A DNA stretch of 52,637 nucleotides from Streptococcus sp. HSISM1 (GTDB taxonomy: Bacteria; Bacillota; Bacilli; Lactobacillales; Streptococcaceae): NCBI RefSeq assembly GCF_000448565.1, contig NZ_CM002128.1:31368-84004 (forward strand), read 5' to 3'. Shown here one piece after another: positions 1-52,637 of the stretch. The notes below the pieces were generated by a model. That model made no database searches. It had not been told where the DNA came from and saw nothing but the letters and a program-made list of their open reading frames with translations. The translations under genes and the position numbers were made by a program. Position 1 is the stretch's first letter; each line of letters starts with the position of its first letter.

Positions 1-1035
1 TGAATGGAGACCAGCTGGGTCTCTTTTTTTCCGTCGCAAGCGAATAGCCACCTGTTCAGCCATCTCCCGAAATACCAGTTCAATGTCGGTTTGTAGATGG
101 TAGTCATAGGGCAAGATTTGAGAGTTGCCAATGCCTCGTGATTTCGGACGATAAGGCTTGTGGACATTGCTTTCATCAATGCCATGAGCATGGAACCACA
201 GTTGAAGGCCCATGACTCCGAATTCTTTCTTTAAGAGATCGGGGTGAGCCTGGGCCAGTTCAGCAATCGACGTGATCCCGATCTTTTGCAATCGTTTTTC
301 AGTACGACGTCCAATGCCCCAAAAATCAGTGAGCTGGGGCAGTTTCCAGACCTTACTTTCTACATCTTCATAAGACCAATTGGAGCGCATATTTCGGCAA
401 TGCTTGGCTTCATTGTCCAAGGCTAGCTTGGCAAGAAGGGGATTGGCATTGCTGAGGCCGATGGTAGAGTAGATGCCAGTTTCCTGCCAGATCCTTTTTT
501 GGATCCTGGCAGAAAGGAGATCCAGTTTTTCCTTTCGAGAGAGGGAGGGATCTGGAATAAAATAATTTAAGGAAGAGGTCAGATCGATAAAGCCTTCGTC
601 AATCGAGTAAGGGAAAATATCATCTGGTGCCGCAAATTCCTGAAAGACCTTCTGAATTTCCATATTGACCTGAATGTAAGCATTCATCCGTGGAGGCACA
701 ATCAGGGTTCTCTTGGCCCAGGATTCAATGGATGCAATAAAGGCTGGATCTGTGGGCAATCCTTGTTTTTTGGCGGCGTAGCTATTAAATTTTCTGGTTT
801 TGAGGTCAAAAGGTAGGTCGTAGCTACGGCTGACATTTTTCTTGCCGAAGACTTGTTTGAAAACGGGAGAGCTCGCCAAAATCAGGCCAGCAGAATTGTC
901 GCTTCGACTCATGACGCAAAGGGAAGTCGTCAAGGGGTTGAGCCCCAGACGGACACATTCACAGCTAGCATAAAAACTTTTCATATCCACAAAAGCAATA
1001 TCAGAATGAGGCTCACGTGAATAATCAAATAGCAT
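1..1035 (-). CDS. Y-family DNA polymerase, UmuC/ImpB-like (partial, cut by left edge)
   Basis: Error-prone lesion-bypass polymerase. The frame is open from the ATG at 1035 to the window edge (345 codons; the family usually has about 470), so only the C-terminal little-finger region is missing. Visible signatures are the N-terminal catalytic motif DMKSFYASCE, the second carboxylate motif YSIDEGFID, and a helix-hairpin-helix stretch WGIGRRTEKRL. The start lies 2 bp downstream of the stop of the HdiR-like repressor gene on the same strand, so the two are co-transcribed. By family and context this is the mutagenesis effector of an SOS-like operon. Assignment to the family is firm; the exact subfamily (UmuC versus DinB) rests on the pairing with an S24-type repressor. 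Confidence 0.9.
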   Translation of the reverse strand, partial: MLFDYSREPHSDIAFVDMKSFYASCECVRLGLNPLTTSLCVMSRSDNSAGLILASSPVFKQVFGKKNVSRSYDLPFDLKTRKFNSYAAKKQGLPTDPAFIASIESWAKRTLIVPPRMNAYIQVNMEIQKVFQEFAAPDDIFPYSIDEGFIDLTSSLNYFIPDPSLSRKEKLDLLSARIQKRIWQETGIYSTIGLSNANPLLAKLALDNEAKHCRNMRSNWSYEDVESKVWKLPQLTDFWGIGRRTEKRLQKIGITSIAELAQAHPDLLKKEFGVMGLQLWFHAHGIDESNVHKPYRPKSRGIGNSQILPYDYHLQTDIELVFREMAEQVAIRLRRKKRDPAGLHS

Positions 1036-1037
1036 AT

Positions 1038-1715
1038 TTAAACCTCGAGTGGGAGAAAATGCCCGACCACAATGCCGACGATTTTGGGCTCGTCTTCATA
1101 GGGAGCAAATAAATCATCGTAGTCAGGGTTGATAGATTCTAAGCGCAAACCTTCCGCTTCCCGATAGACTTTCTTGATATAGGTCTTTCCGTTCCAGATG
1201 AGGGCGTAGACCGCCCCATCGTAGTCAAATCCAGTTTGCTTCATGAGGGCAACAGAGCCATTGGGGTAGAGAGGTTCCATCGAATTTCCGGATACCCAAG
1301 AAGCAAAGTCATGCTGGATCTCTTGGTCAAAATAGACAGTTTCATAGTCGGTTTCGTTGTCATAAAAGGTGTGACCCAAACCAGCTGCTAGCTCAATCGA
1401 AAGAACCTTATAAGCTGTCAAGGAAACAACTTTTTGCTGCTGTTCCAATAACTGGCTGGCCAACTGGTCGACTTTCTTTTGATGAGGTGGGGTTAATAAA
1501 GGGTAGGTGTAGAGTGCGGAGTCTTTGTTAATAAAGTAGTCCTCTTTAACGGAGAGGCGCTTGGCCAACCTCCTGAGATTTTTTTCGTGTGGCTCCGCCA
1601 AACCATTCTCCCAACTGGAGTAAGTCTTACGAGAAATCTTGAGATCCTCGTAGACATCTGCTTGGGTCAAGCCTTTTTCCAGGCGTCTTTCTTTTAGTTT
1701 TTTTGCATCAAACAT
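1038..1715 (-). CDS. hdiR: HdiR/LexA-like repressor: XRE helix-turn-helix plus S24 self-cleaving peptidase
   Basis: DNA-damage-responsive transcriptional repressor of 225 residues. Residues about 4-58 form an XRE-type helix-turn-helix (KGLTQADVYEDLKISRKTY). The C-terminal half is an S24/LexA peptidase fold: probable cleavage site Ala111-Gly112 in ELAAGLG, nucleophile Ser145 in SGNSMEP, general base Lys181 in TYIKKVYR. The start at 1715 is chosen over the upstream in-frame ATG at 1781 because it has a good Shine-Dalgarno (GGAGA) and places the HTH at the very N-terminus. A perfect palindrome lies just upstream (1728-1750), indicating autorepression. HdiR of Lactococcus is the characterised relative; streptococci generally lack LexA, so this gene probably supplies local SOS control of the adjacent polymerase. 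Confidence 0.88.
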   Translation of the reverse strand: MFDAKKLKERRLEKGLTQADVYEDLKISRKTYSSWENGLAEPHEKNLRRLAKRLSVKEDYFINKDSALYTYPLLTPPHQKKVDQLASQLLEQQQKVVSLTAYKVLSIELAAGLGHTFYDNETDYETVYFDQEIQHDFASWVSGNSMEPLYPNGSVALMKQTGFDYDGAVYALIWNGKTYIKKVYREAEGLRLESINPDYDDLFAPYEDEPKIVGIVVGHFLPLEV

Positions 1716-1727
1716 GTCGCTTCTCCT

Positions 1728-1750
1728 ATGTAACGTTTTAAAAGTTACAT
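1728..1750. promoter_or_regulatory. Palindromic operator of the hdiR-umuC operon
   Basis: ATGTAAC and GTTACAT arms (1728-1734 and 1744-1750) flank an AT-rich 9-bp centre. The palindrome starts 12 bp upstream of the hdiR ATG. Position and symmetry fit a dimeric HTH repressor site for autoregulation; binding is inferred. Confidence 0.65.
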
Positions 1751-1814
1751 ATAGTTTATCAAAAATGAATCCTTTTTGCAAGAGAAAAATTCAGTTGAAA
1801 ACGAATGAAAAGGC

Positions 1815-1843
1815 TTGGATTTTGAATGAAAAAGGAGTATAAT
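1815..1843 (+). promoter_or_regulatory. asnA promoter
   Basis: TTGGAT at 1815-1820, a 17-bp spacer, and TATAAT at 1838-1843, followed by a 32-nt leader with GAGGAA as ribosome binding site before asnA. Confidence 0.75.
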
Positions 1844-1875
1844 CAGTTTTACAACTTCTAACAACGAGGAATTAT

Positions 1876-2868
1876 ATGAAAAAAAGTTTTATACATCAAC
1901 AAAAAGAAATTTCGTTTGTTAAAACGACGTTTACACAATATTTAAAAGATAAATTGGACATCATTGAAGTCCAAGGACCAATTTTGAGCAAGGTCGGAGA
2001 CGGGATGCAGGATAACCTTTCTGGGATTGAACATCCGGTATCTGTCAAGGTCCTTCAAATTCCTGATGAGACTTATGAAGTCGTGCATTCACTCGCAAAA
2101 TGGAAACGCCATACTTTGGCACGTTTTGGTTTTGGCGAAGGAGAAGGTCTCTTTGTCCATATGAAGGCTCTTCGTCCAGATGAAGATTCGCTAGACGCTA
2201 TCCACTCTGTTTATGTAGACCAATGGGACTGGGAAAAAGTCATCCCAAATGGTCAACGCAATATCGCCTACCTCAAAGAAACGGTTGAAAAAATCTACAA
2301 GGCGATTCGTTTAACAGAACTAGCAGTAGAAGCGCGCTATGATATTGAGTCAGTTCTTCCAAAACAAATTACCTTCGTTCACACAGAAGAATTGGTGGAA
2401 CGCTATCCAGATTTAACTCCAAAAGAGCGTGAAAATGCCATTGCCAAAGAATTCGGAGCCGTTTTCTTGATCGGGATTGGTGGAGAGCTTGCAGATGGCA
2501 AACCACACGATGGACGTGCACCTGACTACGATGACTGGACAACAGAGTCTGAAAATGGCTACAAGGGCTTGAATGGTGATATCCTCGTCTGGAATGACGT
2601 TCTAGGTTCAGCCTTTGAGCTGTCTTCAATGGGGATCCGTGTCGATGAAGATACGCTTCGCCGTCAAGTTGCGATTACAGGGGACGAGGATCGTCTCCAA
2701 TTAGAGTGGCACAAGGCTTTGTTAAATGGTCTCTTCCCACTCACGATTGGTGGAGGGATTGGGCAATCTCGTTTGGCTATGTTCTTGCTTCGTAAGAAAC
2801 ATATCGGTGAAGTCCAAACAAGTGTCTGGCCTCAATCTGTCCGTGATGAATATGAAAATATCCTATAA
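1876..2868 (+). CDS. asnA: Aspartate--ammonia ligase (ammonia-dependent asparagine synthetase A)
   Basis: Makes asparagine from aspartate, ammonia and ATP in the cytoplasm. The 330-residue protein matches the usual AsnA length and shows family signatures: [19 protein letters not shown] near residue 35, the acidic active-site stretch VYVDQWDWE near 115, and the C-terminal class II synthetase-like motif [23 protein letters not shown]. The start has a GAGGAA ribosome binding site and its own promoter, divergent from the hdiR operon. It is followed by a 171-bp three-hairpin repeat that probably serves as its 3' end. Identification is firm. Confidence 0.97.
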
Positions 2869-2876
2869 GGAAAGAA

Positions 2877-3047
2877 AGAGAGTGGGACAGAAATCGGTAA
2901 TTCGTTAGAATTCGATTTCGTCGTCCCACCTCCGCACAGTTGAGTAGGGCTGTAAAAGCTGATGAAATCAGCGTAGTAGAGCCCACTCAACCACTGCGTC
3001 TTGCTCGACAATCCAAAAATAATTGAGAGGCTAGGACTTTTGTCCCA
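2877..3047 (+). repeat. 171-bp intergenic repeat element, copy A (three hairpins)
   Basis: Identical over all 171 bp to the reverse complement of 33301-33471. It contains three successive inverted repeats: GTGGGAC (2882-2888) with GTCCCAC (2923-2929); TTGAGTAGGGCT (2940-2951) with AGCCCACTCAA (2980-2990), enclosing GCTGAT/ATCAGC; and GAGAGGCTAGGAC (3025-3037) with GTCCCAGCCTCTC (3042-3054). The last stem runs 7 bp past the identical core. It begins 8 bp after the asnA stop codon. No coding potential is seen. It looks like a dispersed streptococcal intergenic repeat, possibly a MITE-type or structured 3'-UTR element. Confidence 0.85.
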
Positions 3048-3057
3048 GCCTCTCTTA
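3025..3057 (+). terminator. Terminator-like hairpin at the end of repeat copy A
   Basis: A 13-bp stem with one mismatch and a TTTT loop (3025-3054), followed by only a short T-rich tail. It probably ends the asnA transcript and separates it from the rsmD promoter; the weak tail lowers confidence. Confidence 0.5.
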
Positions 3058-3099
3058 GTTGTCGCTTGACCATATCAAATCGCAATTTTCTGATTTTTT

Positions 3100-3108
3100 T
3101 GGTATAAT
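3100..3108 (+). promoter_or_regulatory. Extended -10 promoter of rsmD
   Basis: TGGTATAAT fits TGnTATAAT. Its 3' end is 7 bp before the rsmD ATG, so transcription should start at or next to the A of the start codon and no Shine-Dalgarno can be transcribed. Confidence 0.7.
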
Positions 3109-3115
3109 GGTCCCT

Positions 3116-3655
3116 ATGAAAATAGTATCTGGAACCTATGGGGGACGCCCCCTCAAAACACTTGAAGGAAAAACAACCAGGCCGACTTCTGATAAGGTCA
3201 GAGGGGCTATGTTCAATATGATTGGTCCTTACTTTGACGGTGGAAGAGTGCTGGATCTCTATGCAGGAAGCGGTGGGCTCTCTATCGAAGCCGTTTCTCG
3301 AGGCATGTCAGAGGCCGTTCTAGTAGAACGAGATCGTAGAGCGCAGGAGATTGTAGCAGCCAATATTGCCATGACCAAGGAAAAGGAACGGTTTCAACTG
3401 CTAAAAATGGAGGCCAAACAAGCCTTGGGGCTTTTAACGGGCACCTTTGATTTGGTGTTCTTAGATCCTCCTTATGCCAAGGAAGAGATTGTTCGCGATA
3501 TCGAAACCTTGTGCGAGCGCCATCTCTTGTCAGAGGACATCATGATTGTGTGCGAAACCGATAAACACGTAGAACTTCCTGAGGAAATCGGACAAGTGGG
3601 AATCTGGAAAGAAAAAATCTATGGAATTAGTAAGGTAACAGTATATGTCAGATAG
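3116..3655 (+). CDS. rsmD: 16S rRNA (guanine(966)-N(2))-methyltransferase
   Basis: Methylates G966 of 16S rRNA using S-adenosylmethionine during 30S assembly. 179 residues, the normal length. SAM-binding motif VLDLYAGSGGLSIEA and catalytic DPPY motif (FLDPPYAKEE) are both present. The start at 3116 (MKIVSGTYGG) is chosen because this is the conserved family N-terminus. An in-frame start at 3059 would add 19 unrelated residues and would lie upstream of the promoter. No Shine-Dalgarno precedes 3116, and the -10 box ends 7 bp before it, so the mRNA is probably leaderless. The gene overlaps coaD by 11 bp, forming the usual rsmD-coaD-sepM operon. Confidence 0.95.
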   Translation: MKIVSGTYGGRPLKTLEGKTTRPTSDKVRGAMFNMIGPYFDGGRVLDLYAGSGGLSIEAVSRGMSEAVLVERDRRAQEIVAANIAMTKEKERFQLLKMEAKQALGLLTGTFDLVFLDPPYAKEEIVRDIETLCERHLLSEDIMIVCETDKHVELPEEIGQVGIWKEKIYGISKVTVYVR

Positions 3656-4133
3656 AAGTGGATTGTTTACAGGATCGTTTGATCCGATTACCATTGGGCA
3701 TGTGCAATTGATCGAGCGAGCTAGTCGCTTGTTTGACCGTGTCTATGTCGGAATTTTTTATAATCCGGAAAAAGTCGGACTCTTTTCTATTGAGCAGCGC
3801 GTGCGCATGGTGAAAGGGGCCTTGGCTCATTTGGAAAATGTTGAAATTGTGACGTCAACTCAAGAGTTGGCTGTGACAGTGGCGCGCAATCTTGGGGTCA
3901 TCACCTTGATCCGGGGCTTGCGCAATGCACAGGATCTGGTATACGAAGCCAATATGGATTATTTTAATCACCAGTTGGCGCCTGAATTGGAGACGGTTTA
4001 TCTCTATGCCCAGCCTCCTTACCAGGCCATTAGTTCAACGCGTATTCGAGAGTTGCTGGCTTTTCAGCAGGATATCTCACCTTATGTCCCAAAGAGTGTA
4101 ATGGAGGAAATCAAAGATGACACAAGCGAATAA
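3645..4133 (+). CDS. coaD: Phosphopantetheine adenylyltransferase
   Basis: Fourth step of coenzyme A synthesis: transfers AMP from ATP to 4'-phosphopantetheine, giving dephospho-CoA. 162 residues, typical for the family. The nucleotidyltransferase signatures are intact: GLFTGSFDPITIGH with the TxGH motif near the N-terminus, IRGLRNAQD in the middle and ISSTRIRELL near the C-terminus. The start overlaps rsmD by 11 bp. The 3' end overlaps the likely original ATG of sepM (4117). The rsmD-coaD-sepM order is standard in streptococci. Confidence 0.95.
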   Translation: MSDRSGLFTGSFDPITIGHVQLIERASRLFDRVYVGIFYNPEKVGLFSIEQRVRMVKGALAHLENVEIVTSTQELAVTVARNLGVITLIRGLRNAQDLVYEANMDYFNHQLAPELETVYLYAQPPYQAISSTRIRELLAFQQDISPYVPKSVMEEIKDDTSE

Positions 4134-5198
4134 ACCAAGCTTGACCACTAAAAAGAAAAAGGACGGTTGAAAGAATACCGATGGCCGATTGCAGGCGTTC
4201 TTTTCTTGCTCCTCTTGCTAGCTGCTTTTGTGATTCGCCTTCCCTATTATATTGAGATGCCGGGTACGGCAGAAGATATTCGATCGGTCATGACAGTGGA
4301 TGGAAAAATGGATACCAAGTCAGGGTCTTATGACTTTGTAACCGTGGCAGTGAAAGAAGCGACCCCGGCTGATTTGATCTATGCTTGGGCGACACCTTTT
4401 ACAGATATCTACTCTGCCAAGGATATGACAGGTGGTAGTTCGAGCCAAGAATTTACACGGATTAACCAATTCTATATGGAAACCTCGCAAAATATGGCCA
4501 TCTACCAAGGGTTAAAGACAGCTGGAAAAGAAACCCAGATGGACTTTCTTGGTGTTTATGTTATGCAGGTAGCAGATGACTCGACTTTTAAGGGAATCTT
4601 GAACATTGCGGATACCGTCACCGGTGTGAATGGCAAGACCTTTAAGAGTTCCAAAGAATTGATTGACTATGTCGGTTCTCAAAAAATTGGCGACCCTGTT
4701 TCAGTGACCTATATTGAGGATGGACAAACCAAGACCGCAGACGGAAAGATCATCAAATTGTCTAACGGGAAAAACGGAATCGGGATTAGCCTGATCGACC
4801 GGACTGAAGCCAAAGGAGATGTTCCTGTCCAGTTTGCGACTCAAGGGATTGGTGGACCAAGTGCCGGCATGATGTTTAGCCTAGCTATCTACACCCAAGT
4901 GGCTGATCCAGATCTTCGTCAGGGACGCCATATTGCAGGGACAGGAACCATTAACCAAGATGGAACGGTTGGCGACATCGGTGGGATTGACAAGAAAGTC
5001 GTCGCAGCCGATAAAGAAGGAGCAGAAATTTTCTTTGCCCCTAATAATCCTGTTTCCAAAGAAGAAAAGAAAGCCAATCCCAAGGCCAAATCAAACTATG
5101 AAACAGCGAAAGAAGCAGCGAAACAAATTCATTCGAAGATGAAAATTGTCCCCGTCAAAACCCTTCAAGACGCTATTGATTATTTGAAGAAGAATTAG
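4117..5198 (+). CDS. sepM: PDZ-domain Lon-like (S16) membrane protease, SepM family; 5' frameshift
   Basis: Membrane-anchored extracytoplasmic serine protease. Order: one N-terminal transmembrane helix (GVLFLLLLLAAFVIRL), a PDZ region around residues 120-190, then a C-terminal Lon-type S16 domain with the catalytic serine in GGPSAGMMF and the catalytic lysine in GGIDKKVVAADK. In S. mutans the relative SepM trims the competence peptide CSP; the substrate here is unknown. As sequenced the long frame can start only at TTG 4167. An ATG at 4117, overlapping coaD, opens a lysine-rich N-terminus (MTQANKPSLTTKKKK) that runs into a stop at 4168. One extra A in the A-runs at 4150-4160 would join it to RLKEYRWP in frame, so I infer a single-base deletion. 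A terminator follows at 5296. Confidence 0.88.
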
Positions 5199-5218
5199 AA
5201 GTATCTTGTTAGATCAGT

Positions 5219-5238
5219 CTCGTACTTGAAAGTACGAG
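5219..5238. repeat. 9-bp perfect inverted repeat downstream of sepM
   Basis: CTCGTACTT (5219-5227), GA, AAGTACGAG (5230-5238). It has no T-tract, so it is not an intrinsic terminator. It could be an mRNA-stabilising hairpin or a protein-binding palindrome between the sepM operon and ccdA; function unknown. Confidence 0.45.
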
Positions 5239-5295
5239 GTAGAGTTGGCAGATAGGAAGATTCACCTTCTAATCAAATTCAAGTTTTTGCTTATC

Positions 5296-5323
5296 AATCT
5301 CTCTATTTTTAGAGGGATTTTTT
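5296..5323 (+). terminator. Intrinsic terminator of the rsmD-coaD-sepM operon
   Basis: AATCTCTCTA (5296-5305), TTTT loop, TAGAGGGATT (5310-5319) with one G-T wobble, followed by a T-run. Confidence 0.75.
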
Positions 5324-5360
5324 CTTTATACTGGTATCAGAAAGAAAGGGAGGTAGTGAA

Positions 5361-6071
5361 ATGATTCAAACCAGTTTGTTTTCCATTTCAGTATTCTTAG
5401 CGGGAGTTCTATCCTTTTTCTCCCCATGTATTTTGCCACTGATGCCAGTCTATGTAGGGATTCTATTGGATTCTGAACGTGTGAAGACAGTTCGAATTTT
5501 TGGAAGAGATATTTCTTGGTATGGCTTGGTGAAGACTCTTTGTTTTATCGCAGGTCTATCAACTGTTTTCCTGATTCTAGGATACGGTGCAGGGGCCCTT
5601 GGCCAGGTATTGTATGCTCCATGGTTTCGCTATCTGCTAGGAGGGATTGTGATCCTATTAGGGATTCACCAAATGGAAGTGATCAATCTGAGACAACTCC
5701 AAAAACAAAAGACCCTCCAACTCAAAAAGAATCGGGAGCGCAATGAATTCTTCAATGCTTTTCTGATAGGGGTCACCTTCAGTTTTGGTTGGACCCCTTG
5801 TGTCGGACCAGTTCTGAGTTCGGTTCTAGCCATTGCCGCTTCTGGAGGAAATGGTGCTTTACAAGGCGCTCTCCTGATGCTGATCTATACATTAGGTTTG
5901 GCTCTGCCTTTCTTGCTTTTGGCCTTGGCTTCTAGCTGGGTTCTACAACATTTTGCTAAACTCAAGCCCCATATGGGAACCTTGAAAAAAATTGGTGGTG
6001 CCCTCATCATCTTGATGGGCATCTTGCTGATGCTAGGAAATCTTAATAGCCTCGCATCCCTGTTTCACTAA
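5361..6071 (+). CDS. ccdA: CcdA-type thiol-disulfide membrane transporter
   Basis: Carries reducing equivalents from cytoplasmic thioredoxin across the membrane to extracytoplasmic thioredoxin-like proteins. 236 residues with six hydrophobic helices. The two conserved cysteines sit in the expected prolines-and-glycine settings, FFSPCILPLMPVY near residue 25 and GWTPCVGPVL in helix 4. The start has a strong ribosome binding site (GGGAGG, 9 nt upstream). It heads a cluster with a Met-rich lipoprotein, a TlpA-like lipoprotein and MsrAB, matching the pneumococcal ccdA1-etrx1-msrAB2 arrangement, so its likely role is feeding electrons to surface methionine sulfoxide repair. No clear sigma-A promoter is visible upstream. 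Confidence 0.93.
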   Translation: MIQTSLFSISVFLAGVLSFFSPCILPLMPVYVGILLDSERVKTVRIFGRDISWYGLVKTLCFIAGLSTVFLILGYGAGALGQVLYAPWFRYLLGGIVILLGIHQMEVINLRQLQKQKTLQLKKNRERNEFFNAFLIGVTFSFGWTPCVGPVLSSVLAIAASGGNGALQGALLMLIYTLGLALPFLLLALASSWVLQHFAKLKPHMGTLKKIGGALIILMGILLMLGNLNSLASLFH

Positions 6072-6097
6072 TCTTGAATGATTAAAGGAGAAAAATC

Positions 6098-6418
6098 ATG
6101 AAAAAAATTCTTGCACTTTCTATTGCTACACTTAGCATCGTCACTTTAGCAGCTTGTTCTGGACAGAAATCAGATTCAGACATGAAAAAAACGGACGATA
6201 GTAGTATGATGAAGAAGGACGATATGAAGAAGGATGACATGAAGGATTCATCCATGTCCGATGATAAAATGAAAAAAGAAGACATGAAAGATTCATCTAT
6301 GATGTCTGACAGCAGTTCTGAAATGAAGGACGATATGAAAAAGGATGAGATGAAATCCAGCGATTCAGAAATGAAAGACGAAAAGAGTGGATCATCTGAT
6401 ATGAAATCAGACAACTAA
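6098..6418 (+). CDS. Methionine-rich low-complexity lipoprotein
   Basis: No named family recognised. 106 residues: a lipoprotein signal peptide (TLAAC, lipidated Cys20) followed by an 87-residue tail. After Cys20 the tail contains only Met, Lys, Asp, Ser, Glu, Thr, Gly, Gln and Asn. Fifteen of these are methionines, spaced in degenerate units such as MKKDD, MKDSS and MKDDMKKDE. There are no aromatic, aliphatic, Pro, Arg or His residues, so it should be disordered, solvent-exposed and tethered outside the membrane. It sits 26 bp after ccdA and ahead of tlpA and msrAB. From this context I infer a sacrificial oxidant scavenger regenerated by MsrAB, analogous to the periplasmic Met-rich peptide MrpX described beside MsrP-type reductases. 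Metal binding through Met/Asp is an alternative. Good ribosome binding site (AAAGGAG). Confidence 0.85.
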   Translation: MKKILALSIATLSIVTLAACSGQKSDSDMKKTDDSSMMKKDDMKKDDMKDSSMSDDKMKKEDMKDSSMMSDSSSEMKDDMKKDEMKSSDSEMKDEKSGSSDMKSDN

Positions 6419-6427
6419 TGAAAGAAG

Positions 6428-6456
6428 GGAGAGGTCATCTGAGGATGACTTTCTCC
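6428..6456 (+). terminator. Stem-loop between the Met-rich lipoprotein and tlpA genes
   Basis: GGAGAGGTCATC (6428-6439), loop TGAG, GATGACTTTCTCC (6444-6456), followed by TTATTT. It is a partial terminator or mRNA-processing hairpin that could make the small lipoprotein transcript more abundant than the downstream genes; it also carries no competing start codon. Confidence 0.5.
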
Positions 6457-6477
6457 TTATTTAAAGAGGTAATAATG

Positions 6478-7038
6478 ATGAAGAAATTAGCTTTAGTAGC
6501 TGCAGGATTCTTGTGTACTGGACTTTTGGGGGCTTGTTCGAGTCAAGGAATGGCTGCTTCCAATAAGGACATGAGCCAACAAACAGCCAAAGCTGGGGCT
6601 AGGCAACCATCTGGCAAGAAAGTGAAGGAGTTTAGTTTGCAAGGAGTGGATGGTAAGACCTACCGCTTATCCGATTATAAGGGAAAGAAAGTTTACCTCA
6701 AATTTTGGGCTTCCTGGTGCTCAATCTGTCTTTCAACATTAGGCGACACAAATGATTTAGCAAAGGCAGAGGAGGGTAAGGATTATGTGGTCTTATCCGT
6801 TGTAGCTCCAACCTTTAATGGTGAAAAACCGGAAGCAGATTTCAAAAACTGGTACCAGTCTTTGGATTACAAGGATTTCCCGGTCTTGCTAGATAGTAAA
6901 GGGGAACTGCTAAAAGAGTATGGGATTCGTTCATATCCATCGGCGCTCTTTATCAATAGTGATGGGACTTTAGCAAAGAGTCATATTGGCTATATGAATA
7001 AAGAGGATATCCTCAAGACCCTAGAGAACATGCAGTAA
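6478..7038 (+). CDS. Thioredoxin-like lipoprotein (TlpA/Etrx1 type)
   Basis: Surface thiol-disulfide oxidoreductase that takes electrons from CcdA and passes them to MsrAB. 186 residues: lipoprotein signal with lipobox LLGAC (Cys20), a short Ser/Gln/Ala linker, then a TlpA/ResA-like thioredoxin fold with the redox pair Cys81-Ser-Ile-Cys84 in FWASWCSIC and the cis-proline region IRSYPSALF. The start at 6478 is preferred over 6475 (adjacent ATG) and over 6418, because AAGAGG lies 8 nt upstream of 6478 and the signal peptide begins there. It lies 11 bp before msrAB. Corresponds to Etrx1 of S. pneumoniae by order and fold. Confidence 0.92.
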   Translation: MKKLALVAAGFLCTGLLGACSSQGMAASNKDMSQQTAKAGARQPSGKKVKEFSLQGVDGKTYRLSDYKGKKVYLKFWASWCSICLSTLGDTNDLAKAEEGKDYVVLSVVAPTFNGEKPEADFKNWYQSLDYKDFPVLLDSKGELLKEYGIRSYPSALFINSDGTLAKSHIGYMNKEDILKTLENMQ

Positions 7039-7049
7039 GGAGATAGACA

Positions 7050-8170
7050 ATGGAAACAAAGTGGAAAGTGTTTGCTATCCTTCTCATTGGCTTATTATCT
7101 ATTGGTTTCTTTTTCTTTAGTAAGGGAGCAAACGGAATGGATCAATCAGAAACAAGCACTGAGATGATTAAAAAAGCATCGATGAGTCAGACTCCAGTAG
7201 CCAAAAAGGAAACAAAGGAAAAGGTTGATCCAAAGGATCAGCGTGAAATTTATTTGGCTGGTGGTTGCTTCTGGGGCGTAGAGGAATATTTCTCCCGTGT
7301 TCCAGGTGTGATCGATGCTGTATCAGGCTACGCTAATGGAAAGGGAGAAACGACCAAGTATGAATTGGTCCCTCAAACAGGCCATGCTGAAACAGTTCAC
7401 ATCACCTACAATGTCAAGAAGGTATCTCTGAAAGAATTGCTCCTGTATTATTTCCGGATTATCGACCCAACGTCGAAGAATCGACAAGGAAATGATCAAG
7501 GGACACAATACCGAACAGGTGTCTATTATGTCTCTCAAGAAGACCTTCCAACCATTAATCAAGTCTTTGAAGAAGAAGCAAAAAATACGACAAACCGTTA
7601 GCAGTGGAAAAAGAGCCACTGACCAATTTCATCAAGGCTGAGGACTACCACCAGGATTATCTAAAGAAACATCCGAATGGGTACTGCCATATCGATGTCA
7701 ATCAGGCTTCTTATCCTGTTATTGATGCTAGTCGCTACTCCAAGCCAAGCGATGAGGAGATCAAAAAGAAGTTATCTCCTGAAGAGTATGCGGTGACACA
7801 AAAAAATGATACCGAACGGGCCTTCTCCAATCGTTACTGGGATCAGTTTGATGCCGGTATTTATGTAGATGTCGTGACCGGTGAGCCACTCTTTTCCTCT
7901 AAGGATAAATTTGATTCTGGTTGTGGTTGGCCAAGTTTCAGTCGACCTATTAGTCCTGATGTGGCCATCTATAAGGAGGATAAGAGTTTCAATATGACTC
8001 GGACAGAAGTTCGGAGCCGTGTAGGAAATTCTCATCTGGGCCATGTTTTTACCGATGGTCCCAAGGAAAAAGGCGGCCTTCGCTATTGCATCAATAGTTT
8101 GTCTATTACCTTCATTCCCAAAGCAGAAATGAAAGAAAAGGGCTACGGTTATTTATTGGACTACGTCTGA
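7050..8170 (+). pseudogene. msrAB: Bifunctional peptide-methionine sulfoxide reductase MsrAB, membrane-anchored; frameshifted as sequenced
   Basis: Reduces both S (MsrA) and R (MsrB) methionine sulfoxide in extracytoplasmic proteins. N-terminal membrane anchor ([17 protein letters not shown]), MsrA domain with catalytic Cys73 in [11 protein letters not shown], then MsrB domain with DSGCGWPSF and catalytic Cys in GLRYCINS. The frame breaks at the junction. The MsrA frame ends at 7601 and the MsrB frame resumes with the expected sequence [14 protein letters not shown] if one A is added to the six-A run at 7580-7585. With that base the product is about 373 residues, normal for the secreted streptococcal MsrAB. 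I treat the break as a probable sequence error; if real, MsrA loses its C-terminus and MsrB would have to start separately at 7604. Confidence 0.9.
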
Positions 8171-8187
8171 GACATTTGGAACCATAA

Positions 8188-8210
8188 TTTGCTATAATAA
8201 GTATAGCAAA
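8188..8210 (+). promoter_or_regulatory. Promoter and overlapping palindrome of the two-component operon
   Basis: Extended -10 TGCTATAAT (8190-8198) lies inside a perfect inverted repeat: TTTGCTATA (8188-8196), ATAAG, TATAGCAAA (8202-8210). A site covering the -10 box suggests repression or autoregulation, possibly by the response regulator encoded 18 bp downstream. No separate -35 box is evident. Confidence 0.6.
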
Positions 8211-8228
8211 GACAAGTAGGTGAAAGAC

Positions 8229-8962
8229 ATGTATGCGATCATGATTGTGGAAGATGAAGAGCTTATCCGGCAGGGTCTGACTTCCTTAGTGGATTATGAA
8301 CAGTTTGAAATGACCATCATCAACCAGGCTAAAAATGGACGTGAGGCCTGGGAGAAGTTTCAAGATCAACCAGCTGATATCCTTCTAACCGATATCAATA
8401 TGCCACAAATGAATGGGTTGGATTTGGCCCATCTCGTCAAAGAGCAATCTCCGTCTTGCCATATCATTTTTTTGACAGGTTATGATGACTTTGAGTTTGC
8501 GAGAAAAGCCATCAGGTTAGGTGCAGATGATTATTTGCTGAAGCCTTTTTCAAAAGATGATATTGAAGAGATGTTAGCCAAGGTGAAAGGAAAGCTCGAT
8601 CAAGAGCGAAAGAAGGCGCAAGTAGAAGATTTGGTCAGTCATGGTTATTCGACAGACTTGGAAGAAGCCATTCATGCTCGTTTAGCAGACTCTCAGTTAA
8701 CTCTAAAGGATCTGGCCTATCAACTTGGTTTCAGTGCCTCTTATCTAAGCGTATTGATCAAGAAAAATTGGGACTCCCCTTCCAAGACTACCTCATCCAG
8801 GAGCGAATGAAGAAGGCTCAACTCTTGCTTCTCACGACAGATCTAAAGATTTATGAGATCGCCGATCAGGTTGGTTTTGAAGATATGAACTATTTTTCTC
8901 AACGCTTTAAGCAGGTTGTTGGGGTGACACCAAGGCAGTACAAAAAAGGAGAGCATGAATGA
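8229..8962 (+). pseudogene. Response regulator, YesN type (receiver plus AraC-type DNA-binding domain); frameshifted as sequenced
   Basis: Receiver domain (residues 1-120) with acidic pocket Glu8/Asp9, phospho-acceptor Asp55 (LLTDINMP) and the LLKPF lysine, followed by an AraC-type double helix-turn-helix (LKDLAYQLGFSASYLS and IYEIADQVGFEDMNYFSQRF). The start at 8229 has AGGTGA 6 nt upstream; a GTG at 8220 is possible but lies within that site. The frame breaks at the five-A run 8763-8767. One more A restores the continuous KKKLGLPFQDYLIQERM and gives about 245 residues, the usual size. It matches RR09 of pneumococcal TCS09 by position after msrAB. Without the repair the second DNA-binding helix-turn-helix is lost. 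Confidence 0.88.
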
Positions 8963-10671
8963 AACGATATCCCTTGCTGATCCAGCTGGTCCTCTACTTT
9001 TTTCTATTCATTCTCCTACTTTTTGGTCTTATTGGTGGCCTCTATTATCAAACGAGTTCAGGGACGATCCGCCAGCTAACGGAGCGGACGACAAGAAATA
9101 GTATCGATCAAAGCAGTCAGTTTATTACCTCCTATCTAAAAAAATTAAAGCAGACGACGACGGTGCTTAGCAAAGAACAGGCTGTTCGCCAATTTGCCCA
9201 AGATAGGAGTGCGGATCAAGAAACGGTTCAACACCTGATGCGAACGATGATTGAAACAGATCCGGACTTGGTCTCAGCGGTCTTGGTGACCAAGGATGGA
9301 CGTCTGGTAGCGACAGATACAAAAATCAGCATGCAGACCTCCTCAGATATGATGAATGAAAGCTGGTATCAAGAGGCGATTAAGGAAAGAGCCATGCCAG
9401 TTTTGACGCCAGCTCGAAAGGAATCCTTAACCTCGGAAAAAGAAAAATGGGTGGTTTCTATTACCCAAGAAGTGGTCGATCAGACTGGTCAAAATCTCGG
9501 AGTAGTACGCTTGGATATTGGCTACGATAGCCTTCAGGCTTACTTGGATCACCTTCAACTAGGGAAACAAGGCTTTAGTTTTATCATTAATCAAAAGCAT
9601 GAGTTTGTCTACCATCCCAAAAAAGCGGTCTATTCTTCCAGTCAAGAAATGCAGGCTATGCAGCCCTATATTGCTGTGAAAGATGGCTATGCTAAAGGAG
9701 GACAGAATTTTATCTATCAGGTTCCGATTCCAGATAGCGATTGGACCTTGATTGGAGTGGCTTCACTTGAAGGACTTCAGATGCTGCAGTCGCAGCTCCT
9801 GTACTCTTTCATTGGTCTAGGATTACTAGCTTTGATCATGTGTTTAATAGGGATCGGCTTTGTTCTGCGTTTGTGGATCAAACCTTTACGAGACCTTCAG
9901 ACCATCATTTTGAGGATTGGAGCAGGAGATGCTCACGTAAGAGCTGTAGCCAAAGGATCTCCAGAATTGGTGGCCCTCGCTCAAGCGTTTAATGCCATGT
10001 TGGACCAAATCGATAATCTCATGCAACAGGTTAAGGAAGAGGAGCAGAACGCACGGCGGTACGAGTTGCGGGCACTTTCAGCTCAGATTAATCCGCATTT
10101 CCTCTACAATACCTTGGATACGATTGTCTGGATGGCGGAGTTTAATGATAGTCGGCGCGTGGTCGACATCACTAAGTCTCTGGCTCAATATTTTCGACTG
10201 GCTCTTAACCAAGGCCAGGAGCAAATCCTACTGAGAGATGAAATCGACCATGTCCGCCAGTATCTTTTCATTCAGAAGCAACGTTATGGAGAAAAGCTCA
10301 ACTATGAAATTCTAGAAGATGAACGGTTGGGCGACTATCAGATTCCTAAATTAGTGCTTCAACCCTTAGTGGAAAATGCGATTTACCACGGCATTAAAGA
10401 GATCGATCGGCCAGGTCTCATTCGAGTGACAACTGAAGTCAGTGGAGACTACGCCTGCGTATCGATTTTTGACAATGGACGAGGGTTTGACCGATCAGAA
10501 TCAACAGACCAAACCCTTCTTCGTTTAGGAGGTGTTGGCTTGAAAAATGTGGACCAACGATTGCATCTTCAATTTGGCGAAGCCTATCATATGGAGATTG
10601 ATTCTAAGGCCAATAGCTATACGAAAATTACTCTTTTTTTGCCCCTTTCATCATCTGATGAACATGTATAG
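8959..10671 (+). CDS. Sensor histidine kinase, YesM/LytS-type
   Basis: 570-residue membrane kinase partnered with the preceding response regulator (4-bp ATGA overlap). Order: transmembrane helix 1 (residues about 9-30), a large extracytoplasmic sensor of about 240 residues resembling a double Cache domain, transmembrane helix 2 (about 275-300), HAMP (about 300-355), a His_kinase domain with phospho-acceptor His380 in INPHFLYNTLD, and an HATPase domain with N-box Asn473 in ENAIYHG and glycine box DNGRGF. The closest known system by gene order is HK09 of pneumococcus. Because the sensor faces outside and the operon follows the methionine-repair genes, an envelope redox or ligand signal is plausible but unproven. 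Confidence 0.92.
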   Translation: MKRYPLLIQLVLYFFLFILLLFGLIGGLYYQTSSGTIRQLTERTTRNSIDQSSQFITSYLKKLKQTTTVLSKEQAVRQFAQDRSADQETVQHLMRTMIETDPDLVSAVLVTKDGRLVATDTKISMQTSSDMMNESWYQEAIKERAMPVLTPARKESLTSEKEKWVVSITQEVVDQTGQNLGVVRLDIGYDSLQAYLDHLQLGKQGFSFIINQKHEFVYHPKKAVYSSSQEMQAMQPYIAVKDGYAKGGQNFIYQVPIPDSDWTLIGVASLEGLQMLQSQLLYSFIGLGLLALIMCLIGIGFVLRLWIKPLRDLQTIILRIGAGDAHVRAVAKGSPELVALAQAFNAMLDQIDNLMQQVKEEEQNARRYELRALSAQINPHFLYNTLDTIVWMAEFNDSRRVVDITKSLAQYFRLALNQGQEQILLRDEIDHVRQYLFIQKQRYGEKLNYEILEDERLGDYQIPKLVLQPLVENAIYHGIKEIDRPGLIRVTTEVSGDYACVSIFDNGRGFDRSESTDQTLLRLGGVGLKNVDQRLHLQFGEAYHMEIDSKANSYTKITLFLPLSSSDEHV

Positions 10672-10702
10672 AGACAAAGATTGCCTTCTTTGTCTCTTTT
10701 TC
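10670..10702 (+). terminator. Intrinsic terminator of the two-component operon
   Basis: AGAGACAAAG (10670-10679) pairs with CTTTGTCTCT (10688-10697), followed by a T-rich tail. The stem overlaps the kinase stop codon. Confidence 0.85.
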
Positions 10703-10771
10703 CTTTTGGAAGCTCTCAATGTTGAATTTCGACTCTTTTCTAGTCAAATCTGACGCAAGTCATCAAATTTA

Positions 10772-10780
10772 TGATAGAAT
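10772..10780 (+). promoter_or_regulatory. Extended -10 promoter of the YutD-like gene
   Basis: TGATAGAAT fits TGnTATAAT with one mismatch, 38 nt upstream of the ATG at 10819. Confidence 0.5.
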
Positions 10781-10818
10781 AAAGTGTTACAGTAAATAGA
10801 TTTTGATGAAGGAACACT

Positions 10819-11394
10819 ATGCGAAAAGAGATTGACCCTGAATTATATAATTACAATAAATTTCCTGGACCTGTGTTTCGTCAGGTAGGAGACCAGATCC
10901 TTTCAGAAAACCTCTCCTTTGAGCTCTTGAAAAATGAGAAGGAAGCATTTGATGCGACCGTTTTTGGTCAGCGATTTTCTGAGATTTTAACCAAGTTTGA
11001 TTACATTGTTGGCGATTGGAGCAATGAGCAGTTGCGCTTGCGTGGCTTCTATAAGGAAGAGCGAGATGTTGCAACGATGGATAAACTAAGTCGCTTAGAC
11101 GATTATTTGTTAGAATATTGTAGCTATGGTTGTGCTTATTTTGTCCTTGAAAATAAGGAACCTCATCGTGCTTCTTTTGATAAGAAATCACCGGTCAAAA
11201 AAGCTCAATCAGAAGAAAGAGAACCGAAGAAGCGTTCGCGCAATCGCAAACAAAAAGATCGTTTCCAAAAACGAGAACGCGACAAGGGACAGTCAACGAA
11301 TAACTCGAAAAGAACAAGACCGTCTACTGAAACGAAAAAAACAACGAAGACGAACAACAAACGTCATTTTGTGATTCGACAAAAAGAGGAGTAA
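10819..11394 (+). CDS. YutD-like (DUF1027) protein with long basic tail
   Basis: 191 residues of unknown function. Residues 1-115 form the compact YutD-like domain (YNKFPGPVFRQVG, DYIVGDWSNEQLRLRGFY, YLLEYCSYGCAYFVLEN). The last 70 residues are low-complexity and very basic (Lys/Arg with Thr, Ser, Asn), a tail that could bind RNA or ribosomes. It lies 6 bp upstream of rlmN, and this pairing is conserved in streptococci, which makes a ribosome-linked role plausible. No catalytic motif is recognised. Confidence 0.85.
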   Translation: MRKEIDPELYNYNKFPGPVFRQVGDQILSENLSFELLKNEKEAFDATVFGQRFSEILTKFDYIVGDWSNEQLRLRGFYKEERDVATMDKLSRLDDYLLEYCSYGCAYFVLENKEPHRASFDKKSPVKKAQSEEREPKKRSRNRKQKDRFQKRERDKGQSTNNSKRTRPSTETKKTTKTNNKRHFVIRQKEE

Positions 11395-11400
11395 GAAAGA

Positions 11401-12489
11401 ATGAAACCATCCATTTATAGTTTAACACGCCAGGATATGATTGATTGGGCGGAAGAAAACGGCGAAAAGAAGTTCCGTGCAGCACAAATCTGGGAATGGC
11501 TCTATCGCAAACGCGTCCAGTCCTTCGAAGAAATGACCAACCTTTCTAAGGACTTGATTGCGAAGTTAAATGATCAATTCGTCGTCAACCCACTCAAGCA
11601 ACGGATCGTGCAAGAGTCAGCAGATGGAACGGTTAAGTATCTTTTTGAATTGCCAGACGGCATGTTGATTGAAACCGTCTTGATGCGTCAGCACTATGGT
11701 TTATCTGTCTGTGTAACGACTCAGGTAGGATGCAATATCGGTTGTACCTTCTGTGCTTCTGGTTTGATTAAAAAACAACGCGATTTGAACAATGGGGAAA
11801 TCGTGTCTCAAATCATGTTGGTCCAAAAATACTTTGACGAACGTGGCCAAGATGAACGGGTCAGCCATATCGTTGTCATGGGGATCGGAGAACCATTTGA
11901 CAACTATAACAATGTCTTGAAATTTATCCGGACGGTCAACGATGACAAGGGATTAGCAATCGGTGCTCGACATATTACCGTGTCAACTTCTGGTTTGGCT
12001 CATAAAATTCGTGACTTTGCAAATGAAGGTGTGCAGGTCAATTTGGCAGTGTCTCTTCATGCTCCAAACAATGACTTGCGCTCTAGCATCATGAAGATCA
12101 ACCGGGCCTTTCCAATTGAAAAATTGTTTGCGGCGATTGAATACTATATTGAGACTACGAACCGTCGGGTGACCTTTGAGTACATCATGTTGAATGAAGT
12201 CAATGATGGAGTCGAGCAAGCCTTAGAGTTGGCAGAATTGCTCAAGAATATCAAGAAATTGTCTTATGTTAACTTGATTCCTTACAATCCTGTCAGCGAG
12301 CATGACCAATATAGCCGGAGTCCAAAAGAACGGGTCATGGCCTTCTATGATACCTTGAAAAAACAAGGTGTTAACTGTGTAGTGCGTCAAGAGCACGGTA
12401 CAGATATTGATGCAGCCTGTGGCCAATTGCGTTCAAATACCATGAAACGGGATCGGGAGAAAGCGATTGTTGAACATGCGCAACCTTAA
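11401..12489 (+). CDS. rlmN: Dual-specificity 23S rRNA A2503 / tRNA A37 C2-methyltransferase, radical SAM
   Basis: Methylates C2 of A2503 in 23S rRNA (and A37 of some tRNAs), tuning translational fidelity. 362 residues, normal for RlmN. The radical-SAM cluster motif CxxxCxxC is seen in [12 protein letters not shown], with the SAM-contact GIGEPFDNY and the C-terminal methyl-carrying cysteine region [17 protein letters not shown]. RlmN rather than the resistance methylase Cfr is favoured by the core-genome setting after the YutD-like gene. Overlaps the VanZ-like gene by 14 bp. Confidence 0.95.
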
Positions 12490-13003
12490 ACAAGGGCTGA
12501 TCGATCATACAGAACTAACAAAAAGAGGAAGAAGGCTGTTACGGAGTGGCAGCTTCTTCTATTTTATCCTTTTGTGTCTAATGTGTTTTTTGCCCCAACA
12601 GCCAGAGCCGGGTATGGAAACACCGGGTATTCAACATTTCGGTCGCATCGTCGTCCTGCTGGTTCCTCTTAATTCGGTGATGAATCTTGGTCAGATCACC
12701 AGTGTCCTCCAACTCATTAAGGTCATTCTCCAAAATATAGCCAATATCTTTTTGTTAAGCCCGCTAGTCTTTCAACTCCTCTGGCTATGGCCCTGGTTGA
12801 GGAGTCGAAAACGGGTCTTGTGCTTCGGCTTTGCGATGAGCTTGTGGATTGAATGCAGCCAAGTTCTGTTAGATCTCTTTTTTGATGCCAATCGTGTCTT
12901 TGAGCTAGATGATTTGTGGACCAATACCTTAGGGGCTTATCTAGCTTATTTAGGCTTTCAGTATTGCAGAGCACGATTGCTAGCAAAAAATGGAGAAATG
13001 TAA
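12476..13003 (+). CDS. VanZ-like membrane protein
   Basis: About 175 residues with four hydrophobic segments and the VanZ-family pattern (FLPQQ near the first helix, [10 protein letters not shown], then a C-terminal [18 protein letters not shown]). Molecular function is unknown; VanZ in teicoplanin resistance is the name-giving member, but chromosomal paralogues like this one are widespread and not evidence of resistance. ATG 12476 is chosen over a TTG at 12467; both overlap rlmN. It is the last gene before the trpB leader. Confidence 0.82.
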
Positions 13004-13037
13004 AACCCGAACATTTTAACCACTTTTTAAAATTTTG

Positions 13038-13066
13038 TTGACAAAGTCAGAAGCGGGAGATATAAT
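13038..13066 (+). promoter_or_regulatory. Promoter of the trpB T-box leader
   Basis: Consensus TTGACA (13038-13043), exactly 17 bp spacer, consensus TATAAT (13061-13066); predicted start near 13073. Confidence 0.9.
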
Positions 13067-13072
13067 AGCTTC

Positions 13073-13332
13073 AAGACATCAGAAAAGTAGAGATTTTTCT
13101 CACTTCCAGGGAGCTTGTGGTGATTGCGAACAAGCAGTGGTGAATCTTGAAATGGGCTGATGCGTTTATGATGATGAATTTGAAACAATAAAAATTCGGT
13201 GAGCACACCTTATCGTGCACCCTGTTGTTAGACAGGTCAGAGATGTAGGAGAAAAAATAGCATCCTACAATTGAGGTGGCACCGCGGTATCGAATCGTCC
13301 TCACACAGATTTTTCTGTGTGAGGTTTTTTGT
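13073..13332 (+). promoter_or_regulatory. Tryptophan-specific T-box riboswitch
   Basis: Fills most of the 423-bp gap between the VanZ-like gene and trpB. Stem I is closed by CATCAG (13077-13082) with CTGATG (13157-13162). Inside it, AGATT (13091-13095) pairs with AATCT (13143-13147). These leave a specifier loop with AGTA (13086-13089) on one side and GAAATGGG on the other, in which TGG (13153-13155) is the Trp codon followed by a purine. The T-box core GGTGGCACCGCGG is at 13275-13287. The terminator is CCTCACACAG (13299-13308) with CTGTGTGAGG (13315-13324) and TTTTTT. Uncharged tRNA-Trp is expected to bind and allow read-through into trpB. Confidence 0.93.
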
Positions 13333-13426
13333 ATCTCAAAGGAACCCAGTGAGACTGCAGCTCAAAGGGCCTGCGAGAGAAAAAGATCATAAACAGGATT
13401 GAAGATATAGAAAAGAGGACACAATC

Positions 13427-14614
13427 ATGACAGAAACAAAAGGCTATTTCGGACAATTTGGTGGATCTTTCGTACCAGAACCCATTCAAAACTTGCTCAA
13501 TCAATTAGAGGAAACTTTTGAACAGTATAAAAATGACCCAGAATTTATTGCAGAATACAAACATTATTTGAAAGACTATTCTGGACGCGAAACACCACTC
13601 TACTTTGCGGAAAGTTTAACAGAGCATTTAGGTGGAGCAAAAATTTATTTGAAGCGCGAAGACTTGAATCACCTAGGTTCGCATAAATTGAATAACGTCT
13701 TGGGGCAAATCCTCTTGGCCAAACGCATGGGCAAAACGCGCGTGATTGCTGAAACAGGAGCCGGTCAACACGGTGTAGCTACAGCAGCTGCGGCAGCTAA
13801 GTTCGGTATGGCCTGTGATGTCTACATGGGGGCAGAAGACGTGGAACGCCAACGCTTGAATGTCTTCCGCATGGAAATGATGGGGGCAACCGTTCATGCG
13901 GTTGAAACCGGGACTAAGACCTTGAAAGACGCCGTTGATGCTGCGTTTGGAGCATGGATGGCGGATCTGGATGCCTTTTACGTTTTGGGTTCTGCTGTTG
14001 GCCCTCACCCTTACCCAACCATTGTGCATGAATTCCAAAAGGTGATCAGTGAAGAATCTAAACGTCAAATCTTGGAAAAAGAAGGTCGTTTGCCGGATTA
14101 TGTGATTGCCTGTGTCGGTGGTGGCTCTAATGCCATCGGTGCCTTTTCTGAATATGTCGCAGAAGAGGAAGTCGGCTTGATTGGGGTAGAAGCAGCTGGT
14201 CATGGCTTGGATACCGATCAGCACGCAGCGACTATGACCAAAGGGACTATCGGAGTGGTTGATGGTATGAAGACCTATGCAGTCTTTGGCGAAGATGGAA
14301 AAGTAGCGCCAGTGTACTCGATCTCTGCTGGTTTGGACTACCCAGGGGTTGGTCCAGAGCATGCTTTCTTTAAAGATTCTGGTCGTGTCGAATACGTAGC
14401 AGCAACAGATGATGAAGCAGTAGAAGCTCTTCTTCTTCTCAGTAAGACAGAAGGGATCCTCCCAGCTATTGAAAGCTCACACGCGATTGCAGAAGCAGTC
14501 AAACGTGCTCCGCAATTGGATAAAGACAAGATCATCATCATCAATGTTTCCGGACGTGGGGACAAGGATGTGGCTGCCATCGCCGATTATCTAGAAGCGA
14601 AGGCTGCAAAATAA
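13427..14614 (+). CDS. trpB: Tryptophan synthase beta subunit
   Basis: PLP enzyme that joins indole and serine to give tryptophan. 395 residues; TrpB1-type N-terminus ([14 protein letters not shown]), PLP lysine in GSHKLNN, the catalytic Glu in [14 protein letters not shown], and the phosphate-binding [12 protein letters not shown]. It stands alone: VanZ-like gene upstream, an opposite-strand prepilin peptidase downstream, no trpA in the window. It is under a Trp T-box and a strong promoter. A lone TrpB could salvage free indole, or work with a TrpA encoded elsewhere; the window cannot decide. Confidence 0.96.
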
Positions 14615-14621
14615 AAAGAAT

Positions 14622-15281
14622 TTATCTGCAAAACATCGTATAAAGCAGTAAAGCGTGATAACTGAGAAAGAGACAGGGAACAAAGGGAATCCGGTCTCTT
14701 TCTTTTTTGAGAGCAAAGACGAGAATGCCTAAGATGGATGCGATCTGAATGAGAATGAGGATCTGGGTAGAAGAAAAGGTCAGCGAAAAGGTAGCTAGTA
14801 AGAGAAAATCTCCTGCTCCCATTCCGATAAAGAAAAAGTGAGCTCCGATTGCAAGGAGTAAGAAGATCAGCATGAGGAGATTACTACCGGATAAAAAGAG
14901 GACCAGGGCATGGAGACAGCACCAGATGAATAAAGGGTATTCCATAAAGCGAAGGTCATAGATGGCTAAAACGGCAGCTCCCAGTAGTGTTAGAAGTTGA
15001 GGCAGAGAAAAGAAACCATTGGCGTAGGCTAAAAAGAGCAGGCCACTCCAGACCTCAAAAAGGCAGTACCAAAATGGGTAGGTCTGATGACAATAGCGAC
15101 AGCGAAAACGATGGAGTAGTTGCGAGATAATGGGGATGAGATCCCAAACTCCAAGGACGTGCTGGCATTGATCACAATGACTGCGAGGAGCGAGAATGGA
15201 TTGGTTTGGAAAACGATCGACAACTAGTCCCAAAAAAGAGGCGATGCAAGTACCGATGGTAAAAAAATAAAAGTTGATCAT
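14622..15281 (-). CDS. Prepilin peptidase (A24), competence CclA/ComC type
   Basis: Membrane aspartic protease that cleaves and methylates the prepilin-like ComG pilins of the transformation pilus. 219 residues with multiple helices. An N-terminal region with two zinc-type CxxC pairs (HCDQC and RCRYC) precedes the two catalytic aspartates, in AIYDLRFMEYP and in the GxGD-like GMGAGDFLLLA. A perfect SigX box (TACGAATA) ends 7 nt before the ATG at 15281, marking it as a late competence gene (pneumococcal cclA/cilC). No Shine-Dalgarno precedes the ATG, so the competence transcript is probably leaderless. Confidence 0.92.
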   Translation of the reverse strand: MINFYFFTIGTCIASFLGLVVDRFPNQSILAPRSHCDQCQHVLGVWDLIPIISQLLHRFRCRYCHQTYPFWYCLFEVWSGLLFLAYANGFFSLPQLLTLLGAAVLAIYDLRFMEYPLFIWCCLHALVLFLSGSNLLMLIFLLLAIGAHFFFIGMGAGDFLLLATFSLTFSSTQILILIQIASILGILVFALKKERDRIPFVPCLFLSYHALLLYTMFCR

Positions 15282-15288
15282 ACTTATT

Positions 15289-15296
15289 TATTCGTA
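15289..15296 (-). promoter_or_regulatory. SigX (ComX) competence box
   Basis: TACGAATA read on the minus strand, the exact 8-bp cin-box/com-box consensus, directed at the prepilin peptidase gene with only 7 bp between the box and the ATG. Confidence 0.85.
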
Positions 15297-15332
15297 AAGC
15301 AATCGGAAAATTTCATCATTTGCTTGAAAATC

Positions 15333-15361
15333 TTGTAAAGCCTTTCTAAATTTGATACAAT
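15333..15361 (+). promoter_or_regulatory. yqgQ promoter
   Basis: TTGTAA (15333-15338), 17-bp spacer, TACAAT (15356-15361) with an upstream TG extension. The predicted start falls at 15368-15369, on the second ATG, again suggesting a leaderless message. Confidence 0.6.
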
Positions 15362-15368
15362 AATGAAC

Positions 15369-15587
15369 ATGAATAACCTGTATGATGTTCAACAATTTTT
15401 AAAACGTTTTGGAATCATCATTTACGTAGGGAAGCGCCTCTATGACATCGAATTGATGAAAATTGAGCTTCAACGTCTTTATGATGCAGGCCTGATGGAG
15501 CGGCTCGATTATTTAGAAGCCGATACCGTTTTAAGAAGAGAACACAAGCAAGAATTAGAATTTTTGAAAAAGAGTGAGGTAGAGTGA
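15369..15587 (+). CDS. yqgQ: YqgQ family protein (DUF910)
   Basis: 72-residue small protein of the YqgQ family, with the conserved NLYDVQQFLKRFG opening and a helical, charged remainder (YLEADTVLRREHKQELEFLKK). Its function is not established; the family has been proposed to bind single-stranded nucleic acid. ATG 15369 is preferred over 15363 because the predicted transcription start is at 15368-15369 and homologous proteins begin at this point. The stop overlaps the start of the rhodanese gene by one base. Confidence 0.85.
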   Translation: MNNLYDVQQFLKRFGIIIYVGKRLYDIELMKIELQRLYDAGLMERLDYLEADTVLRREHKQELEFLKKSEVE

Positions 15588-15970
15588 TGGGAAATATCAT
15601 TGTTTGGTTGGTTATTTTAGGAGCGTTTGGATGGATGGCGTTTAATTATTTCCGCATCCGTAAAGCTGCTAAATTTGTGGACAATGCTACTTTTGAAGAG
15701 CTGATTCGTAAAGGGCAGTTGATTGACTTGCGAGAGCCGGCTGAGTTTCATGCCAAGCATATTTTAGGAGCACGCAACATTCCTTCAACTCAGTTGAAAT
15801 TGAGTCTTGCAGCCTTGCGCAAAGACAAACCAATTTTGCTCTATGAGAATAGCCGTAGTTCTCGAGTAACCAATGCGGCTCTCTTTCTCAAGAAAAAAGG
15901 TTATACAGACATTTATGTCTTGTCTTATGGTCTTGATTCTTGGAATGGGAAAGTGAAAAAAGACGCTTAA
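15587..15970 (+). CDS. Membrane-anchored rhodanese-like protein lacking the catalytic cysteine
   Basis: 127 residues: an N-terminal transmembrane helix (IIVWLVILGAFGWMAFNYF) and a single rhodanese fold (LIDLREPAEFHAKHILGARNIP). At the active-site loop, where an active rhodanese has Cys, this protein reads LYENSRSSR, so sulfurtransferase activity is not expected; a binding or scaffolding role is more likely. The start ATG 15587 overlaps the yqgQ stop and follows GAGGTAGAG. Replacement of the cysteine appears to be a family trait in streptococci rather than decay. Confidence 0.85.
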   Translation: MGNIIVWLVILGAFGWMAFNYFRIRKAAKFVDNATFEELIRKGQLIDLREPAEFHAKHILGARNIPSTQLKLSLAALRKDKPILLYENSRSSRVTNAALFLKKKGYTDIYVLSYGLDSWNGKVKKDA

Positions 15971-15971
15971 C

Positions 15972-16016
15972 AAAAAGAGCTCTAACTGCAGCAAATGTGT
16001 GGTTAGAGCTTTTTTA
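15972..16016. terminator. Bidirectional terminator between the rhodanese gene and the pseudouridine synthase gene
   Basis: AGCTCTAAC (15978-15986) pairs with GTTAGAGCT (16002-16010), flanked by A5 on the left and T-run on the right, serving the two convergent genes. Confidence 0.85.
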
Positions 16017-16739
16017 TCTCGTTTTTTCAAGGAAATCTTTGACCCAAGTGAGCTCTACCTCATTCAAAGGCCGGCTTTCTCCAGGGGCTAACTGAGGATC
16101 CAAGGTGAAGGGGCCAAAAGACAAGCGTTTTAAGGTCATTACTTTGACTCCAACGGCCAAAAACATCTTTTTCACTTGGTGGTATTTTCCTTCTGAGATT
16201 CGGACCTGGGCCTTGCTGTAGCTGGGGTGGCTTTCTAGAATGGTCAAGGAGGCAGGCTTGCAGATAGGACCGTCTGTGAATGAAATCCCATTCTGAAATT
16301 GCTCGATGTGGGCTGCATAAAGCGGGCCATTGACTTCTACCTCATAGACCTTCTCCACATGGTATTGGGGATGGAGCAGTTGAAAGCCTAAGGGGCCATT
16401 ATCTGTGAGGAGGAGCAAACCACTGGTGTCGCGATCGAGGCGACCAAGAGGATAGAGGTCTGGGTACTCTTGCTGAGGATCCACTAGCTCGATCACCGTT
16501 GGATGGTGGGCGTCTCTTTTGGCGGTCACGGCCCCGATTGGTTTATGGAGCATGTAGTAGTGGTGACGCGGTTCTTGAATGATTCGTTCCCCGATTTGAA
16601 TCTGTTGGAGTCCAGGGTCGATATTTTGGGATAGCTTTTGAGCTGGTAGGTGATCGACCAAGATTTGCCTTCGGGCCAAAAGTTGTTTGATGTCTTTACG
16701 AGCGTACTGATGGTCTGCCATCAATTGATCTAATCTCAT
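16014..16739 (-). CDS. 16S rRNA pseudouridine synthase, RsuA family
   Basis: Converts a uridine of small-subunit rRNA to pseudouridine (U516 in the E. coli RsuA prototype). 241 residues: N-terminal S4 RNA-binding domain (MRLDQLMADHQYARKDIKQLL) and a catalytic domain with the active-site Asp in GRLDRDTSGLLLLT, plus the C-terminal family motif EGKYHQVKKMF. ATG 16739 (MRLDQL) is chosen over the in-frame start at 16829 because the S4 domain starts there and AGAGG lies just upstream. It converges with the rhodanese gene on a shared terminator. Confidence 0.9.
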   Translation of the reverse strand: MRLDQLMADHQYARKDIKQLLARRQILVDHLPAQKLSQNIDPGLQQIQIGERIIQEPRHHYYMLHKPIGAVTAKRDAHHPTVIELVDPQQEYPDLYPLGRLDRDTSGLLLLTDNGPLGFQLLHPQYHVEKVYEVEVNGPLYAAHIEQFQNGISFTDGPICKPASLTILESHPSYSKAQVRISEGKYHQVKKMFLAVGVKVMTLKRLSFGPFTLDPQLAPGESRPLNEVELTWVKDFLEKTR

Positions 16740-16866
16740 GGGAGCCTCTTTTTCTGAAATTCTTATCATCAGTGTAGCATGAAAAGAAAAGGAAATCGAG
16801 TCGGAGAAAAGAAATGAAGATGAAAACATTTACAACTAGCTGAACTGTGTTTTTTAGATAGGACTG

Positions 16867-16875
16867 TGGTATAAT
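16867..16875 (+). promoter_or_regulatory. Extended -10 promoter of typA
   Basis: TGGTATAAT (TG at 16867-16868, TATAAT at 16870-16875), 42 bp upstream of the typA start. Confidence 0.65.
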
Positions 16876-16917
16876 TGTTCAGTTAGAAATATTATTTAAA
16901 ATTTTATAGAGGAAATC

Positions 16918-18765
16918 ATGACAAAATTAAGAGAAGATATTCGTAACGTTGCGATCATTGCCCACGTTGACCATGGTAAAACAACCTTGGTAGACGAATT
17001 GTTGAAACAATCGCACACCTTGGATGAACGTAAAGAATTGCAAGAACGTGCAATGGACTCAAACGACCTTGAAAAAGAACGTGGGATCACAATCCTTGCT
17101 AAAAATACAGCCGTTGCTTATAACGGAACTCGAATCAATATCATGGACACACCAGGACACGCGGACTTCGGTGGAGAAGTGGAACGGATCATGAAAATGG
17201 TTGATGGGGTTGTATTGGTCGTAGATGCTTACGAAGGAACCATGCCTCAGACGCGTTTCGTATTGAAAAAAGCCTTGGAACAAGACCTTGTTCCGATCGT
17301 TGTAGTTAACAAAATCGATAAACCATCTGCTCGTCCAGAAGAAGTTGTAGACGAAGTTCTTGAACTCTTCATCGAATTGGGTGCGGATGATGACCAATTG
17401 GAATTCCCAGTTGTTTATGCATCAGCGATCAACGGAACCTCTTCACTTTCAGATGATCCAGCTGATCAAGAGCACACAATGGCACCGATCTTTGATACCA
17501 TCATTGATCACATCCCAGCTCCAGTTGATAACTCAGATGAGCCTCTTCAATTCCAAGTATCCCTGCTTGATTACAACGACTTCGTTGGACGTATCGGTAT
17601 CGGACGTGTCTTCCGTGGTACTGTAAAAGTTGGGGACCAAGTAACCCTTTCTAAATTGGATGGAACGACTAAGAACTTCCGTGTTACCAAACTCTTTGGT
17701 TTCTTTGGTTTGGAACGTCGTGAAATTCAAGAAGCCAAAGCTGGAGACTTGATCGCTATTTCTGGTATGGAAGATATCTTCGTTGGAGAAACCATCACAC
17801 CGACAGACGCAGTTGAAGCTCTTCCAATCCTTCACATCGATGAACCAACCCTTCAAATGACCTTCTTGGTTAACAACTCACCATTTGCTGGTCGCGAAGG
17901 AAAATGGGTAACCTCTCGTAAAGTCGAAGAACGTTTGCAAGCGGAATTGCAAACAGACGTCTCTCTTCGTGTTGACCCAACTGATTCACCTGATAAATGG
18001 ACAGTTTCAGGTCGTGGGGAATTGCACTTGTCTATCTTGATCGAAACCATGCGTCGTGAAGGATACGAATTGCAAGTATCTCGTCCAGAAGTTATTATCA
18101 AGGAAATTGATGGTGTCAAATGTGAACCATTTGAGCGCGTTCAAATCGATACACCAGAAGAATACCAAGGATCTGTTATCCAAAGCCTTTCTGAACGTAA
18201 AGGTGAAATGTTGGATATGATCTCAACTGGTAACGGTCAAACTCGTTTGGTCTTCCTTGTTCCAGCGCGTGGTTTGATTGGATACTCAACAGAGTTCTTG
18301 TCAATGACACGTGGTTACGGAATCATGAACCACACCTTTGACCAATACTTGCCAGTGATTCCAGGAGAAATCGGTGGACGTCACCGTGGTGCTCTTGTTT
18401 CAATCGATAACGGAAAAGCAACCACTTACTCTATCATGTCTATCGAAGAACGTGGTACGATCTTTGTCAATCCAGGTACAGAAGTTTACGAAGGAATGAT
18501 CATCGGGGAAAACTCTCGTGAGAACGACTTGACCGTAAACATTACGAAAGCCAAACAAATGACCAACGTTCGTTCCGCTACTAAGGACCAAACAGCGGTT
18601 ATCAAGACTCCTCGTATCTTGACCTTGGAAGAATCTCTTGAGTTCTTGAACGACGATGAGTACATGGAAGTAACACCTGAATCTATCCGCTTGCGGAAAC
18701 AAATCTTGAACAAAGCAGAACGCGAAAAAGCAAATAAAAAGAAAAAATCAGCAGCTGCTGAATAA
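16918..18765 (+). CDS. typA: Translational GTPase TypA/BipA
   Basis: Ribosome-associated GTPase of the EF-G family needed for stress and low-temperature ribosome assembly. 615 residues. G-domain motifs: P-loop [15 protein letters not shown], switch region [21 protein letters not shown] and NKIDKP. Beta-barrel and EF-G-like domains follow, then the TypA-specific C-terminal region ([18 protein letters not shown]). The start follows GAGGAA. It opens the block leading into murD, an order seen in other streptococci. Codon use is strongly biased, as expected for a highly expressed gene. Confidence 0.97.
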
Positions 18766-18788
18766 TACGAAAAGAAAGGAGAAACAAA

Positions 18789-19043
18789 ATGGTCTATTTT
18801 ATCTTAGGGATTTTGATTCTCCTTTTTTACCTTTTTATGACCCCAAAGAGTATTCGTGGTACCTTAAACAGTGTCACAATGGTGGTCTTGATCGTCTCTT
18901 TTATCGTACTTGCTTGTCTCGCCATTTTTCAGATATTCCAACTACCGTCCGAGTTTTTTGTCGGTGCCTTTCTAGCCTTTGTTGGCTACCTGGCTTTGGT
19001 AGATATTTCCAAAATGACGACCAAACAGAAAAATAAACGGTGA
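18789..19043 (+). CDS. Small membrane protein, DUF3165 family
   Basis: 84 residues with two or three hydrophobic helices (FILGILILLFYLFM, VVLIVSFIVLACLAIFQIF, FVGAFLAFVGYLALV) and a basic tail. No function is known. It sits between typA and murD, its usual streptococcal location, with an AAAGGAG ribosome binding site, and is probably co-transcribed with typA up to the terminator at 19054. Confidence 0.8.
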   Translation: MVYFILGILILLFYLFMTPKSIRGTLNSVTMVVLIVSFIVLACLAIFQIFQLPSEFFVGAFLAFVGYLALVDISKMTTKQKNKR

Positions 19044-19053
19044 CGTGATTTTT

Positions 19054-19077
19054 AAAGCCCTTTGGGCTTTTTAATTT
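19054..19077 (+). terminator. Terminator after the DUF3165 gene
   Basis: AAAGCCC (19054-19060), TTT, GGGCTTT (19064-19070), then TTTAATTTT. A weak -10-like TAAAAT at 19091-19096 follows and may start murD transcription. Confidence 0.65.
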
Positions 19078-19126
19078 TGCTAAAAAAAGGTAAAATAGAG
19101 AGTGATAAAAATGGAGCGAAGAAATC

Positions 19127-20476
19127 ATGAAATTTGTGAAACAATTTGAAAATAAAAAGGTTCTTGTATTAGGTTTGGCCAAGTCGGGCGAGTCAGCTGC
19201 CCGTTTGTTGGATCGCTTAGGAGCGATTGTGACCGTCAATGATGGCAAACCTTTTGAAGAAAATCCAGCAGCACAAAGTTTACTGGAAGAAGGGATTAAA
19301 GTTGTGACAGGAGGCCACCCTCTGGAGTTGTTGGATGAAGACTTTGCGGTTATGGTCAAAAATCCTGGAATCCCTTATACGAATCCGATGGTCGAAAAAG
19401 CACTTGAAAAGGGTATTCCAGTCCTTACTGAAGTGGAATTGGCCTATCTGATTTCGGATGCGCCAATTATTGGGATTACAGGATCAAACGGAAAAACGAC
19501 GACGACAACCATGATCGGGGAAGTTTTGACGGCTGCTGGTCAAGGCGGCCTATTGTCTGGGAATATTGGTTTTCCAGCCAGCCAAGTCGCACAAACAGCG
19601 ACAGAAAAAGAAGTTCTGGTCATGGAATTGTCTTCTTTCCAATTGATGGGCATTGAAGCCTTCCATCCAGAGATTGCAGTGATTACCAACCTCATGCCAA
19701 CCCATATCGACTACCATGGTTCTTTTGAAAATTATGTAGCTGCCAAATGGAATCTTCAAAAGAATATGACAGAAAAAGATGTCATTGTATTAAACTTCAA
19801 CCAAGACCTGGCTAAGGAACTGGCTACAAAAACCAAGGCAAGGGTCCTTCCATTTTCTACAATCGAAAAAGTGGACGGTGCTTATTTGGAAGATGGACTT
19901 CTCAAGTTTAGGGGAGAAGCTGTCATGCGTGCGGATGAACTGGGTGTTCCAGGAAGCCACAATGTAGAAAATGCCTTGGCAACGATTGCTGTTGCAAAAG
20001 TCCGGGGTGTGGAGAATGAGGTCATTAAAGAAACCTTATCGGCCTTTGGAGGTGTGAAACACCGTCTTCAATATGTGGACGAAATTCAAGGTGTCAAATT
20101 CTATAATGATAGTAAATCGACTAATATTTTAGCAACACAAAAAGCCCTTTCTGGTTTTGATAACAGCAAGGTGATCTTGATTGCAGGGGGGCTCGATCGT
20201 GGCAATGAATTTGATGAATTGGTGCCTCACATTACTGGCTTAAAGGAAATGGTGATTCTTGGGGAATCAGCTCCTCGAGTGAAACGCGCAGCAGATAAAG
20301 CTGGCGTCCCTTATGTCGATGCGGCAGATGTAGCGGATGCTACAAAGAAAGCCTTCGACTTGGCTAGCCCCGGAGATGTTGTCCTACTAAGTCCTGCTAA
20401 TGCCAGCTGGGATATGTATCCGAATTTTGAAGTGCGTGGGGATGAATTTCTTGCTACAGTAAAAGGGTTGAAATAA
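19127..20476 (+). CDS. murD: UDP-N-acetylmuramoylalanine--D-glutamate ligase
   Basis: Adds D-glutamate to UDP-MurNAc-L-Ala, an essential cytoplasmic step of peptidoglycan synthesis. 449 residues, the usual length. Visible are the N-terminal nucleotide-fold [20 protein letters not shown]-binding [14 protein letters not shown], the central Mur-ligase HNVENALAT and the C-terminal YNDSKSTN and [12 protein letters not shown] motifs. It is followed 1 bp later by the original murG start codon, so murD and murG are translationally linked. Confidence 0.97.
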
Positions 20477-20477
20477 G

Positions 20478-21559
20478 ATGAAAAAATAATGTTTACTGGT
20501 GGGGGAACCGTGGGACATGTGACCCTTAATCTCCTCTTGATTCCAAAATTTATCGAAGATGGATGGGAAGTCCATTATATTGGGGATAAAAAAGGAATCG
20601 AATACCAAGAGATCAAAAAGTCTGGCTTAGACGTACGATTCCATTCGATTGCAACGGGGAAATTGCGTCGCTATTTCTCTTTCCAAAATATGATGGATGT
20701 GTTCAAGGTGGCTTGGGGAACGCTCCAGTCCATTGCAATCCTGCTTCGTGTGCGCCCACAAGTTCTCTTCTCAAAAGGGGGATTTGTCTCGGTGCCACCA
20801 GTGATTGCGGCTAGACTCACGCGTGTTCCTGTCTATATCCATGAGTCCGATCTTTCGATGGGATTGGCCAATAAAATTGCTTATAAATTTGCTACCAAGA
20901 TGTACACGACTTTTGAGCAAGCACATGGTTTGACAAAGAGTGAGCATATCGGTGCGGTAACCAAGGTCACAGATCATATTCCGACAACTTCTGAAGAATT
21001 AGAAGAAAAAACACAAGGATTTCAAAAAGACTTGCCGACCCTTCTCTTTGTCGGAGGATCTGCTGGTGCGCGTGTCTTTAATGAATTTGTGACAGAGCAT
21101 CAAGCAGAGCTCTTGCAGCACTACAATATCATCAATTTGACGGGCGATTCAACATTGAATCAGGCTGAGGGTGGTTTGTATCGAGTGGATTATGTAACCG
21201 ATCAGTATTTGCCAATGCTCCAGAAGGCTGATTTAGTGGTGACTAGAGGTGGGGCCAATACCTTGTTTGAACTCTTGGCCATGAACAAACTCCACCTGAT
21301 CGTACCGCTAGGAAAAGAAGCTAGCCGTGGCGATCAGATTGAAAATGCCCAATATTTTGTGGATAAAGGTTATGCAGAGCAATTGCAGGAAGATCAATTG
21401 ACCCTCGAAACCTTTAATGAAACCATTCAAGAAATGTTGAAGCAAAGCCAAGTCTACCACCAAGCAATGGAAAAATCGACAGAACTCCTTTCACTAGACG
21501 ATTTTTATGGCCTGCTTCAAAAAGATATCAGTAAGGGAAAAGATGACGGACGACAATAA
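20478..21559 (+). CDS. murG: UDP-N-acetylglucosamine--N-acetylmuramyl-(pentapeptide) pyrophosphoryl-undecaprenol N-acetylglucosamine transferase; 5' frameshift
   Basis: Makes lipid II from lipid I at the inner face of the membrane; essential. The GT28 fold is complete: glycine-rich [11 protein letters not shown] at the N-terminus, [11 protein letters not shown], the donor-binding [12 protein letters not shown] and the [23 protein letters not shown] motif. As sequenced, the ATG at 20478 (1 bp after the murD stop) reads only MKK before a stop, because the A-run 20481-20486 has six A; with seven A it reads [10 protein letters not shown]. The intact frame can start only at ATG 20489, losing four residues and a usable ribosome binding site. 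Because the gene is essential I infer a sequence error. Overlaps divIB by 17 bp. Confidence 0.92.
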
Positions 21560-22764
21560 AAAACGCCAACGGATGACAAAATTACAGAATTGTCAGCCTG
21601 GCAAAAAAGAAACAAAGAATATTTAGAAAAAAAGCGCTTGAAAAAGCGGAAGAAGCTGAAACAGAGGAAACTGAAAGCGAAGAAGCACAAGAAGACGAAG
21701 ACCTTTCAGAAAAAGAGACAGCTTCCGTCTCAGAGGAAGAATCTGAAGAAATAGAAGAGTCTGAAGAGGAAGATGAATCTGAGGCCGAAGAGGATCCAGA
21801 TGCGGATGGAGAAAGTTCAGAAGGAGAAGAAGTTGATCCGGCTAAAGAGGAGCTAGATCCTTCAGAGAAACAAGAGAAAAAGCCTTCATTCTTTAAAGGC
21901 TTAAAGACGAAAAAGCCAAAGAAGGAACCGACAGTGGCAAAACGCCATATCTATCGTGCCCTTCCGGTTATCGGAATCAGCTCGCTTGTCGCCCTTCTCT
22001 CCATCTATTTTTTAAGTCCCTTGTCCACACAGAAAGTGATTGAATTTTCAGGGAACAAGGCGGTTGACCAGCAACTCTTGTATGAAAAAAGTCGCATCAA
22101 AGAAGAAGATTATACTCTGACGACTTTCCTTCATAAATCGGTCTATGAACAAAATATGAAAACGGCTAGTCCATGGATCAAAGAGGTTCACATGCATTAT
22201 CAATTCCCGGTGACCTTTAAAGTCAATATCGTGGAACACAAAGTGGTTGCCTATTATGTGACCGGAGAAGACCACTATCCAGTATTGGAAAATGGAGAAG
22301 TCGTTGAGACAGTAACTCCAGCTTCGGAATTGCCGTCCTCCTATATTAGTTTAAAATTCTCAGATCGAGAATTAGTTAGACAATTTGTCCAAGAAATGAA
22401 GTCTATTTCTTCTTCCATTACGGATAAAATTGTTTCGGTTGATCTGACACCGAGCAAGGTCACCAAGGATCTGGTGACCATCACCATGAAAAACGATAAT
22501 AAAATCTTGGTGCCTGTTTCCCAAATTACCCGCAAGCTTCCTTACTATAAGGCGATCAGTAAGAAATTAGACGATGATTCGACTATCGATATGGAGGCTG
22601 GAGTCTTCAGTTATAGTGAACAATCCATCGCAGATGCCAAAGAGCAAGCTGAGAAAGAAAAGGCTGAAAGTACAGAAAATCAGAATGAACATTCTGAGGA
22701 AGCAAGCCAAGAACAGAATCAAGAACAGAATCCAGAAGGGGAGAATTCTTCTGGGAATGAGTAA
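21543..22764 (+). pseudogene. divIB: Cell division protein DivIB/FtsQ; two frameshifts as sequenced
   Basis: Septal membrane protein of the DivIB-DivIC-FtsL complex. The ATG at 21543 lies inside the end of murG. Two one-base gaps must be filled to read the protein. The first is in the six-A run 21558-21563, giving NKKTPTDDKITELSAW. The second is in the five-A run 21641-21645, giving RLKKAEEAETEE. The repaired product has a long acidic Glu/Ser/Asp-rich cytoplasmic tail, a linker with KGLKTKKPKKEP, one transmembrane helix (LPVIGISSLVALLSIYFL), then the POTRA and beta domains and a Gln/Glu-rich C-terminus. Downstream of 21934 the frame is intact. Both breaks are single-A deficits in A-runs, like others in the window. 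Confidence 0.9.
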
Positions 22765-22820
22765 AGCCCATAAATTATCTCAAATAATTGAAGAAAAAAT
22801 GTCCATTTTAGGCTTCTTTG

Positions 22821-22829
22821 TGATATAAT
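22821..22829 (+). promoter_or_regulatory. Extended -10 promoter of ftsA
   Basis: TGATATAAT (22821-22829), leaving a leader of about 70 nt before ftsA; suggests ftsA-ftsZ can be transcribed apart from the mur genes. Confidence 0.6.
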
Positions 22830-22906
22830 GAAGTTTGGATAGTTCCAACTAAAAGGGCTATAAATAGATGTAAAGTGAAAACAAATAAAGAGAGAGGACT
22901 GGTGTA

Positions 22907-24295
22907 ATGGCTAGAGACGGCTTTTTTACAGGTTTAGATATCGGTACTAGTTCAATAAAAGTATTGGTGGCAGAACATGTCAATGGAGAAATGAATGTAA
23001 TTGGAGTCAGCAATGCAAAAAGTGCTGGCGTCAAAGATGGAATTATAGTAGATATCGAAGCTGCTTCAAATGCAATTAAAAATGCAATCAGCCAAGCTGA
23101 AGAAAAAGCAGGGATTTCAATCAATCTAGTCAATGTTGGGTTGCCTGCAAATTTACTACAAATCGAAGCAACTCAAGGAATGATTCCAGTCACAAGTGAT
23201 TCAAAAGAAATCACAGATGCAGATGTTGAAAATGTTGTCAAATCTGCACTCACAAAAAGTATGACACCGGATCGTGAAGTAATCACCTTCATTCCTGAGG
23301 AATTCACAGTTGATGGTTTCCAAGGAATCCGCGATCCACGCGGAATGATGGGGATCCGACTTGAAATGCGTGGCCTTCTTTATACAGGACCTCGTACAAT
23401 CTTGCACAATTTGCGTAAAACCGTTGAACGTGCAGGCTTACAAGTTGAAAACATCATCATTTCACCGCTTGCGATGATCAAAACAGTCTTGAATGAAGGC
23501 GAACGTGAATTCGGAGCTACAGTGATCGATATGGGTGGTGGCCAAACAACGGTAGCATCTGTTCGTAGCCAAGAACTTCAATTTACAAATATCTATCAAG
23601 AAGGTGGCGATTATGTTACCAAAGATATTTCTAAAGTATTGAAAACTTCTCAAAAATTGGCGGAAGGCTTGAAGTTCAACTATGGTGAAGCCTATGTACC
23701 ATCTGCTGGAAACGAAGTATTCCATGTAGAAGTCATCGGTGAAGTAGAGCCAGTTGAAGTGACTGAGAAGTACTTAGCTGAAATCATTTCAGCACGTATC
23801 AAACACATCTTTGAGCAAATCAAACAAGACCTTGAGAGAAGACATTTGTTGGATCTTCCTGGTGGTATTGTGATTATCGGTGGAGGTGCGATCCTTCCTG
23901 GTGTTGAAGAATTGGCTCAAGAAGTCTTTGGTGTAAATGTGAAATTGTTTGTTCCAAATCAAATTGGAATTCGCAATCCAGCTTTTGCCCATGTGATTAG
24001 CTTGTCTGAATATGCAGGCAATTTGACAGATGTGGATATTATTGCTCAAGCTGCGGTTCATGGAGACGAAGTCTTGCGTCAACAACCGATTCAATTTGAT
24101 CGTCCAGTGCAACCACAAGTACAACCACAACCTGCTGCTCCAGCACAACCGGTAGTACCTGCATACAATGCTGAGAAGATTGAATCTCCAGTAGATGCTC
24201 AAGAAATTCCAGCAGCAAGCAATGATAGCAAACAAGAACCAAAAACTACATTCACAGACCGAATGAAAAATTTGATCGGTAATATGTTTGATTAA
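22907..24295 (+). CDS. ftsA: Cell division protein FtsA
   Basis: Actin-like ATPase that tethers FtsZ to the membrane. 462 residues. ATP-fold motifs: GLDIGTSSIKVLVAE at the N-terminus, VIDMGGGQTTVA in the middle and GGIVIIGGGAILPG near residue 325. A Pro/Gln-rich linker (about 395-435) precedes the C-terminal amphipathic membrane-targeting helix (FTDRMKNLIGNMF). The start follows AGAGAGGA. It lies 15 bp before ftsZ. Confidence 0.97.
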   Translation: MARDGFFTGLDIGTSSIKVLVAEHVNGEMNVIGVSNAKSAGVKDGIIVDIEAASNAIKNAISQAEEKAGISINLVNVGLPANLLQIEATQGMIPVTSDSKEITDADVENVVKSALTKSMTPDREVITFIPEEFTVDGFQGIRDPRGMMGIRLEMRGLLYTGPRTILHNLRKTVERAGLQVENIIISPLAMIKTVLNEGEREFGATVIDMGGGQTTVASVRSQELQFTNIYQEGGDYVTKDISKVLKTSQKLAEGLKFNYGEAYVPSAGNEVFHVEVIGEVEPVEVTEKYLAEIISARIKHIFEQIKQDLERRHLLDLPGGIVIIGGGAILPGVEELAQEVFGVNVKLFVPNQIGIRNPAFAHVISLSEYAGNLTDVDIIAQAAVHGDEVLRQQPIQFDRPVQPQVQPQPAAPAQPVVPAYNAEKIESPVDAQEIPAASNDSKQEPKTTFTDRMKNLIGNMFD

Positions 24296-24304
24296 GGAGT
24301 GTAA

Positions 24305-25576
<1,272 letters not shown>

Positions 25577-25578
25577 TC

Positions 25579-26247
25579 ATGAATCTGGTAGAGAATGCTG
25601 ATCTTGTTCGGCAACAAGTAGAAACAGCAAGAAACAAAGCTAACCGTCAAGATCAAGTAAATGTGATAGCTGTCACCAAGTATGTGGATGTTGCCACAAC
25701 AGAAGCACTGGTGAAAACAGGTATCCAACATATCGGTGAAAATCGTGTCGATAAATTCCTAGAAAAGTATCAAGCTCTAAAAGAGTATGACCTCACTTGG
25801 CACTTGATTGGGAGCCTCCAACGGCGGAAAGTAAAAGACGTGATCAATCTTGTCGATTACTTTCATGCCTTGGATTCGGTGAAGCTGGCTCAAGAAATTC
25901 AAAAGCGAGCAGAACACCCAATCAAGTGTTTCCTCCAAGTGAACATTTCTGGTGAAGAAAGTAAGCATGGATTTGCACCCGATGAACTGGATGATGTTTT
26001 AGCGGAAATCACACAGCTGGACAAAATTGAAATTGTTGGTTTAATGACGATGGCTCCTTTTGAGGCTAGTCAAGAAGAGTTGCAGGATATTTTTTCAAAA
26101 ACTCACCAACTTCAGAAACAACTAGAAAAGAAACAATTAAAAAATATGCCTTTTTCAGAACTAAGTATGGGTATGAGTCGTGACTTTGAAGTAGCCATTG
26201 CGAACGGAGCGACTTATGTTAGAATTGGGACATCATTTTTTAAATAG
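25579..26247 (+). CDS. PLP homeostasis protein YggS/YlmE
   Basis: PLP-binding protein of the alanine-racemase-like TIM-barrel family; balances intracellular pyridoxal phosphate and has no firmly assigned reaction. 222 residues with the PLP lysine in AVTKYVD and the phosphate-binding region SMGMSRDFEVAIANGATYVRIGT. Located in the dcw tail between ftsZ and sepF, as in other Firmicutes (ylmE). Start ATG 25579 is 2 bp after the ftsZ stop. Confidence 0.93.
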   Translation: MNLVENADLVRQQVETARNKANRQDQVNVIAVTKYVDVATTEALVKTGIQHIGENRVDKFLEKYQALKEYDLTWHLIGSLQRRKVKDVINLVDYFHALDSVKLAQEIQKRAEHPIKCFLQVNISGEESKHGFAPDELDDVLAEITQLDKIEIVGLMTMAPFEASQEELQDIFSKTHQLQKQLEKKQLKNMPFSELSMGMSRDFEVAIANGATYVRIGTSFFK

Positions 26248-26256
26248 GAAAGAACT

Positions 26257-26886
26257 ATGTCATTAAAAGATAAATTTAACAACTTTATTGACTACTTCAC
26301 AGAAGACGGTGAAGAAGTAGAAGTTCGCGAGGCAAAAGCAGCTGGGGCGGAAACTCAACCAGTTCCTCAGCCACAGCCGACTCCTCAAGTGACTTCTCCA
26401 CGTCCACAGATTAGTCAAAGAGAATCAGTAAAACCAAAACCGACTCCTGTCGCACCTGTTACGACTCCAGTGTCTACAGTGGCAGTGAAGGAACCTGTTT
26501 CAACAACGAAAAATACATCTGAAAATATTACTCGCTTGCATGAACGTCAACGTGAATTGGCTGCTAATCGTGCGAATACAGATGAAAAGATTACCATTGA
26601 TGTACGCTATCCCCGCAAATACGAGGAAGCGACTGAAATTGTTGATCTATTACTATCTAATGAGAGTATCTTGATTGACTTCCAATATATGACAGAAGTA
26701 CAAGCACGTCGTTGTTTAGATTATTTGGATGGGGCTCGTTATGTTTTAGCAGGAAATCTTCGTCGTGTTGCAAGTACCATGTACTTGTTGACTCCAATTA
26801 ATGTTGTCGTTAACATTGAAGATATCCGCCTTCCAAATGATGTGGAAGTGACAGAATTTGACTATGATATGAAACGTAATCGTTAA
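26257..26886 (+). CDS. sepF: Cell division protein SepF
   Basis: Membrane-binding FtsZ-ring assembly factor (YlmF). 209 residues: an N-terminal amphipathic membrane anchor ([16 protein letters not shown]), a Pro/Thr/Val-rich linker (about residues 30-100) and the C-terminal SepF core ([20 protein letters not shown] ... [12 protein letters not shown]). It lies 9 bp after yggS and 1 bp before ylmG, in the standard gene order. Confidence 0.95.
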
Positions 26887-26887
26887 G

Positions 26888-27151
26888 ATGATTATCTTTC
26901 AATACTTATCAAATATCATTCAAATCTATTCCATCATTCTTGTCATCTATGCCTTACTATCTTGGTTCCCTGGGGCACCTCAGAGTACTCTTGGACAAAT
27001 GGTTCACCGCCTAGTTGAACCATTTTTGAGCCTTTTTAGAAAGTTACCATTGCAGTTTGGGGGCTTGGATTTTACAGTTCTAGTAGCACTTTTGGTCTTG
27101 AACTTGATGAATCAGTTATTAGCCCGCTTGTTCCTACTTTTGATTGGATAG
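26888..27151 (+). CDS. ylmG: YggT family membrane protein YlmG
   Basis: 87 residues, two transmembrane helices separated by a conserved loop (LLSWFPGAPQSTLGQMVHRLVEPFL). YggT/YlmG proteins are associated with the division machinery and with nucleoid or thylakoid organisation in other lineages, without a defined biochemical activity. Tightly packed between sepF and ylmH. Confidence 0.88.
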   Translation: MIIFQYLSNIIQIYSIILVIYALLSWFPGAPQSTLGQMVHRLVEPFLSLFRKLPLQFGGLDFTVLVALLVLNLMNQLLARLFLLLIG

Positions 27152-27157
27152 AATACG

Positions 27158-27949
27158 ATGGGACAGACAGAGATTTACCAACATTTCAATCGCGAAGATC
27201 ACGAATTCATTGATCGTTGTATTGAATTGTCTGAAAGAGTGGTGGAACGCTATTCTGTTGAGGTGACGGGTTTTTTAAACCCTCACCAGGTCACTATTTT
27301 ACGAAATGTCGCGGCAAGCTACCAATTACAGGTCTTTGCTTCCAGTGATGAGCAGAAAATGGAGTATGCTAAGGTTATTGTTGCTCCGGATTGTTACCAA
27401 TTGGATCCAAGTGACTTTGATCTGGCCTTAATAGAGATGGTCTATGCTTCCAAATTTCATCACTTGACCCATTCCCAGGTTCTGGGGACCATTGTTCACC
27501 AATTAGGTGTGGAGCGCAAGTCCTTTGGAGATATTCTGACGAGTGATGGAAAGATCCAAGTATTTGTTGAACAGCGTTTTGTTCACTATTTCATGGATCA
27601 CATCCAGAAAATTTCTCGGGTACCTGTTAAGCTGAGGGAAGTTCCTCTATCTGAACAAATGATCGTAGAGGAAGAAAGCCAGCAGCGAGATATTCTCGTG
27701 TCAAGTTTTCGGTTAGACAAGGTGATTGCTGGGACCTTCAAGCTTTCGCGCTCACAAGCTAGTCAGTTGATTAGTTCTGGTCTAGTGAAAGTTAACTATG
27801 CGACTACTTCCAATGTTAGCTATGCTGTAGGTCTGAATGATTTAGTCAGTGTCCGACGCTTTGGGCGTCTTAAAATTGTTTCTGAAAATGGTATTTCAAA
27901 GAGTGGAAAATATAAAGTAACTGTTGAAGTACTCTTAAGTAAAAAATGA
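27158..27949 (+). CDS. ylmH: S4-domain RNA-binding protein YlmH
   Basis: 263 residues with a C-terminal S4 domain (FRLDKVIAGTFKLSRSQASQLISSGLVKVN) following a family-specific N-terminal region. YlmH relatives act as ribosome rescue or quality-control factors that bind stalled 50S subunits; in S. pneumoniae it is linked to the division cluster. Start ATG 27158 is 6 bp after ylmG; the stop is 9 bp before divIVA. Confidence 0.9.
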   Translation: MGQTEIYQHFNREDHEFIDRCIELSERVVERYSVEVTGFLNPHQVTILRNVAASYQLQVFASSDEQKMEYAKVIVAPDCYQLDPSDFDLALIEMVYASKFHHLTHSQVLGTIVHQLGVERKSFGDILTSDGKIQVFVEQRFVHYFMDHIQKISRVPVKLREVPLSEQMIVEEESQQRDILVSSFRLDKVIAGTFKLSRSQASQLISSGLVKVNYATTSNVSYAVGLNDLVSVRRFGRLKIVSENGISKSGKYKVTVEVLLSKK

Positions 27950-27958
27950 GGAGGAGTT

Positions 27959-28786
27959 ATGGCTCTTACTGCTTTAGAAATTAAAGATAAAACTTTTGGC
28001 GTTAAATTTAGAGGGTATGATGCGAACGAAGTAGAAGAATTTCTAGATATCGTTGTTCGCGATTATGAAGATCTTGTTCGTTTAAATCATGATCAAGAAG
28101 CAAAAATTCAAGCTCTTGAAGAACGCTTAAACTACTTTGATGAAATGAAAGATTCATTGAGTCAATCTGTTTTGATTGCACAGGATACTGCTGAACGTGT
28201 CAAACAAGCAGCTAACGAACGTTCTGAAAATATTGTTCGTCAAGCTGAACAAGATGCACAACATTTAGTAGATGAAGCAAAACAAAAAGCAAATGAAATT
28301 CTTCGTCATGCAACGGATAATGCCAAGAAGGTTGCTGTTGAAACAGAGGAATTGAAGAACAAGACACGCGTCTTCCATCAACGTTTGAAATCAACCATCG
28401 AAAGCCAATTGAGCATTATCGATACACCTGAATGGGATGAAATTCTTCGTCCAACAGCTATGTACATTCAAACAAGTGATGAAGCTTTCCGTGAAATTGT
28501 GGAGAAAGCTTTGGGTGAATCAGTTCACCATCATCATGCAGAAGATGATAACATTGATTTGACTCGTCAATTCTCTCCAGCTGAAATCGAAGAATTGCAA
28601 AAACGCATCGAAGCTGCGAATTTAGAATTGGGTGCAACACAAGCGTTTGAAGGTTTGAATGAAAAAGTTCAATCAGCTTTAGAAGAAGCAGAGCACGCTC
28701 GTCATGAAAATGAGGAAGTCGTTGAGGTTGAAGAAACTGTTCAACCAGAAGATGATGCAAATCGTGAATCTGTCAATATTTTATAA
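27959..28786 (+). CDS. divIVA: Cell division/polarity protein DivIVA
   Basis: Coiled-coil protein recognising negatively curved membrane at septum and poles. 275 residues: conserved N-terminal lipid-binding domain (TALEIKDKTFGVKFRGYDANEVEEFLD), two long coiled-coil stretches, and an acidic C-terminal tail (about residues 235-275) typical of streptococci. GGAGG precedes the ATG. The stop codon region doubles as a possible -10 box (TATAAT 28782-28787) for the ileS leader. Confidence 0.95.
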   Translation: MALTALEIKDKTFGVKFRGYDANEVEEFLDIVVRDYEDLVRLNHDQEAKIQALEERLNYFDEMKDSLSQSVLIAQDTAERVKQAANERSENIVRQAEQDAQHLVDEAKQKANEILRHATDNAKKVAVETEELKNKTRVFHQRLKSTIESQLSIIDTPEWDEILRPTAMYIQTSDEAFREIVEKALGESVHHHHAEDDNIDLTRQFSPAEIEELQKRIEAANLELGATQAFEGLNEKVQSALEEAEHARHENEEVVEVEETVQPEDDANRESVNIL

Positions 28787-28787
28787 T
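28782..28787 (+). promoter_or_regulatory. Possible -10 box of the ileS leader, embedded in the divIVA stop
   Basis: TATAAT spans the last divIVA codons and stop. No convincing -35 box is seen at 17 bp. The T-box starts almost immediately afterwards (28791), so either this promoter or read-through from divIVA must supply the leader. Confidence 0.4.
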
Positions 28788-28790
28788 TTT

Positions 28791-29010
28791 GTAAAAACAG
28801 GTCCATTAATGATAGATCTAGCGAGCAGATGATGGTGGAAGATCTGCACTCCCTCTTAATGGATGATCCTTTTACAGTATTCGTTCTGAACCCTTGAGTA
28901 AGAACGGACGTTTCCCTCGTTACGGGATGAGAGGAGAAGGTCGCTTGCGACTTCTCGAACAAAGGTGGTACCACGAGCAATCGTCCTTTTTAGGATGCTC
29001 GTGTTTTTTT
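28791..29010 (+). promoter_or_regulatory. Isoleucine T-box riboswitch
   Basis: Occupies the gap between divIVA and ileS. GTAAAA (28791-28796) pairs with TTTTAC (28870-28875) and TCCATTAA (28802-28809) with TTAATGGA (28856-28863); the loop between these helices contains ATC (28866-28868), an Ile codon. A perfect internal hairpin GAGAAGGTCGC/GCGACTTCTC precedes the T-box core AGGTGGTACCACGAGC (28963-28978). The terminator is CACGAGCA (28972-28979) with TGCTCGTG (28996-29003) and T7. Uncharged tRNA-Ile should promote ileS expression. Confidence 0.88.
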
Positions 29011-29038
29011 ATAGCTTTTAAATCAATAAGGAGACACA

Positions 29039-31831
29039 ATGAAACTCAAAGAAACATTGAATCTTGGAAAAACAGCTTTTCCAATGCGGGCTGGGCTTCC
29101 AACGAAGGAACCAGTTTGGCAAAAAGAATGGGAAGATGCAAAATTGTATCAACGCCGTCAAGAGTTGAATGAAGGGAAACCGCATTTTACACTACATGAT
29201 GGCCCTCCCTATGCCAACGGAAATATTCACGTAGGGCATGCCATGAACAAGATCTCAAAAGATATCATTGTTCGTTCTAAGTCTATGTCAGGGTTTTACG
29301 CCCCTTATATCCCAGGTTGGGATACCCATGGTTTGCCAATTGAGCAAGTCTTGGCTAAACAAGGTGTGAAACGTAAAGAAATGGACTTGGTTGAGTATTT
29401 GAAACTCTGCCGTGAATACGCTCTTTCTCAAGTAGATAAACAACGCGAAGACTTTAAACGCTTAGGTGTTTCAGGTGATTGGGATCACCCTTATGTAACC
29501 TTGACACCTGACTATGAAGCAGCACAAATCCGCGTCTTTGGTGAAATGGCCAATAAAGGCTATATCTACCGTGGGGCTAAGCCAGTTTACTGGTCTTGGT
29601 CTTCTGAATCAGCTCTTGCTGAAGCAGAGATTGAATACCATGATTTGGTATCAACGTCTCTTTACTATGCTAATAAGGTTAAAGATGGCAAAGGTATTCT
29701 AGATACAGACACTTACATCGTTGTCTGGACAACAACTCCATTTACTGTTACAGCTTCTCGCGGTTTGACTGTTGGTGCAGAGTTTGATTATGTCGTAGTG
29801 AAACCTGCTGGATCTGATCGTAAGTATGTCGTAGCATCTGAGCTCTTGCCAAGCCTTTCTGAAAAATTCGGTTGGGAAAATGTTGAAGTCCTTGCTACTT
29901 ACCAAGGGAAAGAATTGAACCACATCGTTACAGAACACCCATGGGATCCTGAAGTGGATGAATTGGTGATCCTTGGTGAGCATGTAACCCTTGATTCAGG
30001 TACTGGTATTGTCCATACGGCTCCTGGTTTTGGTGAGGATGACTACAATGTAGGGATTGCAAATGGGCTCGAAGTAGCCGTTACGGTAAACGAACGCGGT
30101 ATTATGATGGAGAATGCTGGTCCTGATTTTGCAGGTCAGTTCTACGACAAGGTTGTACCAACTGTTATTGAGAAACTTGGCGATTTGCTCCTTGCTCAAG
30201 AAGAAATCTCTCACTCCTACCCATTTGACTGGCGTACGAAAAAACCAATCATCTGGCGTGCCGTGCCACAATGGTTTGCTTCTGTATCAAAATTCCGCCA
30301 AGAAATCTTGGATGAAATTGAAAAAGTAAAATTCCACTCAGAATGGGGGAAAGTCCGTCTTTACAACATGATTCGTGACCGTGGTGACTGGGTGATCTCT
30401 CGTCAACGTGCATGGGGAGTTCCACTTCCAATCTTCTACGCTGAAGATGGCACACCAATCATGACAGCTGAAACCATCGAACATGTAGCGCAACTCTTTG
30501 AAGAACACGGATCAATCGTTTGGTGGGAACGTGATGCCAAAGACCTCTTGCCAGAAGGATTTACCCATCCAGGTTCACCAAATGGTGAGTTCAAAAAAGA
30601 AACAGATATCATGGACGTCTGGTTCGACTCAGGTTCATCATGGAATGGGGTTGTGGTTAACCGTCCAGAACTCAAATACCCAGCAGATCTTTACCTGGAA
30701 GGTTCAGACCAATACCGTGGGTGGTTCAACTCCTCACTCATCACATCTGTGGCGAACCATGGTGTAGCGCCTTATAAACAAATCTTGTCCCAAGGTTTCG
30801 CCTTGGATGGTAAAGGTGAGAAGATGTCGAAATCTCTTGGGAATACCATTGCTCCAAGCGATGTTGAAAAACAATTTGGTGCGGAAATCTTGCGTCTCTG
30901 GGTAACCAGTGTAGACTCAAGCAACGATGTGCGTATCTCAATGGATATCTTGAGCCAAGTCTCTGAAACTTATCGTAAGATCAGGAATACCCTTCGTTTC
31001 TTGATTGCCAACACTTCTGATTTGAACCCGGCTGAGGATGCAGTTGCTTATGACGAGCTTCGTTCAGTGGACAAGTACATGACCATTCGCTTTAACCAGC
31101 TTGTTAAGACCATCCGTGACGCTTATGAAAACTTCGAATTCTTGACGATCTACAAGGCGCTAGTGAACTTTATTAACGTTGATTTGTCTGCCTTCTACCT
31201 GGATTTTGCCAAGGATGTTGTTTACATCGAAGGAGCTAAATCCCTCGAACGCCGTCAGATGCAAACAGTCTTCTATGACATCCTTGTGAAGATCACTAAA
31301 CTCTTGACGCCAATTCTTCCTCACACTGCTGAAGAAATCTGGTCATACCTTGAGTTTGAAGCAGAGGATTTTGTTCAATTATCAGAATTACCAGAAGCAG
31401 AAACGTTTGCCAACCAAGAAGAAATCTTGGATACTTGGTCAGCCTTCATGGACTTCCGTGGTCAAGCTCAAAAAGCCTTGGAAGAAGCACGTAATGAAAA
31501 AGTGATTGGTAAATCACTAGAAGCTCACTTGACAGTTTATCCAAATGAAGTGGTAAAAACACTTCTTGGAGCTGTTGATAGCAATGTCGCTCAACTCTTG
31601 ATTGTTTCTGAATTGACTATCGCAGAAGGCCCAGCTCCAGAAGGTGCAGTGGCCTTCGAAGATGTTGCCTTCACTGTTGAACGTGCAGCTGGTGAAGTTT
31701 GTGACCGTTGCCGTCGTATCGATCCATCAACTGCAGAACGCCACTACCACGCAACCATCTGTGATCACTGTGCAAGCATTGTCGAAGAGAACTTTGCGGA
31801 CGCAGTCGCAGAAGGATTTGAAGCAAAATAA
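29039..31831 (+). CDS. ileS: Isoleucine--tRNA ligase
   Basis: Charges tRNA-Ile; class Ia synthetase with editing of misactivated valine. 930 residues. HIGH-like motif [11 protein letters not shown] near residue 63, editing (CP1) domain with the conserved VWTTTPFT, the KMSKS signature in [12 protein letters not shown] near residue 595, anticodon-binding domain, and a C-terminal zinc knuckle (CDRCRR and CDHCAS). Controlled by the upstream Ile T-box. It ends the division cluster, as in other streptococci. Confidence 0.97.
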
Positions 31832-31838
31832 TAAGAAG

Positions 31839-31876
31839 TGAAAAATCGCAGGGAGAGAGTCTCCTTGCGACTTTTC
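31839..31876 (+). terminator. Terminator-like hairpin between ileS and the GNAT gene
   Basis: TCGCA-G-GGAGA (31846-31856), loop GAG, TCTCC-T-TGCGA (31860-31870), flanked by AAAAA on the left and TTTTC on the right. Probably a partial terminator. Confidence 0.55.
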
Positions 31877-31891
31877 AATAAAGAGGAAGTT

Positions 31892-32326
31892 ATGTGGTAC
31901 CAGAAAGAATTTAAGGAACTAGAACTGAAAGAGTTTTACGAGATCGTTCAGCTGCGATTAGAGACCTTTGTCGTGGAACAAACTAGGATCTACAATGATC
32001 TCGATGATGTTGATTATCGATCTATCCATCTTTTTCATCAAAATAGGGAAGGACGTGTGGATGCCTATGCTCGCATATTCGCAACGGGGCTGACGATTCA
32101 TTTTGGCCGAGTGGCTGTTGCCAAAGGCAGTCGTGGTCAAGGACTGGGAAAGGCTATGGTAGAGCAAATTTTGGACCTGTGTGAACAGAGATTTCCTGGA
32201 CGGACCATTGAAATTGAGGCTCAAGAACAGGTGGTCGGCTTGTATGAAAAATTAGGTTTTCAAACGGTGAGCGAGCCCTTTATCTTGGCTTCTTCCCCTC
32301 ATGTAAAAATGATCTTTCAGAAATAA
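31892..32326 (+). CDS. GNAT family N-acetyltransferase, ElaA-like
   Basis: Acetyl-CoA-dependent acetyltransferase of unknown substrate, 144 residues. ElaA-type opening (EFYEIVQLRLETFVVEQ, YNDLDDVD), acetyl-CoA-binding RVAVAKGSRGQGLGKAMVEQ, and C-terminal EAQEQVVGLYEKLGF. ATG 31892 is chosen because GAGGAAG lies just upstream; the longer in-frame reading from 31838 covers the ileS hairpin. Followed by a strong terminator. Confidence 0.85.
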   Translation: MWYQKEFKELELKEFYEIVQLRLETFVVEQTRIYNDLDDVDYRSIHLFHQNREGRVDAYARIFATGLTIHFGRVAVAKGSRGQGLGKAMVEQILDLCEQRFPGRTIEIEAQEQVVGLYEKLGFQTVSEPFILASSPHVKMIFQK

Positions 32327-32328
32327 AG

Positions 32329-32368
32329 AATCCTTTCATCTCATAATCGAGGTGAAAGGATTTTTTTT
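32329..32368 (+). terminator. Intrinsic terminator after the GNAT gene
   Basis: AATCCTTTCA (32329-32338) with TGAAAGGATT (32353-32362) and an eight-T tail; also positioned against the convergent DUF1827 gene. Confidence 0.88.
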
Positions 32369-32405
32369 GGAAAAAGATACCAAAAAAAAGTAAGGCAAAT
32401 TGGCC

Positions 32406-32708
32406 TTACTTAGTAATTGGAAAGGAAATTTCAATTAGTTTATCGGAGTAGAGGGTTTTAATAGCGGATTGGTCAATGTTTTGAAGATCAATCTTACGTT
32501 TTAAAAAGAACTCACGAATTAATTCTACTTCAGTTTCACGAATAGCACGGTGTTTGTTACTGATCAATAATTCATAGTGGGTTGGGGCTTGTGTAAAAAC
32601 AACATCAGTATTGCCCGCGGAATAAACCTCGACAAGCAAGGCGTCAGTGCTGGCAAGTTGGCTCTTGACCAGTGCAGCATGACTATTGGTGGTATTAATG
32701 AGCTTCAT
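32406..32708 (-). CDS. DUF1827 family protein
   Basis: 100 residues, soluble, no known function. The sequence shows the family's conserved opening (MKLINTTNSH) and YSAGNTDVVFTQAP core. The ATG at 32708 follows a good ribosome binding site (GGAGG). Convergent with the GNAT gene; the terminator at 32329-32368 lies between them. Streptococcal core-genome gene; no partner suggested by context. Confidence 0.8.
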   Translation of the reverse strand: MKLINTTNSHAALVKSQLASTDALLVEVYSAGNTDVVFTQAPTHYELLISNKHRAIRETEVELIREFFLKRKIDLQNIDQSAIKTLYSDKLIEISFPITK

Positions 32709-32775
32709 ATGAGTTCCTCCTGACCTCTATCTTCATTTATTATAGCACTTTTTTTTATTTTGTGAAAGAAGTCCT

Positions 32776-33224
32776 TTAGTTTTTATGGGCAATTTTCCAC
32801 TGTTCAATGCCCCATTTATGGCTGCCTCGTTTCAGTTTTTCAATCGCTTCCTCTACTGGGAACCAAGAGAGATTGTTAAAATCTTCCAGTGGTTTTTGAG
32901 TTTCTGTGTAGTCTACCACTTCATAAATATAGGCAGGATTGTAGTAGTAGGTATCCCGGTGGCTAGAATAAAAATACTCGTCTGCTTGGCCATAGTATTG
33001 CCCTAAAATAGCGGTAAAGCCTAATTCTTCGATTAGTTCCCGTTTCAGAGCTTGCAAGTGATCTTCACCCGCCTCGATTTCTCCGCCGGGCAAGAACCAG
33101 GCTCCATTAGGAGCTTGAACGAGGATGATCTGATCCTTGTCCTTATTGGGAATAACGGCGTAGACACCATAGCGATTGACGTAGGTCACATCTTGTTTTT
33201 TTCACCAAAACTTGGAATGGTCAT
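32776..33224 (-). pseudogene. NUDIX hydrolase; 5' frameshift as sequenced
   Basis: Mg-dependent pyrophosphohydrolase; substrate unknown. The Nudix box is intact (GGEIEAGEDHLQALKRELIEELGF, GX5EX7REUXEEXGU pattern). An ATG at 33224 opens MTIPSFGEK but meets a stop after the run of seven T on the plus strand (33196-33202). With one more base there it continues KQDVTYVNRYGVYAV into the long frame, giving about 149 residues, usual for the family. As sequenced only a GTG at 33189 could start the Nudix frame. Same single-base deficit as elsewhere in the window. Confidence 0.87.
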
Positions 33225-33300
33225 GGTTTTCTCTTTTCTTATTTTTTCATCATTATATCATATTTTTTAGCAAAAATCTGGAGGGAAAAAAGAAAGAGGA

Positions 33301-33471
33301 TGGGACAAAAGTCCTAGCCTCTCAATTATTTTTGGATTGTCGAGCAAGACGCAGTGGTTGAGTGGGCTCTACTACGCTGATTTCATCAGCTTTTACAGCC
33401 CTACTCAACTGTGCGGAGGTGGGACGACGAAATCGAATTCTAACGAATTACCGATTTCTGTCCCACTCTCT
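33301..33471 (-). repeat. 171-bp intergenic repeat element, copy B (inverted relative to copy A)
   Basis: Perfect 171-bp reverse-complement match to 2877-3047, carrying the same three hairpins. It lies 17 bp beyond the clpE stop codon and, read on the clpE strand, has the same orientation to clpE as copy A has to asnA. Together with the NUDIX upstream region it fills the 264-bp gap 33225-33488. Confidence 0.85.
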
Positions 33472-33488
33472 GAATGTACATTTACTGA

Positions 33489-35747
33489 TTATGCTTCTGA
33501 CTTCTTTTCAGCCGTCTTGTGAACAGCTTTGATACTAATATTCCCATTGCTGGTCATGACTGCTTTGAGTTGTTTCTCACTTGGATGTTCCAGGTAATAA
33601 TCGGTAATGGCATCTTCGATATGGTCTTGGATGGTACGACGGAGTGGGCGGGCCCCCATTTTTGGATCGTATCCCAGATCGACCAATTTTTCTTTGACCT
33701 TCTCTGTCACATCCAGATGAATCTCATTTTGTGCGAGACGTTGATTGACTTCATCCAGCATGAGGGTAACGATTTGGAGAAGGTTTTCTTTTGATAGAGG
33801 TTGGAATTCAATGATGCCATCAAAGCGGTTCATGAATTCAGGGCTAAAGAAGTTACCGAGTTCTCCCAGTACAGAGTTGGTTCGACCTTCGCGAGCAGCT
33901 CCAAAACCAACATTGGCCTCAGCTTTGCCGGTTCCAGCATTAGAGGTCATGATGATAATGGTATCTTTAAAGCTGACGGTACGGCCTTGACCATCTGTCA
34001 AACGGCCATCATCTAAAACTTGCAAGAACATGTGCATGACATCTGGATGGGCTTTTTCCACTTCATCCAACAACACGAGGGAGTATGGATTGCGACGAAC
34101 CTTTTCCGTTAGTTGTCCAGCTTCATCGTAGCCAACATAGCCCGGAGGAGCTCCGACTAGTTTCGCTACGCTATGTTTTTCCATGTATTCGCTCATATCA
34201 AAGCGGATCATATTGTCTGCAGAGCCAAAGAGCTCGATCGCCAATTGTTTAGACAATTCGGTCTTTCCGACACCGGTAGGTCCGACAAAGAGGAAGCTTC
34301 CGATCGGACGGTTAGGTGATCCTAGGCCAACACGATTGCGTCGAATGGCTTTCGCAATTTTATCCACTGCATCATCTTGACCGATCACATGGGTTTTCAA
34401 ATCAGAAGCCAGATTGATCAATTGAGATTGTTCTTTTTCTTTCAAATCACCAACAGGAATATTGGTCTTTTGTTCAACGATGTGTTCAATAGTTTTTTCA
34501 CTGATGACAGGGGTCTCCTGATCAGTGACATGTTGACCTTGCATTTCCTTGTATTTCGCGATTTGGTCACGGAAGTAGGCTGCTTTTTCAAAGTCTTCTT
34601 CGCGGGTTGCTTGAGCTTTGAGGTTTTCCGCTTCAATCAAGCGCTGGTCGATCACTTTTGGATCCACAAAGTTTAGGGTCAGGTTCATCTTAGACCCCGC
34701 TTCATCCAACAAATCAATGGCCTTGTCTGGCAGGAAGCGATCTTGGATGTAGCGGTTTGACAGAATAGCTGCCGCTTCGATGGCCCCGTCTGTATAGTGG
34801 ACGTGGTGGTAGTCTTCGTATTTTTTCTGGATGCCCTTGAGGATGGTGATGGTTTCTTCAACCGTTGGTTCATCGACCTTAACGGGCTGCATCCGACGTT
34901 CCAAGGCCGCATCTTTTTCAATGATACGGTATTCATTGAGGGTAGTAGCCCCGACTAATTGGAGTTCTCCTCGCGCTAAGGCTGGTTTGAGGATATTTCC
35001 AGCGTCCATATTGCCCTCACCAGCTGATCCTGCGCCAACAATTTCATGGATTTCGTCGATGAACAGAATAACATCTTCGCGTTGACGAATTTCATCCATT
35101 AATTTTTGCATGCGTTCTTCGAATTGACCACGGATGCCTGTGCCCTGAACGAGGCTCACGACGTCTAGGCGGATGACTTCTTTTCCTTGCAATTTATGTG
35201 GAACGTCGCCATCAACGATTTTTTGAGCCAGGCCTTCCACAACGGCAGTCTTTCCGACACCAGGTTCTCCGATCAGAACCGGATTGTTCTTGGTTCGACG
35301 GTTGAGAATTTCGATGACACGGATAATCTCTTCGTCACGGCCAATGACAGGGTCAATATCCCCTTTGCGGGCAATTTCTGTGACATTGATGCCGAACTCT
35401 TCTAACAGCCCTTTTGGCTTTTGAGGGCGTGCTTGACGAGGGTCTTGACCACCACCACGGTTATTGTTTTGGCCGTAGCCGCCACCTCCATAACTGCCTC
35501 CGGATTGAGTTGGAGGGGTTTGAGGTTCTTGCGGACTTTGGAAGTTTCCAAGGTTATTGAAGAAATCTTCAAAAGGATCTCCAGTGAGTTGGCTCCGTTG
35601 GGTCATGCCCTTCAAGAAGCTGTTATTTGGGTCTGTTTTCATAATTTTATAGCAATTTTGACAGAGGTCTACTTGCTGCTGACGTCCATTTACATTTGTA
35701 TATAAATGGATGGTTGATTCATTTATTTTACAATTTTGACAAAGCAT
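33489..35747 (-). CDS. clpE: ATP-dependent Clp protease ATP-binding subunit ClpE
   Basis: Hsp100 unfoldase that feeds ClpP. 752 residues: an N-terminal zinc finger (CQNC ... CQNC within the first 35 residues), a Gly/Asn/Gln-rich linker, AAA+ domain 1 with Walker [14 protein letters not shown], a UVR-like coiled-coil insert, and AAA+ domain 2 with [12 protein letters not shown]. The start at 35747 (MLCQNCK) is preferred to 35753 because GAGG then sits 7 nt upstream rather than 1 nt. A CtsR operator lies about 60 bp upstream, so it is a class III heat-shock gene. Repeat copy B follows the stop. Confidence 0.95.
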
Positions 35748-35808
35748 ATACATACCTCACAGTAGGTTTTTGATGGTTTTCCATCAAGAGACGAGCCTAT
35801 TTTCAAAA

Positions 35809-35825
35809 GGTCAAAAATAGTCAAA
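35809..35825. promoter_or_regulatory. CtsR operator of clpE
   Basis: Tandem heptads GGTCAAA (35809-35815), AAT, AGTCAAA (35819-35825), an exact fit to RGTCAAANANRGTCAAA. CtsR repression of clpE is established in streptococci and lactococci. Confidence 0.88.
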
Positions 35826-35934
35826 GATTTATAGTTTCATTATATCAGTATTCTAGAAGTTTGCAAGAATTTGCTACGGAATGTCGCTAAGGAGTGAAGA
35901 AGAGAGTAAATCAATGGAAAAATGTGAATTTTTA

Positions 35935-35964
35935 TTGGAAGAGCTTTCTCTTTTATGATAAAAT
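35935..35964 (+). promoter_or_regulatory. Promoter of the DUF1797 gene
   Basis: TTGGAA (35935-35940), 18-bp spacer, TAAAAT (35959-35964) with an upstream TG extension. Confidence 0.6.
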
Positions 35965-35995
35965 AGGAGAGTAGAAAGTAAAGAGGAGAAATAAA

Positions 35996-36226
35996 ATGGA
36001 ATCACATTTAGTACGGATTATTAACCGTTTGGAGACGATGACAAAAGACGGTGGAAACTTGAAACGTAATTTTGAACGTGACGGTGTTGTTGTCGCTGAA
36101 GTAGCCTACAACCACAATGAAGAAGAAGGTTCAACCTTTACACTTCGTGATGTTGAAGCGCGTGAAACCTATACATTTGATAGCATTGATTTAATTGCAA
36201 TGGAAATTTATGAATTGCTTTACTAA
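35996..36226 (+). CDS. DUF1797 family protein
   Basis: 76-residue soluble protein of unknown function, conserved in Firmicutes (YktA-like). Pattern visible: LVRIINRLETM, RNFERDGVVVAEVAYN, TFDSIDLIAMEIYELL. A single gene with its own promoter, AGAGGAG ribosome binding site and terminator. Confidence 0.82.
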   Translation: MESHLVRIINRLETMTKDGGNLKRNFERDGVVVAEVAYNHNEEEGSTFTLRDVEARETYTFDSIDLIAMEIYELLY

Positions 36227-36238
36227 GCAGCTGTGTGG

Positions 36239-36270
36239 ATGAGTTTGGGGTGGTCTCAAGCTCATTTTTT
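36239..36270 (+). terminator. Terminator of the DUF1797 gene
   Basis: ATGAGTTTG (36239-36247) with CAAGCTCAT (36257-36265, one G-T wobble) and a six-T tail. Confidence 0.75.
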
Positions 36271-36340
36271 GTCCATCTGGCTATAGTTTTCGTCTATAAG
36301 AAATTCTAATTAGGAACAGTTAGGTTTGAGAGTTGAAATC

Positions 36341-36349
36341 TGCTATAAT
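36341..36349 (+). promoter_or_regulatory. Extended -10 promoter of folD
   Basis: TGCTATAAT (36341-36349), 42 bp upstream of the folD ATG; it rules out an in-frame start at 36326. Confidence 0.65.
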
Positions 36350-36391
36350 AGAGAGGACTATTTTCATTACTTGACTAGAAAGAGAATTGAC

Positions 36392-37245
36392 ATGACGACA
36401 ATCATTGATGGGAAGGCGCTCGCTACAAAATTACAGGGTGAGATTGCGAAGAAAACAGCACGATTAAAAGAAGAGACAGGAGTTGTGCCTGGCCTCGTTG
36501 TCATCGTGGTAGGAGATAATCCAGCTAGCAAAATCTATGTAAGAAATAAAGAGCGTTCTGCTATTGCGGCAGGCTTTCGGAGTGAAGTGAGACGACTTCC
36601 TGAAAGCATCAGCCAAGCTGAATTATTAGAAGTGATCGAACACTACAATCAAGATCCCCTTTGGCATGGGATTTTAGTGCAGTTGCCACTGCCTAAGCAT
36701 ATCGATGCGGATGCAGTCCTTTTAGCCATTGATCCGACAAAAGATGTGGATGGCTTTCATCCATTGAATATGGGACGTTTGTGGGCTGGAAATCCCCTCA
36801 TGGTGCCTTCAACTCCCGCTGGGATCATGGAGATGTTCAAAGAGTACGGGATTGATCTAGAAGGGAAGCGAGCAGTCGTAATTGGTCGTTCCAATATTGT
36901 TGGAAAACCAATGGCGCAGTTGCTCCTTGCTAAAAATGCGACAGTAACCTTGACCCATTCCCGGACCCATCATCTGCCTAAAATTGCTAGAAGAGCAGAT
37001 ATCTTGGTTGTTGCGATCGGTCGTGCGAAATTTGTAACAGCAGACTTCGTGAAAGAAGGCGCCGTCGTTATTGACGTCGGAATGAATCGCGATGAGAATG
37101 GCAAATTGTGTGGGGATGTCGATTTTGACTCTGTTGCACCTTTGGCCAGTCATATTACCCCGGTACCAGGAGGGGTTGGTCCTATGACCGTCACCATGCT
37201 GATGGAGCAGACCTACGAAGCAGCTGTTCGTGCCTTAAAAAATGA
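36392..37245 (+). CDS. folD: Methylene-THF dehydrogenase/methenyl-THF cyclohydrolase FolD; stop codon lost by a 3' frameshift
   Basis: Bifunctional folate enzyme interconverting 5,10-methylene- and 10-formyl-tetrahydrofolate. Signatures: [21 protein letters not shown] with the catalytic Lys, [12 protein letters not shown], and the NADP site [13 protein letters not shown], ending [26 protein letters not shown]. As sequenced the frame runs straight into the downstream HAD gene, giving a 568-residue fusion. Adding one A to the six-A run 37237-37242 produces ALKK and a TGA stop at 37243-37245, giving a 284-residue FolD, the canonical length. I therefore call a separate FolD. Confidence 0.9.
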
Positions 37246-37258
37246 AAGTGTGAACAAG

Positions 37259-38032
37259 ATGAAGTTTGTATTTGATTTAGATGGAACCCTGTCATTCGAT
37301 GGTGTCACAATCGATGATGAAATCAAACAGGTCTTATTGAGAGCAGAAGAATTTGGCCATGAAGTTGCCTTTGCTTCTGCACGTTCTTACCGGGACTGCT
37401 TGGGTCTTTTAGGGGATCCATTGAGTCAGCAACTCGTGATTGGTTTAAATGGTGGATTGGCCTATCGTCAGGGGCAATTGGTATATGAGGAACAATTGGA
37501 CAAGGATGTGTATCGGGAAGTCCTTGGCTTTTGCCGCCATTACAATCTACCATTTTTTGTGGATGATACCTTTGATTATAGCGGACAGATTTTGGAAAAG
37601 ATTCCTTTTGTTGCTAATGTAGATCCCCTCAAGAAAGCCCAATATCGTTCATTAGAGGAGCTGACAGATCCGATTAAGGTCGTGATCTATATGGGTGGCC
37701 ATGAGGAGCTCGTGGATGAGATTATCGAGCGGATCGAAAAGACAGATAAGGCCCATATCCGCTATCATGCGCATGAAAAATGCATCTATCTCAATCCAGC
37801 AGACACGCATAAAGCGATAACAGTAGAAGAACTCTGCGGAGAGAATTTCGTGGCTTTTGGCAATGATCAAAATGATATCGAGCTCTTTGAAAAAGCTCTT
37901 TATGCAGTTCAAATTGGTGATTTTCCAGCCCTTCAGCCTTATGCGGATGATCAATTGGTAGCCAAACAAAATCAACCACAAGCTGTGGCTGCTAAGATCT
38001 TGCAAGTCTTTGCAGAATTCAGAGGAAAATAA
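37259..38032 (+). CDS. HAD-superfamily hydrolase, Cof type
   Basis: Phosphatase of the Cof/HAD-IIB group, probably acting on a sugar or nucleotide phosphate; substrate unknown. 257 residues. Motif [11 protein letters not shown] at residues about 5-14, motif II in FASARSYRD, motif IV in [15 protein letters not shown]. The ATG at 37259 gives the canonical [11 protein letters not shown] opening. The fusion to FolD seen in the raw frame is interpreted as an artefact; the true gene would start 13 bp after the FolD stop. Ribosome binding site is weak. Confidence 0.87.
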
Positions 38033-38084
38033 AAGATGGAGGGGGAGTCGTGGCTTCTCCTTTTTCGCTAGAAATGAGGAAGGT

Positions 38085-38960
38085 ATGAGAACAGTTCAGA
38101 AAGAAGAGATCCAGCGTGTCATTGCAAGGCGAGAGGCGAATTCTTATAAGGGCGATTTTGGTCGCCTGCTCTTGATTGGGGGGACTTACCCCTATGGGGG
38201 AGCTATTATTATGGCGGCGCTTGCTGCGGTTCATAGTGGTTCGGGGCTGGTTACTGTCGCAACAAATCCTGATAATCTGACGGCTCTTCATAGCCATCTT
38301 CCTGAAGCCATGGGCTTTGATTTGGCAGATCACGAACTCCTTTGTGAGCAAATTCAAAAAGCCGGTGTGATTCTAGTCGGTCCAGGCTTAAAGGAAGCAA
38401 GAGAAAACCAAGCAATCTTGCACATGATTTTTGAACAAGTCTCTAGCCAGCAGGTCTTGATCTTAGATGGAGGAGCTATTAGTCTTTTTGCAGCCTCTCA
38501 GTTTGACCTGCCAGAGGCTCAGTTGGTCTTTACCCCTCATCAAAAAGAATGGGAAAAACTGTCAGGGCTTGATCTAGCAAGCCAGACTGAAGATAGAAGC
38601 CGAGAAGCGGTTCAAAGTTTTCCTAAAGGAACTGTCATTGTAGAAAAAGGCCCCCACACCCGCATTTGGACAAGTGGGCAAGAAGAGGGCTATCAGCTAG
38701 ATGTTGGTGGTCCCTATCAGGCAACAGGGGGCATGGGGGATACCTTGGCAGGGATGATCGCAGGGTTTGCGGGTCAATTTCCACAGGTCAGTCTCTATGA
38801 GCGCGTGGCGGTTGCGACCTATCTCCATTCAGCCATTGCTAAAGACTTGAGCAAGGAGGCCTATGTGGTTCTGCCGACAACCATCAGCCAAGAAATCCCC
38901 AAATGGATGAAGAAGTGGAGTGACAAAGATCAGGTTATCAGCACTGAAAATAGAAAATAG
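38085..38960 (+). CDS. nnrD: ADP-dependent NAD(P)H-hydrate dehydratase
   Basis: Metabolite-repair enzyme restoring damaged (hydrated) NAD(P)H; ribokinase-like fold. 291 residues. Family motifs: RREANSYKGDFGRLLLIGG at the N-terminus, LTPHQ-type VFTPHQKEWEKL, and the catalytic GGMGDTLAGMIAG near residue 220. The start at 38085 is chosen because GAGGAAGG precedes it; the frame is open upstream to 38010 but that stretch is a GC-rich intergenic segment. The epimerase domain (NnrE) is absent, as usual for the stand-alone form. 9 bp before scrB. Confidence 0.9.
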   Translation: MRTVQKEEIQRVIARREANSYKGDFGRLLLIGGTYPYGGAIIMAALAAVHSGSGLVTVATNPDNLTALHSHLPEAMGFDLADHELLCEQIQKAGVILVGPGLKEARENQAILHMIFEQVSSQQVLILDGGAISLFAASQFDLPEAQLVFTPHQKEWEKLSGLDLASQTEDRSREAVQSFPKGTVIVEKGPHTRIWTSGQEEGYQLDVGGPYQATGGMGDTLAGMIAGFAGQFPQVSLYERVAVATYLHSAIAKDLSKEAYVVLPTTISQEIPKWMKKWSDKDQVISTENRK

Positions 38961-38969
38961 GAAAAAAAG

Positions 38970-40424
38970 ATGAAGGAAAGCATTCGAAAAGCAAATCAGT
39001 ATATCGATGAAAACAGGGAGAAGGTTAACCAGCTATATAGAGGAGCATTTCATTTGCTACCTCCAATCGGCTGGATGAACGATCCAAATGGTTTTGTTTA
39101 TTTCCGTGGGGAATACCATTTGTTTTACCAATTCTATCCCTATGATAGTGTTTGGGGTCCCATGCATTGGGGGCATGCCAAATCAAAAGATCTTCTCCAT
39201 TGGGAAGATCTGCCAGTAGCTTTAGCACCAAGTGAAAGCTATGATAAGGATGGCTGCTTCTCGGGTAGTGCTATTGTGAAAGATGACAAGCTCTATTTGC
39301 TGTATACGGGTCATGTAGACGATGAGGAAAAGCGCGAGGAGACTCAGTGTCTTGCGGTTTCGACAGATGGCATTACCTTTGAAAAGTTGCCTACTAATCC
39401 TGTGATCCATGCTCAACATATTGAGGGGATCGCAGATATTGCAGATTTTCGTGATCCTAAAGTATTTGAATATCAAGGAAGCTATTACGCTGTCGTTGCT
39501 TCTAGGACACCAGACGACAGGGGTCAAATTCTCCTATTTGCCTCAAGTAATCTAGTAGATTGGACCTTTACATCAGTCCTTCTAGAAGGTGAAAAAGGGC
39601 AAGGGATTATGTGGGAGTGTCCTGATTTCTTCCCTTTAGATGACAAATGGGTCTTGATCCTGTCTCCCATTGAAATGGAAAGGCAGCAAGAAAAATACTG
39701 GAACTTAAATTCGACAGTTGCCTTTATCGGTGACATGAATTGGGAAACGGGGCGCTTTCATGTCGATTCCTATGATGAAATGGATGGTGGTTTGGATTTC
39801 TATGCCCCTCAAACTTGTCAAGGACCAAAGGGCGAACGATACATGGTTGCCTGGATGCAAATGTGGCACCGGTCTATCCCCAGTCATGATTTAGCTCATG
39901 GGTGGGCAGGTAGTATGACTCTTCCAAGAAAATTGTCCTTGAAAGACGGACGATTGGTTCAGGAGATACCTGAGTCAGTGAACGAACACTTTCTTGTAGA
40001 GCATGCCTCAGAAACCATTGTTAAGGGCAATCAGATCACGATCCCAGCGAAAGGGAAACAAACCTTGTTTGAACTAGATGCCAAACCGGGTCGCTCCTTT
40101 ATCCTTGGTTATGGCGATGAAACTGATCCTGATAGTGTCTTGCAATTGGTTTACGACGCCTCTCAAAAACGCTTTAGCTTAAGTCGAGACCAATTTGGGC
40201 ACCCCATTTCTGGAAAAGAAAATCCAGCATTTCAATCGAGACGGATTCAGTTGGATGCTGAAAAAGATCATCATTTTTCGATCATTCGCGATACCAACTC
40301 AATTGAAGTATTCGTGGATGGCAAAACTCTCTCGATGACTTTTTATGAAACGACTGAGAATCCCGTCTATACTCTCACAGCAGATGAAGGGGTCAATTGG
40401 GTCGTAAAAACCTATCAAAAATAG
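38970..40424 (+). CDS. scrB: Sucrose-6-phosphate hydrolase (GH32)
   Basis: Cleaves sucrose 6-phosphate to glucose 6-phosphate and fructose after PTS uptake. 484 residues. GH32 signatures: nucleophile Asp in GWMNDPNGF near residue 37, transition-state Asp in FRDPKVFE, acid/base Glu in MWECPDFF, then a C-terminal beta-sandwich (SIEVFVDGK). No signal peptide, so cytoplasmic. It lies directly behind nnrD with no scrA transporter or scrR regulator in the window, so the sucrose PTS must be elsewhere. A terminator follows. Confidence 0.9.
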   Translation: MKESIRKANQYIDENREKVNQLYRGAFHLLPPIGWMNDPNGFVYFRGEYHLFYQFYPYDSVWGPMHWGHAKSKDLLHWEDLPVALAPSESYDKDGCFSGSAIVKDDKLYLLYTGHVDDEEKREETQCLAVSTDGITFEKLPTNPVIHAQHIEGIADIADFRDPKVFEYQGSYYAVVASRTPDDRGQILLFASSNLVDWTFTSVLLEGEKGQGIMWECPDFFPLDDKWVLILSPIEMERQQEKYWNLNSTVAFIGDMNWETGRFHVDSYDEMDGGLDFYAPQTCQGPKGERYMVAWMQMWHRSIPSHDLAHGWAGSMTLPRKLSLKDGRLVQEIPESVNEHFLVEHASETIVKGNQITIPAKGKQTLFELDAKPGRSFILGYGDETDPDSVLQLVYDASQKRFSLSRDQFGHPISGKENPAFQSRRIQLDAEKDHHFSIIRDTNSIEVFVDGKTLSMTFYETTENPVYTLTADEGVNWVVKTYQK

Positions 40425-40440
40425 GAAATCAATAGCCTCC

Positions 40441-40486
40441 TAAAGAATAAAAAGACAAGTCTTGTGACTTGTCTTTTTATTCTTTA
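40441..40486. terminator. Long perfect bidirectional terminator between scrB and mleP
   Basis: A 21-bp perfect stem (40441-40461 with 40466-40486, TTGT loop) with core GACAAGTC/GACTTGTC and A/T tracts on both sides. Its right edge overlaps the mleP stop codon; it serves both convergent genes. Confidence 0.9.
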
Positions 40487-41759
40487 AGAGAGGACAGAAG
40501 CGAGGAGCCCTCCGAGAATGAGGATGATAGCCCCGCTCAGTCGGTTGGCCATTTGGGCGAAGGCGATCATTTCCATGCGATCGGATGCGGAGAGAACAGC
40601 GATATTTCCGGTTCCTCCCATCGAGTTATTGATCATACCAGATCCGATAGCAGTCTCGACTGGATACAATCCAACCAGTTTTCCGATCAAAGCAGAAGCA
40701 AGCCCCATAGCTACCACAGAGGTCAAGCTTAGGAGAATGAATTGCCAGGTCATCGCCTTAGCTAGAGTTGAAAGATCAATCAAGGAAAGACCGATCCCAG
40801 CTAGGACTGCATGGGTGAGGTTGGTCATAATGACTTGGTTGAACATGACCACACAGTTTTTCCAAAGGTTTTGGGACGGCATTGAAAGCTTTCAGGATAA
40901 AGACGATGATAATCATGAAGGCATAACTGTGGATTTTTGGAACAAAGGCATTGCAGATGACCCCGAGAAGAAAAATACTAAAGGCAAACATCATTCCAAC
41001 TCCCGATTGGGTCGGATCAAGGGTGAGTTTTTCTTTCTTCAATTCATCTTTATTGACCGGAATCAAGACACCGTGACCATTGTAAGGACTATCTGCAAAG
41101 ACTTTGACGATCAAAACAGCACCAATGATGGCAAGGATATTACCAAGTGTGGTAGCGGGTGCCAATTGAGAGAAGATGGCTGCTTGGCTTCCGTGGAGAT
41201 TGGCAGCATAGATCTTTGAAAGAGGCAGGATTCCAGCTCCCATTCCTCCGACCATTTGTGGGAAGGAAACATAGAGAATCGAATGTCCAAATCCTTGTCC
41301 CAAAAGGCTTCCAACGATCCCAACAGAGAGAGCACCAACGACCATGGTGACCAAGGAAACAGGAATAAAGCGAGCGGAAGCTTTTACCAAAAGATTGCGA
41401 TTCATCCCTAGAATAGCCCCACAAATCAAGGCTGCGATATAAAAATCCAGAAAGCCAAAGGAATCTCCCAAAAAGCCCTTGGTGGCTGTGATAATGTTTG
41501 CTGGAATAACATGGTAGGTCGCTAGAAGAGTAGCTCCTAGTAAGGTGAAGACAGATCCCCCACCTAGGTAAGAATTCATGATTGGAAGTTTATCACCGAT
41601 AAAGTAGAGAAGATGCCCCATGACGACCAAAAGGAGGGTTAGTCCAAGCATATTGAGTGGGAGTTTCCCCATAGCAATCGTCACCGCAAGAACGATGACG
41701 ATAAATGCATACAGAGGAAGACTGACACCGGAAATGTTGATTTCATTCAATTTTTTCAT
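40484..41759 (-). pseudogene. mleP: Malate permease MleP, 2-hydroxycarboxylate transporter family; frameshifted as sequenced
   Basis: Secondary transporter taking up malate, probably in exchange for lactate, during malolactic fermentation. Multi-helix membrane protein of the 2HCT family (CitS/MleP): GGSVFTLLGA, the re-entrant-loop motif VGGMGAGILPLS near residue 165, and the second loop SGMINNSMGGTGNIAVL near the C-terminus. The frame breaks at the run of five T at 40857-40861 (plus strand). One more base there joins VPKPLEK to NCVVMFNQVIM and gives about 425 residues, the normal length. It lies 21 bp downstream of mleS on the same strand. Confidence 0.88.
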
Positions 41760-41780
41760 GGTTGTTCAGTCAGCTCCTTA

Positions 41781-43403
41781 TTAGTATTTAGGATACCATT
41801 TAAGGTCACGTACAGCTTTGGCCATATCTGTTTCTTTAGCTTGTGCAAGCCCTTGTTCTTGAGCTTTCTTGGCAACAGCTTCTGCTACCTTGATAGATAC
41901 GTCAGCTACATATTGGAATGGTGGAAGGACTGGCGCACCTGGTTGACCTGGATTGACAATACCTGACAATGAGTGAGCTGCTGCCCCGATCATTTCGTCT
42001 GTCAACAATTTGGCTTCAGAGGCCAACATACCAAGACCAAGACCTGGGTAGATCAAAGCGTTGTTGGCTTGACCGATTTCATAATCAACACCTTTGTAGC
42101 TGATGGTTCCTGAAGGGACACCGGTAGCGACAAAGGCTTTACCGTCTGACCATTCGATGACTTGTTGGGCTGTTGCTTCCAATTTCTTGGTTGGGTTAGA
42201 AATTGGGAAGATAACCGGGCGTTCAGTGTTTTCACACATGGCTTCAACCACTTCTTTAGTGAAGGCACCTGGGTTTGTAGAAGTTCCGACCAAGATCGTT
42301 GGTTTTACTGTTTTGATCACTTCAAGAAGACTGGTCATATCGCCTTTACCTTCGAAGTCAGCGCGTTTTTTAGCAAATGGTTTTTGAGCTGGCGTCAAAT
42401 CTTCCATATCGTCAAACAAAAGACCTTGTTTATCGATCATGAAGAAACGTTTGTAAGCTTCTTCTGGAGAAAGCCCTTCAGCAACCATTTCAGCGTGAAC
42501 ACGGTCTGCAATACCAGCACCAGCAGAACCACCACCATAGCAAAGGTAAACTTGGTCTGTCAATTTTTCACCAGTGATATCCATCGCTCCAAAGATACCG
42601 CCCAAGACAACGATCCCAGTTCCTTGAATATCATCGTTGAAAGTTGGGATTTCTTTCTTGTAACGGTTCAAGATATCAGCCGCATTTGAACGACCGAAGT
42701 CTTCCCAGTGAAGGTACAATTTAGGGAAAAGTTTTCCAGCTGTTTGAACGAATTGATCGATAAAGGCATCGTATTTTTCACCACGAACACGTTCATGACG
42801 GTTCCCAAGATACATTGGATTGTTCAACAATTCTTCACGGTTGGTACCAGCATCGATGACAAGAGGCATAACGCAAGCTGGATCAATTCCGGCTGCTGCA
42901 GTGTAGACCATCAATTTTCCGACAGAGATGTCAACCCCTTGGATACCCCAGTCACCGATACCAAGAATTCCTTCTGCATCAGTTACAACGATCAAGCGGA
43001 TATCGCGATCGCCAGCCGCATTTTTCAACGTTTCTTCGATATTTTCTGGATGGTTAATATCAAGGTAAGCGGCATATTGTGGGTCTACAAAGAGTTCAGA
43101 ATATTGTTCAATGGTGTCTGCGATCACTGGATCATAGACGATTGGGTTGAACTCAACGATGTGTTGGTTAAAGAGGTAGTAGAAAAGAGTACGGTTTGTA
43201 TTGAAAATTTCCATCAAGAAAAGACGTTTTTCAAGGTCTGATGGTTTGCGCAAGAAATGTTGATAAGCTTGTTCAGCTTGTTCTTCGATGGTTTGAACAT
43301 ATGGAGGAAGAAGACCGATCAGGCCAAGTTCTTTACGTTCTTCCATTGTGAAGGCAGTTCCTTTATTTAAGAAAGGATTGTTTAAAATTTCATGTGATTT
43401 CAT
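41781..43403 (-). CDS. mleS: Malolactic enzyme
   Basis: NAD- and Mn-dependent decarboxylation of L-malate to L-lactate and CO2, raising cytoplasmic pH and driving a proton-motive force; an acid-tolerance pathway in oral streptococci. 540 residues. Malic-enzyme family fold with [54 protein letters not shown] and the NAD-site YGGGSAGAG. The opening [17 protein letters not shown] and overall pattern match malolactic enzyme rather than the pyruvate-forming malic enzyme; the adjacent mleP and divergent mleR support this. Good ribosome binding site (GAGGAG). Confidence 0.93.
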
Positions 43404-43457
43404 TGCGAAATACTCCTCATAAATAATTTATCTGTAAGATTTTTTCTCACGCAAGCC

Positions 43458-43487
43458 ATTATAGTCTTCTGTAATTCTTATAGTCAA
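43458..43487 (-). promoter_or_regulatory. mleS-mleP promoter
   Basis: Read on the minus strand: TTGACT-type -35 (AGTCAA at 43482-43487 on plus), 18-bp spacer, TATAAT -10 (ATTATA at 43458-43463 on plus). Start predicted near 43451. Confidence 0.75.
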
Positions 43488-43498
43488 CTTCCCTTGTC

Positions 43499-43518
43499 CT
43501 TATAAAAAATTTTATAAG
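43499..43518. promoter_or_regulatory. Candidate MleR binding site
   Basis: Perfect inverted repeat CTTATAAAA (43499-43507), AA, TTTTATAAG (43510-43518). It sits about -48 to -67 from the predicted mleS start, the usual recognition position for a LysR activator. It also abuts the likely mleR -10 (TGTTAGAAT at 43530-43538), which would allow autorepression. Confidence 0.6.
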
Positions 43519-43574
43519 TAAGAGTTTTGTGTTAGAATGAAGGAAATGGAAATTGTAGAAATAGAGGGATAGAG

Positions 43575-44458
43575 ATGAATATCCGAGACTTGGAATATTT
43601 TTATCAACTGTCGAAATTAAAGTCTTATACTGATGTGGCGCATTATTTCAAGTGAGTCAACCGACTGTGACCTATGCCATCAAGCGTTTAGAGGAGCACT
43701 ATGCTTGCCAGTTGGTGGAAAAATCGTCTTCTAATCGTGTCTTGCACCTAACTCAGCCAGGGAAGGTTTTAGCCAATCACGCGCGAGAGGTTTTAATCGA
43801 AATCGAAAAGACAGAAAAAGCTGTTGAACGAAGTAAAAAGAATCTGTTGCGTATTGGACTACCGCCTTTGATCACTAGCGATATCATGAAAAAATTTGGG
43901 ACGCATGATGAAGAACTTGAGATTTTTCGTCAATCGCAATTGGTGCAATTAGGTTCCAGGGATTTGATGCGATTGTTGGTGCGTGGAGATTTAGATTTTA
44001 GTTTACTGGGAAGCTTAGAGCCCATTTCGCACGCGCATTTGACCAGTCAGCTCCTGTATAAAAAAGAATTTTTTGTGATTGTTTCAAAGGATCATCCACT
44101 AGCAGATCGCAAGGAAATTTCTTTTAAAGAGGTGTTAGAGGAGACCTTCATTCTGTTAGATGAGCATCATGTGCACATGACGGCTTTTAAACGCTTGAAT
44201 GCTCGCTTTGATGATTTGGCCCAGTCTACTGTTGTCTTGACCGATTCCAACTTGGTCTTGAGTTTCATCGAAGAAAATTTAGGAATTGGTCTCATGACCG
44301 ATCTGACTCTCTTTCCAGAATATCCAAATCTTGTCAAAATTCCGCTGGTTGAAGAGGAAAAAACAGTCTTCTATATTAGCTATGCCCATCCAAATGAAGG
44401 AGAGCCCCAAGCACTTCTTAGCTCCTTTATTGAACGGTTAGAGAGGTGTGAAAAATAA
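43575..44458 (+). pseudogene. mleR: LysR-family regulator of malolactic fermentation, MleR; frameshifted as sequenced
   Basis: Activator responding to malate, divergent from mleS-mleP. The N-terminal winged helix-turn-helix opens at ATG 43575 (NIRDLEYFYQLSKLKSYTDVAHYFK) but hits TGA at 43653. One extra base in CAAGTGAG restores YFKVSQPTVTYAIKRLEEHY and the remainder, about 294 residues in all. The substrate-binding domain is intact (FSLLGSLEP, FFVIVSKDHPLADRKEI). As sequenced the DNA-binding helix-turn-helix is split. This break is at a short AA/GG step rather than a long A-run, so it is the likeliest candidate in the set for a real mutation, though it has the same sign as the others. Confidence 0.87.
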
Positions 44459-44567
44459 GGAAGTTGGTTTCAAACAGACAAATAGAAAGTGTCTTGAATA
44501 AAATGAGGCTTGTAGAGAAAGGAAATTCATGATTTCGCTTTGTCTGCCAGCCTTTTTTGGTGTTTTT

Positions 44568-44576
44568 TGGTATAAT
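44568..44576 (+). promoter_or_regulatory. Extended -10 promoter of the xseA operon
   Basis: TGGTATAAT (44568-44576), 34 bp upstream of xseA. Confidence 0.65.
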
Positions 44577-44610
44577 TAAACTTGATCATATTCTGCAGAA
44601 AGGAGTTCCT

Positions 44611-45951
44611 ATGTCCAACTATTTATCCGTATCAAGTTTGACCAAATATTTGAAATTAAAATTTGATAAGGATCCCTATTTGGAAAGGGTTTATCTGACA
44701 GGGCAGGTCTCCAATTTCCGAAAACGTCCCAACCACCAATATTTTTCATTAAAAGATGAAAAAGCGGTTATTCAGGCGACGGTCTGGGCTGGGGTTTATC
44801 GAAGCTTTGGTTTTGAGCTAGAAGAAGGCATGAAGATCAACGTCATCGGTCGCATTCAGCTCTATGAGCCAAGTGGGAGTTATTCCATTGTCATTGAAAA
44901 GGCTGAGCCAGATGGGGTAGGGGCCTTGGCCATCCAATTTGAGCAACTCAAGAAAAAGTTGACCGAAGAAGGGCTCTTTCAGGACCGGTGGAAGCAAGCT
45001 CTGCCACAATTTCCAAGAAAGATCGGGGTCATCACCAGTCAAAGTGGGGCCGTGATTCGTGATATTATCACAACGGTGGGCCGACGCTTCCCTGGTGTTG
45101 AGATTGTGCTCTACCCGACCAAGGTTCAGGGTGAAGGTGCATCTAGCGAGGTGGTTGCTAATATTCAAAGGGCTAACCAACGGGATGATTTGGATGTCTT
45201 GATTATCGGTCGTGGGGGTGGTTCGATTGAAGACCTCTGGGCCTTTAATGAAGAAGCAGTGGTGCGAGCCATTTTTGAATCGCGGATTCCGATTATCTCC
45301 AGTGTTGGACATGAGACAGATACGACTCTGGCCGATTTTGTAGCAGACCGACGAGCCGCTACTCCGACAGCCGCTGCTGAATTGGCCACTCCAGTAACGA
45401 AATTGGATCTCTTGTCCCATTTACAAAAGCAGGAAAATCGCATGGCAACAGCCATGTCCAATCGCTTGGCCTATAATCGTGAACGTTTGGCCAAATTAAG
45501 TCAATCGGTTATTTTTAGACAGCCTGAAAGACTCTATGATGGCTACCTACAAAAGATTGACCAGTTGCAATTGCGATTGAAACAAGGGATACGCGATGCT
45601 TATGGACAAGGGGCTAATCAGTTGCAAGGTCTGCGTCATCGCTTAGAAGCCATGTCGCCTTTGCATCGTATTGAGCGCTACCAAGATCGCCTGCTCCAAG
45701 ATAAGAGAATCTTAACCAACCGAATGGAACAAGTTTTAAAAGAGCAAAAAATCAAGGTGCAAAGCTTATCAGAAGCCCTCTTGATGCTCGATACCAGTCG
45801 GATTATTGCGCGTGGTTATGCCATGGTTAAGGAAGGAGATCAGGTTCTAGATTCGGTTGCGAAAGTAACAGAAGGGGACCCGCTGTCACTCATCATGAGA
45901 GATGGTCAGTTAGAAGTAGAGGTAAAACATGTCGAAAGAAAAGAAATTTGA
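44611..45951 (+). CDS. xseA: Exodeoxyribonuclease VII large subunit
   Basis: Catalytic subunit of the single-strand-specific exonuclease. 446 residues: N-terminal OB-fold ([21 protein letters not shown]), catalytic core with [13 protein letters not shown] and [18 protein letters not shown], then [25 protein letters not shown] and a coiled-coil C-terminal half that binds XseB. ATG 44611 has AAAGGAG upstream and supersedes an in-frame start at 44557, which lies before the promoter. Overlaps xseB by 23 bp. Confidence 0.96.
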
Positions 45952-46141
45952 AGAAAATTTAGCAGATTTGGAAGCCATCGTCCAAAAATTGGAGAGTGGG
46001 GATGTGGCTCTTGAAGAAGCTATTACAGAATTCCAAAAAGGAATGAAATTGTCAAAAGAATTGCAAGATACCTTGGATCAAGCAGAGAAAACCTTGGTCA
46101 AGGTCATGCAAGCAGATGGTACTGAAGCGGATCTAGCATGA
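45929..46141 (+). CDS. xseB: Exodeoxyribonuclease VII small subunit
   Basis: 70-residue helical-hairpin protein ([40 protein letters not shown], split over two helices) that coats the coiled-coil arms of XseA. Overlaps both xseA and ispA (ATGA junction), showing translational coupling. Confidence 0.94.
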
Positions 46142-47013
46142 GACAAGAAGAAAAACGAAATAGAGTAGAGCAAGCAGTTCGCTCTTTTTATGAGGAAAAA
46201 TCCGTTGCCCCCCATTTAGTGGAGTCGGTCCTTTATTCCATCCAGGCAGGTGGAAAACGCTTGCGCCCCTTGCTACTTCTAGAATTGTTAGAGGCCTTTG
46301 GACAGGAATTGACAGAGGCTCATTTTCAAGTGGCAGGGGCTTTGGAGATGATCCACACAGGAAGCCTTATTCACGATGATCTGCCTGCCATGGACAATGA
46401 TGATTACCGTCGGGGGCAATTGACCAATCATAAGAAATTCGGAGAAGACCTGGCGATTTTAGCAGGGGATGCGCTTTTTCTCGATCCCTTTGGGATGATA
46501 GCTGCGAGTGCCCTTCCTGGTGCGGTCAAGGTCTCTTTGATTCTTGAATTGTCAGATGCTTCCGGTAGTCGTGGAATGGTAGCTGGCCAAGTCCTTGATA
46601 TGGAAGGGGAGCACAAACAGCTCACGCTAGCAGAATTGCAGACCATCCATGCCAATAAGACAGGACGCCTCCTTGCCTATCCTTTCATCGCAGCCGGTTT
46701 GATGTTAGAGTTGCAAGCAGACATTGCTCAGCTCTTAGAAAAAATCGGGAAAAAATTAGGCCTGGCTTTTCAAGTGCGAGATGATATTTTGGATTTGGTC
46801 GCTGATTTTGAAGCTTTGGGGAAGACTCCTCAAAAGGACTTAGTAGCTGAAAAATCGACCTATCCAGCCTTGTTGGGATTGGAAGAATCAAAAGCTTTGC
46901 TGACAAGCGAATTAGACGCTTGCGAGGACTTGTTGGATCAGATTACAAGTGCTTGTGACTTTGATCCGCGAGCGATCAAGAAATTAATAGAAGGATTACG
47001 AATAGATGGCTAA
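46138..47013 (+). CDS. ispA: Polyprenyl (farnesyl/geranyl) diphosphate synthase
   Basis: Condenses isopentenyl diphosphate with allylic diphosphates to farnesyl diphosphate, the precursor of undecaprenyl phosphate. 291 residues. First Asp-rich motif [15 protein letters not shown], second Asp-rich motif [13 protein letters not shown], and the [12 protein letters not shown] substrate loop. Linked by a 4-bp overlap to xseB and an 8-bp overlap to tlyA. Confidence 0.95.
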
Positions 47014-47823
47014 GGAAAGAGTGGATGTATTAGCCTATAAACAAGGCCTATTTGATACCCGCGAACAAGCCAAAAGAGGGGTGATGGCAGGTCTTGTCGT
47101 TGCCGTTATCAATGGTGAGCGCTTCGATAAACCGGGTGAAAAAATTGATGAAGCAACCGAGTTGAAATTAAAGGGCGAAAAGCTCAAATATGTCAGCCGG
47201 GGCGGTCTTAAATTAGAAAAAGCCCTGAACCAATTTGGTTTATCTGTAGAGGGGAAAATTGCGATTGATATCGGAGCTTCTACAGGTGGCTTTACAGATG
47301 TCATGCTGCAAAATGGAGCCAGCCAGGTCTTTTCGGTGGATGTCGGGACCAATCAGTTGGCCTGGAAATTGCGCAATGATCCTCGGGTGGTCTCGATGGA
47401 GCAGTTCAATTTCCGCTATGCCGAGCCAGATGATTTTGAAGCGACACCGAGCTTTGCGAGTATCGATGTCAGCTTTATTTCCTTGGACTTGATTCTGCCA
47501 GCCCTTCACCGGATTTTGGCAGATAATGGACAAGTCGTGGCTTTGGTCAAACCTCAGTTTGAGGCAGGACGCGAACAGATCGGGAAAAATGGGATCATTA
47601 AGGATCCTAAGATTCATTTAGCCGTTCTTGAAAAGGTCGCTGCTTTTGCAGGGACACATGGCTTTGCGGTAATGGGAGTAGATTATTCCCCTATCCAAGG
47701 AGGCCATGGCAACATCGAATTTTTGATGTATCTAGAAAAAAAGAAGAGAAAACAAAGCCGACTACAGAGCAGCTGGAGGCTGTTGTGGAGCTGGCACACA
47801 AGGAATTTAAACATGAAGAGTAA
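47006..47823 (+). CDS. tlyA: TlyA-family rRNA 2'-O-methyltransferase; 3' frameshift
   Basis: S4-domain methyltransferase (hemolysin A/TlyA family) that modifies ribosomal RNA. N-terminal S4 domain (LAYKQGLFDTREQAKRGVMAG), SAM-binding IDIGASTGGFTDVMLQNGA near residue 85, and VKPQFEAGREQIGKNG. As sequenced the frame runs on into argR, making a 413-residue product. Adding one A to the seven-A run 47736-47742 gives EKKEEKTKPTTEQLEAVVEL and a natural stop at 47821-47823, inside the argR start region. The fusion is therefore taken as a frameshift artefact; the normal size is about 272 residues. Confidence 0.9.
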
Positions 47824-48247
47824 GAATATTAGATTAGAAAAAATTCGCCGCTTCATTCGCGATCATGAAGTGGGGACGCAAGAAGAGATCGTCGAACATT
47901 TGAAAGAAGAAGGCATCTCAGCAACCCAAGCGACAGTATCACGGGATATCAAAGAATTGGGCATCGTAAAACGCCCTCTGAAAGACATGACCTATGTCTA
48001 TGAATTGCCACGTAAGCACCACCAAGGGATCGGGATGATCGAAAGCAATATTTTGTCTCATCGTCGCATGGGAGAATATGTCAATTTCACCATGGTTCCA
48101 GGGACAGCTCCTTTAGTTAAACGGCGCTTGCGGGAGATTTATAAGGAGCATATCTTTAGTATTGTTGCAGATGATGATACGATCTTACTGATCGCCTATT
48201 CAGCTCCAGAAGCAGAGAATATCCTCAAATCAATCTTTGGGTGGTAA
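47813..48247 (+). CDS. argR: ArgR/AhrC arginine repressor
   Basis: Arginine-responsive hexameric regulator. 144 residues: winged helix-turn-helix N-terminal domain (RLEKIRRFIRDHEVGTQEEIVEHL, QATVSRDIKELGIVK) and C-terminal arginine-binding/oligomerisation domain (SIVADDDTILLIAYS with the DD pair). ATG 47813 overlaps the restored tlyA end by 11 bp. It appears in the raw frame as the C-terminal part of a TlyA fusion, but its own start and domain are complete. Placement between tlyA and recN matches the AhrC-type paralogue of streptococci. Confidence 0.9.
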   Translation: MKSKNIRLEKIRRFIRDHEVGTQEEIVEHLKEEGISATQATVSRDIKELGIVKRPLKDMTYVYELPRKHHQGIGMIESNILSHRRMGEYVNFTMVPGTAPLVKRRLREIYKEHIFSIVADDDTILLIAYSAPEAENILKSIFGW

Positions 48248-48253
48248 GAGGCT

Positions 48254-49912
48254 ATGCTATTAGAAATTTCGATTAAGAACTTTGCCATTATCGAAGAGAT
48301 TTCCTTAAATTTTGAAAAGGGAATGACGGTACTGACAGGGGAAACAGGTGCAGGGAAATCCATCATTATCGATGCTATGAACATGATGCTGGGAAGCCGC
48401 GCAACGACTGATGTCATCCGACATGGAGCCCCAAAAGCGGAAATCGAAGGTCTCTTTACCGTTGAGAGCAATCGCCATCTGACGGCTCTCTTTGAAGAGC
48501 AAGGACTAGAGTGGACCGATGAATTGATCATTCGCCGAGAGATCTTGCAAAATGGACGAAGTGTCAGCCGGATCAATGGTCAGATGGTGAATTTGTCTGT
48601 CTTAAAGGCAGTCGGTCAACATCTGGTGGACATCCATGGCCAGCATGATCAGGAAGAACTCATGCGGCCCCAATTGCATATCGCTATGTTGGATGAATTT
48701 GGGGATGCAGCCTTTTTCCAAACCAAAGATGCTTATCGTCAGACCTTTGAAGATTACAAACGCCTGCGCAAACAAGTGGTGGAACTCCAGCGCAACCAGC
48801 AGGAAAACAAGGCCCGTATCGAGATGTTGGAGTTTCAAATTGCAGAGATTGAGGCAGCTGCCTTGGAAGTAGATGAGGACCTGCATCTGGAGCAAGAACG
48901 CCAACGCCTGCTCAATCACAAGATGATTGCTGATACCCTAACCAATGCCTATACCATGCTGGATGCAGAAGAGTTTTCGAGCCTCTCCAATGTTCGCTCA
49001 GCCATGAATGATCTGGAAAGCATTGAAGAATATGATCCGACCTACAAAGAGCTCTCAAGCCAGTTATCGGAAACCTTCTATGCCCTTGAGGATATTACCA
49101 AGCGCTTAGAAGATGTGGTCGATGGTCTGGAGTTTGATGGCAATCGCCTCATGCAGGTGGAATCGCGTTTGGATTTGATCCACTCCATCACGCGCAAGTA
49201 TGGTGGCCAAGTCAAGGACGTCTTAGAATACCTGGCGCAAATCACCAAAGAATATAGCCTCCTCACCGGAAGTGACCTCTCGTCTGAGGATTTGGAAAAA
49301 GAACTCAAACGTCTAGAAAAGAGCTTGGTCACCTTGGCTCAAGATTTGAGTGATCAGCGGCATACTCTAGCCCAAGCTTTGGAAAATGAAATCCAGCAAG
49401 AATTGGCAGACCTCTACATGGACAAGGCGCGTTTTCAAGTACGTTTTAGCAAGGCTAAGTTTAATCGTGAGGGAAATGAAGCTGTCGAATTTTACATTTC
49501 GACCAACCCAGGTGAGGACTTTAAACCTCTTGTCAAGGTAGCATCCGGCGGAGAATTGTCACGCTTGATGTTGGCCATTAAGTCGGCTTTTTCTCGAAAA
49601 GAAGGAAAAACCAGTATCGTCTTTGACGAGGTGGATACAGGAGTCTCTGGGCGCGTGGCTCAAGCCATTGCAGCGAAAATTCATAAGATTGGTCAAAATG
49701 GCCAAGTGCTTGCTATTTCTCACCTGCCTCAAGTCATCGCTGCAGCAGATTATCAATTCTATATTGAGAAAATCAGTGATGAACACTCAACCGTATCCAC
49801 AGTGCGTTTGCTCAATAGAGAAGAACGAATCGAAGAAATTGCCAAGATGCTGGCAGGAGAGGATCTAACGGAAGCTGCCCGTCAACAAGCAGAGCAACTT
49901 CTCAAGCGTTAA
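48254..49912 (+). CDS. recN: DNA repair protein RecN
   Basis: SMC-like ATPase acting early at double-strand breaks. 552 residues. Walker A GETGAGKSIIIDAM near residue 35, a long coiled-coil middle (about 160-370), signature KVASGGELSRLMLAIK, and Walker B SIVFDEVDTGVSG. It follows argR by 6 bp and closes the xseA-to-recN operon. Confidence 0.96.
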   Translation: MLLEISIKNFAIIEEISLNFEKGMTVLTGETGAGKSIIIDAMNMMLGSRATTDVIRHGAPKAEIEGLFTVESNRHLTALFEEQGLEWTDELIIRREILQNGRSVSRINGQMVNLSVLKAVGQHLVDIHGQHDQEELMRPQLHIAMLDEFGDAAFFQTKDAYRQTFEDYKRLRKQVVELQRNQQENKARIEMLEFQIAEIEAAALEVDEDLHLEQERQRLLNHKMIADTLTNAYTMLDAEEFSSLSNVRSAMNDLESIEEYDPTYKELSSQLSETFYALEDITKRLEDVVDGLEFDGNRLMQVESRLDLIHSITRKYGGQVKDVLEYLAQITKEYSLLTGSDLSSEDLEKELKRLEKSLVTLAQDLSDQRHTLAQALENEIQQELADLYMDKARFQVRFSKAKFNREGNEAVEFYISTNPGEDFKPLVKVASGGELSRLMLAIKSAFSRKEGKTSIVFDEVDTGVSGRVAQAIAAKIHKIGQNGQVLAISHLPQVIAAADYQFYIEKISDEHSTVSTVRLLNREERIEEIAKMLAGEDLTEAARQQAEQLLKR

Positions 49913-49932
49913 GAGAAAGAAGGTTTGAAACA

Positions 49933-50661
49933 ATGTCAACATACTTTGTAGTCGGAGATATTCACGGAAAAGCACAAATGCTAGAAGAGCTCATGACAGA
50001 GTGGGATGGAAAAGCTCAATTAGTCTTTTTAGGGGATTTGATAGATCGAGGCGAAAACAGCAAACGATCAATTGAAATCGTAAAGGACTACGTAGACCAT
50101 CACGGAGCTGTTTGCCTTTCCGGAAATCACGAGTACATGTTTTTAGCCTGGTTGGACAATCCAGAAGAGCGTTATGACCACTACCGAAGAAATGGTGGCG
50201 ATACGACCATCAACTCTCTGTTAGGCCGGCCGCTCGATGCTCCTGTAGATGGCATTGCAGATGCGCAAGCAGTAGAAAATGCCGTTCCTGACTTGGTGGC
50301 CTTCATCCGTAGTTTGCCTTTTGACTACGAGACAGAGACCTATTATTTTGTCCACGCTGGTGTGGATCTAACCCTTGAAAATTGGCGAGAAACCAGTGAT
50401 TACCAAAAGGTCTGGATCCGAAAACCATTCCATGAAGCGGAGAATCATACAGGCAAATGGATCGTCTTTGGACATACACCAGTCTATGGACTGCTCAATG
50501 AGCCAGTCGGCACCGAAAATCTTTGGATTTCAGATCAGAAGATGGGTGTCGATGGGGGCGCTGTCTTTGGTGGAGTCCTCCATGGATTGCTCTTGGATGA
50601 TCAAGGCATTGTCCATGACCATGTCCTTCATAATACAGGTTTTTCTGCTGCAGACGACTGA
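49933..50661 (+). CDS. Metallophosphatase (PPP-type serine/threonine protein phosphatase-like)
   Basis: 242 residues with the calcineurin-type metal-binding set: GDIHG at residues about 8-12, GDLIDRG near 36-42, GNHEYMF near 68-74, and later His ligands in FVHAGVD and FGHTPVYG. Such small bacterial phosphatases act on phosphoproteins or on dinucleoside polyphosphates; the substrate cannot be told from sequence. It follows recN by 20 bp with AAGAAGG as ribosome binding site, and is likely in the same transcript. Confidence 0.88.
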   Translation: MSTYFVVGDIHGKAQMLEELMTEWDGKAQLVFLGDLIDRGENSKRSIEIVKDYVDHHGAVCLSGNHEYMFLAWLDNPEERYDHYRRNGGDTTINSLLGRPLDAPVDGIADAQAVENAVPDLVAFIRSLPFDYETETYYFVHAGVDLTLENWRETSDYQKVWIRKPFHEAENHTGKWIVFGHTPVYGLLNEPVGTENLWISDQKMGVDGGAVFGGVLHGLLLDDQGIVHDHVLHNTGFSAADD

Positions 50662-50705
50662 GGAGGCAGGAATGGATATCTTTCACTGCAAAACCCCGTG
50701 TTTTT

Positions 50706-50714
50706 TGATATAAT
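50706..50714 (+). promoter_or_regulatory. Extended -10 promoter of the degV gene
   Basis: TGATATAAT (50706-50714), 36 bp upstream of the ATG at 50751. Confidence 0.65.
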
Positions 50715-50750
50715 GAAAGCAGAACATTCTTAGGAAGAGTATAGAAATAT

Positions 50751-51584
50751 ATGGCAAATATTAAAATAGTTACAGACTCATCTATTACAATTGAGCCTGA
50801 AGTGGTTGAAGAATATGGCATTACCATTGTGCCACTTTCTGTTATGGTGGATGGAGTCCTTTATTCCGACAGTGAGTTGGGCGAAGGGGACTTCTTGCGC
50901 TTAATGCAGTCTAGCAAAAATCTTCCAAAGACCAGCCAACCACCCGTTGGAGTCTTTGCGGAGGTGTATGAAAAGTTAGCAGCAGACGGAGCTCATATCG
51001 TTTCAATTCATATGTCTCATGCCTTGTCAGGAACCGTAGAGGCGGCTCGTCAAGGAGCAACCTTATCAGGGGCAGAAGTAACTGTGATTGATAGTGGCTT
51101 TACAGACCAAGCCATGAAGTTTCAAGTGGTTGAGGCAGCTAAGTTGGCTAAAGAAGGAGCAGATCTAGACACCGTTTTAGGTCGTATTGAAGAAGTCAAA
51201 GAAAAGACAGAGTTGTATATCGGCGTATCTACCTTGGAAAATCTAGTTAAAGGTGGTCGGATTGGCCGTGTCACCGGACTTTTGAGCTCGCTTCTTAACA
51301 TCCGTGTGGTGATGCAAATGAAGGACCATCAGTTGGAACCAATCGTCAAAGGACGTGGAAACAAGACCTTTAAGAAATGGTTGGATGAATTGGTAGAGAA
51401 TCTTTCCCATAGTAAGGTGGCTGAGATCGGGATTTCTTACGCAGGGACACCAGAGTGGGCCAATGAAATGAAGGCTCAGTTGCAATCGTTCGTTGAAAAT
51501 GCTATCCCAGTTCTCGAAACTGGATCGATTATTCAAACCCATACAGGTGAGAATGCATTTGCAGTTTTGGTGCGCTACGAATAA
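50751..51584 (+). CDS. DegV/FakB family fatty acid-binding protein
   Basis: 277 residues. DegV proteins bind a fatty acid; FakB members present it to the kinase FakA for phosphorylation and use in phospholipid synthesis. Motifs: [12 protein letters not shown] at the N-terminus, [32 protein letters not shown], and the glycine/arginine region [12 protein letters not shown]. Whether this paralogue is a working FakB or another DegV cannot be told. Stand-alone gene with its own promoter. Confidence 0.9.
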
Positions 51585-51618
51585 GCTGAATAAATGTTTG
51601 AAAAAACAGGTTTAGTAC

Positions 51619-51647
51619 TTGACCTAAAGGCTTTTTTTAGATATTAT
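51619..51647 (+). promoter_or_regulatory. hup promoter
   Basis: TTGACC (51619-51624), 17-bp spacer, TATTAT (51642-51647); a strong promoter ahead of a 48-nt leader containing GGAGG. Confidence 0.8.
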
Positions 51648-51694
51648 AGTACTGTTAAGGCGTAAAGCCTAAAAAAATTTGGAGGATTTGTTAA

Positions 51695-51970
51695 ATGGCT
51701 AACAAACAAGATTTGATCGCAAAAGTGGCAGAAGCTACAGAATTGACTAAAAAAGATTCAGCAGCAGCTGTTGATGCTGTATTCGCAGCAGTTTCAGAAT
51801 ACCTTTCAAAAGGTGAAAAAGTTCAATTGATCGGTTTCGGTAACTTCGAAGTTCGTGAACGTGCAGCTCGTAAAGGTCGCAACCCACAAACTGGTAAAGA
51901 AATCAAAATCGCAGCTTCTAAAGTTCCAGCATTCAAAGCTGGTAAAGCTCTTAAAGAAGCAGTTAAATAA
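51695..51970 (+). CDS. hup: DNA-binding protein HU
   Basis: Histone-like nucleoid protein that bends DNA, normally essential in streptococci as the only HU. 91 residues with the family signature [24 protein letters not shown] at about residues 46-69. Strong promoter, GGAGG ribosome binding site and highly biased codon use (GCA, GAA, AAA, CGT) indicate high expression. A terminator follows. Confidence 0.97.
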
Positions 51971-51985
51971 TTGCATTTTGAAAAT

Positions 51986-52014
51986 CCATCCTAGATTTCT
52001 AGGGTGGTTTTTTT
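51986..52014 (+). terminator. hup terminator
   Basis: CCATCCTAGA (51986-51995) with TCTAGGGTGG (51998-52007), followed by seven T. Confidence 0.8.
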
Positions 52015-52015
52015 G

Positions 52016-52045
52016 TTGGACAGCTCTATAGGATAAGGGTATAAT
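52016..52045 (+). promoter_or_regulatory. Promoter of the 51-residue membrane ORF
   Basis: TTGGAC (52016-52021), 18-bp spacer, TATAAT (52040-52045), 27 bp upstream of the ATG. Confidence 0.6.
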
Positions 52046-52071
52046 AGGAAAAAAGAAAGAGAGAAAAGACC

Positions 52072-52227
52072 ATGCGATTCATTTTAGGACTCTTTGCCTT
52101 GTTGTTTATCCGACCTATTTTGTATCTACTGAAAGGGCTGTGGTTCGTTGTGGAATTTTGCTTTATGATCCTCGTGGTCAAAATGATCCTAGGAACCGTG
52201 CGCTGGATGACCAGTTGGATCTGCTGA
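52072..52227 (+). CDS. Small hydrophobic membrane protein, 51 residues
   Basis: Not a family I recognise. The ORF begins MRFILGLFALLFIRPILYLL and continues through a second hydrophobic stretch (VVEFCFMILVVKMILG) to an aromatic, Cys-ended tail (RWMTSWIC). It looks like a two-helix membrane peptide. Support comes from a consensus-like promoter, a purine-rich AGAGAG upstream of the ATG, and position between the hup terminator and a repeat-derived terminator. It could be a small regulatory membrane protein; a toxin-like peptide is a weaker possibility. Confidence 0.55.
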   Translation: MRFILGLFALLFIRPILYLLKGLWFVVEFCFMILVVKMILGTVRWMTSWIC

Positions 52228-52242
52228 GAGTAGATGAATCTA

Positions 52243-52381
52243 TTTCAGGCTCGTGAATCAATGTCCCCTGGACATAACCTCGCTTTTCCGTTTTCAGGCT
52301 CGTGAATCAATGTCCACTGGACATAAACTCGCTCTTCCATTTTCAGGCTCATGAAAAAAATGTCCACTGGACATTTTTTTA
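52243..52381 (+). repeat. 49-bp tandem repeat with nested palindromes (nearly three units)
   Basis: Units start at 52243, 52292 and 52341, each opening TTTCAGGCTC and carrying the palindrome ATGTCC-N3-GGACAT (52261-52275, 52310-52324, 52360-52374). The units differ at a few positions and the last is altered and truncated. With the IS200 end it accounts for the 305-bp gap 52228-52532. Confidence 0.8.
52354..52380. terminator. Bidirectional terminator formed by the third repeat unit
   Basis: A7-TGTCC (52354-52365), ACT, GGACA-T7 (52369-52380). In this unit A and T tracts flank the palindrome and turn it into a perfect intrinsic terminator. Confidence 0.75.
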
Positions 52382-52400
52382 ATTATGTGACTTTCAGTCC

Positions 52401-52449
52401 GTCTCGCTCCGTTAGGTGCGAGACAAAAAAACCACCCGCTATGCGGGTG
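52401..52449. mobile_element. Left-end hairpins of an IS200/IS605-type element
   Basis: Two perfect hairpins: GTCTCGC/GCGAGAC (52401-52407, 52418-52424) and CACCCGC-TAT-GCGGGTG (52433-52449). The second, 84 bp upstream of tnpA, fits the subterminal hairpin bound by TnpA; the exact insertion boundary is not determined. Confidence 0.55.
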
Positions 52450-52532
52450 CGCATCAAAGGTTATACCAAAAAAACTCCAAACGCGATACAATTAAGGTGT
52501 TCAAGCCAATTGTAAAGCGAAAGGAGAAAAAT

Positions 52533-52637
52533 ATGGCTCAAAAAGCACATAGTTTATCACACACAAAATGGATGTGTAAATATCACATTGTGTTCACCCC
52601 CTAAGTATAGACGAAAAGTGATCTATAATCAATATCG
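52533..52637 (+). pseudogene. tnpA: IS200/IS605-family transposase TnpA (partial at right edge, frameshifted)
   Basis: Start of a Y1 (HUH) single-strand transposase; the family has about 150 residues. The N-terminus MAQKAHSLSHTKWMCKYH and IVFTP are typical. The C-run 52597-52601 has five C and the frame stops at once. With four C it continues PKYRRKVIYNQY, the expected sequence, to the window edge. This frameshift is a one-base gain, opposite in sign to the others. The HUH and tyrosine motifs lie beyond the window. Confidence 0.85.

Follow-up and report, generated by a model that had tools for sequence, protein, structure and literature searches.

A methionine-rich lipoprotein within a streptococcal CcdA-TlpA-MsrAB cluster is a candidate rechargeable oxidant sink

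A small gene in Streptococcus sp. HSISM1, for which the name metL is coined here, probably encodes a sacrificial methionine ‘sponge’ that is recharged by MsrAB: a Gram-positive lipoprotein coupled to the CcdA-TlpA-MsrAB pathway and resembling MrpX and BcrX. The gene was studied in the window (the whole 52,637-nucleotide stretch of DNA that was analysed) and in relatives. The lipoprotein signal, the composition of the chain, selection for its Met, linkage to the repair genes, fusion to a neighbouring thioredoxin and the occurrence of the complete cluster in a second family can all be read from the DNA; we infer the oxidation of MetL, its reduction by MsrAB and its protective effect on the cell. 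In the proposed mechanism, MetL would hold 15 exposed Met on the outer face of the membrane, where H2O2 from oral streptococci themselves, or HOCl from neutrophils, would oxidise them before essential surface proteins. Both sulfoxide epimers would be reduced back by MsrAB, itself reduced by TlpA with electrons that would come from the cytoplasm via CcdA. MetL would then be a rechargeable sink and, at the same time, an always-accessible substrate for MsrAB on the same membrane face; in other lineages the Met module forms the stalk of TlpA, which would combine sink and reductant in one molecule.

The predicted signal peptide of MetL (MKKILALSIATLSIVTLAAC) has the positively charged N-end, hydrophobic core and lipobox Cys of bacterial lipoproteins, and A19, C20 and S21 were invariant across 23 aligned MetL sequences, among which the chain differed in length by pentads. 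The mature chain of 87 residues (S21, D21, K19, M15, E5, G2 and one each of C, Q, T and N) contained no A, V, I, L, F, W, Y or P, Met being its sole hydrophobic residue, and is presumably disordered; the preliminary description had reported this length and composition correctly, save that it omitted the lipid Cys. No Pfam model matched MetL. Met accounted for 17.9% of the residues past position 22, compared with 6.4% in the next-highest ORF of the window, and at the 2.19% Met of the 49 other window ORFs kept (≥80 aa) the probability of at least 15 Met in 86 residues was 6.5e-10, which rules out a chance origin of this fraction. Moreover, Met residues were spaced exactly five apart in 7/14 intervals (shuffle mean 1.16; 0/2000 shuffles reached seven). 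Repeated M-x-K-D-x pentads behind an export signal characterise the MXKDX type; the window chain has such pentads, with MxKD occurring three times, and MetL from three other loci (L126, L144 and L150) kept much of the five-residue spacing without any MxKD. An antisense ORF at 6082-6414 was rejected as a gene, as it overlies the metL repeat.

Table 1. Features of the metL cluster in the window.
Feature	Position	Strand	Details
ccdA, membrane electron carrier (CcdA/DsbD_TM), first cluster gene	5361..6071	+	Pfam DsbD_TM 9.1e-19
Predicted lipoprotein signal peptide, lipobox LAAC, Cys20 the expected lipidated residue	6098..6157	+	translation
metL, Met-rich lipoprotein	6098..6418	+	106 aa, lipid Cys20, MKKDD/MKDSS-type pentads
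Intergenic hairpin, then short T-rich stretch	6426..6458	+	-17.9 kcal/mol, z -2.87
tlpA/etrx1, thioredoxin-fold lipoprotein (WASWCSIC), 31-residue stalk with 2 Met	6478..7038	+	Pfam Redoxin/AhpC-TSA
msrAB, MsrA part (PMSR), N-terminal hydrophobic segment, 3′ end frame-broken	7050..7601	+	Pfam
msrAB, end of MsrA and MsrB part (SelR), frame differs from MsrA part	7604..8170	+	Pfam
Response regulator, receiver and start of AraC-type HTH, frame-broken in HTH	8220..8810	+	Pfam Response_reg
Sensor histidine kinase (dCache_1, HAMP, His_kinase)	8959..10671	+	Pfam

The gene order in the window is sepM, ccdA, metL, tlpA, msrA/msrB, response regulator and histidine kinase (Table 1), and the succession of ccdA, a WCxxC thioredoxin-fold lipoprotein and msrAB is that of the streptococcal CcdA-Etrx-MsrAB cluster. 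The preliminary description had named CcdA, a thioredoxin lipoprotein, MsrAB, a kinase and a regulator as neighbours; Pfam recovered every one of them, although frame breaks interrupt both MsrAB and the regulator. Among solved chains, 4hqs (E 6e-61) and 4evm (4e-58) came closest to the window TlpA; both are listed as ‘Thioredoxin family protein’, and we take them to be pneumococcal Etrx1. An envelope location for MsrAB is suggested by its N-terminal hydrophobic segment together with published papers.

Among 197 genomes of the genus, TlpA matches were found in 153 and MetL matches in 79 (E ≤1e-3); weak MetL matches elsewhere in the genomes (E > about 1e-8) corresponded mostly to the signal peptide and were left out of the MetL tally. 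Matches below 1e-12 were present in 40/197 genomes, in all 40 directly 5′ of tlpA. The best TlpA locus was then taken from 130 of the 153 genomes, the 23 with weaker matches being left out, and msrA and msrB matches lay beside tlpA in 130/130 loci, a ccdA match upstream of it in 109/130, a regulator match downstream in 109/130 and a kinase match in 78 of the 100 longer loci. So frequent a two-component system would suit MetL as a redox sensor, its sulfoxidation signalling to the dCache kinase of the cluster and setting operon expression, and for S. gordonii the excerpts of PMC12650345 propose communication between the surface protein AbpA and this kinase; loci that lack MetL, however, can also have regulator and kinase (for example the mitis-type loci L076-L080), and we regard a sensory role as highly improbable.

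Parsing of 128 of the 130 loci (omitting L153, which by eye has a long Met-rich stalk, and the broken L160) gave stand-alone MetL only in 44, a Met-rich TlpA stalk only in 18, both in three and neither in 63. Five of the 21 loci with a Met-rich stalk, three of which also have stand-alone MetL, are marginal, with four Met in 34 residues (L090, L100, L102, L111 and L113); L155 (5 Met of 51) and L157 (4 of 51) fell just below the threshold and were counted as neither. MetL thus appears to be an add-on to a pathway that would work without it, and to which it would not be essential, because 63/128 loci, including those of S. mitis and S. oralis types, have neither form. Since ccdA was present in 43 of these 63, neither form accompanies ccdA, tlpA and msrAB in 43 of the 109 loci where all three occur. 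Nor did the presence of MetL track H2O2 production: S. mitis and S. oralis make H2O2 and have neither form. The loci without ccdA numbered 21, the broken L160 and 20 of infantis type (e.g. L112, L120, L123 and L140); the latter have tlpA-msrAB, with no window-like ccdA or regulator in the fetched stretch, and their electron donor would therefore be elsewhere or different.

A species-labelled scan covered the best 80 of 508 relatives, among which the closest were S. parasanguinis and Streptococcus sp. (TlpA 87–98%). Within these 80, stand-alone MetL was found in 35: S. parasanguinis (7/7), S. australis (3/3), S. cristatus (6/6), S. sanguinis (8/8), S. gordonii, S. rubneri, S. sinensis and S. 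xiaochunlingii (1/1 each) and Streptococcus sp. (7/19). A Met-rich stalk, by the same threshold, occurred in S. pacificus, S. zalophi, S. didelphis, S. acidominimus and S. thalassemiae (1/1 each), S. pneumoniae (2/2), S. pseudopneumoniae (1/5) and Streptococcus sp. (5/19), and neither form in S. mitis (10/10), S. oralis (5/5), S. pseudopneumoniae (4/5), S. infantis (2/2), S. anginosus, S. intermedius, S. shenyangsis and S. taonis (1/1 each) and Streptococcus sp. (7/19).

A tree of 82 loci was built from the TlpA domain and MsrB (324 columns) by a quick method that left 41/78 inner branches weak, with mitis, infantis and pneumoniae types thinned and states set by hand for L153, L155, L157, L256, L259 and L260 (L155 and L157 being counted as Met-stalk). 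It placed the window in a clade of 40 loci (SH-aLRT 98), every member of which has MetL. The preliminary description had proposed co-occurrence among relatives as a check, and absence of the gene from close relatives as an argument against its reading; such absence can be rejected, metL lying just 5′ of tlpA in 40/40 loci of the clade. As 40 of the 47 stand-alone MetL loci come from this single clade, they are far from 40 independent cases. Over the whole tree, stand-alone MetL needs six changes and the Met-rich stalk five, in counts that do not distinguish gain from loss.

Selection for Met in MetL is evident at the sequence level. In 39 sequences from the parasanguinis-to-sanguinis clade (37 distinct at the nucleotide level, in two main subgroups), non-consensus cells in consensus columns made up 2.9% for Met, 4.8% for Ser, 6.4% for Lys and 10.9% for Asp, and mismatches between the subgroups 5.4%, 11.0%, 12.7% and 16.6%, respectively, Met being mismatched between subgroups only with K, T or I. 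For metL, pN was 0.106 and pS 0.938 over the 37 distinct sequences, a rough comparison in that pS is past saturation and repeats can misalign; the ordering of residues, with Met the most conserved of the four major ones, is independent of this ratio. The conservation of Met positions within the clade, which the preliminary description had suggested examining through Met spacing, was accordingly high, and it is hard to reconcile with a chain that would serve simply as a spacer or as a polyelectrolyte of the surface, its Met being incidental to a disordered K/D/S linker. Low-complexity repeats do expand easily, and the variation of chain length by pentads is of that kind, but S. anginosus and S. 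intermedius have TlpA stalks of 33–40 residues with no Met; a spacer as such therefore needs none, and we consider this explanation quite improbable. Between lineages the MetL chain aligned poorly, and the putative relatedness of MetL across them is judged from its position, its composition and a start of DDSSMM type.

The sponge reading, which the preliminary description had also put forward, remains the best explanation and passed both comparative tests; it has to be qualified in that MetL is not essential, as the loci with a full pathway and neither form attest, and in that the MsrAB of the window itself reads as broken.

The strongest functional link, invisible to the earlier reader, is an in-frame fusion that joins the module to TlpA. 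Over its first 66 nt, the tlpA gene of L145, L149, L151 and L155 shared 85%, 86%, 85% and 77% identity, respectively, with the MetL gene of L109, compared with 62% (L145, L149 and L151 each) and 64% (L155) with the tlpA of L109, and comparison with L135 and L150 likewise placed these four 5′ ends closer to MetL than to TlpA. By this measure L145, L149 and L151 carry a metL-tlpA fusion, and the predicted TlpA signal peptide in these three and in L155 is that of MetL. L109 has both genes, each with a DDS(S/A)MMKKEDKMSD start; together with the MetL-type 5′ ends of tlpA, this indicates that free protein and stalk are one module common to neighbouring genes.

Fusion also bears on an alternative in which the Met-rich module would act as a docking tail, recruiting or storing MsrAB beside TlpA in a substrate-tethered reductase complex, instead of taking up oxidant in bulk. 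Several lineages have the module joined to TlpA, which places a substrate of MsrAB on MsrAB's own reductant, and both forms occur together in four genomes (L109, L135, L150 and L256). Against this, more loci have stand-alone MetL and no Met-rich stalk (44/128, 40 of these being one clade), and 15–19 Met are unnecessary for docking alone, making this reading unlikely.

Beyond the family, a complete ccdA-metL-tlpA-msrAB-RR-HK cluster was found in a genome from another family of the same order (L256, 2703-8622), with a 114-aa MetL of nearly pure, almost perfectly periodic MKKDD/MKDD repeats and a Met-bearing TlpA stalk; it looks like transfer of the whole unit. Within the window's own family, 51 genomes of other genera gave no strong match to the window TlpA (best 8.3e-5). 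MetL matches from other genera in L258 and L261 (E 5e-9 to 2e-6) were different lipoproteins without Met repeats, and that in L262 (E 4.6e-4) was another lipoprotein. A further match in the E range of L258 and L261 was a 235-aa lipoprotein of another genus (L257, 3498-4205, minus strand), in which DDEMx pentads, with Met every five residues, make up an acidic linker that precedes the C-terminal part; being larger and not beside msrAB, it was rejected as MetL.

Metal binding is an unlikely but not negligible alternative, in which thioether clusters of MetL would bind Cu(I)/Ag(I) and so give the envelope or the exposed thioredoxin protection against copper. Cu(I) is commonly bound by Met-rich stretches, and CcdA/TlpA proteins are sometimes linked to this metal. 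In one locus (L152, 2671-3474) the TlpA stalk is 114 residues long and rich in repeated HDKM motifs, and with many His beside Met, metal binding could matter in that lineage. However, ten mature MetL chains contained no non-lipid Cys, His or aromatic residue, and no copper gene was present among nine scanned ORFs of the cluster and its flanks. The sole window occurrence of TACANNTGTA, presumably the cop box, was at 35691, away from the cluster and at chance level, and cop-box regulation of the cluster was rejected. The His/Met or Cys/Met clusters, copper genes and cop box expected of Met-rich copper/silver proteins were thus not found, although Met-only Cu(I) sites would be compatible with the chain; the enzymes that accompany tlpA in all 130 loci, MsrA and MsrB, act on Met sulfoxide.

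Sacrificial HOCl sinks have been reported or proposed in MrpX (YedYZ, Azospira suillum) and BcrX (BcrQP, Brucella melitensis), going by excerpts of PMC8315932 and PMC4623255. As these are described there, they share with MetL a small exported Met-rich chain clustered with an envelope Met-sulfoxide reductase, and the parallel with MrpX drawn in the preliminary description holds to that extent, the reductase here being MsrAB and not MsrP/YedY. The excerpts place MrpX and BcrX in the Gram-negative periplasm, with an MsrPQ-type reductase and an ECF sigma factor, whereas MetL is a Gram-positive lipoprotein beside a two-component system, with a thiol-based MsrAB fed by CcdA-TlpA, and is fused to a thioredoxin in relatives. 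Against TIGR02953, the model for pentapeptide MXKDX repeat proteins of MrpX/BcrX type, the window MetL scored 19 bits, below the curated cut-off of 41; 18 of the 23 aligned MetL matched at E ≤0.1, the best being L159 (38.7 bits, E 6.9e-10) and L144 (37.1), so that by the curated cut-off MetL is rejected as a member of that family. A search of 249 genomes of the phylum gave no TIGR02953 match above the cut-off and five weak ones, the window's own gene not among them. For MetL and MrpX/BcrX, convergence is as likely as common descent.

Closer to hand, the window cluster represents the same cluster and pathway as CcdA1-Etrx1-MsrAB2 of S. pneumoniae and CcdA1-Sgo_1177-MsrAB of S. gordonii, as excerpts of the respective papers describe them: both have been established experimentally (PMC3914529 and PMC7034828, respectively), the similar reducing pathway of S. 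gordonii, needed for H2O2 tolerance, consisting of MsrAB together with two thioredoxin lipoproteins and two CcdA proteins. No Met-rich lipoprotein is mentioned in the excerpts of either. The two S. pneumoniae loci examined lack stand-alone MetL, and the stalk of one has four Met in 34 residues. A stand-alone metL lies between ccdA and tlpA in S. gordonii DD07 (L195), and we infer that strain Challis carries metL too. The S. gordonii operon genes named in PMC7034828 are the two-component pair, ccdA1, sgo_1177 and msrAB; sgo_1178 and sgo_1179 are absent from its main text, and these tags were not found elsewhere in the open-access PMC literature. Both genes that flank metL in DD07, ccdA and tlpA, were knocked out in that work, according to its excerpts (PMC7034828), and a ccdA1 insertion could be polar on metL. 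In Bacillus cereus, excerpts of PMC5526929 describe exoprotein Met recycled by MsrAB as an antioxidant, a likeness in that exported Met serves as an MsrAB-recycled antioxidant in a Gram-positive; there, however, the proteins are ordinary exoproteins and MsrAB is cytoplasmic, whereas the Met-rich chain studied here is a dedicated one and its neighbouring MsrAB is of surface type. The preliminary description knew of no streptococcal counterpart, and none was found in the open-access PMC literature. The sacrificial Met chains described earlier are from Gram-negative periplasms; if the proposal is true, MetL would add a Gram-positive, lipid-anchored version, either free or as a thioredoxin stalk, and buffering of oxidants by stored Met would be a general cell-surface strategy. 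The gene also lends itself to testing how sanguinis-type commensals withstand the H2O2 that they make.

The intergenic hairpin between metL and tlpA (Table 1) was matched in folding by 2/200 shuffles. Its conservation was assessed in 25 distinct intergenic sequences from 39 loci of the window's clade. Paired cells amounted to 91.2%, compared with 89.6% in column shuffles (0/500 reached the observed value) and 26–66% when the structure was slid by 1–3 columns, and five cells showed two-sided change (0/500 shuffles reached this); two of the five measures were no higher than the shuffle control, namely pairs with two-sided change (one; 377/500 shuffles reached this) and further pair types (six; 500/500). 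RNAalifold gave two-sided changes in 2/9 pairs. The hairpin was absent from six further MetL loci (L071, L109, L126, L135, L144 and L150), L158 has a 419-base spacer between metL and tlpA, and Rfam gave nothing at 4000-11000. These data are suggestive only of a conserved element that, in the window's clade, might act as a transcription attenuator or as a 3′ stabiliser of metL; either would make MetL more abundant than the enzymes. In a comparison of S. gordonii mutants, excerpts of PMC12650345 describe a falling gradient along the operon, for which polarity or attenuation is suggested, and do not mention MetL. A fuller version of the sponge proposal, possible but put forward tentatively, is that the sponge is modular, either free or welded onto the thioredoxin that feeds MsrAB (sink, docking site and reductant in one), and that the hairpin of this clade may cause the free sponge to outnumber the catalytic proteins.

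The frame breaks of the window split msrAB (7050-8170) and the regulator (8220-8958), and both were absent in 4/4 relatives compared. Where frame-changing differences from these four relatives were seen, the window lacked a single base, except for one intergenic difference from one relative. The breaks more likely reflect assembly error than decay, because MsrA and MsrB matches share one frame in the other 129/130 loci, the window being the single exception. Such probable errors may affect further genes of the window genome, which consists of one contig at 95.65% completeness (most genus genomes being at 99–100) and whose second TlpA paralog has an in-frame stop. Elsewhere in the window, at 40484-41759 on the minus strand, two overlapping ORFs of 132 and 327 aa look like one frameshifted membrane protein gene.
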